This document shows, piece after piece, positions 1 to 41,880 of a stretch of DNA of 41,880 nt. Origin of the DNA: a virus; the IMG/VR virus record IMGVR_UViG_3300042451_000633, positions 1-41,880 of that record; one strand, given 5' to 3'. The position numbers and the translations under genes are program-made. The first letter of the stretch is position 1. Every line of letters starts with the position of its first letter. The notes under the pieces were generated by a model, which did not search any database, was not told the origin of the DNA, and worked only from the letters and a program-made list of their open reading frames with translations.

Positions 1-1
1 A

Positions 2-325
2 ATCAGCAAGATTATCAAAGAAAAGAGAGATATTCTTCAGTTTAAGTTTAATGAACTTACGCTTACAGATGAAATTGCACAGTCTCAAATTCTTGAGCGC
101 TATGTTAAAAACCAGATCATGTTGCCTAATGAAGCTCGTGAAATTCTTGATCTTCCACAGGCAGATCACGGAGATGAGCCACTTGAACTTAGTCCAAGAC
201 AGGCAGCAGACTCAAGGGCAAATGGCAATCGTTCTAGAGATGCAGAAAGAACAAGTAATCAGTCTGATGGTTCTGCAACGGTCGCTGGTCGAAATCCAAA
301 GGGTGAAGGTAGATCATCTCAATAA
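2..325 (+). CDS. Portal protein, C-terminal fragment
   Basis: This is an open frame that enters from the left edge and stops at 323-325; about 107 residues are visible. The segment LPNEAREILDLP is the usual late helix of siphophage portal proteins (family knowledge), and it is followed by a polar, disordered tail rich in Arg, Ser and Asn, as portals often end. The portal forms the dodecameric DNA gate at the capsid vertex. The position directly before the prohead protease and capsid gene supports the call. Most of the gene, including its start, lies outside the window, next to the large terminase that runs off the right edge. I am fairly sure of the family; only the C-terminus can be judged. 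Confidence 0.75.
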   Translation: MSKIIKEKRDILQFKFNELTLTDEIAQSQILERYVKNQIMLPNEAREILDLPQADHGDEPLELSPRQAADSRANGNRSRDAERTSNQSDGSATVAGRNPKGEGRSSQ

Positions 326-347
326 TTGAGAAATCTACAAAAACATT

Positions 348-356
348 TGGTATAAT
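348..356 (+). promoter_or_regulatory. Extended -10 promoter before protease-scaffold-capsid genes
   Basis: TGG-TATAAT is a perfect extended -10. A weak TTGAGA lies at 326-331 with a long 19-nt spacer, so the extended -10 probably carries the activity. It is one of about ten copies of the same motif in this window. Transcription would begin near 363, only a few bases before the ATG at 367. Confidence 0.6.
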
Positions 357-366
357 GGGATATATT

Positions 367-1680
367 ATGAACACAAATAAGGCTTTCTGGACCACTGACG
401 GCGACAATGTTCGCCTATCAATGCCCTTTGGTAAAGTTGATATTGAGAAGAGAATTGTCTCTGGGTTTGCATCATTAGATAATGTTGATAAACAATATGA
501 TATTGTTACAACAGAAGCATCAATGAGCGCCTTTGCAAAATTCCGTGGAAACATTCGTGAAATGCACCAACCTTCAGCAGTTGGAAAAATGATTTCATTT
601 AAAGAAGAAAAATATTTTGATCCAGAATCAAAAAAGTTTTATAAGGGAATTTATGTTTCTACATATATCTCTAAAGGTGCAAGCGATGCTTGGGAAAAAG
701 TTTTAGATGGCACCTACACTGGTTTTTCTATCGGGGGACGAATGAACAAGTGGGACGACGCATATAATGAAGAACTTGATAAGTCAATCAGAATTATCAA
801 AGACTATGATTTAGTAGAATTATCCTTAGTGGATTCACCAGCAAATCAGTTTGCAAGTATTATGTCAGTTGAAAAAATTGATGGCGTAAGCACAATTAAA
901 GGCGACATAGCAAATACCATTGTAGAAAATGTATTCTATGATGAAGAAACAGGGATTGTACTTACATCTGATGAAGAAACATACCTCAGCCCAGTAAGTG
1001 GTAATGAAATGAAAAACATTGGTTTTGTAGAAAAGAATGACTCAGATAAAGCAGATATGATAAAGTTCTTAGTTGATAGTGCTAAAGGCATTAATACTTC
1101 TAAGATTAACAAGGAGGTAAGTCCTATGACAGAAGATACAACAGTTCTCGATGCTCCAGTAGTAGAAGAGACAACAAAAGTATCAGCAGAGGTCACTCCA
1201 GAGGCACAACCAACAGAAGCAGTAGAAAAAGTCCTAGAAGCAGAAGCACCAGTTGCTGAAGCAGAAAAGTCTGATTCTATTGTAGAAGATAGTGCTACAT
1301 CTTCAACAGAAGATGCAATTCAGAATCTAGAAGCACCAGTAGCAGAAAATGCTGCAAAGGCTGATGAAGTAATCGCAAATGCAATTACTGAAATTAAAGA
1401 TTCTGTTACTAATGCCTTTGGCGATCTAACAGCAACACTTAAATCACTTAGTGATGAAGTTGCTAACATAAAGAAATCTCTTGATGCCACAACAACTGAT
1501 GTAAATCAAATCAAGGGTACCTTTAATGAAATTGGAAAGAGAGTTGATTCCGTAGAAAAGGACACCGCTTTCCGCAAGTCTGGCGATCTAGGCGAGATCG
1601 TGCAGGAATTGGATTCATCTCCAGTTCAAAAATCCCTATGGGGCGGACGTTTCCTCAAATTCTCCGACCTATACAACTAA
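367..1680 (+). CDS. Prohead protease with fused C-terminal scaffold (S78 family)
   Basis: 437 aa. Residues about 20-170 match the HK97 gp4-type (peptidase S78) prohead protease: a His in REMHQ (H67), a Ser in GFSIGG (S121) and the VELSLVDSPAN motif (E151) give the expected His-Ser-Glu set. The enzyme cleaves scaffold and capsid precursors inside the prohead. Residues 254-437 are Ala/Glu/Val-rich with a heptad-like coiled coil near 340-400, typical of a scaffold. An upstream ATG at 355 overlaps the promoter -10 box and was rejected; ATG 367 has no good ribosome site and may be read from a near-leaderless mRNA. It sits between portal and capsid genes. The function is confident; the start is moderately so. 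Confidence 0.88.
   Translation: MNTNKAFWTTDGDNVRLSMPFGKVDIEKRIVSGFASLDNVDKQYDIVTTEASMSAFAKFRGNIREMHQPSAVGKMISFKEEKYFDPESKKFYKGIYVSTYISKGASDAWEKVLDGTYTGFSIGGRMNKWDDAYNEELDKSIRIIKDYDLVELSLVDSPANQFASIMSVEKIDGVSTIKGDIANTIVENVFYDEETGIVLTSDEETYLSPVSGNEMKNIGFVEKNDSDKADMIKFLVDSAKGINTSKINKEVSPMTEDTTVLDAPVVEETTKVSAEVTPEAQPTEAVEKVLEAEAPVAEAEKSDSIVEDSATSSTEDAIQNLEAPVAENAAKADEVIANAITEIKDSVTNAFGDLTATLKSLSDEVANIKKSLDATTTDVNQIKGTFNEIGKRVDSVEKDTAFRKSGDLGEIVQELDSSPVQKSLWGGRFLKFSDLYN
1126..1680 (+). CDS. Nested capsid scaffold protein (in-frame internal start)
   Basis: Inside the protease gene and in the same frame, AAGGAGG at 1111-1117 is followed 8 nt later by ATG 1126. This is one of the strongest ribosome sites in the window and stronger than that of the parent gene. 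Translation would give a separate 184-aa protein identical to residues 254-437 of the protease: an acidic Ala/Glu/Val-rich stretch, a coiled coil and a basic, aromatic C-terminus (GRFLKFSDLYN). The arrangement matches the known lambda C/Nu3 nesting, where the scaffold is the C-terminal part of the protease. The start is inferred from sequence only. The product would be needed in much higher copy number than the protease. Confidence 0.72.
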   Translation: MTEDTTVLDAPVVEETTKVSAEVTPEAQPTEAVEKVLEAEAPVAEAEKSDSIVEDSATSSTEDAIQNLEAPVAENAAKADEVIANAITEIKDSVTNAFGDLTATLKSLSDEVANIKKSLDATTTDVNQIKGTFNEIGKRVDSVEKDTAFRKSGDLGEIVQELDSSPVQKSLWGGRFLKFSDLYN

Positions 1681-1707
1681 CATAAAAATCACTAGGAGGT
1701 GAACAAT

Positions 1708-2823
1708 ATGTCAGAAGATATCGTAAAAAACTATCCAGGAACTACCCTTGGCCACGGCCATGACGGAACAGGTGCAGTAGCATCTGGTTCTACAGCAGAC
1801 GCAGCAGCCATCGTAAGTGGTCGTGACGGCGTTCTAGGTAACATTACTGGAGCAAATTACGGAACATCAGGTGCCAACGCAGTTAACCCTGTCGGTACTG
1901 CAGGTGGTATTCTATTGCCTGAACAAGCACGTCGCTTCATTGATTATGTGTGGGATGCTACAGTTCTCGCTAAAGATGGACGTAGAGTTACAATGCGAGC
2001 AAACACAATGGAACTTGAAAAAGTTAACGTTGGTGAGCGTGTAATTCGTGCAGCAGCACAAGCAGACCCTACATTTACAAATGCAGGCGCAACTTTCTCA
2101 AAGGTTGAATTGACTACAAAGAAGATTCGTCTGGACTGGGAAGTATCAACAGAAGCACTAGAAGATAACGTAGAAGGTGGCGCTCTTGAAGACCATCTCG
2201 TACGTTTGATGACAAGTGCTTTTGCTAACGACATTGAAGATCTTGCAATTAATGGTACAGGAACTGGTAACAATGCTTTCCTTAACATTATGGAAGGCTT
2301 CGTTTCAAAGGTACAGGGCGGAGACTCACATGAGTCAATGGTCACTGTAGCAGATAACGCATGGACAACAGAGATTATGCAAAACATTATTCTCGCAATG
2401 CCACGCAAGTATCGTGCAATCAAGAACAATCTTAAGTTCTATGCAGGCACAGATGCATTCCAAGGTATCGTAAAGAACAACGGAACACTCGCTGATGCAA
2501 TCGCAGAAGCATTTGCTGGTACACCAGCAGGTACTCCACAAAACCGTCAAGCATATCTTGATGGCGGAGCACAGACATTCGGCGGAGCACGTACAACTCG
2601 TGTTCTCGGTGTTGAAGTTCAGGAAGTTCCTTACTACCCTGCAGGTTATATTGACTTGACATTCCCACAGAACCGTGTATGGGGATTCCAGCGTGATATC
2701 ACTGTAAACCGTTTCTACCAGCCAAAGAAGGACACAATTGAATACACAGTATTCGTCCGCTTCGGTCTTCAGTGGGAAGAACTTGACGCAGTTGCATTCG
2801 CAACAGCAGCAAACAATTCATAA
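1708..2823 (+). CDS. Major capsid protein, HK97 fold
   Basis: 371 aa from ATG 1708, preceded by AGGAGG at 1694-1699 (8-nt spacing); an upstream in-frame GTG overlaps that site and is rejected. The N-terminal ~70 residues form a Gly/Ala-rich arm starting SEDIVKNYPG and containing GHGHDG. The HK97-like core follows, with GGILLPEQARR at the arm/core junction and KKIRLDWEVSTEALED, which fits the E-loop/spine-helix region. The short arm, with no delta domain, fits a phage using a separate scaffold. Codon choice is enriched in CGT and other strong codons compared with neighbours, as expected for the most abundant protein. It is followed immediately by an intrinsic terminator. Confidence 0.9.
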   Translation: MSEDIVKNYPGTTLGHGHDGTGAVASGSTADAAAIVSGRDGVLGNITGANYGTSGANAVNPVGTAGGILLPEQARRFIDYVWDATVLAKDGRRVTMRANTMELEKVNVGERVIRAAAQADPTFTNAGATFSKVELTTKKIRLDWEVSTEALEDNVEGGALEDHLVRLMTSAFANDIEDLAINGTGTGNNAFLNIMEGFVSKVQGGDSHESMVTVADNAWTTEIMQNIILAMPRKYRAIKNNLKFYAGTDAFQGIVKNNGTLADAIAEAFAGTPAGTPQNRQAYLDGGAQTFGGARTTRVLGVEVQEVPYYPAGYIDLTFPQNRVWGFQRDITVNRFYQPKKDTIEYTVFVRFGLQWEELDAVAFATAANNS

Positions 2824-2840
2824 TCACTGAAATACTTAAT

Positions 2841-2880
2841 AGGGAGGGTAGCGTAAAAACTACCCTCCTTATTTTCTTTT
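2841..2880 (+). terminator. Intrinsic terminator after the capsid gene
   Basis: The left arm 2841-2851 pairs with the right arm 2860-2870 over 11 bp (one G-U pair) around an 8-nt loop, followed by ATTTTCTTTT. The right arm reads CCTCCTT, so it also resembles an anti-ribosome-site sequence. It lies 17 nt after the capsid stop. Confidence 0.85.
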
Positions 2881-2890
2881 AGGAGTAAAT

Positions 2891-3127
2891 ATGTCATATC
2901 CAGGAATACCAGTAGATCATAGCCACAATGGAGAAGGCGCAATTGTTACATTAGGAACTCCAGGCGTTATTATTATGGGATCTAGCGGCTTGCAAGTTAA
3001 TACATTAGGAACTTCAGGAGCGACTCTTGGAGAAACATCGGGACCAAATGCTGTCAACCCATCAGGGGTACAGAGCGGAATTCGTTTACCAATGCAAAAT
3101 AATTTTAGTAGAGGTAGACGACGCTAA
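2891..3127 (+). CDS. Capsid N-arm-like mini-protein
   Basis: 78 aa with AGGAG at 2880-2884 before ATG 2891. It recognisably resembles the first ~75 residues of the capsid protein next door: YPG, then HxHxGxGA (HSHNGEGAI against GHDGTGAV), then a Gly/Thr-rich stretch, then TSGPNAVNPSG against TSGANAVNPVG, then SGIRLP against GGILLP. It ends in a basic RGRRR tail where the capsid core would begin. No HK97 core is present. It may be a decoration or minor capsid component, or a remnant of a capsid duplication; I do not know its role. It lies between the capsid terminator and the next promoter, so expression may rely on read-through. Confidence 0.75.
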   Translation: MSYPGIPVDHSHNGEGAIVTLGTPGVIIMGSSGLQVNTLGTSGATLGETSGPNAVNPSGVQSGIRLPMQNNFSRGRRR

Positions 3128-3130
3128 TTC

Positions 3131-3139
3131 TGGTATAAT
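3131..3139 (+). promoter_or_regulatory. Extended -10 promoter before the neck genes
   Basis: TGG-TATAAT lies directly after the previous stop codon. AGGAGG follows at 3145-3150 and ATG at 3156, so the untranslated leader would be only about 10 nt. Confidence 0.6.
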
Positions 3140-3155
3140 GACATAGGAGGAATAA

Positions 3156-3497
3156 ATGTCTATTATTGAAGATTTGTCTAAAAAGACTGTTATGGAGATA
3201 AAGTCTTATGCAAAAAAGAACAATATTGATTTGTTTGGGGCAACAACAAAGCTAAATATGCTTGAGGTGATTGCTAGCTGGACTCCAAGAGAAGAGCCAG
3301 TAGAGTCTAAAAAAATTGAAAAACAAGCAGAAGAAAAGGTAGCGTTGTTTTCAGAGCGAAATATATATTGGAATGAAGTTGGCCAAGTCGTAAAAGGCTA
3401 TAACATTGTGACCAAGGAGGTCTCCGAGAAGTGGCTTACCCACAGTAAGGTTCGCATGGCGACACCTCAAGAAGTGGCAAGGCATTACGGTAAATAA
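3156..3497 (+). CDS. Small head/neck-region protein with Rho-N/SAP-like N-terminus
   Basis: 113 aa with a consensus AGGAGG ribosome site. Residues 5-42 (LSKKTVMEIKSYAKKNNIDL onward) look like a short helix-turn-helix of the Rho N-terminal, SAP or LEM type, which bind nucleic acid or act as small packing domains. Residues 45-62 are charged, and 70-113 form a second small domain that includes YNIVTKEVSEKW. Its place between capsid and connector genes suggests a head-completion role, but I do not recognise a specific family. It is the first gene of the neck operon behind the promoter at 3131. Confidence 0.65.
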   Translation: MSIIEDLSKKTVMEIKSYAKKNNIDLFGATTKLNMLEVIASWTPREEPVESKKIEKQAEEKVALFSERNIYWNEVGQVVKGYNIVTKEVSEKWLTHSKVRMATPQEVARHYGK

Positions 3498-3499
3498 AT

Positions 3500-4492
3500 A
3501 TGATAATTCTTAGACTGCCCCCATACCCAATTGAGATTAAATACGATGTTCCTTTAGCAAGTACCAACTATTTGGTTACTATTGAAAACTCTACAAGAAC
3601 AGTCAGGGCATCTGAAGTAATTCAATCTAGCGTAGCAAAAGAAGTCACTCTTACCCTTGCGGGGGACTTAATTAAATATGACCACGACTACTCTGTTGAA
3701 ATTTATAAAATTAACGATGATGAAGATTCAGAAGACAATATTGTTGTTCAAGACATGCTTACAATTATACGACCGTATGTTAATCCAAATACACTAGGAA
3801 CAACTGCAACAGAGATTGCAGAAGCAAAATACAATGAGAGTATTGCCAGAGCAATAGTTGATGCACTAACTACTCGTGGATTTACATTTGAAAGAAAAAT
3901 TCTTGAGGTTGTTGGTCAGGGAACAGACTATATTCCTGTTTGGGGCACAATCTATAAAGTAAATCAAGTATTTGAAAATGGTAAACTTGTATACGATATT
4001 ACAAATACCGTAGATGGTCCTTCTCTAGACGGATTTAGTTATGAGATTACAAAAGATAGAACTGCAATTGTAAAAGTTCCCACAGATTCAGAATACTATG
4101 AATCAAAAGATCGTTCAGAAAGAAAACCTCTTAAGTATAGAGATGCAGGCTCAGACTCATTTTACGTCTACGCCCCATACGAAAATTATGACAACATGTG
4201 GACTAATACAAAAAATACAGCAGTTGCATTTCCTGAAGGATTTGATTATATAATTGACTATGATTCTGGATACAAAGTTATTCCAAATGATATACAAGAT
4301 GCAATGACAATGATAATTAATGATCTTAAATGCGGTAAAATGGATCACTACAAATCATATGTTACTGAATACGAAACAGATCAGTTTAAAATAAAATATG
4401 ATCCATCTAAATTTAATGGTACTGGAAACATCTTAGTTGATATTATTCTTGATAAGTACACGACAAACTTTCGTACCCCTGGGATGCTGTGA
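3500..4492 (+). CDS. Probable head-tail connector/adaptor
   Basis: 330 aa beginning 2 nt after the previous stop, with only a weak ribosome site, so translational coupling is likely. The N-terminal ~90 residues are beta-rich. The C-terminal part (about 255-330) contains VIPNDIQDAMTMIINDLKCG, then a Tyr/Lys-rich strand region and NILVDIILDKY. That helical pattern is typical of gp6/gp15-type adaptor proteins that dock under the portal (family knowledge; the match is weak by eye). The order capsid - this gene - stopper-like - tail-completion-like - terminator-like - tail tube follows standard siphophage synteny. The beta-rich N-terminus is extra relative to short adaptors. Confidence 0.55.
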   Translation: MIILRLPPYPIEIKYDVPLASTNYLVTIENSTRTVRASEVIQSSVAKEVTLTLAGDLIKYDHDYSVEIYKINDDEDSEDNIVVQDMLTIIRPYVNPNTLGTTATEIAEAKYNESIARAIVDALTTRGFTFERKILEVVGQGTDYIPVWGTIYKVNQVFENGKLVYDITNTVDGPSLDGFSYEITKDRTAIVKVPTDSEYYESKDRSERKPLKYRDAGSDSFYVYAPYENYDNMWTNTKNTAVAFPEGFDYIIDYDSGYKVIPNDIQDAMTMIINDLKCGKMDHYKSYVTEYETDQFKIKYDPSKFNGTGNILVDIILDKYTTNFRTPGML

Positions 4493-4938
4493 TGAATTGT
4501 GATACAACAGACTTTATGTACCCAATGCTTGCCGATGTTTATTATCCAATAATTAAGCAAAGCGAGTATGGCAAGGCTATTAAAGAATGGATCTTTGATA
4601 GAACAATTACATGCAATGCACAGTCTTTAAATCAAAAGGCAAATGAAGACACTTCTCCAGCAGTTTTTCTAGTTTCTGAAGGAAAGCTTGTTGCAAGATC
4701 AAAATCAGACATAAGAACATCTTCAAAAAACGAAAACAATAACATTACAAATATTCTTATAACAAATGTTAGGCTTCCAGGAGATAATCTAGTTTACAGA
4801 GAAACAGCAGGGCCAAGAAACGGAAGAGGAACAATATTTGAAATTGCAACTGTTGAGCCTTTTGTTGGAGGGCTTCAGAGCATCGAGTACTACCACATGG
4901 TATGGCGTAGATCTGAAAACCAGACAGTAGGCGATTAA
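4492..4938 (+). CDS. Probable head-closure (stopper) protein
   Basis: 148 aa. ATG 4492 overlaps the previous stop by one base (TGATG), which suggests coupling; a GTG one codon upstream is possible. The predicted beta-rich chain, with RGTIFEIATVEPFVGGLQ and YYHMVWRR near the end, resembles small SPP1 gp16-like head-closure proteins in size and strand pattern. No catalytic motif is seen. It ends one base into the next gene. The function is inferred mainly from size and position. Confidence 0.5.
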   Translation: MNCDTTDFMYPMLADVYYPIIKQSEYGKAIKEWIFDRTITCNAQSLNQKANEDTSPAVFLVSEGKLVARSKSDIRTSSKNENNNITNILITNVRLPGDNLVYRETAGPRNGRGTIFEIATVEPFVGGLQSIEYYHMVWRRSENQTVGD

Positions 4939-5615
4939 TGAGAGTTTCTATTAATGTTAAAGATTTTGAAAAAACTATTATGAATGTGGCAAATTATTCT
5001 ATTGGGTTTTTAGATGGAGCAAAAAAGGGCAAAAATGTTTTTTTAAGAAATCTTGGCAAAAGTACAGTTTTAGTACTAAAGGAGTACGTTGATGCTGAAG
5101 CAAGATCAAACCCAAAAGCTTTACATCATATATACGAGTGGTATAAAACTGGTAGTCCAAGTGCTAGACTTTTTGATTTTGACTATACAGTTAGCAATCT
5201 AGGACTATCCTTTAACTCAACACTAAAGCAATCAAGTTCATTATCTCAAGGATCATCAACTCCGTTTTATAATAAAGCAAGAATAATGGAAGAAGGATTG
5301 CCAGTTACTATTTCTCCCAAAAAGGCAAAGGTGTTAGTGTTTGAATCTAACGGAGAAACCATATTTACAAGTAATGACATTAACATTGACAATCCAGGGG
5401 GAGATTATGTTGCAGGATCTTTTGAACGCATAATTGATGAATTCTTTAATGTCTACTTTAGACAGTCATTTCTTGCATCTTCTGGATTAAAATCCTACAT
5501 CAATAATCCAATCCTTTATAAGAAAAATATTAAAAAGGGATCAAAGGCTGGAAAGTCTACTGGAGTTGAAACTGGATTTAGATGGATTGCAAACGCACAT
5601 ATTGGGGTAGAATAA
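4938..5615 (+). CDS. Probable tail-completion/neck protein (gp10-like)
   Basis: 225 aa, starting at the last base of the previous stop (TAATG). It begins with MRVSINVKDFEKTI, a common opening of HK97 gp10-like neck proteins, followed by a helical region (residues 10-60) and the stretch HHIYEWYKTGSPSARLFDFD, often seen in neck proteins that join head and tail. The last 30 residues are basic (KKNIKKGSKAGKS). The role is assigned by synteny with moderate motif support. Confidence 0.5.
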   Translation: MRVSINVKDFEKTIMNVANYSIGFLDGAKKGKNVFLRNLGKSTVLVLKEYVDAEARSNPKALHHIYEWYKTGSPSARLFDFDYTVSNLGLSFNSTLKQSSSLSQGSSTPFYNKARIMEEGLPVTISPKKAKVLVFESNGETIFTSNDINIDNPGGDYVAGSFERIIDEFFNVYFRQSFLASSGLKSYINNPILYKKNIKKGSKAGKSTGVETGFRWIANAHIGVE

Positions 5616-5619
5616 GACT

Positions 5620-6159
5620 ATGGCAACCGTTGCGGCAGAGACAGGCTTTCCACCTATTTTTATTAATAAATATGTTGTTGCCCAGCTTAAAGAATTTGGT
5701 ATAGTAACTGGCATTGAGGGTATAGACCCAATCGTTCCAGTCCAGTCCACTAACCTAGATGACCTATTTGGAGAAATTACGGTAACTGGAGATGCATTTT
5801 TAATAGCATATGACAGACTAGCAAGATATAGACCAAGCTCAATGTACAGACACAAAAGAGAACAACTAGTTTATACGATCCACTCGTCTAGCGATGCCCA
5901 AGGGTTTGATATAGCTAGAATTATTTCGGCTGCCCTAGATAGGGAAGACTCAGCAGCACAAGATGTAAATAACTGGCTTATTAATAATCCAGACCAGGTT
6001 CCAGCCTTAAATGTATTTTTTCATCGTTTTAAGGTTTTTCAAATTGATGAAACAAGAGATCTTGTTGAGTTAGGATCTATAAAGTTTAATTGGCGGGGTA
6101 AGTTGATAATTGAGTATGACTACCATACCAAAGACTCTGATCTGCCACTATACACTTAA
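5620..6159 (+). CDS. Probable tail terminator protein
   Basis: 179 aa. The segment about 50-130 (GEITVTGDAFLIAYDRLARY, then a helix with DIARIISAALDRED) and the C-terminal strand pattern LVELGSIKFNWRGKLIIEYDYH are consistent with the alpha/beta tail terminator fold that caps the tail tube. It lies directly before the tail tube gene, the usual position for this family. No catalytic residues are expected. The gene is followed by a promoter and a ~60-nt leader, so it is the last gene of the neck operon. Confidence 0.5.
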   Translation: MATVAAETGFPPIFINKYVVAQLKEFGIVTGIEGIDPIVPVQSTNLDDLFGEITVTGDAFLIAYDRLARYRPSSMYRHKREQLVYTIHSSSDAQGFDIARIISAALDREDSAAQDVNNWLINNPDQVPALNVFFHRFKVFQIDETRDLVELGSIKFNWRGKLIIEYDYHTKDSDLPLYT

Positions 6160-6165
6160 AAATGC

Positions 6166-6174
6166 TGTTATAAT
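6166..6174 (+). promoter_or_regulatory. Extended -10 promoter of the tail tube gene
   Basis: TGT-TATAAT lies 61 nt before ATG 6236. It gives the longest leader of the copies in this window (about 55 nt, A-rich, with AGAGGTGA as ribosome site). Together with the terminator at 6896 it makes the tail tube gene a single-gene unit. Confidence 0.6.
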
Positions 6175-6235
6175 TAATACGAGGAAACAGCGCCAAACAA
6201 CTTAATAACCCTATTTAGGAAAAAGAGGTGAATAA

Positions 6236-6874
6236 ATGGCTAATTACAGTCGTGGTACATCAACCAACATTATCGTTGGTGCAGCAGCGTTATTCGTTGC
6301 AGATACAACTTTGGATGCAACATCATTAACTGCCTTTGAGTCTTCAAAGACTTTCAGAGACACACTTACTAATGATGCTGACTATACAAACGTTGGCTAT
6401 ACAATGAACGGTCTTGAACTGCAGTTTCAACCTGACTTCGGCGAAGTTACAGTTGACCAGATTCTTGACGTTGCAAAGCTTTACAAGCAAGGCATGCAGG
6501 TTAATCTTGCAACAGCATTTGCTGAAGCAACACTAGAAAACCTTCTACTTGCTTTGGCTTACAGCGATTCCAAGCTATCAGGAACAAAGTCATCTTCAGC
6601 AGGAAGAGCACTTGACCTTTCTGCAGGCGATATTGGCGAATGTCCAGTTGAGCGTGGTATGGTCGCAGTAGGTCCAGGAACAGGCGATTGCGTAGATTCT
6701 GCTTATGTAGAGCGTGTTTACACAGCATACCGTGCACTCTCAATTGAGAATGTTACAGTATCTGCAAAGCGTGATGAGGCTTCAATGTTTGAAGTTTCAT
6801 TCCGTCTACTTCCAGAGGATGTTTCTGGTTCATACGGTAAGATCGTAGATCGTACCTGGACACCAGCTTCATAA
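6236..6874 (+). CDS. Major tail tube protein
   Basis: 212 aa with a good ribosome site (AGAGGTGA). It is beta-rich and Thr/Ala-rich, with ANYSRGTSTNIIVGAAALFV at the start and YTNVGYTMNGLELQFQPDFG around residue 60, matching the pattern of siphophage tail tube proteins, which stack as hexameric rings. The C-terminus holds the strand-rich FEVSFRLLPEDVSG. Placement between the tail terminator and the tail-assembly chaperones is the canonical position. It has its own promoter and terminator and favoured codons, consistent with high expression. Confidence 0.8.
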   Translation: MANYSRGTSTNIIVGAAALFVADTTLDATSLTAFESSKTFRDTLTNDADYTNVGYTMNGLELQFQPDFGEVTVDQILDVAKLYKQGMQVNLATAFAEATLENLLLALAYSDSKLSGTKSSSAGRALDLSAGDIGECPVERGMVAVGPGTGDCVDSAYVERVYTAYRALSIENVTVSAKRDEASMFEVSFRLLPEDVSGSYGKIVDRTWTPAS

Positions 6875-6895
6875 TTTAATATCAAAACGACTTAG

Positions 6896-6926
6896 CCCAC
6901 TATGAAAATAGTGGGTTTTGTTGTTT
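6896..6926 (+). terminator. Intrinsic terminator after the tail tube gene
   Basis: CCCACTAT at 6896-6903 pairs perfectly with ATAGTGGG at 6908-6915 around a GAAA tetraloop, followed by TTTTGTTGTTT. It is a compact, textbook intrinsic terminator. Confidence 0.9.
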
Positions 6927-6931
6927 ATGTA

Positions 6932-6940
6932 TGATAAAAT
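6932..6940 (+). promoter_or_regulatory. Extended -10 promoter giving a likely leaderless chaperone mRNA
   Basis: TGA-TAAAAT (one mismatch to TATAAT) lies just after the tail-tube terminator. Transcription would start near 6947, two bases before ATG 6949, so the message would be essentially leaderless. No ribosome site is visible before that ATG. Confidence 0.5.
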
Positions 6941-6948
6941 TGAAGTAT

Positions 6949-7653
6949 ATGGCTACAAAAATATACAACAATAAAATAATTAGACTTATTGACGGTACAG
7001 AAATTGAGGCTATGCCCTTAAAGATAAAGTACCTTCGTGAGTTTATGGATGCTTTTCAGTTAGTTCGTAATGCTCAAGATGACGATGATGCAATTGGGTT
7101 ATTGGCAGAATGTGCAAGAATAGCAATGAAACAATACTGCCCATCTATATCTAGGAGTACCGAAGACCTTGAAGATAACCTGGACATGCCAAATATATAT
7201 GAGGTTTTAGATGTTGCTGGCGGCATAAAGATAAACAGTAAATCAAAAGAAACCGTAAAGGATCAAGCATCAGATAGCGGTATTACCTGGGATACACTTG
7301 ATCTTGCTAAGTTGGAGTCAGAGGTTTTTTTGCTGGGTATATGGAAAGATTATTATGAACTAGAAACATCTCTTTCTATGCCAGAACTACTAGCAACCAT
7401 AGAAAGCAAAAGAGAATTAGACTATGAAGAAAAGAAATTTTTAGCAGCAATTCAAGGAGTTGACCTTGAGGGAGAACAAGATAGAGGACAAAAGGAATGG
7501 GAAAATATGAAGGCTAGAGTATTTAGCCAAGGTGCAACTTCTGATGGTAATGACATACTTTCTTTCCAAGGTCCTAAAGCAGCAAGTGCAGGGTTTGGCA
7601 TTAACATGGGTCTTGACTATGAAGACGTTAGAGACCCTTCCGTTATGCTATAA
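6949..7653 (+). CDS. Tail assembly chaperone, long form (G+T in one frame)
   Basis: 234 aa. Residues 1-95 are clearly paralogous to the next gene: both start MATK, then LIDGTxIE, PLKI, LRxFM, and later Q-Y-P and a DLP/DMP-xxYxxV-A-GI motif. A ~135-residue extension follows, with LDLAKLESEVFLLGIWKDYY and LLATIESKRELDYEEKKFLA, resembling the T domain of tail-assembly chaperones that recruits the tape measure. In most siphophages the long form is made by ribosomal frameshifting; here it is a continuous frame. An ATG at 6931 lies in the promoter and is not aligned with the paralogue, so 6949 is chosen. Confidence 0.72.
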   Translation: MATKIYNNKIIRLIDGTEIEAMPLKIKYLREFMDAFQLVRNAQDDDDAIGLLAECARIAMKQYCPSISRSTEDLEDNLDMPNIYEVLDVAGGIKINSKSKETVKDQASDSGITWDTLDLAKLESEVFLLGIWKDYYELETSLSMPELLATIESKRELDYEEKKFLAAIQGVDLEGEQDRGQKEWENMKARVFSQGATSDGNDILSFQGPKAASAGFGINMGLDYEDVRDPSVML

Positions 7654-7654
7654 T
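7646..7654 (+). promoter_or_regulatory. Extended -10 promoter over a stop codon
   Basis: TGC-TATAAT; its TAA is also the stop codon of the long chaperone gene. Transcription would begin near 7661, leaving a ~20-nt leader with AGGAGG before ATG 7681. Confidence 0.55.
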
Positions 7655-7680
7655 TGACTAAGCCTATATAGGAGGAACAA

Positions 7681-8001
7681 ATGGCAACAAAAGTACACGA
7701 GGGGAACGAACTTACTCTGATTGATGGGACAAAGATTGAGGTTAGACCTCTTAAGATTTCTTTGCTCCGTCCGTTCATGAAGAAGTTTGAAGGAGTAGCA
7801 GCAGTAGCAGATAATAATGAAAAGTCAATGACTCTTCTTGTTGAGTGTGTTCAAATTGCTATGCAGCAGTATAAGCCAGAATTGGCAAAAGACTTGGAAG
7901 CACTTGAAGAAATTCTTGACCTTCCTACAGTCTACAAGATTGTTGAAGCAGCATCAGGTATTGAACTTGGTTCTGTGGCAAACACTCTTGCATTTGAATA
8001 A
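7681..8001 (+). CDS. Tail assembly chaperone, short form (G-like)
   Basis: 106 aa with AGGAGG before ATG. It aligns end to end with residues 1-97 of the upstream gene and lacks the T extension, so it corresponds to the short (gpG-like) product that coats the tape measure during tail assembly. The gene stops 22 nt before the tape measure start, leaving no room for a frameshifted extension. The strong ribosome site and own promoter would yield more short than long form, which is the ratio normally set by frameshift efficiency. Confidence 0.72.
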   Translation: MATKVHEGNELTLIDGTKIEVRPLKISLLRPFMKKFEGVAAVADNNEKSMTLLVECVQIAMQQYKPELAKDLEALEEILDLPTVYKIVEAASGIELGSVANTLAFE

Positions 8002-8023
8002 CAAAACTTAAAAGAGGTGATGC

Positions 8024-11000
8024 ATGGCTGATGTAAATGCTAATATTGGCGTAAATATTGATACGTCTGCAGCATTGGCCCAACTTAAAGGCCTACAACG
8101 TCAGATTTCGCAGTTTCATACCTCAATCGCTAAATCAAGCGAAACAGCAGCACTTGCACAAAGGGATCTGCAGAGAAACTTTCTTAATGGCGTAAATGCT
8201 ATTGGATCTTTCTCTGCAGAACTCCGCAGTGTAAAAACAACTTCAGAGTCTTTTACTAATTCTCTTGAAAAGAACAAGTTCTCAATGCGAGAATACTTCC
8301 GATATGCGGGAGCATCTACAAAAACATTTGGTAAGTTATTTAAGTCAGAGTATGACACAATTGGCAAGGTAGCAGAAGATCGGGTAAAGAAACTTCAAAC
8401 CCAATACATTAAGATGGGCAGAGATGCCTCTGGAGCAATGAAGGCTATTGCTATCATTCCTAATGAACTAGATATGGGCAACTTTGCAACACAGACACAA
8501 TTGGCTGCACAAAAGCAAGCGCTGTTTAATCAGTTAATGAAGCAAGGCTCAACTAACCTTTTAAACTTTGGTAAGAATACACAGTGGGCTGGTCGCCAAC
8601 TTATGGTTGGTTTTACCCTGCCACTTATGGCTGCTGGTTCTGCAGCTTCACAAGCTTTTATGAAAATGGAAGCACAAGCACTTAAATTTAAAAAGGTATA
8701 TGGAGATTTATTTACTCCACAAGGAGAAACAAAGCAAGCCCTAGCGGACATACAGGCCCTGGGAAGAGAGTTTACTAAATACGGCATAGCGGTTTCAGAT
8801 ACAGTTGGCTTAGCCGCAGATGCCGCTGCAGCAGGTTTTCAAGGGGTAGACCTACAGCGTCAAACAACAGAAGCAACAAGGCTTTCCGTCCTTGGTCAAC
8901 TTGATAATCAGAAGGCTCTAGAAACTACTATTTCTTTGCAGAATGCTTTTGGTATTTCTAGCGCAGAACTTGCAAACAACATTGACTTTCTTAACGCAGT
9001 AGAAAACCAAACTGTACTATCTCTTGATGACGTAACAACTGCCATTCCAAAGGTTGCTCCAGTAATAAAGCAATTGGGTGGAGACGTAAAAGATTTAGCA
9101 TTCTTCTTAACAGCAATGAAAGAAGGAGGAGTAAATGCATCAGAAGGCGCTAACGCTCTAAAGTCTGGTCTTGCATCATTAATTAATCCAAGCACTAGAG
9201 CAAGAGGAATGCTCAAAGGTTTGGGTATAGATATTAATAGTATTGTAAATAACAATAAGGGAGATCTAAAGGCTACAGTAGTTGGATTTGCTCAAGCACT
9301 TGATACGCTTGCACCTCTTGAAAGAGCACGAGCAATTGAACAAATGTTTGGTAAGTTCCAGTTTGCTCGTTTGTCTGCTTTGTTCCAAAACGTTACTAAA
9401 GATGGAACCCAGGCATCTAGAGTGCTTACTTTAGCAGGATCTTCAGTACAAGAACTTGCAGCGCTATCTGATAAAGAATTAGGAATGACTGCAGAATCTG
9501 CAATGAATAAGTTTAAAAAATCTGTTGAAGATTTAAAGTTTGCACTTGTTCCAGTTGGAGAAGCATTCTTAAAGGCTGTCACCCCTGTCATTGAATTTAT
9601 ATCTGGAATAGCACAAAAATTTGCGAACTTGTCTGAGGGAACTAAAAAAGCAATAACAATTATGGTTACAGTAGTTGGTGGCCTTGGTCCAGTATTACTT
9701 ATGACATTTGGTCTGCTTGCCAACGGCGTTGCTAATATAATTAAATTATTTTTAACGCTTCGTAGTGGATATCAAAACTTAACAGGCCAGTCAAAAAATC
9801 TTGGTGAACAAACCCAGTATATGACAAGTGAGCAGTTAGATGCTGCTGCTGCAGCACACTCACTTAATCAATCACATGCAAGACTTACTCAGCAGTTTAC
9901 AGCAGAAACAGAAGCACTAAAAAAACTTATAGTTGAATATCGTAATGCCGCTGCTGCAGGTGCAGGATTTGCTACCCGTAATCCTGGAATGATGAATCCA
10001 CCAAGAAGAAAAATGGTAGATGGAGGAATACTTTCTGGCCCAGGAACTGGAAGATCAGACTCTATTCCAATCATGGCTTCAAATGGTGAAGCAATTATTT
10101 CAGCTAAAAATGTAGAAAAATATCCAGAGTTAACAGCAGGACTTGTTGCTGGAAATATTCCTGGATTTAAAAATGGAAGACTGCCAATATTTGCAGAAAA
10201 TGCAATTAGATTCCAAAACCCTACACAAAATATGTCACAGCAGGCGGGACAAACAAATCTTGCTTCAGTGTTATCAGTTTTATCTGCAAGAGTTGGAGAA
10301 TCAAGAGGAATAGCTCCAACACAAAACGCTGTAATTTCTGGTAAATTTGACCCTATTACAGAAGAATATACCTCTGTTACTCAAAAATTTGTTGACAATG
10401 TAAACTTAGAATATGACACAACATTTAAAGATATAAAAGACACCAATGAAAGATTTTCTCAGTCTTGGACAAAAGCAGGAAAAGCTGTAGAAAAAGAAGT
10501 TAACGGAATAGCATCTGATGCAGAAAGAGGCGCAGTAAGAAAAGTATTTGGACTAGATCCAGATGTTTATGGAACAATTCCTACTGAACCACGAAAAGCT
10601 GGAGGAACAACTCCAGAGCGTGGAAGAAAAGGCGCTTTTAAATCTAAATTATTTGGAACTAGGTCATATACACAAATAAGACCAGCAATGAAAAATATTT
10701 ATGAAAGAATTACCAAGACTCCAGGCTCTGCAAAAGATCTACAGCTTGGTCACGTATATAAGCCACAAATGACTGATATCGCTACACTACAGGCCAATCC
10801 GATGGCATCAGGATCTGTTGCAAAGGCTGCAAAGGTTATGAATGGCCAAGCACAAGAAATTGCAGATGGAGCAATTAAGTCTACTGCTAAAGCAGCAGGT
10901 ACAGCATCTCCTTCTAAAAAGACAATTCCTATCGGTGAAGATATTGCCCGTGGTCTTGAAGTTGGAATGAAAAAGCGTAGAAAAAATGTTAAAACACAAG

Positions 11001-14000
11001 CAGAGCAATTAAGTTCAACAGCAGTAGATGGCACCAGAGCGGGAGCAAGAAGAGCAGCAAGAAGAGCAGCATCAAGACCACAAGGCCCAGCACCAATTGG
11101 TCCTATAATTCCTCCAGGTACAAAAGAATTATCAATAATAGCCAGACCAAAAGAACAAAAGCCTCCAGCAGCAGAAAAGCCCAGTGGCCGTATGGCGAAG
11201 GTTGGGGGCCTTGGTACAGGAGTTGGCCTATTAGGTGCTAACATGGCTCTAAGTGCCCTTCCAGACTTTGCTGGCAAGGGAATTATCCAGTCCACTATGA
11301 CTGGCGCTAATATGGGTATGCTATTTGGTCCATGGGGGATTGCTGCTGGTGCAGCAATAGGATTAGTTACATCTGCATTTGTTACTCTTATTGCAAAACA
11401 AAAAGAACACGAAGCAACCGTAAGAGCAACCTTTACTGCAAGCACTGAAATAGTTAAAATGTTTGGTGATGCTGTTTTGGATACCAGCATAAAAATAACA
11501 AATATCACTAATAGCTCAACAGGTCTTGGGCAGTCTCTTGGTGGACTTACTCCAGAAATTCAAGCAATGGTTGATGCAATTAAAGCATTACCAGAAGACA
11601 ATCCGTTGGCTAAGTTTGTTAAAAATATATCTTCAAGTAATTCTGACCTACAAAGTGTTACAGGGTCAATTAGGTCACAGGTAACTGCATTAATTTCAAC
11701 TGGAGGACTAGATCCAAAAAATGCAGAAAAAACTGTTCTGGCTTTATTAAGCGCTGCAAACAGAACAAGAGATTTTGGTGCTGTGTGGAGTGCTATATCT
11801 AAAGATGTTGTTGATGCCCAAACTGCAACTACAGTAGGACTAAATAAGTTAAATTCTATGGTTGATAAAACTTCAGATGTATGGGCTGAATATATAGACG
11901 GTACTGAAAAAGTTGAAAAAACATATAAAGCTATGACACCGCTACAAAGAGCGCTTGCAGATCAGTTATCAAGTATATTTGCTATAACTAGTAATGGGTC
12001 TTTATCTTTTGAGCAAATGAAACAAAGAATAGATGGTCTTAATGCTTCAACAGTAAGTGCAGAAGTTGGTGTTATAGCCCTTACTGCTGCTATTAATAAT
12101 AGTGGAAATTCCGATGCAATAGCAAGAATTAACAAGATTAAAGAAATGTATAAGGCAACAGGAATTCAGGCAGAACTTACTGCTGGACAAATATTATTGG
12201 CAAATGCAGTAATGCAATTTGCAACTCCTGGAGATGTTTCCGAGTATGCAAAGAAAAAAGATAATAATCTTTCAAAAGTACCATCCAACCTAACAGGTCT
12301 GGGAGCAACTTATTTTGATAAAGTTTTAGAATATGCAAATTCTCCTGAGTTTAAAAAGAAATATAATGATCTTCAAAAAGCAATTGCTAGAGCTTCAGGA
12401 ACAATTACTGGAGAAGAAACAGGAGTAAAAGGAACAGATATTCTTACTAAGCAATCAAAACTTGTCATTGCTAATCTACAAAAAGAACTTGATGCTTTAA
12501 AATCTAAAAGAGATGTTATTAATGAAACAAACGATTTACTTAAAAGACAATATGATCATCAACAAAAATTAATGCAATTACAGAAAGATGCAACTCAGGC
12601 AAAAATGTCTGGAGATTACATTGGCGCTGCTATTATAGAGCAGCAAAAACTATTTCAAGTATCAGAATTTAATAGAGAAACAGACGCTGATAAGCTTAAT
12701 AAAGCAATAACAAAATTAGAAAATGTAATATCTGCAATGACTTCAAACATTAAAGTTACTAATGCCAAGACAGCGCTAGATGCAGCAAAAAAGAAGTTAG
12801 CAGGAGGCGGACTTATTAAGGGTCCAGGAACTGGAACCTCTGATTCTATCCTTGGAATGGTTGCTCCTGGCTTTGCGGATGGTGGAATGCCGATAAGAGT
12901 TTCTAATGGTGAATATATAATTAAAGCGGACACCGTTCAAAAATATGGAATTAATTTTATGGATAATTTAAATGCACAAAAATTTGCAGGCGGAGGACAA
13001 GTAAAGCCTATTGATTGGCAAGTAATGTCTGATACTCCTACGGAAATGTCTTATACCCCACCACCTAAAATAATTCCAAAGCCAAAAAAGAAACAGCCTA
13101 TGAAGGACACCTTTGATGGACAACCAGATATGTGGCGTGGGTATCCATATTATGGTGATGATATGGGTATTCCTCATAGTCCATATAACTTCCTTGATTG
13201 GTTTAAAAAGATTAGGCCAAAATATGGAACATGGAAAAAGTCAGAAACTTTTAATGCTGCAAATGGTGGAATTGTAAAAAATGGTTTAATGCAAAAGTGG
13301 GCTAGATCATTAACTGGAAACCCTCTTTCAGAAATGATGGGTACAGCAGCACTACTTAGAAAAATTTCTGGAACTGGCAAAAAAGGAGATGCTCTTTCAG
13401 CAGCAATGCTGCCAGCAAGTTTTGCGGGAATGGGAATCGGATCAAAGATTGCAAATTCTGGCGGACTAATGAAATCTTTGTTTGCACTTCCCAACAAAAT
13501 TAATCAAATGAAAAATCAAGCAAAAGTTAACTCAATGATAAAGGGTGGAATGTGGCATGGCTCACAGCCACAGGGATTCCGTGGAGAAGAATATTTACAA
13601 GGAACAAATATCTTAGAGGGTGCAGAATCATATGATTCATTCTATGGTATGGGATTCTTTGGAACATCATCTAAATCAGAGGCAGACCTTTATGCATCGG
13701 GATATAACTCTTTAAATAACTGGGGAGAATCATCTGGCTCTATGAACCAAATTGTAGGATCCCCAAAGGGTAAGTATGTAGATTTTACTAGAGGAACAAA
13801 TTCTCTTAAGTGGCAAGATTATTCATTGGCCAAAGCTTTGGGTGTTAAAAAGAATGGCTATATAGGATCTTACATGAAAGAAAATCTAGGAGATCTTATG
13901 TCAGCCGAAGGCATGACAGGCGCTATAATGAATAGAATTAATGCTGGAAAAGTTCCTGGAGATATAGCGGATGCAAAGTGGCTATCATGGAATAACCCTG

Positions 14001-14299
14001 CTGGAGTAATAACAAAAGAAAAATTTGCAAATGGCGGAATGGTTGGAAATCAGTACAGCATTCCTTCCTACAATACTGGAATAGATTATGTACCTGCTGA
14101 CACCCTTGCAATGATTCACAAGGGTGAACGTGTATTAACAGCAGAAGACAATAAGAAATATTCTCAGGGAACAACCATTAATAATAATATAGTTATTAAC
14201 GGAACTGACCTAAATAAAAAAGAAATTGCAGACGAAGTTATGGTAAGATTAGATACAGTACAAAAAAGAAACAACAAGAGCAATAAGGTAGGAATATGA
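8024..14299 (+). CDS. Tape measure protein with ART-like C-terminal insertion
   Basis: 2091 aa with GAGGTGAT before ATG. Residues about 210-420 match the phage tail tape measure core (helical; ALKFKKVYGDLFTPQGETKQ, then AADAAAAGFQGVDLQ and LANNIDFLNAVENQTVLS). Hydrophobic segments lie near 545-580 and 1065-1130, as expected for a protein that helps DNA cross the membrane. Three copies of a Gly-rich module (GPGTGxSDSI ... NGExII) occur near residues 666, 1596 and 2002. Residues about 1843-2000 are an apparent ADP-ribosyltransferase-like domain: WHGS at the start, then YGMGFFGTSSKSEADLYASG. At ~0.15 nm per residue (known rule) the tail could be about 300 nm, less any folded insertions. The tape measure call is firm; the enzyme domain is tentative. 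Confidence 0.9.
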   Translation: MADVNANIGVNIDTSAALAQLKGLQRQISQFHTSIAKSSETAALAQRDLQRNFLNGVNAIGSFSAELRSVKTTSESFTNSLEKNKFSMREYFRYAGASTKTFGKLFKSEYDTIGKVAEDRVKKLQTQYIKMGRDASGAMKAIAIIPNELDMGNFATQTQLAAQKQALFNQLMKQGSTNLLNFGKNTQWAGRQLMVGFTLPLMAAGSAASQAFMKMEAQALKFKKVYGDLFTPQGETKQALADIQALGREFTKYGIAVSDTVGLAADAAAAGFQGVDLQRQTTEATRLSVLGQLDNQKALETTISLQNAFGISSAELANNIDFLNAVENQTVLSLDDVTTAIPKVAPVIKQLGGDVKDLAFFLTAMKEGGVNASEGANALKSGLASLINPSTRARGMLKGLGIDINSIVNNNKGDLKATVVGFAQALDTLAPLERARAIEQMFGKFQFARLSALFQNVTKDGTQASRVLTLAGSSVQELAALSDKELGMTAESAMNKFKKSVEDLKFALVPVGEAFLKAVTPVIEFISGIAQKFANLSEGTKKAITIMVTVVGGLGPVLLMTFGLLANGVANIIKLFLTLRSGYQNLTGQSKNLGEQTQYMTSEQLDAAAAAHSLNQSHARLTQQFTAETEALKKLIVEYRNAAAAGAGFATRNPGMMNPPRRKMVDGGILSGPGTGRSDSIPIMASNGEAIISAKNVEKYPELTAGLVAGNIPGFKNGRLPIFAENAIRFQNPTQNMSQQAGQTNLASVLSVLSARVGESRGIAPTQNAVISGKFDPITEEYTSVTQKFVDNVNLEYDTTFKDIKDTNERFSQSWTKAGKAVEKEVNGIASDAERGAVRKVFGLDPDVYGTIPTEPRKAGGTTPERGRKGAFKSKLFGTRSYTQIRPAMKNIYERITKTPGSAKDLQLGHVYKPQMTDIATLQANPMASGSVAKAAKVMNGQAQEIADGAIKSTAKAAGTASPSKKTIPIGEDIARGLEVGMKKRRKNVKTQAEQLSSTAVDGTRAGARRAARRAASRPQGPAPIGPIIPPGTKELSIIARPKEQKPPAAEKPSGRMAKVGGLGTGVGLLGANMALSALPDFAGKGIIQSTMTGANMGMLFGPWGIAAGAAIGLVTSAFVTLIAKQKEHEATVRATFTASTEIVKMFGDAVLDTSIKITNITNSSTGLGQSLGGLTPEIQAMVDAIKALPEDNPLAKFVKNISSSNSDLQSVTGSIRSQVTALISTGGLDPKNAEKTVLALLSAANRTRDFGAVWSAISKDVVDAQTATTVGLNKLNSMVDKTSDVWAEYIDGTEKVEKTYKAMTPLQRALADQLSSIFAITSNGSLSFEQMKQRIDGLNASTVSAEVGVIALTAAINNSGNSDAIARINKIKEMYKATGIQAELTAGQILLANAVMQFATPGDVSEYAKKKDNNLSKVPSNLTGLGATYFDKVLEYANSPEFKKKYNDLQKAIARASGTITGEETGVKGTDILTKQSKLVIANLQKELDALKSKRDVINETNDLLKRQYDHQQKLMQLQKDATQAKMSGDYIGAAIIEQQKLFQVSEFNRETDADKLNKAITKLENVISAMTSNIKVTNAKTALDAAKKKLAGGGLIKGPGTGTSDSILGMVAPGFADGGMPIRVSNGEYIIKADTVQKYGINFMDNLNAQKFAGGGQVKPIDWQVMSDTPTEMSYTPPPKIIPKPKKKQPMKDTFDGQPDMWRGYPYYGDDMGIPHSPYNFLDWFKKIRPKYGTWKKSETFNAANGGIVKNGLMQKWARSLTGNPLSEMMGTAALLRKISGTGKKGDALSAAMLPASFAGMGIGSKIANSGGLMKSLFALPNKINQMKNQAKVNSMIKGGMWHGSQPQGFRGEEYLQGTNILEGAESYDSFYGMGFFGTSSKSEADLYASGYNSLNNWGESSGSMNQIVGSPKGKYVDFTRGTNSLKWQDYSLAKALGVKKNGYIGSYMKENLGDLMSAEGMTGAIMNRINAGKVPGDIADAKWLSWNNPAGVITKEKFANGGMVGNQYSIPSYNTGIDYVPADTLAMIHKGERVLTAEDNKKYSQGTTINNNIVINGTDLNKKEIADEVMVRLDTVQKRNNKSNKVGI

Positions 14300-14775
14300 C
14301 AAATTATCCAATTTCTGCGGGAATTCAATTATCTCTAGATAATAGTACTTGGTACAAAATTACTGATCATAACAGACAACCACTAGAGTATAACCCAGAA
14401 CTTATTGAGTCTTCATCACGCATGGCTAATGGTAAAATGCGTAAATACGTTATTGCTAAAAAAGAAAAAATTTCTACGTCTTGGGACTATGTACCTTCAA
14501 AGACTTCAGAGTGTGTTGATGGCAATCATGGCCCAGCTTGGCTTGAATCTTTTTACAAAGCTAATGTTGGTATTCCCATTTACCTAAAGGTTATTACTTC
14601 AGAAATTACTGTAGATCCAGCAACTGGGTCGGTTCCAGACAATTTTTATTTTCAATCAGCCTTAAATGGTTCAAAGGTCTATAGTGTTTTTATAACTAAC
14701 TTTTCAAAAACAATTAACAATAGAACAAAGTTGTCAGACTATGTAGACATGAATATTGAATTTACGGAAATATAA
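14296..14775 (+). CDS. Small minor tail protein (distal-tail position)
   Basis: 159 aa; its ATG overlaps the tape measure stop (ATGA), so translation is coupled. It is beta-rich and soluble-looking, with AGIQLSLDNSTWYKIT at the start and FITNFSKTINNRTKLSDYVD near the end. Genes in this position, between tape measure and hub, commonly encode distal tail proteins that cap the tube; the chain is shorter than a full Dit. I see no enzymatic motif. The structural role is inferred from position. Confidence 0.55.
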   Translation: MTNYPISAGIQLSLDNSTWYKITDHNRQPLEYNPELIESSSRMANGKMRKYVIAKKEKISTSWDYVPSKTSECVDGNHGPAWLESFYKANVGIPIYLKVITSEITVDPATGSVPDNFYFQSALNGSKVYSVFITNFSKTINNRTKLSDYVDMNIEFTEI

Positions 14776-17700
14776 TGCTAGATAATATAAGTAATACTGT
14801 TTTTTTAGAGTCCGAATCTATATCTTTAGTACCAGTGGTGTCTGCAGAATGGAATCAAAATCTTTTTAATCCTCCACATATAACTGTTGCAGGAGATGGT
14901 TCTGCAATATCATCAACTTTAACTAGTGGAACCGTTTCCTCCGTAACCACTGGAGGAAAAGAAAATTTTACAACTAAAAGTTTTACAATGGCAGATGGAT
15001 TGGGATCCGTTAAATATACTGCAACAGGATTAAATGGGGATGCCTATAAAGTTGTTACCTACATTAAAACAAATAGTTCATTACCTTTGTTAATTAATAT
15101 CTCCGTAAGAGGAACAGAGCTTCAATATGGGTCAAGCCAAGAAGAAGTAAGTTCGTTGGGCTGGACAAAAATTGTTACATATGCGGGTAGTTATGGAGAT
15201 ACCTTTTCACAATTAGATTATACAATAAGTGCAAATAGTCTAAGTGGATCAGATACCGACACAGCAGTCGTAATGTTTACCCTTCCTCAAATATATGAGA
15301 CAACATATTTTAACTACCAAAATAATTCCTTATGGCCAACAGAAGAACCTTTTACTAATTTTAGACCAGGAGAATCATACGTTTCAACTGGCAATAATAT
15401 ATTCTCTTTCCCCTCATCATATAGAAAAATAAACAATTACGATACAGCAAGCGCTGGACCATTCTATTCCCCAATCACTTCAATTACCCAAAACCCATCA
15501 ACCATTCTGGGTACAGGAAATGTTCCAGCATTAAAAAATGCACTAGCAAGCAGTGTTTCATCATTTAAATATTTTGTGTCTGATGAAACTAGTAGGACAA
15601 TATCTGCAATATATGAAAAAAATATTTATGTTAATAAGTTAGTTATTAAACTTAATACAATAGTCACAAGACCATCAATCAATATTTATTTAAATGGATC
15701 AATAATATCTGTTGATGGATCTAATACAATTCAAATGCCAGTTAATTCTGAAAACGTATGCACAGGAATGCTTGTCTTGTACTGGAGTGGTTCTTCTTGG
15801 ACAAAGACAAAATGGAACTCTTCTCAACTCCCAGTATTCACGGATTCTGGATCATTGACAACATATACAACGATTAATAAGATTACAGTGTCTCAGGTTA
15901 GCCAAACAACAAACTCAGCATTTTCAGGTTATACGTCAAGTAATGATTTTTTAAATGATGTAAATAGAATGCACGTTGTAGAAATTTCACCAAGACTTGA
16001 AATAGATTTGTCAAATTTTGTTCAGGATATGTCAGTTGATAAATCTTTAGACTCTAAATCTACCAATCTACCAATATCAGGAATAAATGCTAATACTGCT
16101 TCTGTTAATTTATCGGGGATTCCAGTTGTTAGCCAGGATAACATTATACCTATATTCTCTAGTCAAAATAATAACTATCCAACAGTATTGTCAGGAATGC
16201 TAAAAAAAGGAATAAAGCTATATCTTGGATACAAAGTATCGGATTTTTCTATTCAGTCTTTAGGACCTACATCAGGACTATCCACATATATTCCAGCGGG
16301 AATTTTTTACTCCGACAACTGGGATGAAACAGATATTTCATCCATATCAATCCAAGGATATGACATTATAAGATATATGCAAGCAGTCCCAGCCTCTGAC
16401 TATGTGGTAAACGGAAAAACATCCTTTGACACCATATCAGACATTCTAGAACTATCTGGATTTACCGATTATGATTACAACTCTTTATATAGTGTGTGCA
16501 ATAACAAAGCAATGCCTTTTGATCTTTACTACTATTCTGTGTACTCCAAAGATACAACAGTAATTGGTTTTATGAATGAGACATTAATTCCATATCAAAT
16601 TGCTGCATATGTAGATGAATACGGAATAATTAAATTTAAAAGCTTGCATGATATCCTAACATCAACAACTCACGTAATGGATATTTCAGACGACAACATT
16701 ATTCAAGGAGGATACGCAGTATCAAATAAAAGCAAGCCAGGAAAGATTTCAATAAAATATACACAACCAAAAATTAAACAGTCACCTTCACTAAAAAATG
16801 TTCAGTCTACTGCAGTTGCTAATTCAGCATCATCTATATATGTAGCATCTAATGATATCCTATGGGAACAACAAAAAACAGATGCTCTTGGTTTTAATTA
16901 TGTTGATCAAGGCATAGGCCTGCAATCAACAACCTTAAATCTAAATAAAACCGATTTAACGAATATTTTTTATTCATATAATACTGATTCAAATGGTTAC
17001 GCTATTGTAGAAAATGAGGTAGTTTCTTTTGAATATAAAGAGCATAAACTTTCAACTACAAAAGCAAACGTTCTTGTAGAAGAGTATGTGTCCATTAAAA
17101 ACAATCTAGAATTACAATCAGAAATAAATAAGTTCATAAAAAAGCATCAAATTTCTTTAAGATACTCTACTGCAAATATTACAAATGCTGTAGGGGATGG
17201 AAATTTAATTACCTATACAGCAAATAATACCTTTAAAGAATATGATTATGTATCTGTTACTGGAGTGTTACCAGCAAACTATAATATTACTGGATATGTT
17301 TATCAAAGAACTTCAACATCATTTAAAATTAAAAGCCCAGTAAAGGGAACCTTTGTATCTGGCGGCACAGCAGTTGCAAATGGTGGCTACGACATAACGG
17401 TTTCTCCTACTGGAAATATAACAAATGTTAAGCGTGGACTATTTGGGACCAGCGCCTCTGAACACAAAAGAATAACAACTCTTGCTAGCAAAGACTTAAA
17501 GGCTACTTTTAACACATCTGGTGCATCTGCTCAATCTTCAGCAACAATTATAAATACTAATGCTGAAGACAGCGCCTTACCAAGTATAGACAAAATTAAA
17601 TGCTTTAATCTATCAGGTAAGGAAATGTTAATTTATCCAGATACCCACTTTGATCCAGGATACCAAACTTACTCTGTTAAATTTGAGTTACCAGAAAATG

Positions 17701-19109
17701 ACACAACAGAAGCAGGACTATTTTATAATTGGGACAGAGAAGCCTTTGATACTCCTAGGGAAGATGAAGAATCACTGTCTGTTTCCCTTGTCAGATATAA
17801 TAAAACTAATCCACTAACTGAATTTGCATATAGTCCACCAAGGTATGAGTATCTTATTAGAATTGACCAACAAAATATTAATACAGTAGCCTACGCTAAC
17901 GTAACTGGAGAATGTAAAAAAATAGTTGAAAATTCACTTGTTGTTGCAAGCAAGAGTGTATTTGACGCAAACGGCCCAATACTTTATAAGCCAACCACCT
18001 TTAACTTGCAAGTAGTAAACTACCTTTCTGATGGATCAGATGGAGAAGATGCTACAGAAGAATCTCCAGTAAATATTATAAAGGTTTACTTAAATGGCAT
18101 CTCCATATCTGGATGGCAAATTCCAACCACCTTAGAAATAGATCCTGATGATCCAAGAGGAACTGGGTATAAACCACTAGGCATTAATGCAAAAACTGGT
18201 TTATATAAAAATCCATCAGTAGATCTTTTTTCAACATATGCAAAAACTTTTGGTTTTATTACAACAGACAACCCAGCAATGCCTTCTGCAATTGAGCCAT
18301 CAATTATATTCTTAGATTCAAGCAATACTCATTCTGCATCTTTGTTAGAAATACATGCAACAACAAAACAGTTACTATCAAGAAGCGTAAACTATTATTA
18401 TCAGGATATAGAATTTTTAGACGGAATAATTAAAAATAGACCAATTGCTTTAGAATATCCAACATACATAATGCAAACCACACCTGAAGTTCATGGAATT
18501 AATATTTATGATGTTGAGTATGGAACTCCAGCAGCAATTACGGCATTGCATTCTAACATTCAGTATATGTGGAGATATATTCCTTATCAAGACTTAAACA
18601 AAACTGCAAAATTTCAAAAAAGGTTAGTTGACGAATACTCTGTTTCATATTCCACACTCAGTAACACCGGGCACCGTGGAAAAATTGCTTTAGCAAATAA
18701 TGCCTCACATATTGTTTATATTAAAAAAGATGCCGATGAGGTAAATAACTTTGCTATTAACTTTACAATGTGGACAAATCAAGCCATAGTCCCCTCTGAC
18801 CCAGAACTTATAGAAAAAATACTTGACATGGGGAATGCCTCTGAAGTTATGCAAATGGACAGTAGATGGATTCAGTCAAAAGATGCTGCCTATAAAATTA
18901 TGAAAATAATAGAGTTTGGAATGACAGGATTTTCTAAGGACATAAGGTTGTCTTTATTTGGAAACCCATTGATTCAGGTAGGAGATGTTATTCTTTTTAC
19001 CTATAATCTAAAAGGAATCACTCAGGAAAAGTGTGTGGTATCTTCGGTGTCTCACTCATTTTCAAATGGACTATCAACAAGCGTAGTGCTAAATAGGCTT
19101 GAAGAGTAG
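14775..19109 (+). CDS. Large tail hub / baseplate protein
   Basis: 1444 aa, starting on the last base of the previous stop. Residues 1-400 are Ser/Thr/Asn-rich beta segments (possible carbohydrate-binding modules, not identified). Residues about 400-680 resemble the gp27-like hub: VVEISPRLEIDLSNFVQDMS, a DISSISIQGYDIIRYMQA strand-helix unit, then AAYVDEYGIIKFKSLHDIL. A small beta insertion near 810-870 (NITGYVYQRTSTSFKI) resembles decoration domains. The C-terminus has the hub hallmark of a PLIQVGDVILF strand and a final VSSVSHSFSNGLSTSVVL, as in tail proteins ending with an OB-like domain. The hub closes the tail tube and carries the fibre. No peptidase or lysozyme motif was recognised. Confidence 0.7.
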   Translation: MLDNISNTVFLESESISLVPVVSAEWNQNLFNPPHITVAGDGSAISSTLTSGTVSSVTTGGKENFTTKSFTMADGLGSVKYTATGLNGDAYKVVTYIKTNSSLPLLINISVRGTELQYGSSQEEVSSLGWTKIVTYAGSYGDTFSQLDYTISANSLSGSDTDTAVVMFTLPQIYETTYFNYQNNSLWPTEEPFTNFRPGESYVSTGNNIFSFPSSYRKINNYDTASAGPFYSPITSITQNPSTILGTGNVPALKNALASSVSSFKYFVSDETSRTISAIYEKNIYVNKLVIKLNTIVTRPSINIYLNGSIISVDGSNTIQMPVNSENVCTGMLVLYWSGSSWTKTKWNSSQLPVFTDSGSLTTYTTINKITVSQVSQTTNSAFSGYTSSNDFLNDVNRMHVVEISPRLEIDLSNFVQDMSVDKSLDSKSTNLPISGINANTASVNLSGIPVVSQDNIIPIFSSQNNNYPTVLSGMLKKGIKLYLGYKVSDFSIQSLGPTSGLSTYIPAGIFYSDNWDETDISSISIQGYDIIRYMQAVPASDYVVNGKTSFDTISDILELSGFTDYDYNSLYSVCNNKAMPFDLYYYSVYSKDTTVIGFMNETLIPYQIAAYVDEYGIIKFKSLHDILTSTTHVMDISDDNIIQGGYAVSNKSKPGKISIKYTQPKIKQSPSLKNVQSTAVANSASSIYVASNDILWEQQKTDALGFNYVDQGIGLQSTTLNLNKTDLTNIFYSYNTDSNGYAIVENEVVSFEYKEHKLSTTKANVLVEEYVSIKNNLELQSEINKFIKKHQISLRYSTANITNAVGDGNLITYTANNTFKEYDYVSVTGVLPANYNITGYVYQRTSTSFKIKSPVKGTFVSGGTAVANGGYDITVSPTGNITNVKRGLFGTSASEHKRITTLASKDLKATFNTSGASAQSSATIINTNAEDSALPSIDKIKCFNLSGKEMLIYPDTHFDPGYQTYSVKFELPENDTTEAGLFYNWDREAFDTPREDEESLSVSLVRYNKTNPLTEFAYSPPRYEYLIRIDQQNINTVAYANVTGECKKIVENSLVVASKSVFDANGPILYKPTTFNLQVVNYLSDGSDGEDATEESPVNIIKVYLNGISISGWQIPTTLEIDPDDPRGTGYKPLGINAKTGLYKNPSVDLFSTYAKTFGFITTDNPAMPSAIEPSIIFLDSSNTHSASLLEIHATTKQLLSRSVNYYYQDIEFLDGIIKNRPIALEYPTYIMQTTPEVHGINIYDVEYGTPAAITALHSNIQYMWRYIPYQDLNKTAKFQKRLVDEYSVSYSTLSNTGHRGKIALANNASHIVYIKKDADEVNNFAINFTMWTNQAIVPSDPELIEKILDMGNASEVMQMDSRWIQSKDAAYKIMKIIEFGMTGFSKDIRLSLFGNPLIQVGDVILFTYNLKGITQEKCVVSSVSHSFSNGLSTSVVLNRLEE

Positions 19110-19112
19110 GTA

Positions 19113-19121
19113 TGGTATAAT
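19113..19121 (+). promoter_or_regulatory. Extended -10 promoter before the tip and fibre genes
   Basis: TGG-TATAAT begins 4 nt after the hub stop. AGGAG at 19130-19134 and ATG 19141 follow, so the leader is about 13 nt. Confidence 0.6.
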
Positions 19122-19140
19122 TTAATGATAGGAGAAAAAA

Positions 19141-19629
19141 ATGACAATTCAGCTAACTAACCCAAATATATTAGATCTTACAGAGTGGCAAAAAGTAATC
19201 AATGAGATAAACAATATCTCCGCTAAAATTGACGCTATTACTACTTCACAAGGTGCACAATCAACAGACTCTATAGACTGGAATACTCTTAAAAATTTTT
19301 CTCAGCAATTTAATGTTGGTACTCAAAAAATATTATTTGGAAAAGAAGAAGTGGTATTTGCAAACCTTACTAAAAATGGAAATTTTTATGAAGGGGCTGT
19401 AAGCTTTTCAGAAACAACAGGAGTCGGAGCTTTTAAAGCAAAGCCAATTATTACTGCAAGCGCTGTTTTTTCAAACACGACCATGCCGACAAACAATGCA
19501 GGGATTAATATTTCTGTTTTTAATCCAACAGAAACTGGCTTTGGCTATAGACTTACAAATACTTTACATTCTTCGGGCACACTAGGCGGAAGAATTTACG
19601 TTAACTGGATAGCTATCGGACCTCAGTAA
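19141..19629 (+). CDS. Small tail-tip protein with lectin-like C-terminus
   Basis: 162 aa with AGGAG ribosome site. Residues 10-60 are helical (TEWQKVINEINNISAKIDAI), suitable for trimerisation. The remainder is beta-rich and ends GGRIYVNWIAIGPQ, the terminal strand pattern seen in H-type-lectin-like and other phage fibre tip domains (family knowledge). It may be a short tail fibre or tip that binds a host glycan, or a chaperone-like partner of the large fibre that follows 12 nt downstream. Confidence 0.5.
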   Translation: MTIQLTNPNILDLTEWQKVINEINNISAKIDAITTSQGAQSTDSIDWNTLKNFSQQFNVGTQKILFGKEEVVFANLTKNGNFYEGAVSFSETTGVGAFKAKPIITASAVFSNTTMPTNNAGINISVFNPTETGFGYRLTNTLHSSGTLGGRIYVNWIAIGPQ

Positions 19630-19641
19630 AAGGAATCTATT

Positions 19642-22600
19642 GTGGAGTCCAAGTATACAAGTAATAGAAACATTGCAGGAGTTCCCACAATTCCTATTGC
19701 TACTGATGACCCACGACTTTCTTGGTATCAAAAAGCTTTAACTAAATCAACTGTTGGTGGTCCAATTGATGAAATTGGATTAGATGGAAAATCTTTAAAT
19801 GCAGGAGGTACAAGTTTTTATGCACCGAGTGGAGCATCAAACCTCAATACAGGCTCTAGTGGTGCAAACTTTACAGCCCCAGTAAATGGGGGGCCAGCAA
19901 TTAATGTTGGATTTGAAGCAATTGTTCCAACAGATGTAACAAACGTTGTCGCTACTTGGTCTTTATCTTCACCCGAAGACCTAGTTGTAAATTTTGACTG
20001 GGACTATGCTGACCAGCTAAACGCTACAATAACAGAGTTTGTGTTAGAAATAACAGCAGATGGAGTAACAAGACAAACCCCCTACGGATCTTTTATTCCA
20101 AACAGATCTCAAACAGCACAAACCTTAACATTAACAAAATCTTTAAACCGTTCAACACTTGGAATTTTTAGAACATCAATAACAAGTGTTTGTGTTTATG
20201 CTATAGATTCATTTTATAATAAAAGCAGCAATGTGTGTGACACTTCAATACCAGCATATGTGTTAAACCTTCCTACCCCAACCATAACAGTAACCGCAGC
20301 TTCTAGTGGATACAATGTGGCATACACTGTGCCTACCGAGTCTGTATTTGATGCAATAGATATTGTTGAATATGAATCAAGCGCATCTACAGAGCCAACA
20401 GGAGTAGCATATTCAAGAGTTTATTTTAATAGTGTTTCTCCAGCAAATATTATTACTTTAAACACAAATTCTAGATGGGTAAAGGCAAGGTTTTCTTCAG
20501 ATAGCGGAGTATATACTGCTTTTTCTGCTGCACAAAAAATAACACCAATAAGTCCAGTCACAGTAGATACAGAAGGTCCTGCAAATGTAGCAACAGTTAC
20601 AACTTCGGGTGGACTAGATAGTACTGGAACGATTGGCTTTAATGGTTATGCGGATATTTCTTGGGCTTCCGTCACAACTGGCGGTATTCGTGGATACAGA
20701 ATAAGATATAGACCAATAACAACCCCAGAATCATCCTACTCTTATGCTAACTCACCTGGTGCTGGAACTGCATATAGACTATCTGGTTTAGGCGCAGGGT
20801 TAACATATCAAATTGCAGTTGCCACATATGATGAATACAATAACACATCTACTTCTTACGTTGCTGGATCAAATGTTGCAATTAGCGGAACTCCTTTTAT
20901 AGGAACAAATGTTTCAACCACAGGATTTTTTCAAGCAGGAGTAAGTGGAACTGATACGGGAACATTTAAATTTGGGTACGGAGTAGATACTGGTAAAAGA
21001 GGTTTGGTATTTAACGCACATAACTATTGGTACATAGACTCAGCACAATCTGCCTCATTAAAGGTAGGCGGAAGTACAACAAACTATATAGAGTGGAATG
21101 GATCTACATTTGTAATTGATGGAGATATAACTGCAAGAGGGGGATACTTTGCTGGCAATGTTGGAATAATTTCTGGAGGGTCTTTATATTCAGGAACTAT
21201 TAGTGGCGGAACACTTTCTGGAGCAGGGTATATATTAAATGATGATGGAATTACATTTTCTAATGGACTATCTGGTAGTTCATTAAGACAAACAACTATA
21301 GCTGGTGCAAGTGGTTTATTAACAACCAATTCTGCAAACATTGGTGGATGGACCATCAATTCAAATGAAATTAAAAAAGTAAAGGGTACTTTAGAAGATC
21401 CAGAAGGAACTATATCACTAGACTCAACAGAAGGATATATATCAGTATCAAATGATAATATTGAGAATCAGACAGCAGGAATAAATAGCCCAATTCTTGC
21501 TACAGATGATGTATTTTGGTCTGGAAGTAATGGTCCTGATGGAACAGCACCATTTAGAGTAAACCTTGAAGGTAAAGTATTTGCAACAAATGCAGAAATT
21601 ACAGGAAAAATAATTGCAGGAGATGGTGGGTTTGGTACTTATAGTAACAATGCTATAACCATGGGGTGGAACATTAATGAATCAGGGCTAACTGCAGTAG
21701 GAATTGCAGATATTAATATTGGAAATTCTGGAAGAATTACAGTTGGAGAATATGCAATAAATACTATAGATGGAACAGATTTTTCTATTTACGATATTAC
21801 AGGAAGTGCTGGATCAGTTTCAAGGTATGTTTTAAGAACAGATACAGTTGTTGGGGCAGAAGCAGATGCAAGAAGGTTGTTTTTAGGTGATCCAACTAGG
21901 CACGTTGAAGTAGCAAGGTCGGCAGCGCTTTCATCAACTGGAACAACTGCAACATTGCCATCAACATCTCCGTCAGCTTTAGGTGCCTACAGATCTGGGG
22001 GACTAAGAAATATATACACTGCAAGTGTAAGCAATGTTAGTACAGGTACTGCAGGAAATATTTTAGAATACCCGTCCTCTCTTAGAGGAGATATTCTTGT
22101 TGTTTATAGTGCAACCACTCCAGACCCAAGTAATCCAGCAGAGTATCCTTGGAGAAAAATTGTTGATATGTATATAAATACTAAAGGATCTTCTGCTATT
22201 GCTCCACTTAATACTATTGCTCCACTTATTACTCTGATAGGAAATAGACAATATTCATCTACTAGTGGAACTTGGTTGTCAGACCCAGAAGAAACTATTA
22301 CATACCAGTGGAAATATAATAGTGAAGGTTCAACATGGTTGCCTATTTCTGCAAGCTATGCAACAAGTGGAAACACCACATCTTCAACACTTTCATTAAT
22401 TAATGATCACTACGATGGAATGTCTATTAGATGTTATGTTACAGCTAGTATATCTGAGGCATATACAGTAAAAGAATCTAATACTCTTACAGTACAAGAT
22501 ACGTCTGCTACTCCAGTTAACTCTATAGCACCTGTTCTAAGCCAATCTGGAACAACAGCAAATGTTACAACTGGAACATGGACACCTACTCCTGAAGACT

Positions 22601-23697
22601 ATAACTATGCTTGGGAAGTATATAATACTTCATCGGCCGAATGGGAATCTCAAGGTTCAAACAGCCCTTCACTTAATCTTTCAGGATTTGCTGGACAACA
22701 AGTTAAATGTTTGGTTACTGCTTATAATGGCGCAGCAATAGGTCAAGGCGTTTATTCAAACACCATTACAGTTTCTGTAACTCCAACACCTACCCCTACA
22801 CCTGTAACCCCTACACCTGTGACACCTACACCTGTAACAGTGTCTGTTCCAGTCAACACCTTAGCGCCAGTCGTAAGCCAATCTGGAACAACAGCAACTA
22901 CTACAGAAGGAACATGGACTAATTCTCCTACAGGATATGTTTATGCTTGGCAGGTATACAATAATTCATCAACTGAGTGGGAATCTTTTGGTTCTGATTC
23001 TTCTTCAGTAAGCGTATCAGGATATGGAGGACAACAAGTTAGATGTTATGTTACTGCCTTTAATGGTGCAGGTTCTGGATCTGCAGCACTTTCAAACACC
23101 ATTACAGTTCCTAGCACACCTACTCCCACACCTGTAACTCCCACACCTGTGACACCTACACCTGTAACCCCCACACCTGTAACCCCTACACCTGTAACCC
23201 CTACACCTGTAACCCCTACACCTGTGACAGTCTCTGTTCCAGTTAACTCTGTAGCCCCAGTTGTAAGCCAGTCAGGAACAACAGCAAGTGTTACAACTGG
23301 AACATGGAGCAACTCTCCTACAGGATATGTTTATGCTTGGCAGGTATACAATAATTCATCAACTGAGTGGGAATCTTTTGGTTCTGACTCTTCTTCAGCA
23401 AGTGTTTCAGGATATGGTGGACAACAGGTTAGATGCTACGTTACTGCTTTTAATGGCGGAGGTTCTGGATCTGCAGCACTTTCAAACACCATTACAGTTC
23501 CTAGCACCCCTACACCTACACCTGTAACCCCTACACCTACACCTGTAACCCCTACACCTACACCTGTAACCCCTACACCTACACCTGTAGCGCCTGTTCC
23601 TGCACCTACTCCAACACCTGTAGCTCCTGCACCTACTCCAACACCTGTAGCTCCTTCGCCATACTTCTACTACCCACCATACTTTAGTACTTTCTAG
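19642..23697 (+). CDS. Tail fibre with FN3, Ig-like and Thr-Pro-Val stalk repeats
   Basis: 1351 aa from GTG 19642 (AAAGGA upstream, 8-nt spacing). Domain order: unstructured Gly/Ser N-terminus (1-90); about three FN3-like domains (90-430); a Gly-rich beta-solenoid-like region (430-800, with GGYFAGNVGIISGGSLYSG); four Ig-like domains (about 850-950, 957-1045, 1070-1157, 1198-1287) ending in GQQVRCYVTAFNG-type strands; and three stalks of TPVTP repeats (about 1046-1066, 1157-1196, 1287-1340). The C-terminus is aromatic (YFYYPPYFSTF). The last two Ig units are near-identical at DNA level, so they duplicated recently. It is the likely host-receptor fibre. The stalks resemble hydroxyproline-rich glycoprotein motifs, notable because hydroxylase-like genes follow directly. 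Confidence 0.8.
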   Translation: MESKYTSNRNIAGVPTIPIATDDPRLSWYQKALTKSTVGGPIDEIGLDGKSLNAGGTSFYAPSGASNLNTGSSGANFTAPVNGGPAINVGFEAIVPTDVTNVVATWSLSSPEDLVVNFDWDYADQLNATITEFVLEITADGVTRQTPYGSFIPNRSQTAQTLTLTKSLNRSTLGIFRTSITSVCVYAIDSFYNKSSNVCDTSIPAYVLNLPTPTITVTAASSGYNVAYTVPTESVFDAIDIVEYESSASTEPTGVAYSRVYFNSVSPANIITLNTNSRWVKARFSSDSGVYTAFSAAQKITPISPVTVDTEGPANVATVTTSGGLDSTGTIGFNGYADISWASVTTGGIRGYRIRYRPITTPESSYSYANSPGAGTAYRLSGLGAGLTYQIAVATYDEYNNTSTSYVAGSNVAISGTPFIGTNVSTTGFFQAGVSGTDTGTFKFGYGVDTGKRGLVFNAHNYWYIDSAQSASLKVGGSTTNYIEWNGSTFVIDGDITARGGYFAGNVGIISGGSLYSGTISGGTLSGAGYILNDDGITFSNGLSGSSLRQTTIAGASGLLTTNSANIGGWTINSNEIKKVKGTLEDPEGTISLDSTEGYISVSNDNIENQTAGINSPILATDDVFWSGSNGPDGTAPFRVNLEGKVFATNAEITGKIIAGDGGFGTYSNNAITMGWNINESGLTAVGIADINIGNSGRITVGEYAINTIDGTDFSIYDITGSAGSVSRYVLRTDTVVGAEADARRLFLGDPTRHVEVARSAALSSTGTTATLPSTSPSALGAYRSGGLRNIYTASVSNVSTGTAGNILEYPSSLRGDILVVYSATTPDPSNPAEYPWRKIVDMYINTKGSSAIAPLNTIAPLITLIGNRQYSSTSGTWLSDPEETITYQWKYNSEGSTWLPISASYATSGNTTSSTLSLINDHYDGMSIRCYVTASISEAYTVKESNTLTVQDTSATPVNSIAPVLSQSGTTANVTTGTWTPTPEDYNYAWEVYNTSSAEWESQGSNSPSLNLSGFAGQQVKCLVTAYNGAAIGQGVYSNTITVSVTPTPTPTPVTPTPVTPTPVTVSVPVNTLAPVVSQSGTTATTTEGTWTNSPTGYVYAWQVYNNSSTEWESFGSDSSSVSVSGYGGQQVRCYVTAFNGAGSGSAALSNTITVPSTPTPTPVTPTPVTPTPVTPTPVTPTPVTPTPVTPTPVTVSVPVNSVAPVVSQSGTTASVTTGTWSNSPTGYVYAWQVYNNSSTEWESFGSDSSSASVSGYGGQQVRCYVTAFNGGGSGSAALSNTITVPSTPTPTPVTPTPTPVTPTPTPVTPTPTPVAPVPAPTPTPVAPAPTPTPVAPSPYFYYPPYFSTF
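22780..22838 (+). repeat. Thr-Pro-Val stalk repeat 1 (15-bp unit)
   Basis: In-frame copies of ACACCTGTAACCCCT-like units encode TPVTP; this stalk is the shortest and lies between Ig-like domains 2 and 3. Confidence 0.85.
23114..23229 (+). repeat. Thr-Pro-Val stalk repeat 2 (15-bp unit)
   Basis: About seven nearly identical 15-bp units encode TPVTP between Ig-like domains 3 and 4. Unit number could change by slippage without breaking the frame. Confidence 0.88.
23503..23660 (+). repeat. Thr/Ala-Pro-Val stalk repeat 3
   Basis: Units of TPTPVTP grade into APTPTPVAP toward the fibre C-terminus. The basic step is 21 bp rather than 15 bp here, with CCTACACCTACACCTGTAAC as the recurring core. Confidence 0.85.
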
Positions 23698-23704
23698 AGA
23701 CTAA

Positions 23705-23713
23705 TGATATACT
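23705..23713 (+). promoter_or_regulatory. Extended -10 promoter giving a leaderless dioxygenase mRNA
   Basis: TGA-TATACT begins 8 nt after the fibre stop. Seven bases downstream of the box is 23720, exactly the A of the chosen ATG, so the message would be leaderless. It could drive the whole four-gene plus-strand cassette. Confidence 0.5.
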
Positions 23714-23719
23714 TATATG

Positions 23720-24334
23720 ATGAATAGTTTAAAAATAGAAAAAAAAGAATTAGCTCCTGGAATAATTTCTTTTGAAAATATTTTAGAAAATCCAAATCAG
23801 TTTATATTTGATCTTGAAACATCAATATCTTTAGGATTTTTGTCTTGGGGACAAGCCTTTCAAAGTGGTGGCACCAAAGATGCAAAACATGAAGTTTCAA
23901 AGTCTTCAAGAGATTGCCAAGTAATTTCTTTAACAGGATGTGACTCATTAGATGAATCTAATAAATTTGGCCCAAGATATGAAGTTCATAGTTTTTTAAA
24001 TAAAAACATCTTACCATTTTTAGATTTATATAAAAATGATTTTTCTGCACATCACTGGTCTAATAATGAAGGATGGCAAATTTTAAAATATACAGAAAGT
24101 AATCATTTTGTTAATCATTACGATGATTCAAAGCAATTTCAAAGAACAATATCTATGAGTTATTGTTTAAATGATGGCTATGAGGGTGGAGAGATTGAGT
24201 TTCCTAGATTTAACTTAAAAATAAAACCAAAAGCAAATCAGGCAATATTTTTTCCATCAAACTATGTTTATAATCATATAGTCCACCCAGTTATATCTGG
24301 AACTAGATATGCTATAGTTGGATGGTGGGAGTAA
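23720..24334 (+). CDS. Fe(II)/2-oxoglutarate dioxygenase, prolyl-4-hydroxylase-like
   Basis: 204 aa. The P4H-type double-stranded beta-helix signature is visible: NHYDD gives the metal ligands H133 and D135, HIVHPVISGTR gives the distal H186 and the 2-oxoglutarate-binding R196 (the 10-residue spacing known for prolyl 4-hydroxylases), and GGEIEFPRFNLKIKPKANQAIFFPS is the characteristic middle. It probably hydroxylates a protein side chain, plausibly Pro. ATG 23720 is chosen because the promoter predicts a leaderless start there; an ATG one codon earlier is possible. It is the first cassette gene, 22 nt behind the Pro-rich fibre, and looks AT-richer than the structural genes. The substrate is unknown. 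Confidence 0.82.
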   Translation: MNSLKIEKKELAPGIISFENILENPNQFIFDLETSISLGFLSWGQAFQSGGTKDAKHEVSKSSRDCQVISLTGCDSLDESNKFGPRYEVHSFLNKNILPFLDLYKNDFSAHHWSNNEGWQILKYTESNHFVNHYDDSKQFQRTISMSYCLNDGYEGGEIEFPRFNLKIKPKANQAIFFPSNYVYNHIVHPVISGTRYAIVGWWE

Positions 24335-24903
24335 TGACAGATAAAAATCCTGTAGTAATAAAAGACTTATTTAATAGTAATGATTTTTTAAATCTTGGAA
24401 AATTGTTTAATGATGTAAAATCATTTAGCTATGAAGAAGGGTTTTCAAGATGGATTGTTGCAGATGGCCAAATTAAAGAATTAAAGAATTATGCATATAT
24501 GATAACCCCTCTTGCCCGTTCATTATTTAATAGTGACAGTCTATTGCCAACATATGTTTTATTTTCTCATTATGAGGGTATAAATGCAAGACTTCATAAA
24601 CACAAAGATGATAATGCATGCACATACACTATAGATATGTGTTTATATCAAAAAAAATCTTGGGATTTATATGTTGAAGGAAATCCATATACCTTAAATC
24701 CAAATGAAGCATTGGCCTATTACGGCAATGAACAAGAACACTGGCGGGAAGATTTTCCAGATCCTGAAAATAACAACGTTGCTATGATTTTTTTTCATTT
24801 TGCAGAACCAGATCATTGGTTTTTTACAAAAGGCCCATCTTATATTTCTGTAATAAGAAATCAAATATCTGAAGAAGATTGGGCCAAAAACAACAAGCTA
24901 TGA
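24334..24903 (+). CDS. Second Fe(II)/2-oxoglutarate dioxygenase-like protein
   Basis: 189 aa; its ATG shares one base with the previous stop (TAATG). RLHKHKDD supplies an H-x-D pair (H90, D92), and EQEHWREDFP with H136 and R138 could supply the distal ligand and cosubstrate arginine. The final VAMIFFHFAEPDHWF strand is typical of this small branch, common in aquatic phages next to fibre and glycosylation genes. It differs from the classical P4H spacing of the neighbour, so the chemistry may differ. Function beyond the family is not known. It is coupled to the genes on both sides. Confidence 0.68.
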   Translation: MTDKNPVVIKDLFNSNDFLNLGKLFNDVKSFSYEEGFSRWIVADGQIKELKNYAYMITPLARSLFNSDSLLPTYVLFSHYEGINARLHKHKDDNACTYTIDMCLYQKKSWDLYVEGNPYTLNPNEALAYYGNEQEHWREDFPDPENNNVAMIFFHFAEPDHWFFTKGPSYISVIRNQISEEDWAKNNKL

Positions 24904-25856
24904 AAACTGCAATAGTCTTTGGTGGTGGAGGATTTATTGGAAATCATCTTGTTTCATCATTAAAAAAAGAAGGCTTTATTGTAAAAGCAGTAGATATAAA
25001 GTACCCAGAATTTTCAAAGTCAGATGCAGATATTTTTATTATTGGAGATTTAAGAGATAAGCAAGTAGTAGATAGTGTTTTAAATCAAAAATTTGATGAG
25101 GTATATCAACTTGCTGCAGATATGGGTGGAATAGGATATATAAGCAAAGATCATGATGCATCTATATTAACTAACTCCTCTTTAATTAACTTAAATATAT
25201 TGCAAAGATCCCTACAGATAGGAATAGAAGGAATTTTTTATTCCTCATCGGCATGCATTTATCCAGAATATAATCAAATAGATCCAAAAAATATTAAAAC
25301 AAAAGAAGATACCGCTTATCCAGCAGCCCCAGATACAGAGTATGGATGGGAAAAACTTTTTAGTGAAAGACTTTATTTGGCTTATAATAAAGATTATGGA
25401 ATGAAAAATAAAATTGGAAGATACCACAATGTGTTTGGTCCTTTAGGAACTTATGATGGTGGAAAAGAAAAAGCGCCAGCAGCCATATGCAGAAAAGTTA
25501 TACAAGCAAAAGATTCTGTAGAAATTTGGGGAGATGGAAATCAAATAAGATCATTTTTATATATTGATGAATGTATAAAATTTACAAAAAGATTTTACAG
25601 AGATAGGACATATTTTAATCCCGTGAATATTGGATCAACAAAGTCAATATCTATTAATAATTTAGTTGATATGATATGCTTAATTGATAATAAAAAATTA
25701 AAAAAGATTTATATTCCTGGACCTATTGGTGTAAATGCCAGAACATCCGATAATGATCTTATAAAATTAATATTAAATGATTCACCAAAAGAAAATCTTT
25801 TTGATGGTTTAAAGGAAACTTATAAATGGATTCAGCAAATTTTAAAAACAGTATAA
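24900..25856 (+). CDS. GDP-mannose 3,5-epimerase homologue
   Basis: 318 aa; ATG overlaps the previous stop (ATGA). This is an extended short-chain dehydrogenase: NAD-binding GGGGFIG (8-14), Ser cluster SSSACIYPE (115-123) and YGWEK (148-152). It matches plant GDP-mannose 3,5-epimerase through ACIYPE, GREKAPAA-like GGKEKAPAAICRK, WGDGNQIRSF and IDEC. With one constant offset of 26, the known catalytic residues C145, Y174, K178 and K217 fall on C119, Y148, K152 and K191. That enzyme turns GDP-D-mannose into GDP-L-galactose (and GDP-L-gulose). The product would be a sugar donor for the glycosyltransferase that follows. A GDP-fucose synthase is less likely given these motifs. Confidence 0.85.
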   Translation: MKTAIVFGGGGFIGNHLVSSLKKEGFIVKAVDIKYPEFSKSDADIFIIGDLRDKQVVDSVLNQKFDEVYQLAADMGGIGYISKDHDASILTNSSLINLNILQRSLQIGIEGIFYSSSACIYPEYNQIDPKNIKTKEDTAYPAAPDTEYGWEKLFSERLYLAYNKDYGMKNKIGRYHNVFGPLGTYDGGKEKAPAAICRKVIQAKDSVEIWGDGNQIRSFLYIDECIKFTKRFYRDRTYFNPVNIGSTKSISINNLVDMICLIDNKKLKKIYIPGPIGVNARTSDNDLIKLILNDSPKENLFDGLKETYKWIQQILKTV

Positions 25857-26866
25857 TATTTGAACTATATAATCCATCTGGGCTTTTTAATCAAGTTTCT
25901 AGTTTGGAAAATGCTATTGGACTATCCTATTATTTTAAAAAAGATTTAATTATCCATAATGTTCTTAATCCAAAAAACCCACACTTTGATGATAAATCAA
26001 TTGGAATTTATTCTTCTAATAAATGGTTTAACAATAGATCCTTTGTAGATGATTCAAATAATCCTAAAATTACAGATTTATTAGATTTCTCTCCATACTC
26101 CAAAATAGATTTTATAAATGATAAATTAAATATAGAAGATGCCCAAAACTATAGAGGATATTTTATTAATTGCTCAGAAGATATATCAAATGAAAAATAT
26201 TTTTCTCAAGGTAGAAATAAAATGGAAAATTCAATCAACCTAACCTGCACAATAGGGTGGTATTCAACATACTTTATGAATAGAACACAGGATATAGATT
26301 TTGGAATTAATTCTGTAAAATTTAAAAAAGAGTACTATGAATTAGCAGAACAAATAGCAAAATCAATAGGAGATTTTTCTGGAGCACACATTAGGTTAAC
26401 AGATAATCAATTTGACTATCCACTAAAAAATCAAATACATAGTGGCATAGAGATGCTTGATCAGGCAACAAATTTAGTTATAGCCACAGATCATCCATCT
26501 AATGAGGTTGTAAAAGAATTAAAAGGAATTATTCTAGAAGAATACATATCTCAAAATTTTTATAAAGATTTTTTACAATTTAAATTTACAGATGAAGTTT
26601 CTTTTGGTCTTTTATGTAATCTAGTTATGCATTATTCAAAAGATTTTATTGGAAGCCAAGGAAGCACTTTTAGCGGTTATATACAAAGAAATATAAAGAG
26701 TGATATAAAACTTTTTGGAGAAACCAAGTATGTTCAAGATGGTCCATATAGTTGGAATGGATATATTTTCCCAACACTACATAAAAATCCAAGAGATATG
26801 AACCCCAATGATATTCAATGGTGGAGAGAGTGGAAAGAGTCTAGATTATTCCCAGAACTTGTCTAG
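25826..26866 (+). CDS. O-fucosyltransferase-like glycosyltransferase
   Basis: 346 aa; ATG 25826 lies inside the end of the epimerase gene with AAAGGA 9 nt upstream, so the two are coupled. The N-terminus (NPSGLFNQVSSLENAIGLSY) is the donor-site loop of GDP-fucose-dependent transferases. HIRLTD (188-193) fits the HxRxxD motif, and SKDFIGSQGSTFSGYI (271-286) fits the conserved C-terminal motif of the O-FucT superfamily. It should transfer a sugar from a GDP-sugar; the upstream epimerase suggests GDP-L-galactose or a close relative. The acceptor is unknown: fibre hydroxyproline/Thr, another virion protein or a host glycan. It ends tail to tail with the minus-strand gene, overlapping by 21 bp. 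Confidence 0.68.
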   Translation: MDSANFKNSIIFELYNPSGLFNQVSSLENAIGLSYYFKKDLIIHNVLNPKNPHFDDKSIGIYSSNKWFNNRSFVDDSNNPKITDLLDFSPYSKIDFINDKLNIEDAQNYRGYFINCSEDISNEKYFSQGRNKMENSINLTCTIGWYSTYFMNRTQDIDFGINSVKFKKEYYELAEQIAKSIGDFSGAHIRLTDNQFDYPLKNQIHSGIEMLDQATNLVIATDHPSNEVVKELKGIILEEYISQNFYKDFLQFKFTDEVSFGLLCNLVMHYSKDFIGSQGSTFSGYIQRNIKSDIKLFGETKYVQDGPYSWNGYIFPTLHKNPRDMNPNDIQWWREWKESRLFPELV

Positions 26867-27586
26867 TGTTCCAGCATTATCATTAAAACCCACTGGAAAT
26901 CCTGGTAGTTGGTGTTTGGACCAAAAGGCTGTATGAACATATCTAGTACCATTTGTTATTTCTTTAATTCCATGAGGATTAAAAATATTCCCACTAAAAA
27001 TTACCAGCATTCCAGGCTTAGGTTTAATTTGAAAATTATCATGATATGGAAAAAATAATTCCCCTCCATCAAAATCCTCATTCATATATAGCATACTGGT
27101 ATAATTTTTTGTAGTGCAATGCCGCCTATAAAGAGATTCTTCATCTTCTGTAAAAAATGAGGAGTCGTAATCTTGAGGCAGTTTAGATCTATCAAAATCT
27201 GGATCAATATAATCTATATGTGGCCCTTGGTGAAATGGAGGATACCACCTAATTGCTTCCCAGCTTTCTAATTGAAAAGAGTTTTCAGCAATATTAAAAA
27301 AATCAGATACTTCATTTTTTGCAGATCTCATTATAGGATATATCTGTTTAAATAATTCTGCATGCTGTTTAGATGAATAAAGAGAGTTAAACTCTACTTT
27401 TCTATTGTCCCATTGCTTAGATACAAGCTCATAGTCTTTACCATCTGGAAATGCTTGGGGCTGGGCATTATTAAAAGACCAAAGATTTTGATTAGTAACA
27501 TAGTTAATAAACCAATCACAAGTTTCTTTGGGTACAAAATCTTCAATAATTCTTAGGTTTGGGCTTGTATAGTCTTTTATTTTCAT
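26846..27586 (-). CDS. Third Fe(II)/2-oxoglutarate dioxygenase, P4H-like
   Basis: 246 aa and the only minus-strand gene in the window. GPHIDYID gives H123 and D125; NPHGIKEITNGTRY gives H205 and R215 with the 10-residue spacing of prolyl hydroxylases; GGELFFPYHDNFQIKPKPGM is the family's middle motif. The N-terminus FVPKETCDWFINYV is a normal start for this family. Its own promoter (27593-27601) predicts a leaderless mRNA beginning at the ATG. The opposite orientation suggests separate acquisition or different timing from the other two dioxygenases. Likely chemistry is protein side-chain hydroxylation; the substrate is unknown. Confidence 0.82.
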   Translation of the reverse strand: MKIKDYTSPNLRIIEDFVPKETCDWFINYVTNQNLWSFNNAQPQAFPDGKDYELVSKQWDNRKVEFNSLYSSKQHAELFKQIYPIMRSAKNEVSDFFNIAENSFQLESWEAIRWYPPFHQGPHIDYIDPDFDRSKLPQDYDSSFFTEDEESLYRRHCTTKNYTSMLYMNEDFDGGELFFPYHDNFQIKPKPGMLVIFSGNIFNPHGIKEITNGTRYVHTAFWSKHQLPGFPVGFNDNAGTLDKFWE

Positions 27587-27592
27587 TATTTA

Positions 27593-27601
27593 ATTATATC
27601 A
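27593..27601 (-). promoter_or_regulatory. Minus-strand extended -10, leaderless
   Basis: On the minus strand the sequence reads TGA-TATAAT, then 6 nt, then ATG 27586, so a start 7 nt downstream of the box falls on the A of the ATG. It sits back to back with the plus-strand promoter at 27611-27619, with only 9 bp between the boxes. Confidence 0.6.
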
Positions 27602-27610
27602 TCTTTCCTG

Positions 27611-27619
27611 TGCTATAAT
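27611..27619 (+). promoter_or_regulatory. Extended -10 promoter of the replication region
   Basis: TGC-TATAAT, followed by AGGAGG at 27625-27630 and ATG 27635. It probably drives the small-gene/helicase/primase operon, divergently from the third dioxygenase. Confidence 0.6.
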
Positions 27620-27634
27620 TAAATAGGAGGAAAT

Positions 27635-27811
27635 ATGGATAAATCAGAATTAATTATAACAGCACTAAAACAAAGAATTGGAGACCTTGTTTCTAATTAT
27701 GAAACCCAGATTGCTATTATTCGGGCAGACTTAACGCATCTTATAGCGGAAAATGAACAAAAAGAAAAAACAATGATGGCACACACAGATGCCTCAAAAG
27801 AGCAAAAATAA
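27635..27811 (+). CDS. Small helical protein, unknown function
   Basis: 58 aa with the strongest class of ribosome site (AGGAGG, 4-nt spacing). The sequence MDKSELIITALKQRIGDLVS then NYETQIAIIRADLTHLIAEN is almost entirely helical with heptad-like hydrophobics, suggesting a short coiled coil that self-associates. It is the first gene of the rightward operon leading to replication genes, so a regulatory or helper role is possible. I do not recognise it. Confidence 0.65.
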   Translation: MDKSELIITALKQRIGDLVSNYETQIAIIRADLTHLIAENEQKEKTMMAHTDASKEQK

Positions 27812-27829
27812 TCTAAAAGATGAGGGAAA

Positions 27830-28021
27830 TTGCTAATTTGTAAAAAATGTAATGGAAGAATGTTTATTGATAGACAATTTTCTAACATAGACCATATAGA
27901 GACATTCTGCATAATGTGCGGGAATAGAAAGTTCTACCATCCACCCACAGAAAGTCAGGAAGGAAAATGGCTACTACAAAAGGAAAGATTCAGAGCGAAG
28001 AATACAATCGTGAGCCTATAA
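27830..28021 (+). CDS. Zinc-ribbon mini-protein
   Basis: 63 aa from TTG 27830 with GAGGG upstream. C4-x2-C7 and C27-x2-C30 (ICKKC and CIMCG) form a zinc ribbon, and HPP follows. The last ~18 codons overlap the start of the next gene in another frame. Proteins of this shape occur widely in phage early regions, usually as nucleic-acid or protein adaptors. The specific role is unknown. Confidence 0.6.
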   Translation: MLICKKCNGRMFIDRQFSNIDHIETFCIMCGNRKFYHPPTESQEGKWLLQKERFRAKNTIVSL

Positions 28022-28509
28022 TTAAGGGTAACCAAAAGATTTGGTTTCTTAATGGTGATTTGGTAAGACTGTATCATAGTTCAAGATCTACTGGTATGGT
28101 AACTGTTTATAATATTACAAAGGATAGACTTGAAACGTGCCTTCGTTCAGACTTTAGAAGAAATAGACAAAGAGCATATACTGTAGCAGAAACTGCTAAA
28201 CTTGTCAATAGGCATAGAAAGTATATTCCAGATTTAATTAAACGAGGAATGATTCCTGCACCAGTTGGATCAAGCTTTGAGGGAAAAAGGGGATGGCAAG
28301 TAAGAGCCTACTACTCTGAAGACCATGTAAAAGAAATTCGTGCTATACTTGCAAGTATACATATTGGACAACCAAGAAAAGATAAATTAATAACAAATAA
28401 CATGACTCCTACAAGCCAAGAGTTGACACGGCGAATGGGGGACGGTATACTTACATATACGAAGACAGAAGATGGCAGGTTCATACCAGTCTGGTCTGAA
28501 AGTATTTAA
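27967..28509 (+). CDS. MerR/excisionase-like helix-turn-helix protein
   Basis: 180 aa with AGGAAGG before ATG. Residues 73-125 hold YTVAETAKLVNRHRKYIPDL, followed by IKRGMIPAPVGSS and RAYYSEDHVKEIRAIL. This is a winged helix-turn-helix of the MerR/excisionase type, where a recognition helix is followed by a wing. The N-terminal 70 residues are basic beta-strands. It probably regulates early transcription or acts at the replication origin. A perfect 16-bp palindrome within its own gene (28344-28359) could be a target. It is the only clear transcription-factor-like protein here apart from small HTH proteins. Confidence 0.65.
   Translation: MATTKGKIQSEEYNREPIIKGNQKIWFLNGDLVRLYHSSRSTGMVTVYNITKDRLETCLRSDFRRNRQRAYTVAETAKLVNRHRKYIPDLIKRGMIPAPVGSSFEGKRGWQVRAYYSEDHVKEIRAILASIHIGQPRKDKLITNNMTPTSQELTRRMGDGILTYTKTEDGRFIPVWSESI
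28341..28360 (+). promoter_or_regulatory. Palindrome over an extended -10 (possible operator)
   Basis: TATACTTGCAAGTATA (28344-28359) is a perfect 16-bp palindrome, and its left part overlaps TGC-TATACT at 28341-28349. It lies inside a coding region, so chance is possible. If real, it would be an autoregulated promoter for 28530-30263. Confidence 0.3.
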
Positions 28510-28529
28510 AACTATGAAATGGGTGGGTA

Positions 28530-28739
28530 ATGGAAAACGATTCAACAAAAGTAAATGTAACTTTAGGATATACTCTTAATTTGGGCAACTTCCAGTCTCT
28601 AAGGCTTGACTTAGGCGTTGTAGATAGTACACGCAGTGGAGAGACAGTAGATCAGGCTTTTGAGCGTGTTTATAAGTTTGTAGAAGATAAGCTTACGGCT
28701 AAGATTAAAGAAGCACAAGAAGAGGCCTCTGAAGACTAA
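28530..28739 (+). CDS. Small acidic early protein
   Basis: 69 aa, ATG 28530 with GGGTGGG upstream. The N-terminal half is a beta-hairpin type (VNVTLGYTLNLGNFQSLRLD), and the C-terminal half is an acidic helix (FERVYKFVEDKLTAKIKEAQ). The next gene starts on its last base, so it is part of the helicase operon. Beta-hairpin-plus-helix proteins of this size next to helicases are common in phages; I cannot name a function. Confidence 0.6.
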   Translation: MENDSTKVNVTLGYTLNLGNFQSLRLDLGVVDSTRSGETVDQAFERVYKFVEDKLTAKIKEAQEEASED

Positions 28740-29047
28740 TGGCTGACCGCAAAGACCGAATGGCTTTGCTCAGTAGATTTAACAAATTATATCTGCAAAG
28801 ATATGAGCAAAAGTCTAACATGAATCTTAACGTAGAACAATGGGCTGCAGATGCTCTTGTTGAATCCTATGGAGTATCTGAATGCTATGATGTTCTTGAA
28901 TATTATTTTTCTATAGCACAAGAGCCAAGTTGGAATTATTTTGCATACAATATGGAAAAAATTATAAACGGTAAAGCAGAAGTAGAACAAGACAAAAAAG
29001 ACAGAGCAGAACGCAGACGAATGGCTAAGGAGTGGTTAAGTGAATAA
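28739..29047 (+). CDS. Probable helicase-associated (loader-position) protein
   Basis: 102 aa, coupled to its neighbours by TAATG upstream and an 8-nt overlap downstream. It is helical, with LNVEQWAADALVESYGVSEC and WNYFAYNMEKII, and a Lys/Arg/Glu-rich C-terminus (DKKDRAERRRMAKEW). Its small size, basic tail and position immediately before the replicative helicase suggest a helicase loader or partner, but there is no AAA+ motif. The function is inferred from context only. Confidence 0.55.
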   Translation: MADRKDRMALLSRFNKLYLQRYEQKSNMNLNVEQWAADALVESYGVSECYDVLEYYFSIAQEPSWNYFAYNMEKIINGKAEVEQDKKDRAERRRMAKEWLSE

Positions 29048-30263
29048 TACAGAGGCAAAAGTAATTACCGCAGTATTAGAAGATAAACAAATTCACGTAT
29101 TACTTCAAGCAAATGTTGAAAATTTACTAAAGACACATAATGATATCTGGAACTTTATTCGTTTGTATTCAGAAAATAACCAATGCCTTCCACCAGCAGA
29201 TTTAGTAAGAGAAAAGTTTCGTGACTTTGAGCCAGTACCTGGAGTCGGCTCTACCAAGCATCACCTTTCAGAACTTCAAACAGAATACCTAAGTGATAGC
29301 CTAAAAGACATTCTCCGCTCTGCTGCAGGAGATGTTCAAAGTGGTAATGGCACAGAAGCGCTTGAACACCTTATTACAAAAACCTCAGAACTTAAAAAGA
29401 ATACTGCTGCAATTCGTGACATTGATGCTACGGATCTTGAAGATGCTGTTGCATATTATGAAAGAGTACAGAAACAAAATGAACTTGGTGCGCTAGGAAT
29501 TAAGACTGGTTTGCCAGGGTTTGACAACTACCTACCTGCTGGAATCATGCCAGGACAACTCGGCGTATTCCTTGCTTACCCAGGAATTGGTAAGTCTTGG
29601 ATGGCGCTATACTTTGCAGTACAAGCGTGGAAGCAAGGCAAGTCACCTATGATTATTTCTCTTGAAATGAGTGAGACAGAAGTTCGTAACCGTGTATTTG
29701 CAATTATGGGCGAAGGCCTTTGGTCACATCGCAAACTAAGTAATGGCGAAGTAGAGATTGATATGCTTCGCAAGTGGCATGCTAACAAGGTTGCAGGTCG
29801 TCCAGAGTTTCACATCATCTCCAATGACTCTGGTGGAGAAGTAACCCCTTCCGTTATTCGTGGAAAGATTGATCAGTACAAGCCAGACTTTGTTGTGGTT
29901 GACTATCTACAACTTATGAGTCCTAACCAACGTGCCGATAATGAAACGGTAAAGATGAAGAACCTTTCACGAGAACTTAAACTAATGTCTATTAGCGAAG
30001 AAGTACCTATTATTGCTATCTCATCTGCTACCCCCGATGATGTAAAAGACTTAAGCACACCTCCAACACTTGGACAAACTGCTTGGTCAAGACAGATCTC
30101 TTATGATGCTGACTGGCTTCTAGCACTAGGTCGTGGAGTAAATAGCGATGTAATTGAGTGTGTATTTAGAAAGAATCGTAATGGTTTTATGGGTGACTTC
30201 TTAGTGCAGGTAGATTTTGACAAGGGTTATTACCGTTATAAGGATTTTGAAGATGGCAAGTAA
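29040..30263 (+). CDS. Replicative DNA helicase (DnaB-like)
   Basis: 407 aa from GTG 29040 (AAGGAG upstream). Residues 1-130 are a helical N-terminal region. The RecA-type motor has Walker A YPGIGKS (180-186), SLEMSETEVRNR (the usual DnaB SxEM motif), Walker B FVVVDYLQLM with D288, and ISSATPDD plus GQTAWSRQISYDAD, matching the H3/H4 region of DnaB-family helicases. It should unwind the phage fork ahead of the phage polymerase. The last 11 bases overlap the primase gene. It is shorter than cellular DnaB (about 450-470 aa), as in many phages. Confidence 0.88.
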   Translation: MNNTEAKVITAVLEDKQIHVLLQANVENLLKTHNDIWNFIRLYSENNQCLPPADLVREKFRDFEPVPGVGSTKHHLSELQTEYLSDSLKDILRSAAGDVQSGNGTEALEHLITKTSELKKNTAAIRDIDATDLEDAVAYYERVQKQNELGALGIKTGLPGFDNYLPAGIMPGQLGVFLAYPGIGKSWMALYFAVQAWKQGKSPMIISLEMSETEVRNRVFAIMGEGLWSHRKLSNGEVEIDMLRKWHANKVAGRPEFHIISNDSGGEVTPSVIRGKIDQYKPDFVVVDYLQLMSPNQRADNETVKMKNLSRELKLMSISEEVPIIAISSATPDDVKDLSTPPTLGQTAWSRQISYDADWLLALGRGVNSDVIECVFRKNRNGFMGDFLVQVDFDKGYYRYKDFEDGK

Positions 30264-31176
30264 TCTATATAGTGAAGAGCAAATCCGCAGAGTTATCAAC
30301 GGTGCTGGTATTGATATAGAAGCAGAGTTTGGCAATGACTTTATTATTTATTGCCCATACCATAATAACAGCAGAACCCCTGCAGGAGAAGTAGCAAAAG
30401 ATAGCGGACTGTTCTTTTGTTTTGGATGCCAAACAACCAAAAACCTTGAAGAGTTTGTTATGTTCGTAACTGGCAGATCTTATTTTGAAACTGCTCGCTA
30501 TATTAAAAGCAAAGAAACAGAGACCAACATTGAAAATGTTGTTAATAAAACAATGTATGCTGCACCTGATTTTGTTCAGTATGACGAACTACTTATTAAA
30601 AGATTAAGCAAGCAAGCTTTAGAATCTCCAAGAGCAATTAGGTATTTTGAAGGAAGAAAGATTACAAAAGATTCTGTCCAAAAGTTTGACCTAGGCTACT
30701 CTGAAAAGCAAGATTCTGTAACCGTTCCAATGCACTCTCCAGATGGATTATGCCTTGGCTTTGTTGCAAGAACAGTTGAAGGAAAAGAGTTTAAGAACAC
30801 CCCAGGATTACCAAAGAGTAAAATCTTGTTTAACTTGCACAGAGTTAAAACATCTAGTGTTGTATATGTAGTGGAATCATCTTTTGATGCTATTCGCTTA
30901 GACCAAGTAGGATTTCCAGCAGTTGCAACTCTGGGTGCAAATGTATCTGCATCACAAACTAAGTTGCTAGAGAAGTACTTTAATAATGTTGTACTGATTG
31001 CAGATAACGATGAGGCTGGAGCAATCATGAAAGACAAGTTAATTGAAAAACTTGGCTCTCTTATAACGGTAATTACAATCGATAAAAAATACAAAGACAT
31101 AGGAGATATGGATGATGAAACTATTAAGCAATTAGAGTTTCAGTTTGACAAGTCTATATCCTCTATGCTAAACTAG
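30253..31176 (+). CDS. DNA primase (CHC2 zinc finger and Toprim)
   Basis: 307 aa from ATG 30253, which overlaps the helicase end; AAGGA lies 9 nt upstream. An upstream in-frame ATG at 30217 is deeper in the helicase and less likely. The CHC2-type zinc motif is C34-x2-H37 ... C56-x2-C59 (CPYH, CFGC). The Toprim domain shows VVESSFDA (catalytic Glu near 207) and IADNDEAG (D251, D253). It makes RNA primers for lagging-strand synthesis. It is shorter than DnaG and lacks a separate helicase-binding domain, so contact with the helicase may use another surface. Confidence 0.85.
   Translation: MASNLYSEEQIRRVINGAGIDIEAEFGNDFIIYCPYHNNSRTPAGEVAKDSGLFFCFGCQTTKNLEEFVMFVTGRSYFETARYIKSKETETNIENVVNKTMYAAPDFVQYDELLIKRLSKQALESPRAIRYFEGRKITKDSVQKFDLGYSEKQDSVTVPMHSPDGLCLGFVARTVEGKEFKNTPGLPKSKILFNLHRVKTSSVVYVVESSFDAIRLDQVGFPAVATLGANVSASQTKLLEKYFNNVVLIADNDEAGAIMKDKLIEKLGSLITVITIDKKYKDIGDMDDETIKQLEFQFDKSISSMLN
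31166..31174 (+). promoter_or_regulatory. Possible weak extended -10 before the AhpD-like gene
   Basis: TGC-TAAACT matches the window's promoter motif with two changes. The leader would be about 25 nt. The evidence is weak and it may be only the end of the primase coding region. Confidence 0.25.
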
Positions 31177-31205
31177 AATATAGAGAAAATAGGTTAGGTA
31201 TATTA

Positions 31206-31748
31206 ATGGATAAAAATATGTTATTAGATTCAATAAAAGATACGGATACAATTTCGAATATCTTTATGCAAAACCCTGATAGATTTATGCCAATGTTAGA
31301 TTTTGCACAAAATATTCTTAGGGAAAAATCTTATTTATCGCCAGCAGACAGAGAAATTATTGCAACTTTTACTTCTAGTCTAAATAAGTGTAAGTTTTGT
31401 ACTGGCTCACATAAAGTTTTTGCAGAATCTGTCGGTGCAAACGCCACAGAGATAGATGATATTCTTAGTGATAACTATTCTTCACATAGATTAAAATCAA
31501 TTTTGGACTATGTAAAGAAATTAACTCTAGACCCATCTTCTATTACAAGAGTAGATGTAGATGCAGTCATCAATGATGGATTTTCTGAAGATGAATTAAA
31601 AGATGCAATTGTTGTTTGTGCAGCATTTAATTTCTTCAATCGCCTTGTAGAGGGTCATGGAATACAAGAAAATTCTCAAACTTGGAATGAATCAGCAAAG
31701 ATGATTTCTGAGTTTGGGTACAACCGAAAAAAAACACAACAAATATAA
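31206..31748 (+). CDS. AhpD-like (carboxymuconolactone decarboxylase family) protein
   Basis: 180 aa. The AhpD core is complete: E50, eleven residues, then C62-x2-C65-x3-H69 (KCKFCTGSH), the same spacing as the E118-C130-C133-H137 proton-relay and thiol centre known in mycobacterial AhpD. The rest is the all-helical fold typical of the family, including YVKKLTLDPSS. AhpD proteins reduce peroxides or recycle the peroxiredoxin AhpC. In a phage replication operon it could protect against oxidative stress or act as an auxiliary metabolic gene. Substrate and partner are unknown; no AhpC or lipoamide-linked partner is seen here. Confidence 0.78.
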   Translation: MDKNMLLDSIKDTDTISNIFMQNPDRFMPMLDFAQNILREKSYLSPADREIIATFTSSLNKCKFCTGSHKVFAESVGANATEIDDILSDNYSSHRLKSILDYVKKLTLDPSSITRVDVDAVINDGFSEDELKDAIVVCAAFNFFNRLVEGHGIQENSQTWNESAKMISEFGYNRKKTQQI

Positions 31749-31760
31749 AAGGAGAAATAT

Positions 31761-32417
31761 ATGAGCGTAATAAAGGGACTCAAAAATATTAATGCCCTGC
31801 TCGACAAGCCAAAGTATGACGAAAACTCACCAAAGGTAAAGTGGCTAAAGCTTGCCGATGGTCAATCAGTAAAGATTCGCTTTATTGAAGAACTAGATGA
31901 AGACTCAGCCAATTATAATGAAGCTCGTGGTCTTGCTCTAGTTGTTAAGGAACACACTAATCCAAAGGACTATAAGCGTAAGGCTGTAGATACAATGGAA
32001 ACAGAGGGCCGTGACTGGGCTGAAGAAATGCATCGCAAGGATCCAAAGGCTGGCTGGAGAGCACGTCTTCGTTTCTATTGCAACGTTCTTGTAGATGATG
32101 GAATAGAAGCACCATTTGTCGCAATCTGGTCAATGGGTATTAGCAAGCAATCATCATTTAACACAATCAAGGAATACGCCATGGAGACTGGCAGTATTTC
32201 AAATGTTGTTTGGAAGTTAAAGCGTAATGGTCAGGGAACTGAAACTAATTACACACTTATTCCATCAGCACCTGACAAAGAGCCATTTGTTTGGGGAGAC
32301 ATTCAACCGTTTCCATTGGAATCAGCACTAAAGAAGATTCCATATGCAGAACAAGAAGCCTTTTATCTAGGCTTTGATGGTCCAACTACTACATCTGCAA
32401 CAAACACAGACTGGTAG
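31761..32417 (+). CDS. Probable single-stranded DNA-binding protein
   Basis: 218 aa with AAAGGAG before ATG. It begins with basic-polar strands (KVKWLKLADGQSVKIRFIEE), has an aromatic-rich OB-like middle (GWRARLRFYCNVLVDDG, IWSMGISKQSSF) and a short acidic C-terminus ending NTDW. Between primase and polymerase III alpha genes, this is the usual place of phage ssDNA-binding proteins. The fold is inferred from strand pattern and context, not from a strict motif. It would coat single-stranded DNA at the fork and recruit the polymerase. Confidence 0.6.
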   Translation: MSVIKGLKNINALLDKPKYDENSPKVKWLKLADGQSVKIRFIEELDEDSANYNEARGLALVVKEHTNPKDYKRKAVDTMETEGRDWAEEMHRKDPKAGWRARLRFYCNVLVDDGIEAPFVAIWSMGISKQSSFNTIKEYAMETGSISNVVWKLKRNGQGTETNYTLIPSAPDKEPFVWGDIQPFPLESALKKIPYAEQEAFYLGFDGPTTTSATNTDW

Positions 32418-32420
32418 TAG

Positions 32421-35400
32421 ATGAGTTACGTAGGCTTACACGTACACACCCACTACTCACTATTTGACGGCGTAGCAACTCCACAAGAGTATGTTGACCG
32501 TGCTAGTGCTTTAGGCATGAAGGCAATCGCAATCACAGACCACGGTACGTTATCTGGTCATCGTGAGATGTATCGCATGGCTAAAGAAAAGGGTATTAAG
32601 CCTATACTTGGCGTAGAAGGATATTTTTGTGTTGATAGATTCGATAAGAGGGCAAAGGCAGAACGCACTGAGCCAACTGATATGGTCTATAACCACATTA
32701 TCCTTCTCGCTAAGAACCAGATTGGTTTAGAAAATCTAAACAAGATTAATGAGATCGCTTGGACTGAAGGATATTTTAACAAGCCACGCTTTGACTTTGA
32801 AGTTCTTGAAAAGTACAGCGAAGGGCTTATTGTTTTATCTGGATGTTTAAGCGGTATCATTGCCAAAGCGCTAGAGCATGGAGAGTATGCTCAAGCAAAG
32901 AAACATATTGAGTGGTTCAAGCGTGTTTTTGCGGATGATTTCTATATGGAACTTATGCCCCATAATGGTGCCGAAGTTAACAAACAACTTGCAGATCTTG
33001 CAGACGAGTTTAAAATACAAACAGTTGTAACTCCAGACTGTCACCATGTTGATGAATCACAAAAAGAAATTCAAGAGTTTAAGTTACTTATGAACTCTCA
33101 CGCTAAGGTGCAGAAAGATACTACCTACGAAAAGTCAAAGAAGCAAGATGGTATGATGAATCGTCTTGATTATTTGTATGGTGAAGATCGCCAAATGTCT
33201 TTTAACAAGTTTGACATTCATCTTCTCTCATATGATGAGATGAAGTTTGCCATGGAATCCCAGGGTATTGTACGAGAAGACATGTATACCAACTCTATAG
33301 ATATTTCTAACAAGGTAGAAGACTATGATATTAAAGATGGTTTAAACCTTTTACCAGTACAGTATAAGAACCCAGATAAAGAACTTAGGACACTTGCTCT
33401 TGAGGGTTTGAAGACTCGTGGCTTAGATGACAAGCAAGAGTACCTAGATCGCCTTGATGAAGAGTTAGAGATTATTAAAAATAAAAACTTTGGTCCATAC
33501 TTTCTTGTTGTACAAAATATGATTGGCTGGGCAAAGAAAGAAGGAATCCTTGTAGGTCCTGGACGAGGTTCTTCTGCAGGTTCGCTTGTATGCTATGCCC
33601 TCAGAATTACAGATATTGACCCAATAAAGTATGGACTTCTATTCTTCCGATTTATTAACCCAGAGCGTAATGACTTCCCCGATATCGATACAGATATTCA
33701 AGATACTCGTCGTGAAGAGGTAAAAGATTATTTAGTTAGACAGTACCGACATGTTGCTTCTATTGCTACCTTTTTAGAGTTTACTGGAAAAGGTATTGTC
33801 CGTGATGTTTCACGAGTGCTAAACATTCCTTTATCTGATGTAAACAAAGTATTAAAAACTGTAGATACTTGGGATGATTTTTGTAGTTCAAAATCAACAA
33901 GAGAATTTCGTGAGAAATATCCAGAGGTAGAAGTTTATGGAGAACAATTACGTGGACGTATTCGTGGTACTGGCATTCACGCTGCTGGTGTGGTTACTGC
34001 AAAAGAGCCAATATTTAGACATGCCCCAATGGAAACAAGATCTTCTACTGGTAGTGATGAGCGTATTCCTGTTGTTGGTGTGGACATGGAAGAAGCTGAA
34101 CGTATTGGCTTAATTAAGATTGATGCTTTGGGTCTTAAGACTCTTAGCGTACTTAAAGACACTATTGATATGGTTAAAGAAAATCACTATGTGGATATTG
34201 ATTTATTATCTATTGATATGGACGATAAAGATGTTTATGAAATGCTTTCTAGTGGATACACCAAGGGTGTGTTTCAGTGTGAAGCAACACCATACACAAA
34301 TCTTTTAATTAAGATGGGTGTAAAAAACCTTAATGAACTTGCTGCGTCAAATGCTTTGGTTCGTCCAGGAGCAGCAAACACAATCGGTAAAGATTATATT
34401 GACCGTAAGCATGGTCGGCAAAATATCAACTATCTTCACCAAATCTTAAAACCATTTACGGAGGATACTTATGGTTGCATTCTTTACCAGGAACAAGTTA
34501 TGCAGGCATGCGTACAACTTGGCGGTATGTCCATGTCGGAAGCAGATAAAGTTAGAAAGATCATTGGCAAGAAAAAAGATGCTAAAGAGTTTAATGAGTT
34601 CCAGGATCGTTTCATTAGTGGTGCTAGTAAGTATATCGCCCCTAATGATGCTCTGGATCTTTGGCATGATTTTGAAGCGCATGCTGGGTATTCGTTCAAC
34701 AAATCCCACGCCGTTGCTTACAGTACTCTCTCGTATTGGACAGCGTGGCTCAAATACCACTACCCGCTAGAGTTTATGTTTGCACTATTAAAAAATGAAA
34801 AAGATAAAGATGGAAGAACGGAATATCTTATTGAGGCAAAAAGAATGGGTATCAGCATTAAACTACCTCACATTAACGATTCGGATAAAGATTTTAAAAT
34901 TGAGGGTAAGGGTATTCGGTTTGGACTCAGTGCTATTAAGTTCATATCTGACACGATTGCAGAAAGATATATTGCAGCACGGCCTTTTAAGTCTTACAAA
35001 GAACTTGAAGAGTTTACATTCACAAAAGGAAACGGAGTAAACTCTCGTGCTCTACAAGCGCTAAGAGTTGTTGGTGCAGCAACCTTCTCTGATCATCCAC
35101 GCAATGATGATGAGATTAAAGAGCATCTCTATGAATACCTAAACCTTCCAGAATTTAATATTACTATTCCTTCACACTACTATGCATTTATTAGTGATGC
35201 AGAAAGTTTTGAAGAAAAAGGATCTTTTATTCTTATGGGCATGATAAAATCAATTAAAAGGGGAACTGGATGGTCGAGAGTTGAAATTTTGGACAAAACT
35301 GGGAGCGTCGGTATATTTGATGATGAAGGTACCGATATTGAGACTGGTCGTACTTATCTTATTCTTGCAAGTGACAATAGGATTGTATCTACAATACCTG

Positions 35401-35693
35401 TTGATGAGATAAAAGGATCAGATAAGGCACTCATAAAGTTTTTAAGTTATAAACAACTTCCGTATACAGAAGAAGAAATGTTTGTTGTATCTTTTAAACC
35501 AAGAGTTACTAAGGCTGGTAAAAAAATGGCAACCTTAACCTTAGCAGACATAAGTAGAGACCTTCACACTGTTACAGTTTTCCCAACTGCTTTTCCAAAA
35601 GCATATATGAAAATTGAAGAAGGCAAAGCATACAAGTTTAGTTTTGGAAAAACAAAAGATGGAACAATAACACTGGAGGATATAAATGCTTGA
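32421..35693 (+). CDS. dnaE: DNA polymerase III alpha subunit (DnaE-like)
   Basis: 1090 aa. The PHP domain starts with HVHTHYSLFDG (7-17). The C-family polymerase core has GPGRGSSAGSLVCYAL (about 379-394), the catalytic Asp motif FPDIDTDIQD (D421, D423, D425) and the third acidic site in KIDALGLKTL (about 566-575). The C-terminal ~110 residues (VVSFKPRVTKAGKKMATLTL) are an OB-type domain. It is the phage replicase. Bacterial DnaE is about 1160 aa, so this is close to full length and unusual among smaller phages, which more often carry family A or B polymerases. It shares an operon with primase, ssDNA-binding protein, MazG and RecA. Confidence 0.92.
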   Translation: MSYVGLHVHTHYSLFDGVATPQEYVDRASALGMKAIAITDHGTLSGHREMYRMAKEKGIKPILGVEGYFCVDRFDKRAKAERTEPTDMVYNHIILLAKNQIGLENLNKINEIAWTEGYFNKPRFDFEVLEKYSEGLIVLSGCLSGIIAKALEHGEYAQAKKHIEWFKRVFADDFYMELMPHNGAEVNKQLADLADEFKIQTVVTPDCHHVDESQKEIQEFKLLMNSHAKVQKDTTYEKSKKQDGMMNRLDYLYGEDRQMSFNKFDIHLLSYDEMKFAMESQGIVREDMYTNSIDISNKVEDYDIKDGLNLLPVQYKNPDKELRTLALEGLKTRGLDDKQEYLDRLDEELEIIKNKNFGPYFLVVQNMIGWAKKEGILVGPGRGSSAGSLVCYALRITDIDPIKYGLLFFRFINPERNDFPDIDTDIQDTRREEVKDYLVRQYRHVASIATFLEFTGKGIVRDVSRVLNIPLSDVNKVLKTVDTWDDFCSSKSTREFREKYPEVEVYGEQLRGRIRGTGIHAAGVVTAKEPIFRHAPMETRSSTGSDERIPVVGVDMEEAERIGLIKIDALGLKTLSVLKDTIDMVKENHYVDIDLLSIDMDDKDVYEMLSSGYTKGVFQCEATPYTNLLIKMGVKNLNELAASNALVRPGAANTIGKDYIDRKHGRQNINYLHQILKPFTEDTYGCILYQEQVMQACVQLGGMSMSEADKVRKIIGKKKDAKEFNEFQDRFISGASKYIAPNDALDLWHDFEAHAGYSFNKSHAVAYSTLSYWTAWLKYHYPLEFMFALLKNEKDKDGRTEYLIEAKRMGISIKLPHINDSDKDFKIEGKGIRFGLSAIKFISDTIAERYIAARPFKSYKELEEFTFTKGNGVNSRALQALRVVGAATFSDHPRNDDEIKEHLYEYLNLPEFNITIPSHYYAFISDAESFEEKGSFILMGMIKSIKRGTGWSRVEILDKTGSVGIFDDEGTDIETGRTYLILASDNRIVSTIPVDEIKGSDKALIKFLSYKQLPYTEEEMFVVSFKPRVTKAGKKMATLTLADISRDLHTVTVFPTAFPKAYMKIEEGKAYKFSFGKTKDGTITLEDINA

Positions 35694-36009
35694 CGATATG
35701 GCAGTAGAACTACACAAGAATGCAATTGAAAAAGGTTTTTGGCCTGAGCCAGATGCTGTAGATGATATTTTTGTTGCAAAGCAATGTATGATGATTGTTT
35801 CTGAAGTAACTGAGGTTATGGAAGCAATTCGTAAAGATAAGGGTGAAGAAGAAATCACTAAAGAGTTTGCAGATATTATAATTCGTACACTAGATTTGTA
35901 TGCTGGAGTGGTAGAAGCAGGATACACAAGGCTATCACTTGATCATGCGCTAAGAGAAAAGGTAGAGTTTAATAAAACTCGTCCAGAAAAACACGGGGTA
36001 CGATTTTAA
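35686..36009 (+). CDS. MazG-like nucleotide pyrophosphohydrolase
   Basis: 107 aa; GGAGG before ATG, with an 8-nt overlap with the polymerase gene. The MazG metal-binding signature is visible: E40-x2-E43 (SEVTEVMEAIRK) and E60-x2-D63 (KEFADIIIRTLD). MazG-type enzymes hydrolyse NTPs or dNTPs, and in phages they are thought to remove aberrant nucleotides or alter alarmone balance. Position next to the polymerase fits nucleotide housekeeping. A single-domain length is normal for phage copies. Confidence 0.8.
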   Translation: MLDDMAVELHKNAIEKGFWPEPDAVDDIFVAKQCMMIVSEVTEVMEAIRKDKGEEEITKEFADIIIRTLDLYAGVVEAGYTRLSLDHALREKVEFNKTRPEKHGVRF

Positions 36010-37025
36010 TGTCAGTAACAATGGAAGAAGTATTAGCACAACTTAACCCTAAGTTGCGTAAGACTATTATGGTTGGGGACTCAGTACCTCCAACAGAATA
36101 TGCAGCCACACCTAGTTTTGGTTTGAACCGTGCTTTGGCAGGCGGACTGCCCTATGGCAGGCAAGTGTTGGTTTGGGGTTCAAAGTCCTCTGCAAAGTCC
36201 TCTCTATGCCTTCAGATGATAGGTCTAGCACAGAAGGAAGGAAAGATCTGTGCATGGATTGATGCTGAAATGTCATACGATAAGGTTTGGGCAGAACGCC
36301 TTGGCGTAGACTCTTCTAAACTCATTTACTCACAGGCTCGAACCATTAATGAAATGGTAGATGTTGGAACTAATCTTATTAATGCTGGTGTCGATATTGT
36401 TGTTGTTGACTCAATTACATCTTTGCTTCCCGCAATTTATTTTGAGAAAGACTCTGATGAACTTAAGCAGTTAGAAAACACTAAGCAGATTGGTGCTGAG
36501 TCTCGTGACTTTAGTAATGCTTGGAAGATGATTAACTATTCTAACAATAAGGTTAAGCCAACGCTATTTGTTCTTATTTCACAATCAAGAAACAATATTA
36601 GCGCAATGTATACAAGCCAGCAACCAACAGGTGGGCAGGCTACCAAGTTTTATTCGTCAACAGTTATTAAATTGTTCTCATCAGAATCAGATAATCAAGC
36701 AATCAAAGGCAAGATTAAGATTGGTGATAAGTTGATTGAAGAAAAGGTTGGAAGAAAGATTCGTTGGGAACTGCAGTTCTCTAAGACTTCTCCAGGGTTT
36801 CAATCAGGCGAATATGATTTTTATTTTAGAGGGGATGAAGTGGGGATAGATTCTATTGGAGATTTAGTTGACACCGCAGAGTCTGCAGGACTAGTAAATA
36901 GAACAGGCGCATGGTATCAGCTTGAAGATGGGACAAAAGTACAAGGACGTGATGGATTTATTGCTCGTGTAAAAGAAGATCTTAATCTACAGGAATCCTT
37001 AAAGAAGAAATTATCTGATGGCTGA
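36009..37025 (+). CDS. recA: RecA-like recombinase
   Basis: 338 aa starting on the last base of the MazG stop. The RecA core follows the expected order: GLNRALAGGLPYGRQVLVWG before a Walker A of GSKSSAKSS (57-65), AWIDAEMSYDKVWAERLGVD (the MAW-like segment), Walker B VDIVVVDSITSLLP, and ISQSRNNIS with loop-2 QPTGGQATKFYSS. The P-loop has Ala where Gly normally precedes Lys. It catalyses strand exchange for phage recombination and concatemer formation. RuvC-like and PD-(D/E)XK proteins downstream could act on its products. Confidence 0.88.
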   Translation: MSVTMEEVLAQLNPKLRKTIMVGDSVPPTEYAATPSFGLNRALAGGLPYGRQVLVWGSKSSAKSSLCLQMIGLAQKEGKICAWIDAEMSYDKVWAERLGVDSSKLIYSQARTINEMVDVGTNLINAGVDIVVVDSITSLLPAIYFEKDSDELKQLENTKQIGAESRDFSNAWKMINYSNNKVKPTLFVLISQSRNNISAMYTSQQPTGGQATKFYSSTVIKLFSSESDNQAIKGKIKIGDKLIEEKVGRKIRWELQFSKTSPGFQSGEYDFYFRGDEVGIDSIGDLVDTAESAGLVNRTGAWYQLEDGTKVQGRDGFIARVKEDLNLQESLKKKLSDG

Positions 37026-37197
37026 TTTTAAAATATTTCCTGGCAAATTTCCATGTAAAAAGTGTCACGAAGAGGTTTTGTCTTTAAGGTTTTGGCCAGA
37101 AAGTGGGGATGCAACCTGGATGTGTAGCAGCAAGCATATATCTAAAGTCAATCTTCTACCTCAAAAGAAAAAGAAAGCAGACTTTAAAAGTGAGTGA
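37018..37197 (+). CDS. Small zinc-finger protein
   Basis: 59 aa overlapping the recA end by 8 nt. C13-x2-C16 and C36 with H40 can hold one zinc ion. The C-terminus is Lys-rich (QKKKKADFK). It is one of three tiny zinc proteins in the early region. Function is unknown; a nucleic-acid-binding helper is plausible. Its stop overlaps the next gene's GTG. Confidence 0.55.
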   Translation: MADFKIFPGKFPCKKCHEEVLSLRFWPESGDATWMCSSKHISKVNLLPQKKKKADFKSE

Positions 37198-37474
37198 AAG
37201 ATCAGAATCTAAAAGACTTGGAGCCAAACAGCACAAGAACTCTGGTAGAAATAATACCAAAGGTGATGCCTCATGGAACAATTTTGTTTTAGATTTTAAA
37301 GAGTGCTCAAAATCTTTTACTTTAAATCAAGATGTATGGGCAAAGGTAGTAACAGATGCTCTAAAGAAAAGTATGGATCCAGCACTTGTTATTGTTTTGG
37401 GCGAGGGGACACAGAAGGTACGACTTGCTATAATTGAATTAGATATGTTAGAACAACTAGTAGAGGGGGAATAA
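37190..37474 (+). CDS. Putative PD-(D/E)XK endonuclease / resolvase-like protein
   Basis: 94 aa from GTG 37190, which overlaps the previous stop; an upstream ATG at 37103 would run through the neighbouring gene and is rejected. SGRNNTKGDASWNNFVLDFK contains a GD, then a hydrophobic strand ending D-F-K, the D ... DxK arrangement of PD-(D/E)XK nucleases. The following KSFTLNQDVWAKVVTDALKK matches small phage resolvase-like nucleases from memory. It may cut recombination intermediates. The assignment is moderate since the motif is short. Confidence 0.5.
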   Translation: MSERSESKRLGAKQHKNSGRNNTKGDASWNNFVLDFKECSKSFTLNQDVWAKVVTDALKKSMDPALVIVLGEGTQKVRLAIIELDMLEQLVEGE

Positions 37475-37475
37475 A

Positions 37476-37790
37476 ATGACGGAAACAGGTCCACAGCATA
37501 CAACATTAGATATGGTTAATGGTTTGGCAGAGATTGCCGACTTTATGGAAGATGAAGAGTTAACTACAGCACTCACAATGATTGCTAAGTTAATTATTAA
37601 GCCAGATATTCCCATGCCAGTTGCAGCAATAGAAATTGTTAGACTTCAGGCAATTGCAGGAAAGTTAGCACTAAAAGCTACTTGGATGGCAAATGTTGAT
37701 AAAAATAATCGGGCAAAGAAAAACATATATTACACAGCAGCAGAAGCAGTTAACAACTTGGTATCAGCACTTAAATACATCATGCGCTAA
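37476..37790 (+). CDS. Helical protein, unknown function
   Basis: 104 aa with AGAGGGGGA before ATG. It is entirely helical by pattern (ALTMIAKLIIKP, AIEIVRLQAIAGKLALKATW, NIYYTAAEAVNNLVSALKYI), with a possible two-helix bundle. No motif was recognised. It lies between nuclease genes in the recombination cluster and just before a promoter. Confidence 0.6.
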   Translation: MTETGPQHTTLDMVNGLAEIADFMEDEELTTALTMIAKLIIKPDIPMPVAAIEIVRLQAIAGKLALKATWMANVDKNNRAKKNIYYTAAEAVNNLVSALKYIMR

Positions 37791-37792
37791 CC

Positions 37793-37801
37793 TGGTATAC
37801 T
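37793..37801 (+). promoter_or_regulatory. Extended -10 promoter before the Cas4-like nuclease
   Basis: TGG-TATACT begins 3 nt after the previous stop and is followed by AAAGGA and ATG 37823. It shares TATACTTATAT with the promoter at 23705. Confidence 0.5.
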
Positions 37802-37822
37802 TATATAAAACAAAGGAATATA

Positions 37823-38638
37823 ATGACTAAGAATTTATTGCATGAAGTAATGATAAAGAGTGTCTCTAGGAAAAATAACATCCTAGACTCAGATGCCCTA
37901 ATAGAGAAGATTCGATCTGGCTATGTTGTCAATCGTGGTCCAAAATTTACAACAAAGAAAACATTTGCTCCATCTACCATTGCATACTCTCATGGAGAAT
38001 GCCCAAGATATTGGTATTTGGCATTTGATGGACAAACATTTGAGGATAATGCAGATGCTTATGGTGCTGCTAATATGACTGCGGGAACTCTTTCCCATGC
38101 TCGAATTCAGGATGCAATGATCGGTGCTGGCATTGTAAAGGTTTATAAAGACGATGAAGGTAATCCAACTACCGAATTTAAAATTCGTTATGATGACCCT
38201 CCGATCTTTGGTTACGGAGACGTAATGCTTGACTGGGAAGGTGAAGAAATTGTTGGAGAAATTAAAACAATGCTTAATGAGGGATTTGAATATCGCAAGA
38301 ATTCAATGAAGCCAAAGACGGGCCACCTTATCCAGTTACTTATTTATATGAAAATTTTAGGAAAAAAGAAGGGCGTTCTTATTTATGAAAATAAAAACAA
38401 TCACGAACTTCTTATCCTTCCAGTAGAAGTTGATGATAACTATCGTCAGTGGATTGAGAATGCTTTTCAGTGGATGCGTGAAGTACGCCAAGCCTGGGTT
38501 GACAGAACTCTCCCAACAAAAAACTATCGTTCTAACTCTAAGATTTGTAAGACTTGTCCAATTCAGAAAGCATGTTCAGATGCTGGAGATGGAACAATTA
38601 AGATTAAATCAATGGAGAAGTTAGTTGAAACTTTGTAA
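37823..38638 (+). CDS. Cas4-like PD-(D/E)XK nuclease with Fe-S cysteines
   Basis: 271 aa. The RecB/Cas4 nuclease order is clear: H92, GYGDVMLDW with D133, GEIKTM with E146 and K148, then QLLIYMKIL with Q171 and Y175. C60 (ECPRYWY) plus C242, C245 and C251 (ICKTCPIQKAC) match the four Cys of the iron-sulfur cluster in Cas4/AddB-type nucleases. It should be a DNA exonuclease acting in end processing for recombination, or an anti-host or anti-CRISPR-related activity; the choice is unknown. There is no CRISPR array nearby. Confidence 0.78.
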   Translation: MTKNLLHEVMIKSVSRKNNILDSDALIEKIRSGYVVNRGPKFTTKKTFAPSTIAYSHGECPRYWYLAFDGQTFEDNADAYGAANMTAGTLSHARIQDAMIGAGIVKVYKDDEGNPTTEFKIRYDDPPIFGYGDVMLDWEGEEIVGEIKTMLNEGFEYRKNSMKPKTGHLIQLLIYMKILGKKKGVLIYENKNNHELLILPVEVDDNYRQWIENAFQWMREVRQAWVDRTLPTKNYRSNSKICKTCPIQKACSDAGDGTIKIKSMEKLVETL

Positions 38639-38915
38639 TAAGTGTGATACATACTTCACGCCAAAAGTGTCTTATCAGATTTACTGCAGTGAAATGTGTA
38701 GAGATGATGCTACAAGAGAAAAAATTGCAGAGCGGTATCAAATTACTCGTAGACAAAAAAGAGTTGGCAAAATAAGAAAATGCTTAGGTGGTTGTGATGT
38801 TGATCTTTCAATCTACAACGACTCTGGATTTTGCTCTAATTGTAATATTAGCAAAAAGGCAGTAGATAAAATGCTTAAAGAATTGAAAGGGTTTATTGAG
38901 TATGAGCAAGAATAA
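38625..38915 (+). CDS. Double zinc-finger protein
   Basis: 96 aa from TTG 38625 (GGAGAAG upstream), overlapping the nuclease end by 14 nt. Eight Cys form two sites: C4, C7, C21, C25 (CNKC ... CSEMC) and C53, C57, C70, C73 (CLGGC ... CSNC). A basic linker (TRRQKRVGKIRK) lies between them. It is probably a nucleic-acid-binding protein. The first site resembles recruited FCS/MYND-type fingers. Function is unknown. Confidence 0.6.
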   Translation: MKLCNKCDTYFTPKVSYQIYCSEMCRDDATREKIAERYQITRRQKRVGKIRKCLGGCDVDLSIYNDSGFCSNCNISKKAVDKMLKELKGFIEYEQE

Positions 38916-39489
38916 GTGGGGAATAGAAGCAATGCCTAGAAACATCTGTGCTATTGATGCTAGTACTACTAGCCTTGCTTTTGCCATATTTAATACTAAA
39001 GAACAGTCTCTTGGTTCGGTTGGCAAAATTTATTTTGAAGGTAGTAATATATATGAAAAGGTTATGGATGCTGGCCAGAAGGTAAAAGCATTTGTTGATT
39101 ACTATGGTAGTTTTGAGTCAATAATAATAGAGCATACTGTATTTATGAATAGTCCCAAGACTGCTGCAGATCTTGCACTAGTTCAAGGGGCTATTCTTGG
39201 TGCAGCAGGGCAATCTGGAACTAAAATTATAGGTAGAGTTTCTCCAATAACATGGCAAAACTACATTGGAAATAAAAAAATATCTAAAGATGAGCAACTT
39301 TTGATTCGTTCTCAAAACCCTGGTAAATCTGTTTCTTGGTATAAAGCATACGAGAGAATGTTACGCAAGGAAAGAACAATTAAATTTATTAATACTGTTT
39401 ATGATAGAATAATTACAGATAACGATGTTGCAGATGCTTGCGGGATTGGACATTGGGCAATTAAAAATTGGGATAAGGCAACATTATAA
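38902..39489 (+). CDS. RuvC-like Holliday junction resolvase
   Basis: 195 aa from ATG 38902; ATG 38932 is an alternative that avoids most of the overlap and has GGGGA upstream. RNase H-fold catalytic acids are visible: D19 (AIDASTTSLAFAIF), E77 (SIIIEHTVF) and D175/D178 (ITDNDVADACGIGHWA). The pattern matches RuvC-type resolvases used by phages to debranch DNA before packaging. It sits just ahead of the terminase region, consistent with that role. Length is near the family norm (about 170-190). Confidence 0.78.
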   Translation: MSKNKWGIEAMPRNICAIDASTTSLAFAIFNTKEQSLGSVGKIYFEGSNIYEKVMDAGQKVKAFVDYYGSFESIIIEHTVFMNSPKTAADLALVQGAILGAAGQSGTKIIGRVSPITWQNYIGNKKISKDEQLLIRSQNPGKSVSWYKAYERMLRKERTIKFINTVYDRIITDNDVADACGIGHWAIKNWDKATL

Positions 39490-39665
39490 TGAGTGATAGA
39501 GATAGTTTTTCTTTTAAAGAAGAAGATAAACCAGTTGATTTATTAATTCACACTCTGTCTCCAACCAAATGGTTGTTGCTTGACAGAGAGACTGGTCAAA
39601 TATATCAAGGAAATCCTGGCGGGTTTTGGGATAGACTTGACCCAGTAAACAGGAAAGATACATAA
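39489..39665 (+). CDS. Small conserved-looking protein, unknown
   Basis: 58 aa; starts on the last base of the previous stop (TAATG) and ends on the first base of the next gene. After a polar N-terminus, KWLLLDRETGQIYQGNPGGFW looks like a small beta-hairpin. No family was recognised, but coupling to both neighbours supports it as a real gene. Confidence 0.55.
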   Translation: MSDRDSFSFKEEDKPVDLLIHTLSPTKWLLLDRETGQIYQGNPGGFWDRLDPVNRKDT

Positions 39666-40309
39666 TGCCAGAGTTAAATGCAAACATACCACCGATAAAT
39701 TGTTATGTAAGAGGAAACTATTTACGCAATCATCAAGATAGCCATGATAAATACTTTGAGTGCGTAATCTTTGGCGTTTCAAGTTTAAAATCTAGAAGCC
39801 CATTATTTCATATCATGATGCCAGATGGTGGCCTTTGGTGGAGACTTCCAATATCTGCTTTTTGCACAGAGCCAGGAATTCCAGAAGTTGATCTTCATAA
39901 TTTAGTTTTATGGAATTCTTTTAGTCATCATATTGCTGTAACAAGATTTGAAAATCTAACAAACCTAAGAATGTCTTATATAGATAGAACAAAGACAATG
40001 CATAAAGGAACCTATTTATTTACATTAGACTGGCATAACCCAGACACAAATGTTTTAGATGATGGATATTCTGAAAGTCCTGCAGACCACAAGTGTGGCC
40101 ATGTCATACAAAGAGATGATGGAAATTTTGCAATACAGCCTAACAATAGAGTTAGAATATACGAGCCATCCTTTACCCTTGAAAAAGAATATTTAATTGA
40201 TAGAATAATTAATGAAAGAAAATATGATGTTGAAAATCAAGATAAGTGGATCATGGAAAACTCGGATAGGTTTAACTATGACATTTCTGAAAAAGAAGTT
40301 GACAAATAA
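39665..40309 (+). CDS. Phage protein of unknown function
   Basis: 214 aa; ATG overlaps the previous stop. There are no transmembrane segments. Aromatic- and His-rich segments occur (FHIMMPDGGLWWRLPIS, LHNLVLWNSFSHHIAVTRFE), followed by YLFTLDWHNPD and a C-terminal helical part. Proteins of similar appearance are found in marine and freshwater phages without known function (memory only). It might bind a metal or ligand through the conserved His/Trp residues. Neighbours are a RuvC-like resolvase and a small HTH protein. Confidence 0.6.
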   Translation: MPELNANIPPINCYVRGNYLRNHQDSHDKYFECVIFGVSSLKSRSPLFHIMMPDGGLWWRLPISAFCTEPGIPEVDLHNLVLWNSFSHHIAVTRFENLTNLRMSYIDRTKTMHKGTYLFTLDWHNPDTNVLDDGYSESPADHKCGHVIQRDDGNFAIQPNNRVRIYEPSFTLEKEYLIDRIINERKYDVENQDKWIMENSDRFNYDISEKEVDK

Positions 40310-40313
40310 CAAT

Positions 40314-40469
40314 ATGGCTGCTAAACTATATACATCAGAGATTTTTATGCGTAAGCGGTACCTTATGGATAAAAAAACTCCTGAAGAGATTGCTAAAGAG
40401 TGTGCTTGTACAGTAGAGACTGTATATGTCTATCTTGCTAAGTTTGGACTAAGGAAGTCAAAAAGATGA
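40314..40469 (+). CDS. Small helix-turn-helix protein
   Basis: 51 aa from ATG 40314. TPEEIAKECACTVETVYVYL then AKFGLRKSKR is a classical HTH of the sigma/transposase type with a basic end. It may regulate the late region or help terminase recognise DNA, since it is followed by three short genes and the terminase genes. A longer start upstream would overlap the previous gene and is not favoured. Confidence 0.6.
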   Translation: MAAKLYTSEIFMRKRYLMDKKTPEEIAKECACTVETVYVYLAKFGLRKSKR

Positions 40470-40591
40470 ATAAAGCGCAAAAATTTTTAATAGGTTTAGG
40501 AATTACTGGTGCTGTTGGAATAACATATGTTCTTACAGCACTAAAAGGTTTGCCAGAAGCATTTGAGTGGGAGGAAGATGATGAGCAATAA
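40466..40591 (+). CDS. Small single-pass membrane protein
   Basis: 41 aa; ATG lies within the end of the HTH gene. A single hydrophobic segment (FLIGLGITGAVGITYVLTAL, residues 7-26) is flanked by a basic N-terminus and a strongly acidic C-terminus (EAFEWEEDDEQ), giving likely N-in topology. It could be a pinholin-like lysis component, because no other holin was seen, but this is only a suggestion. Confidence 0.5.
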   Translation: MNKAQKFLIGLGITGAVGITYVLTALKGLPEAFEWEEDDEQ

Positions 40592-40823
40592 TTTAAATAT
40601 TACAGTTGATCAGGTAAATCATCCACAGCATTATACGACAGACCCTTCTGGCGTTGAGTGTATAGAAATTACTCGTCACCGCAATTTTAACATTGGTAAT
40701 GCTTTTAAGTACCTTTGGAGAGCGGGACTTAAAGATGAATCAAAGACCATTCAGGATCTTGAAAAAGCTATTTTTTATATTAAAGATGAAATCAATAGGC
40801 TAGAGGGCAAGTATGTCAACTGA
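40581..40823 (+). CDS. DUF3310 protein (T7 gp1.7-like region)
   Basis: 80 aa from ATG 40581, 6 nt after GGGAGG; an ATG one codon earlier leaves too little spacing. VNHPQHYT near the start and a later EI-x-HRNFNIGNAFKYLWRAGLK, followed by LEKAIFYIKDEI, are the DUF3310 signature. The family includes T7 gp1.7, a nucleotide kinase-like protein (established for T7). It may act in nucleotide supply for replication. It overlaps the small membrane protein gene and the terminase small subunit gene. Confidence 0.78.
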   Translation: MSNNLNITVDQVNHPQHYTTDPSGVECIEITRHRNFNIGNAFKYLWRAGLKDESKTIQDLEKAIFYIKDEINRLEGKYVN

Positions 40824-41346
40824 AGAAGAGTTAGTTAAGCATCTTGACGTTATGAATGACGTTGTTGGAGAATATCTAAAAGGTAGTGATCCAACACAAA
40901 TCTCAAAAGAGTTAGCAATTCCAAGAGTTCGTGTAGTTGCATACATTGATGAATGGAAAGAAAAAACTTCTAACAACACCGCTATCCGTGCCCGTGCCAA
41001 GGATGCACTTGCTGGTGCTGATGCACACTACAGCAAACTTATTTTAAAATCTTACGAGGTTATTGATGAAGCCTCTATGACTAATAACCTTAGTGCTAAG
41101 ACTTCGGCAATTAAGCTTGTTATGGATATTGAATCTAAAAGAATTGATATGCTTCAAAAGGCTGGCCTTCTTGAAAATAAAGAGTTGGCCGAAGAGATGG
41201 TTGAGATTGAAAAACGACAAGAGGTTCTTGTTGGGATTCTTCGTGATATTGCATCTGAGCATCCAGAAGTCAGAGATATTATTATGAAACGGCTTTCTGC
41301 TATTGCAAAAGAAGGCGAGGTAATTACAGTTGTCCACGATGTTTAA
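40813..41346 (+). CDS. terS: Probable terminase small subunit
   Basis: 177 aa with GAGGG upstream. Residues 20-55 hold a HTH (YLKGSDPTQISKELAIPRVR then VVAYIDEW), followed by a long helical oligomerisation region (about 75-165; AIKLVMDIESKRIDMLQKAG). This is the arrangement of phage small terminases, which bind the packaging start site and feed DNA to the motor. It ends 8 nt into the large terminase gene. The call relies on fold and position. Confidence 0.7.
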   Translation: MSTEEELVKHLDVMNDVVGEYLKGSDPTQISKELAIPRVRVVAYIDEWKEKTSNNTAIRARAKDALAGADAHYSKLILKSYEVIDEASMTNNLSAKTSAIKLVMDIESKRIDMLQKAGLLENKELAEEMVEIEKRQEVLVGILRDIASEHPEVRDIIMKRLSAIAKEGEVITVVHDV

Positions 41347-41880
41347 TGATTTTATTGAAGTATTAAAAAACAATAACTTTGAGGAAATGCCTGTAGATGC
41401 AAAAACTTTTGTTGAGGGAGAGCACTATCTTGCACAGCCACCACTTTCAGATATTCAATACGACATTGTTGAAGCAATGAGTCAAATTTATAGAATTGAA
41501 GATGTTATAGATATTCTTGGTCCTGAAAAAGGAAACCAATACTATAAAAAATATACAAAAAATGAAATAATTTTGCAACTTGGCAAGGGATCTGGAAAAG
41601 ATTTTACATCAACAGTAGCCTGTGCATATATAGTATATAAACTCCTATGCCTTAAAGATCCAGCACGATATTTTGGCAAACCTTCTGGAGATGCTATTGA
41701 TATTATTAACGTTGCTATTAACGCTCAGCAGGCTAAGAACGTTTTCTTTAAAGGTTTTAAAACTAAAATTGAAAAGTCTGAATGGTTTGCAGGAAAATAT
41801 AATGCAAAAGCCGAAAGCATTGAGTTTGATAAGGGTATTACAGTTTACTCTGGTCACTCAGAGCGTGAATCACATGAGGG
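41339..41880 (+). CDS. terL: Terminase large subunit, N-terminal part
   Basis: About 180 residues are visible from ATG 41339 to the right edge. The Walker A LQLGKGSGKDF (about 80-90) is the terminase P-loop, followed by TVACAYIVYKLLC and NVAINAQQAKNVFFKGF, typical of the terminase ATPase (family knowledge). The ATPase drives packaging and its missing C-terminal nuclease cuts concatemers. The remainder would lie upstream of the portal gene in the circular genome. Confidence 0.82.
   Translation, partial: MFNDFIEVLKNNNFEEMPVDAKTFVEGEHYLAQPPLSDIQYDIVEAMSQIYRIEDVIDILGPEKGNQYYKKYTKNEIILQLGKGSGKDFTSTVACAYIVYKLLCLKDPARYFGKPSGDAIDIINVAINAQQAKNVFFKGFKTKIEKSEWFAGKYNAKAESIEFDKGITVYSGHSERESHE

Follow-up and report, generated by a model that had tools for sequence, protein, structure and literature searches.

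Does the tape measure protein of this virus carry, near its C-terminal end, an ADP-ribosyltransferase (ART) domain that could act on the host as the DNA enters? The window, which is the whole stretch of 41,880 bases analysed here, comes from a virus record and has a G+C content of 36.6%. Its tape measure protein gene (8024..14299, +) encodes 2,091 residues; the core of the product matches PF10145 (PhageMin_Tail) in Pfam at E=2e-25 and phrog_10030 in PHROGs at E=2e-102, and shares 35-37% identity with tape measures of Streptomyces phages. Since the nearest tape measures among isolated phages belong mostly to Streptomyces and Gordonia phages, and given the 36.6% G+C, we infer that the host is an uncultured low-GC actinobacterium. 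Two ORFs directly upstream of the gene (window 6931-8001) occupy the customary site of the tail assembly chaperones. Elsewhere in the window, the C-terminal part of a 246-residue ORF (26846-27586, -) matches PHROGs families named 2OG-Fe(II) oxygenase, endonuclease and ferrochelatase.

The original prediction had placed an ART-like domain of the polyvalent-protein type, starting with WHGS and containing FYGMGFFGTSSKSEADLYASG, between Gly-rich modules of the tape measure, and its reading frame, coordinates, motif and flanks are all as claimed. A first Gly-rich SDSI...NGE module lies behind the conserved core (10019..10180, +, end approximate). The second, GGLIKGPGTGTSDSI...SNGEYIIKAD...LNAQKFAGGG (12803..12997, +), starts at residue 1594 and forms the upstream edge of the cassette described below; the solved tape measure 8zdo_S (gp16, 1,699 residues) contains the same kind of module. 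A conserved helix, KINQMKNQAKVNSMIKGGM (13496..13552, +), seen in the alignments and helical in the model, immediately precedes the ART-PolyVal-like domain (13553..14023, +), which was assigned on profile, family-search, structure-search and motif evidence. This domain runs from W1844 (nt 13553) to near residue 2000 (nt 14023). It contains motif 1, H1845-G1846, in strand 1 (13556..13561, +), and motif 2, YGMGFFGTSSKSEADLY (13643..13693, +), where YGMGFF begins at residue 1874 (nt 13643), F1879 stands at the ART Tyr position and Y1890 is the second Tyr. A third Gly-rich module, related to SDSI...NGE, starts at residue 2001: FANGGMV...IHKGERVLTAEDN, in short FANGGMV...HKGERV (14024..14167, +). 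The C-terminal tail, TTINNNIVINGTDLNKKEIADEV...NNKSNKVGI (14168..14296, +), resembles in pairwise alignment the tail of cassette-free sisters.

The domain sits in an optional cassette of the tape measure. The sample comprised the window and 80 loci whose tape measure cores share 71% identity or more with that of the window; 65 of the reading frames have an intact 3' end. The domain is found in 5 of these 65 3'-complete tape measures, whose cores are at least 72% identical to the window core, and among the five carriers are the window itself and a record that does not differ from it across the tested stretch. In L078, the nearest domain-free sister (88% identical core), the second Gly-rich module leads directly into the C-terminal tail, and pairwise alignment shows that about 390 residues are missing, corresponding to residues 1659-2048 of the window protein (12998..14167, +, approximate borders). 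The same region of other sisters, whose tape measures range from 1,668 to 3,614 residues, holds LysM (5e-10; L152:9514-12033) or OmpA (1e-16; L140:14555-16114) domains. Metallopeptidase-like stretches of the HExxH type (HEILH, HELIH, HETMH and HENMH) also occur in tape measure C-terminal regions (L010:8616-9188, L134, L121 and L015), that of L010 matching Pfam M13 at 0.16 at best. By eye, the proteins of some relatives contain, besides the ART-like domain, a metallopeptidase-like stretch or one of another kind.

Inspection by eye revealed further candidate domains in these proteins. A second cassette in the same tape measure of L018 (L018:6682-7119) shows an R-S-E-like ART pattern (YRGM ... 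SFSSDKG ... SELES, E-x-E), with no match in Pfam or, by tblastn, in the phage collection. Downstream of the domain, an HG...LFTTVDK..A.EYA stretch (L034:10201-10800, L014:9972-10577), with zero Pfam matches, is possibly a further ART-like cassette. Stretches reminiscent of an N-acetyltransferase are found in L013, L015, L016 and L121, and L015 also has a kinase-like stretch, SHGGNLFVNP...IDFG. Seven Microbacterium portal proteins obtained by tblastn with L034 (E about 5) were taken as chance matches after inspection of one of them.

Searching IMG/VR with the domain, or with alignments of it, identified 24 distinct contigs that carry it. In 21 of them, the same frame also encodes a tape measure core with 34-100% identity to that of the window, and in the remaining three the available DNA begins within the frame; the lowest domain identity to the window among these relatives is 38%. 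No domain relative was recovered by tblastn of the window domain against isolated phages or by pattern-based scans of the genome collection, and a scan with the most distant members gave neither a new family nor a member with the catalytic acid. Alignment A8 gathers 19 rows of the domain, 18 of them distinct. Invariant in all 19 are the His and Gly of motif 1, the second Tyr, the Glu of E(SEA)/K.EA and a final Glu, and the nicotinamide-side motif (HG, GMGF[YF].T, E, second Tyr) ranks among the best-conserved stretches. The NG86 dN/dS of the window domain is 0.09-0.19 against six relatives at 72-83% identity, and 0.21-0.41 against four more distant rows, but for the latter dS is near saturation. 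The domain evolves under purifying selection.

What fold does it adopt? The window domain alone gave nothing usable against Pfam, PHROGs and NCBIfam. When the 19 members were scanned against 24,736 Pfam models, no match of the domain or its relatives reached a curated threshold, and sub-threshold matches are leads, not proof. The best match to ART-PolyVal (PF18760) was that of L061 (E=0.0017, 19.6 bits against a curated cut-off of 31.2); DUF3990 (PF13151) weakly matched three relatives (E 0.014-0.058, below cut-off) over the first, N-terminal ~45 positions only; and an unrelated model, PG_isomerase_N (0.009), fell in the same score range. In one whole record DUF3990 detects the domain at E=5.6e-4. 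Because a Salmonella phage Mutine protein, of a kind labelled ART-PolyVal-like in the structure library, matches both Pfam models, its family (alignment A5) was taken as reference. Comparison of A8 with A5 by hhalign gave a score of 31.8 (prob 49.5) for a local match of 22 columns, above all of 100 column shuffles (at most 20.4, prob 2.7), the reversed alignment scoring 22.5; in global mode the score was 13.8, against at most 6.9 in shuffles. With the A5 HMM, the domain windows took ranks 1-5 of 5,018 phage windows, at E=0.1-0.8, and among 5,018 200-residue windows of phage loci the pattern HG...GxGF[YF]xT...A..Y was found in this domain only. The motif pattern and the profile match exceed chance.

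Structural comparison gave a similar picture. Two AlphaFold models of mediocre confidence (pLDDT 66.7 and 61.1) show the strand order expected for an ART; their input alignment was free of ART-PolyVal sequences, the addition of which would be circular. Foldseek searches of the BFVD viral models returned ART-PolyVal proteins at ranks 3, 4 and 32 with the first model and at ranks 2, 11, 12, 23 and 37 with the second, none at E<=0.001; nothing ART-like was returned from the PDB, where sequence search also yielded zero or spurious matches only. A joint L-INS-i alignment with ART-PolyVal is colinear across HGS, GxGF[YF]xT, A..YA, the strand-5 GYD/GMT and the last strands, and the spacing between the two aromatic positions of motif 2 is retained. 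These lines are weak and none is significant alone, but they converge, and on sequence and models we consider it very likely that the domain has an ART fold of the H-Y-x (PARP / ART-PolyVal) type. The original prediction is upheld in part: for the fold, by converging sub-threshold evidence, but not, as worded, for enzymatic activity.

For the ARTs of polyvalent proteins, the passages of Iyer and colleagues on these enzymes describe a His in strand 1, a Tyr in strand 2 and an Asp in strand 5 (PMC5512222). The His is present in 19/19 rows. The motif-2 Tyr position is Phe in 16 rows, including the window, and Tyr in three (L061, L063 and L064). The position of the strand-5 Asp of Mutine-type ART-PolyVal, T1965 in the window (13916..13918, +), is Thr in 16 rows, Lys in two and Asn in one; that of the Glu before the last strands of the Mutine family, K1985 (13976..13978, +), is Lys in 13, Thr in three, Leu in two and Val in one. 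Neither is acidic in any row. We do not file the domain as a member of ART-PolyVal since, the His apart, the defining features that we examined (strand-2 Tyr, strand-5 Asp or next-strand Glu, PF18760 cut-off) are lacking, although it may nonetheless work like one. Of the NAD-binding residues, the nicotinamide-side motif is thus largely intact and the catalytic acid is absent, so that the loss of such residues, named in the original prediction as a refuting outcome, has come about by half, and enzymatic activity, as first proposed, finds no support in the residues at these positions. With the customary catalytic acid gone, it is doubtful that the domain is still an enzyme. Catalysis remains conceivable because PARPs in which the Glu is replaced by I, L or Y transfer one ADP-ribose via substrate-assisted catalysis (PMC9189837), and we give activity somewhat less than an even chance. 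The invariant E44 or E157 (A8 numbering) was considered as a candidate replacement acid; the evidence speaks neither for nor against it.

The same substitutions can be read differently. A dead ART fold could have been reused as a binding or envelope-contact module, which would, for example, take hold of a host factor or of some component of the cell wall or membrane during passage of the tape measure. The non-acidic residues at both expected positions and the Phe for Tyr in most rows are in line with such a pseudo-enzyme, as are the LysM and OmpA cassettes in the same region of sisters. However, the nicotinamide-side motif would hardly rank among the best-conserved stretches if NAD binding had been lost, and the strong purifying selection is compatible with either reading. 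We regard a pseudo-enzyme as unlikely, though as a serious contender. Less probable still, and in our view quite improbable, is that the fold is not that of an ART at all but perhaps a structural module specific to tape measures, which resembles the Gly-aromatic motif by chance. The lack of a significant match to curated families or solved structures and the shortness of the local hhalign match would agree with this; against it, independent methods meet at ART-PolyVal/DUF3990, among them structure searches, which depend little on sequence, the profile score also exceeds its shuffles in global mode, and the motif-2 aromatic spacing is kept. Finally, tail length is set by tape measure length, and the wide length range of the sisters could suggest a mere filler tuning it, but a filler would not retain invariant H, Y and E residues and a globular pattern at the low dN/dS seen with the closer relatives, nor would some sister cassettes be recognisable domains, so that we give this reading hardly any credence.

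The preferred reading is an ART-related effector cassette. The domain looks like a worn relative of ADP-ribosyltransferases and probably enters the host cell together with the DNA. Slightly more probable than its negation, in our estimate, is the fuller proposal of an optional effector-type cassette with a divergent, ART-PolyVal/DUF3990-related fold, which would be released with the siphophage tape measure at ejection and would act on a host target. In mycobacteriophage Douge, the baseplate lumen holds a trimer of tape measure C-termini and the tube measures about 35 A across; tomograms showed a channel-like structure that was attributed to released tape measures (PMC13033339). The length given there for the Douge tape measure equals the 1,699 residues of 8zdo_S (PMC13033339). 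By analogy with both, three copies of the domain would lie near the tail tip, directly above the C-terminal stretch plugging the hub. Folded copies would be too large to pack side by side in a ~35 A tube, and the domain would be at least partly unfolded. The tape measure would exit the tail at genome ejection, with the domain among the first parts out, and the domain would then refold inside or beyond the envelope and act on a host target at once. The likeliest action would be a substrate-assisted, NAD-dependent mono-ADP-ribosylation as in PARPs of the H-Y-phi type; alternatively, the domain would bind NAD or the target without transfer. The final site, envelope or cytoplasm, would decide between an NAD-dependent action and an envelope role. 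NAD is scarce in the envelope. The sister cassettes that could be assigned to families, LysM and OmpA, are cell-wall binders, which could point to an envelope action of the domain.

A further-reaching proposition is that, in uncultured actinobacterial siphophages, the tape measure C-terminal slot is an interchangeable effector holder and the cassette an acid-free but active ART whose host target is modified while the DNA enters; we consider it improbable, yet not far-fetched. Should tape measures indeed carry effectors in a swappable slot, siphophages would own a separate delivery route. The C-terminal extensions of tape measures that so far lack an explanation could then be put to the test, and a link would emerge between phage tails and the effectors of contractile injection systems, which derive from tape measures.

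Phage heads (T4 Alt) and polyvalent proteins are known sources of injected ARTs. A limited check of the literature on tape measures together with ADP-ribosyltransferases or polyvalent proteins found no ART-bearing tape measure; a survey of viral NAD and ADP-ribose functions puts the share of siphoviruses with ARTs at only 3%, and its main text does not use the word 'tape' (PMC9503650). Freshwater phages carry VIP2-type ARTs (PMC6802176), and the MuF-VIP2-like fusions of Microbacterium phages likewise place an ART on an actinophage virion protein, but there it is of VIP2 type and on a head protein (PMC7302621). The mono-ART PARPs of H-Y-phi type share the histidine and the aromatic pocket without a catalytic Glu (PMC9189837), but they are eukaryotic, they gave no sequence match in the PDB search, and the third residue is here mostly Lys. 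The Sle1-type effectors of contractile injection share an actinobacterial setting, a relationship to tape measures and a variable C-terminal functional domain, whereas they belong to a bacterial contractile injection system and not to a phage, and the text of the paper does not contain 'ADP-ribosyl' (PMC13277306).

In the passages on ART-PolyVal (PF18760, Tox-ART-HYD2 clade; PMC5512222), the family shares the strand-1 HG, GxGF[YF], A..YA and the strand order, and its carrier is a large protein of the virion that is presumed to be injected, a polyvalent protein being described there as several disparate activities in one injected polypeptide. In contrast, the relatives found here all lack the strand-5 Asp, mostly have Phe for the motif-2 Tyr, and are carried by a tail tape measure, which those passages do not name as a carrier. 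The P23-45 tape measure, with its fused virion RNA polymerase, shares an enzyme-type domain in a siphophage tape measure and an early action; the polymerase is N-terminal and shown to be active, whereas the putative ART-like domain described here lies near the C-terminus (PMC10770324).
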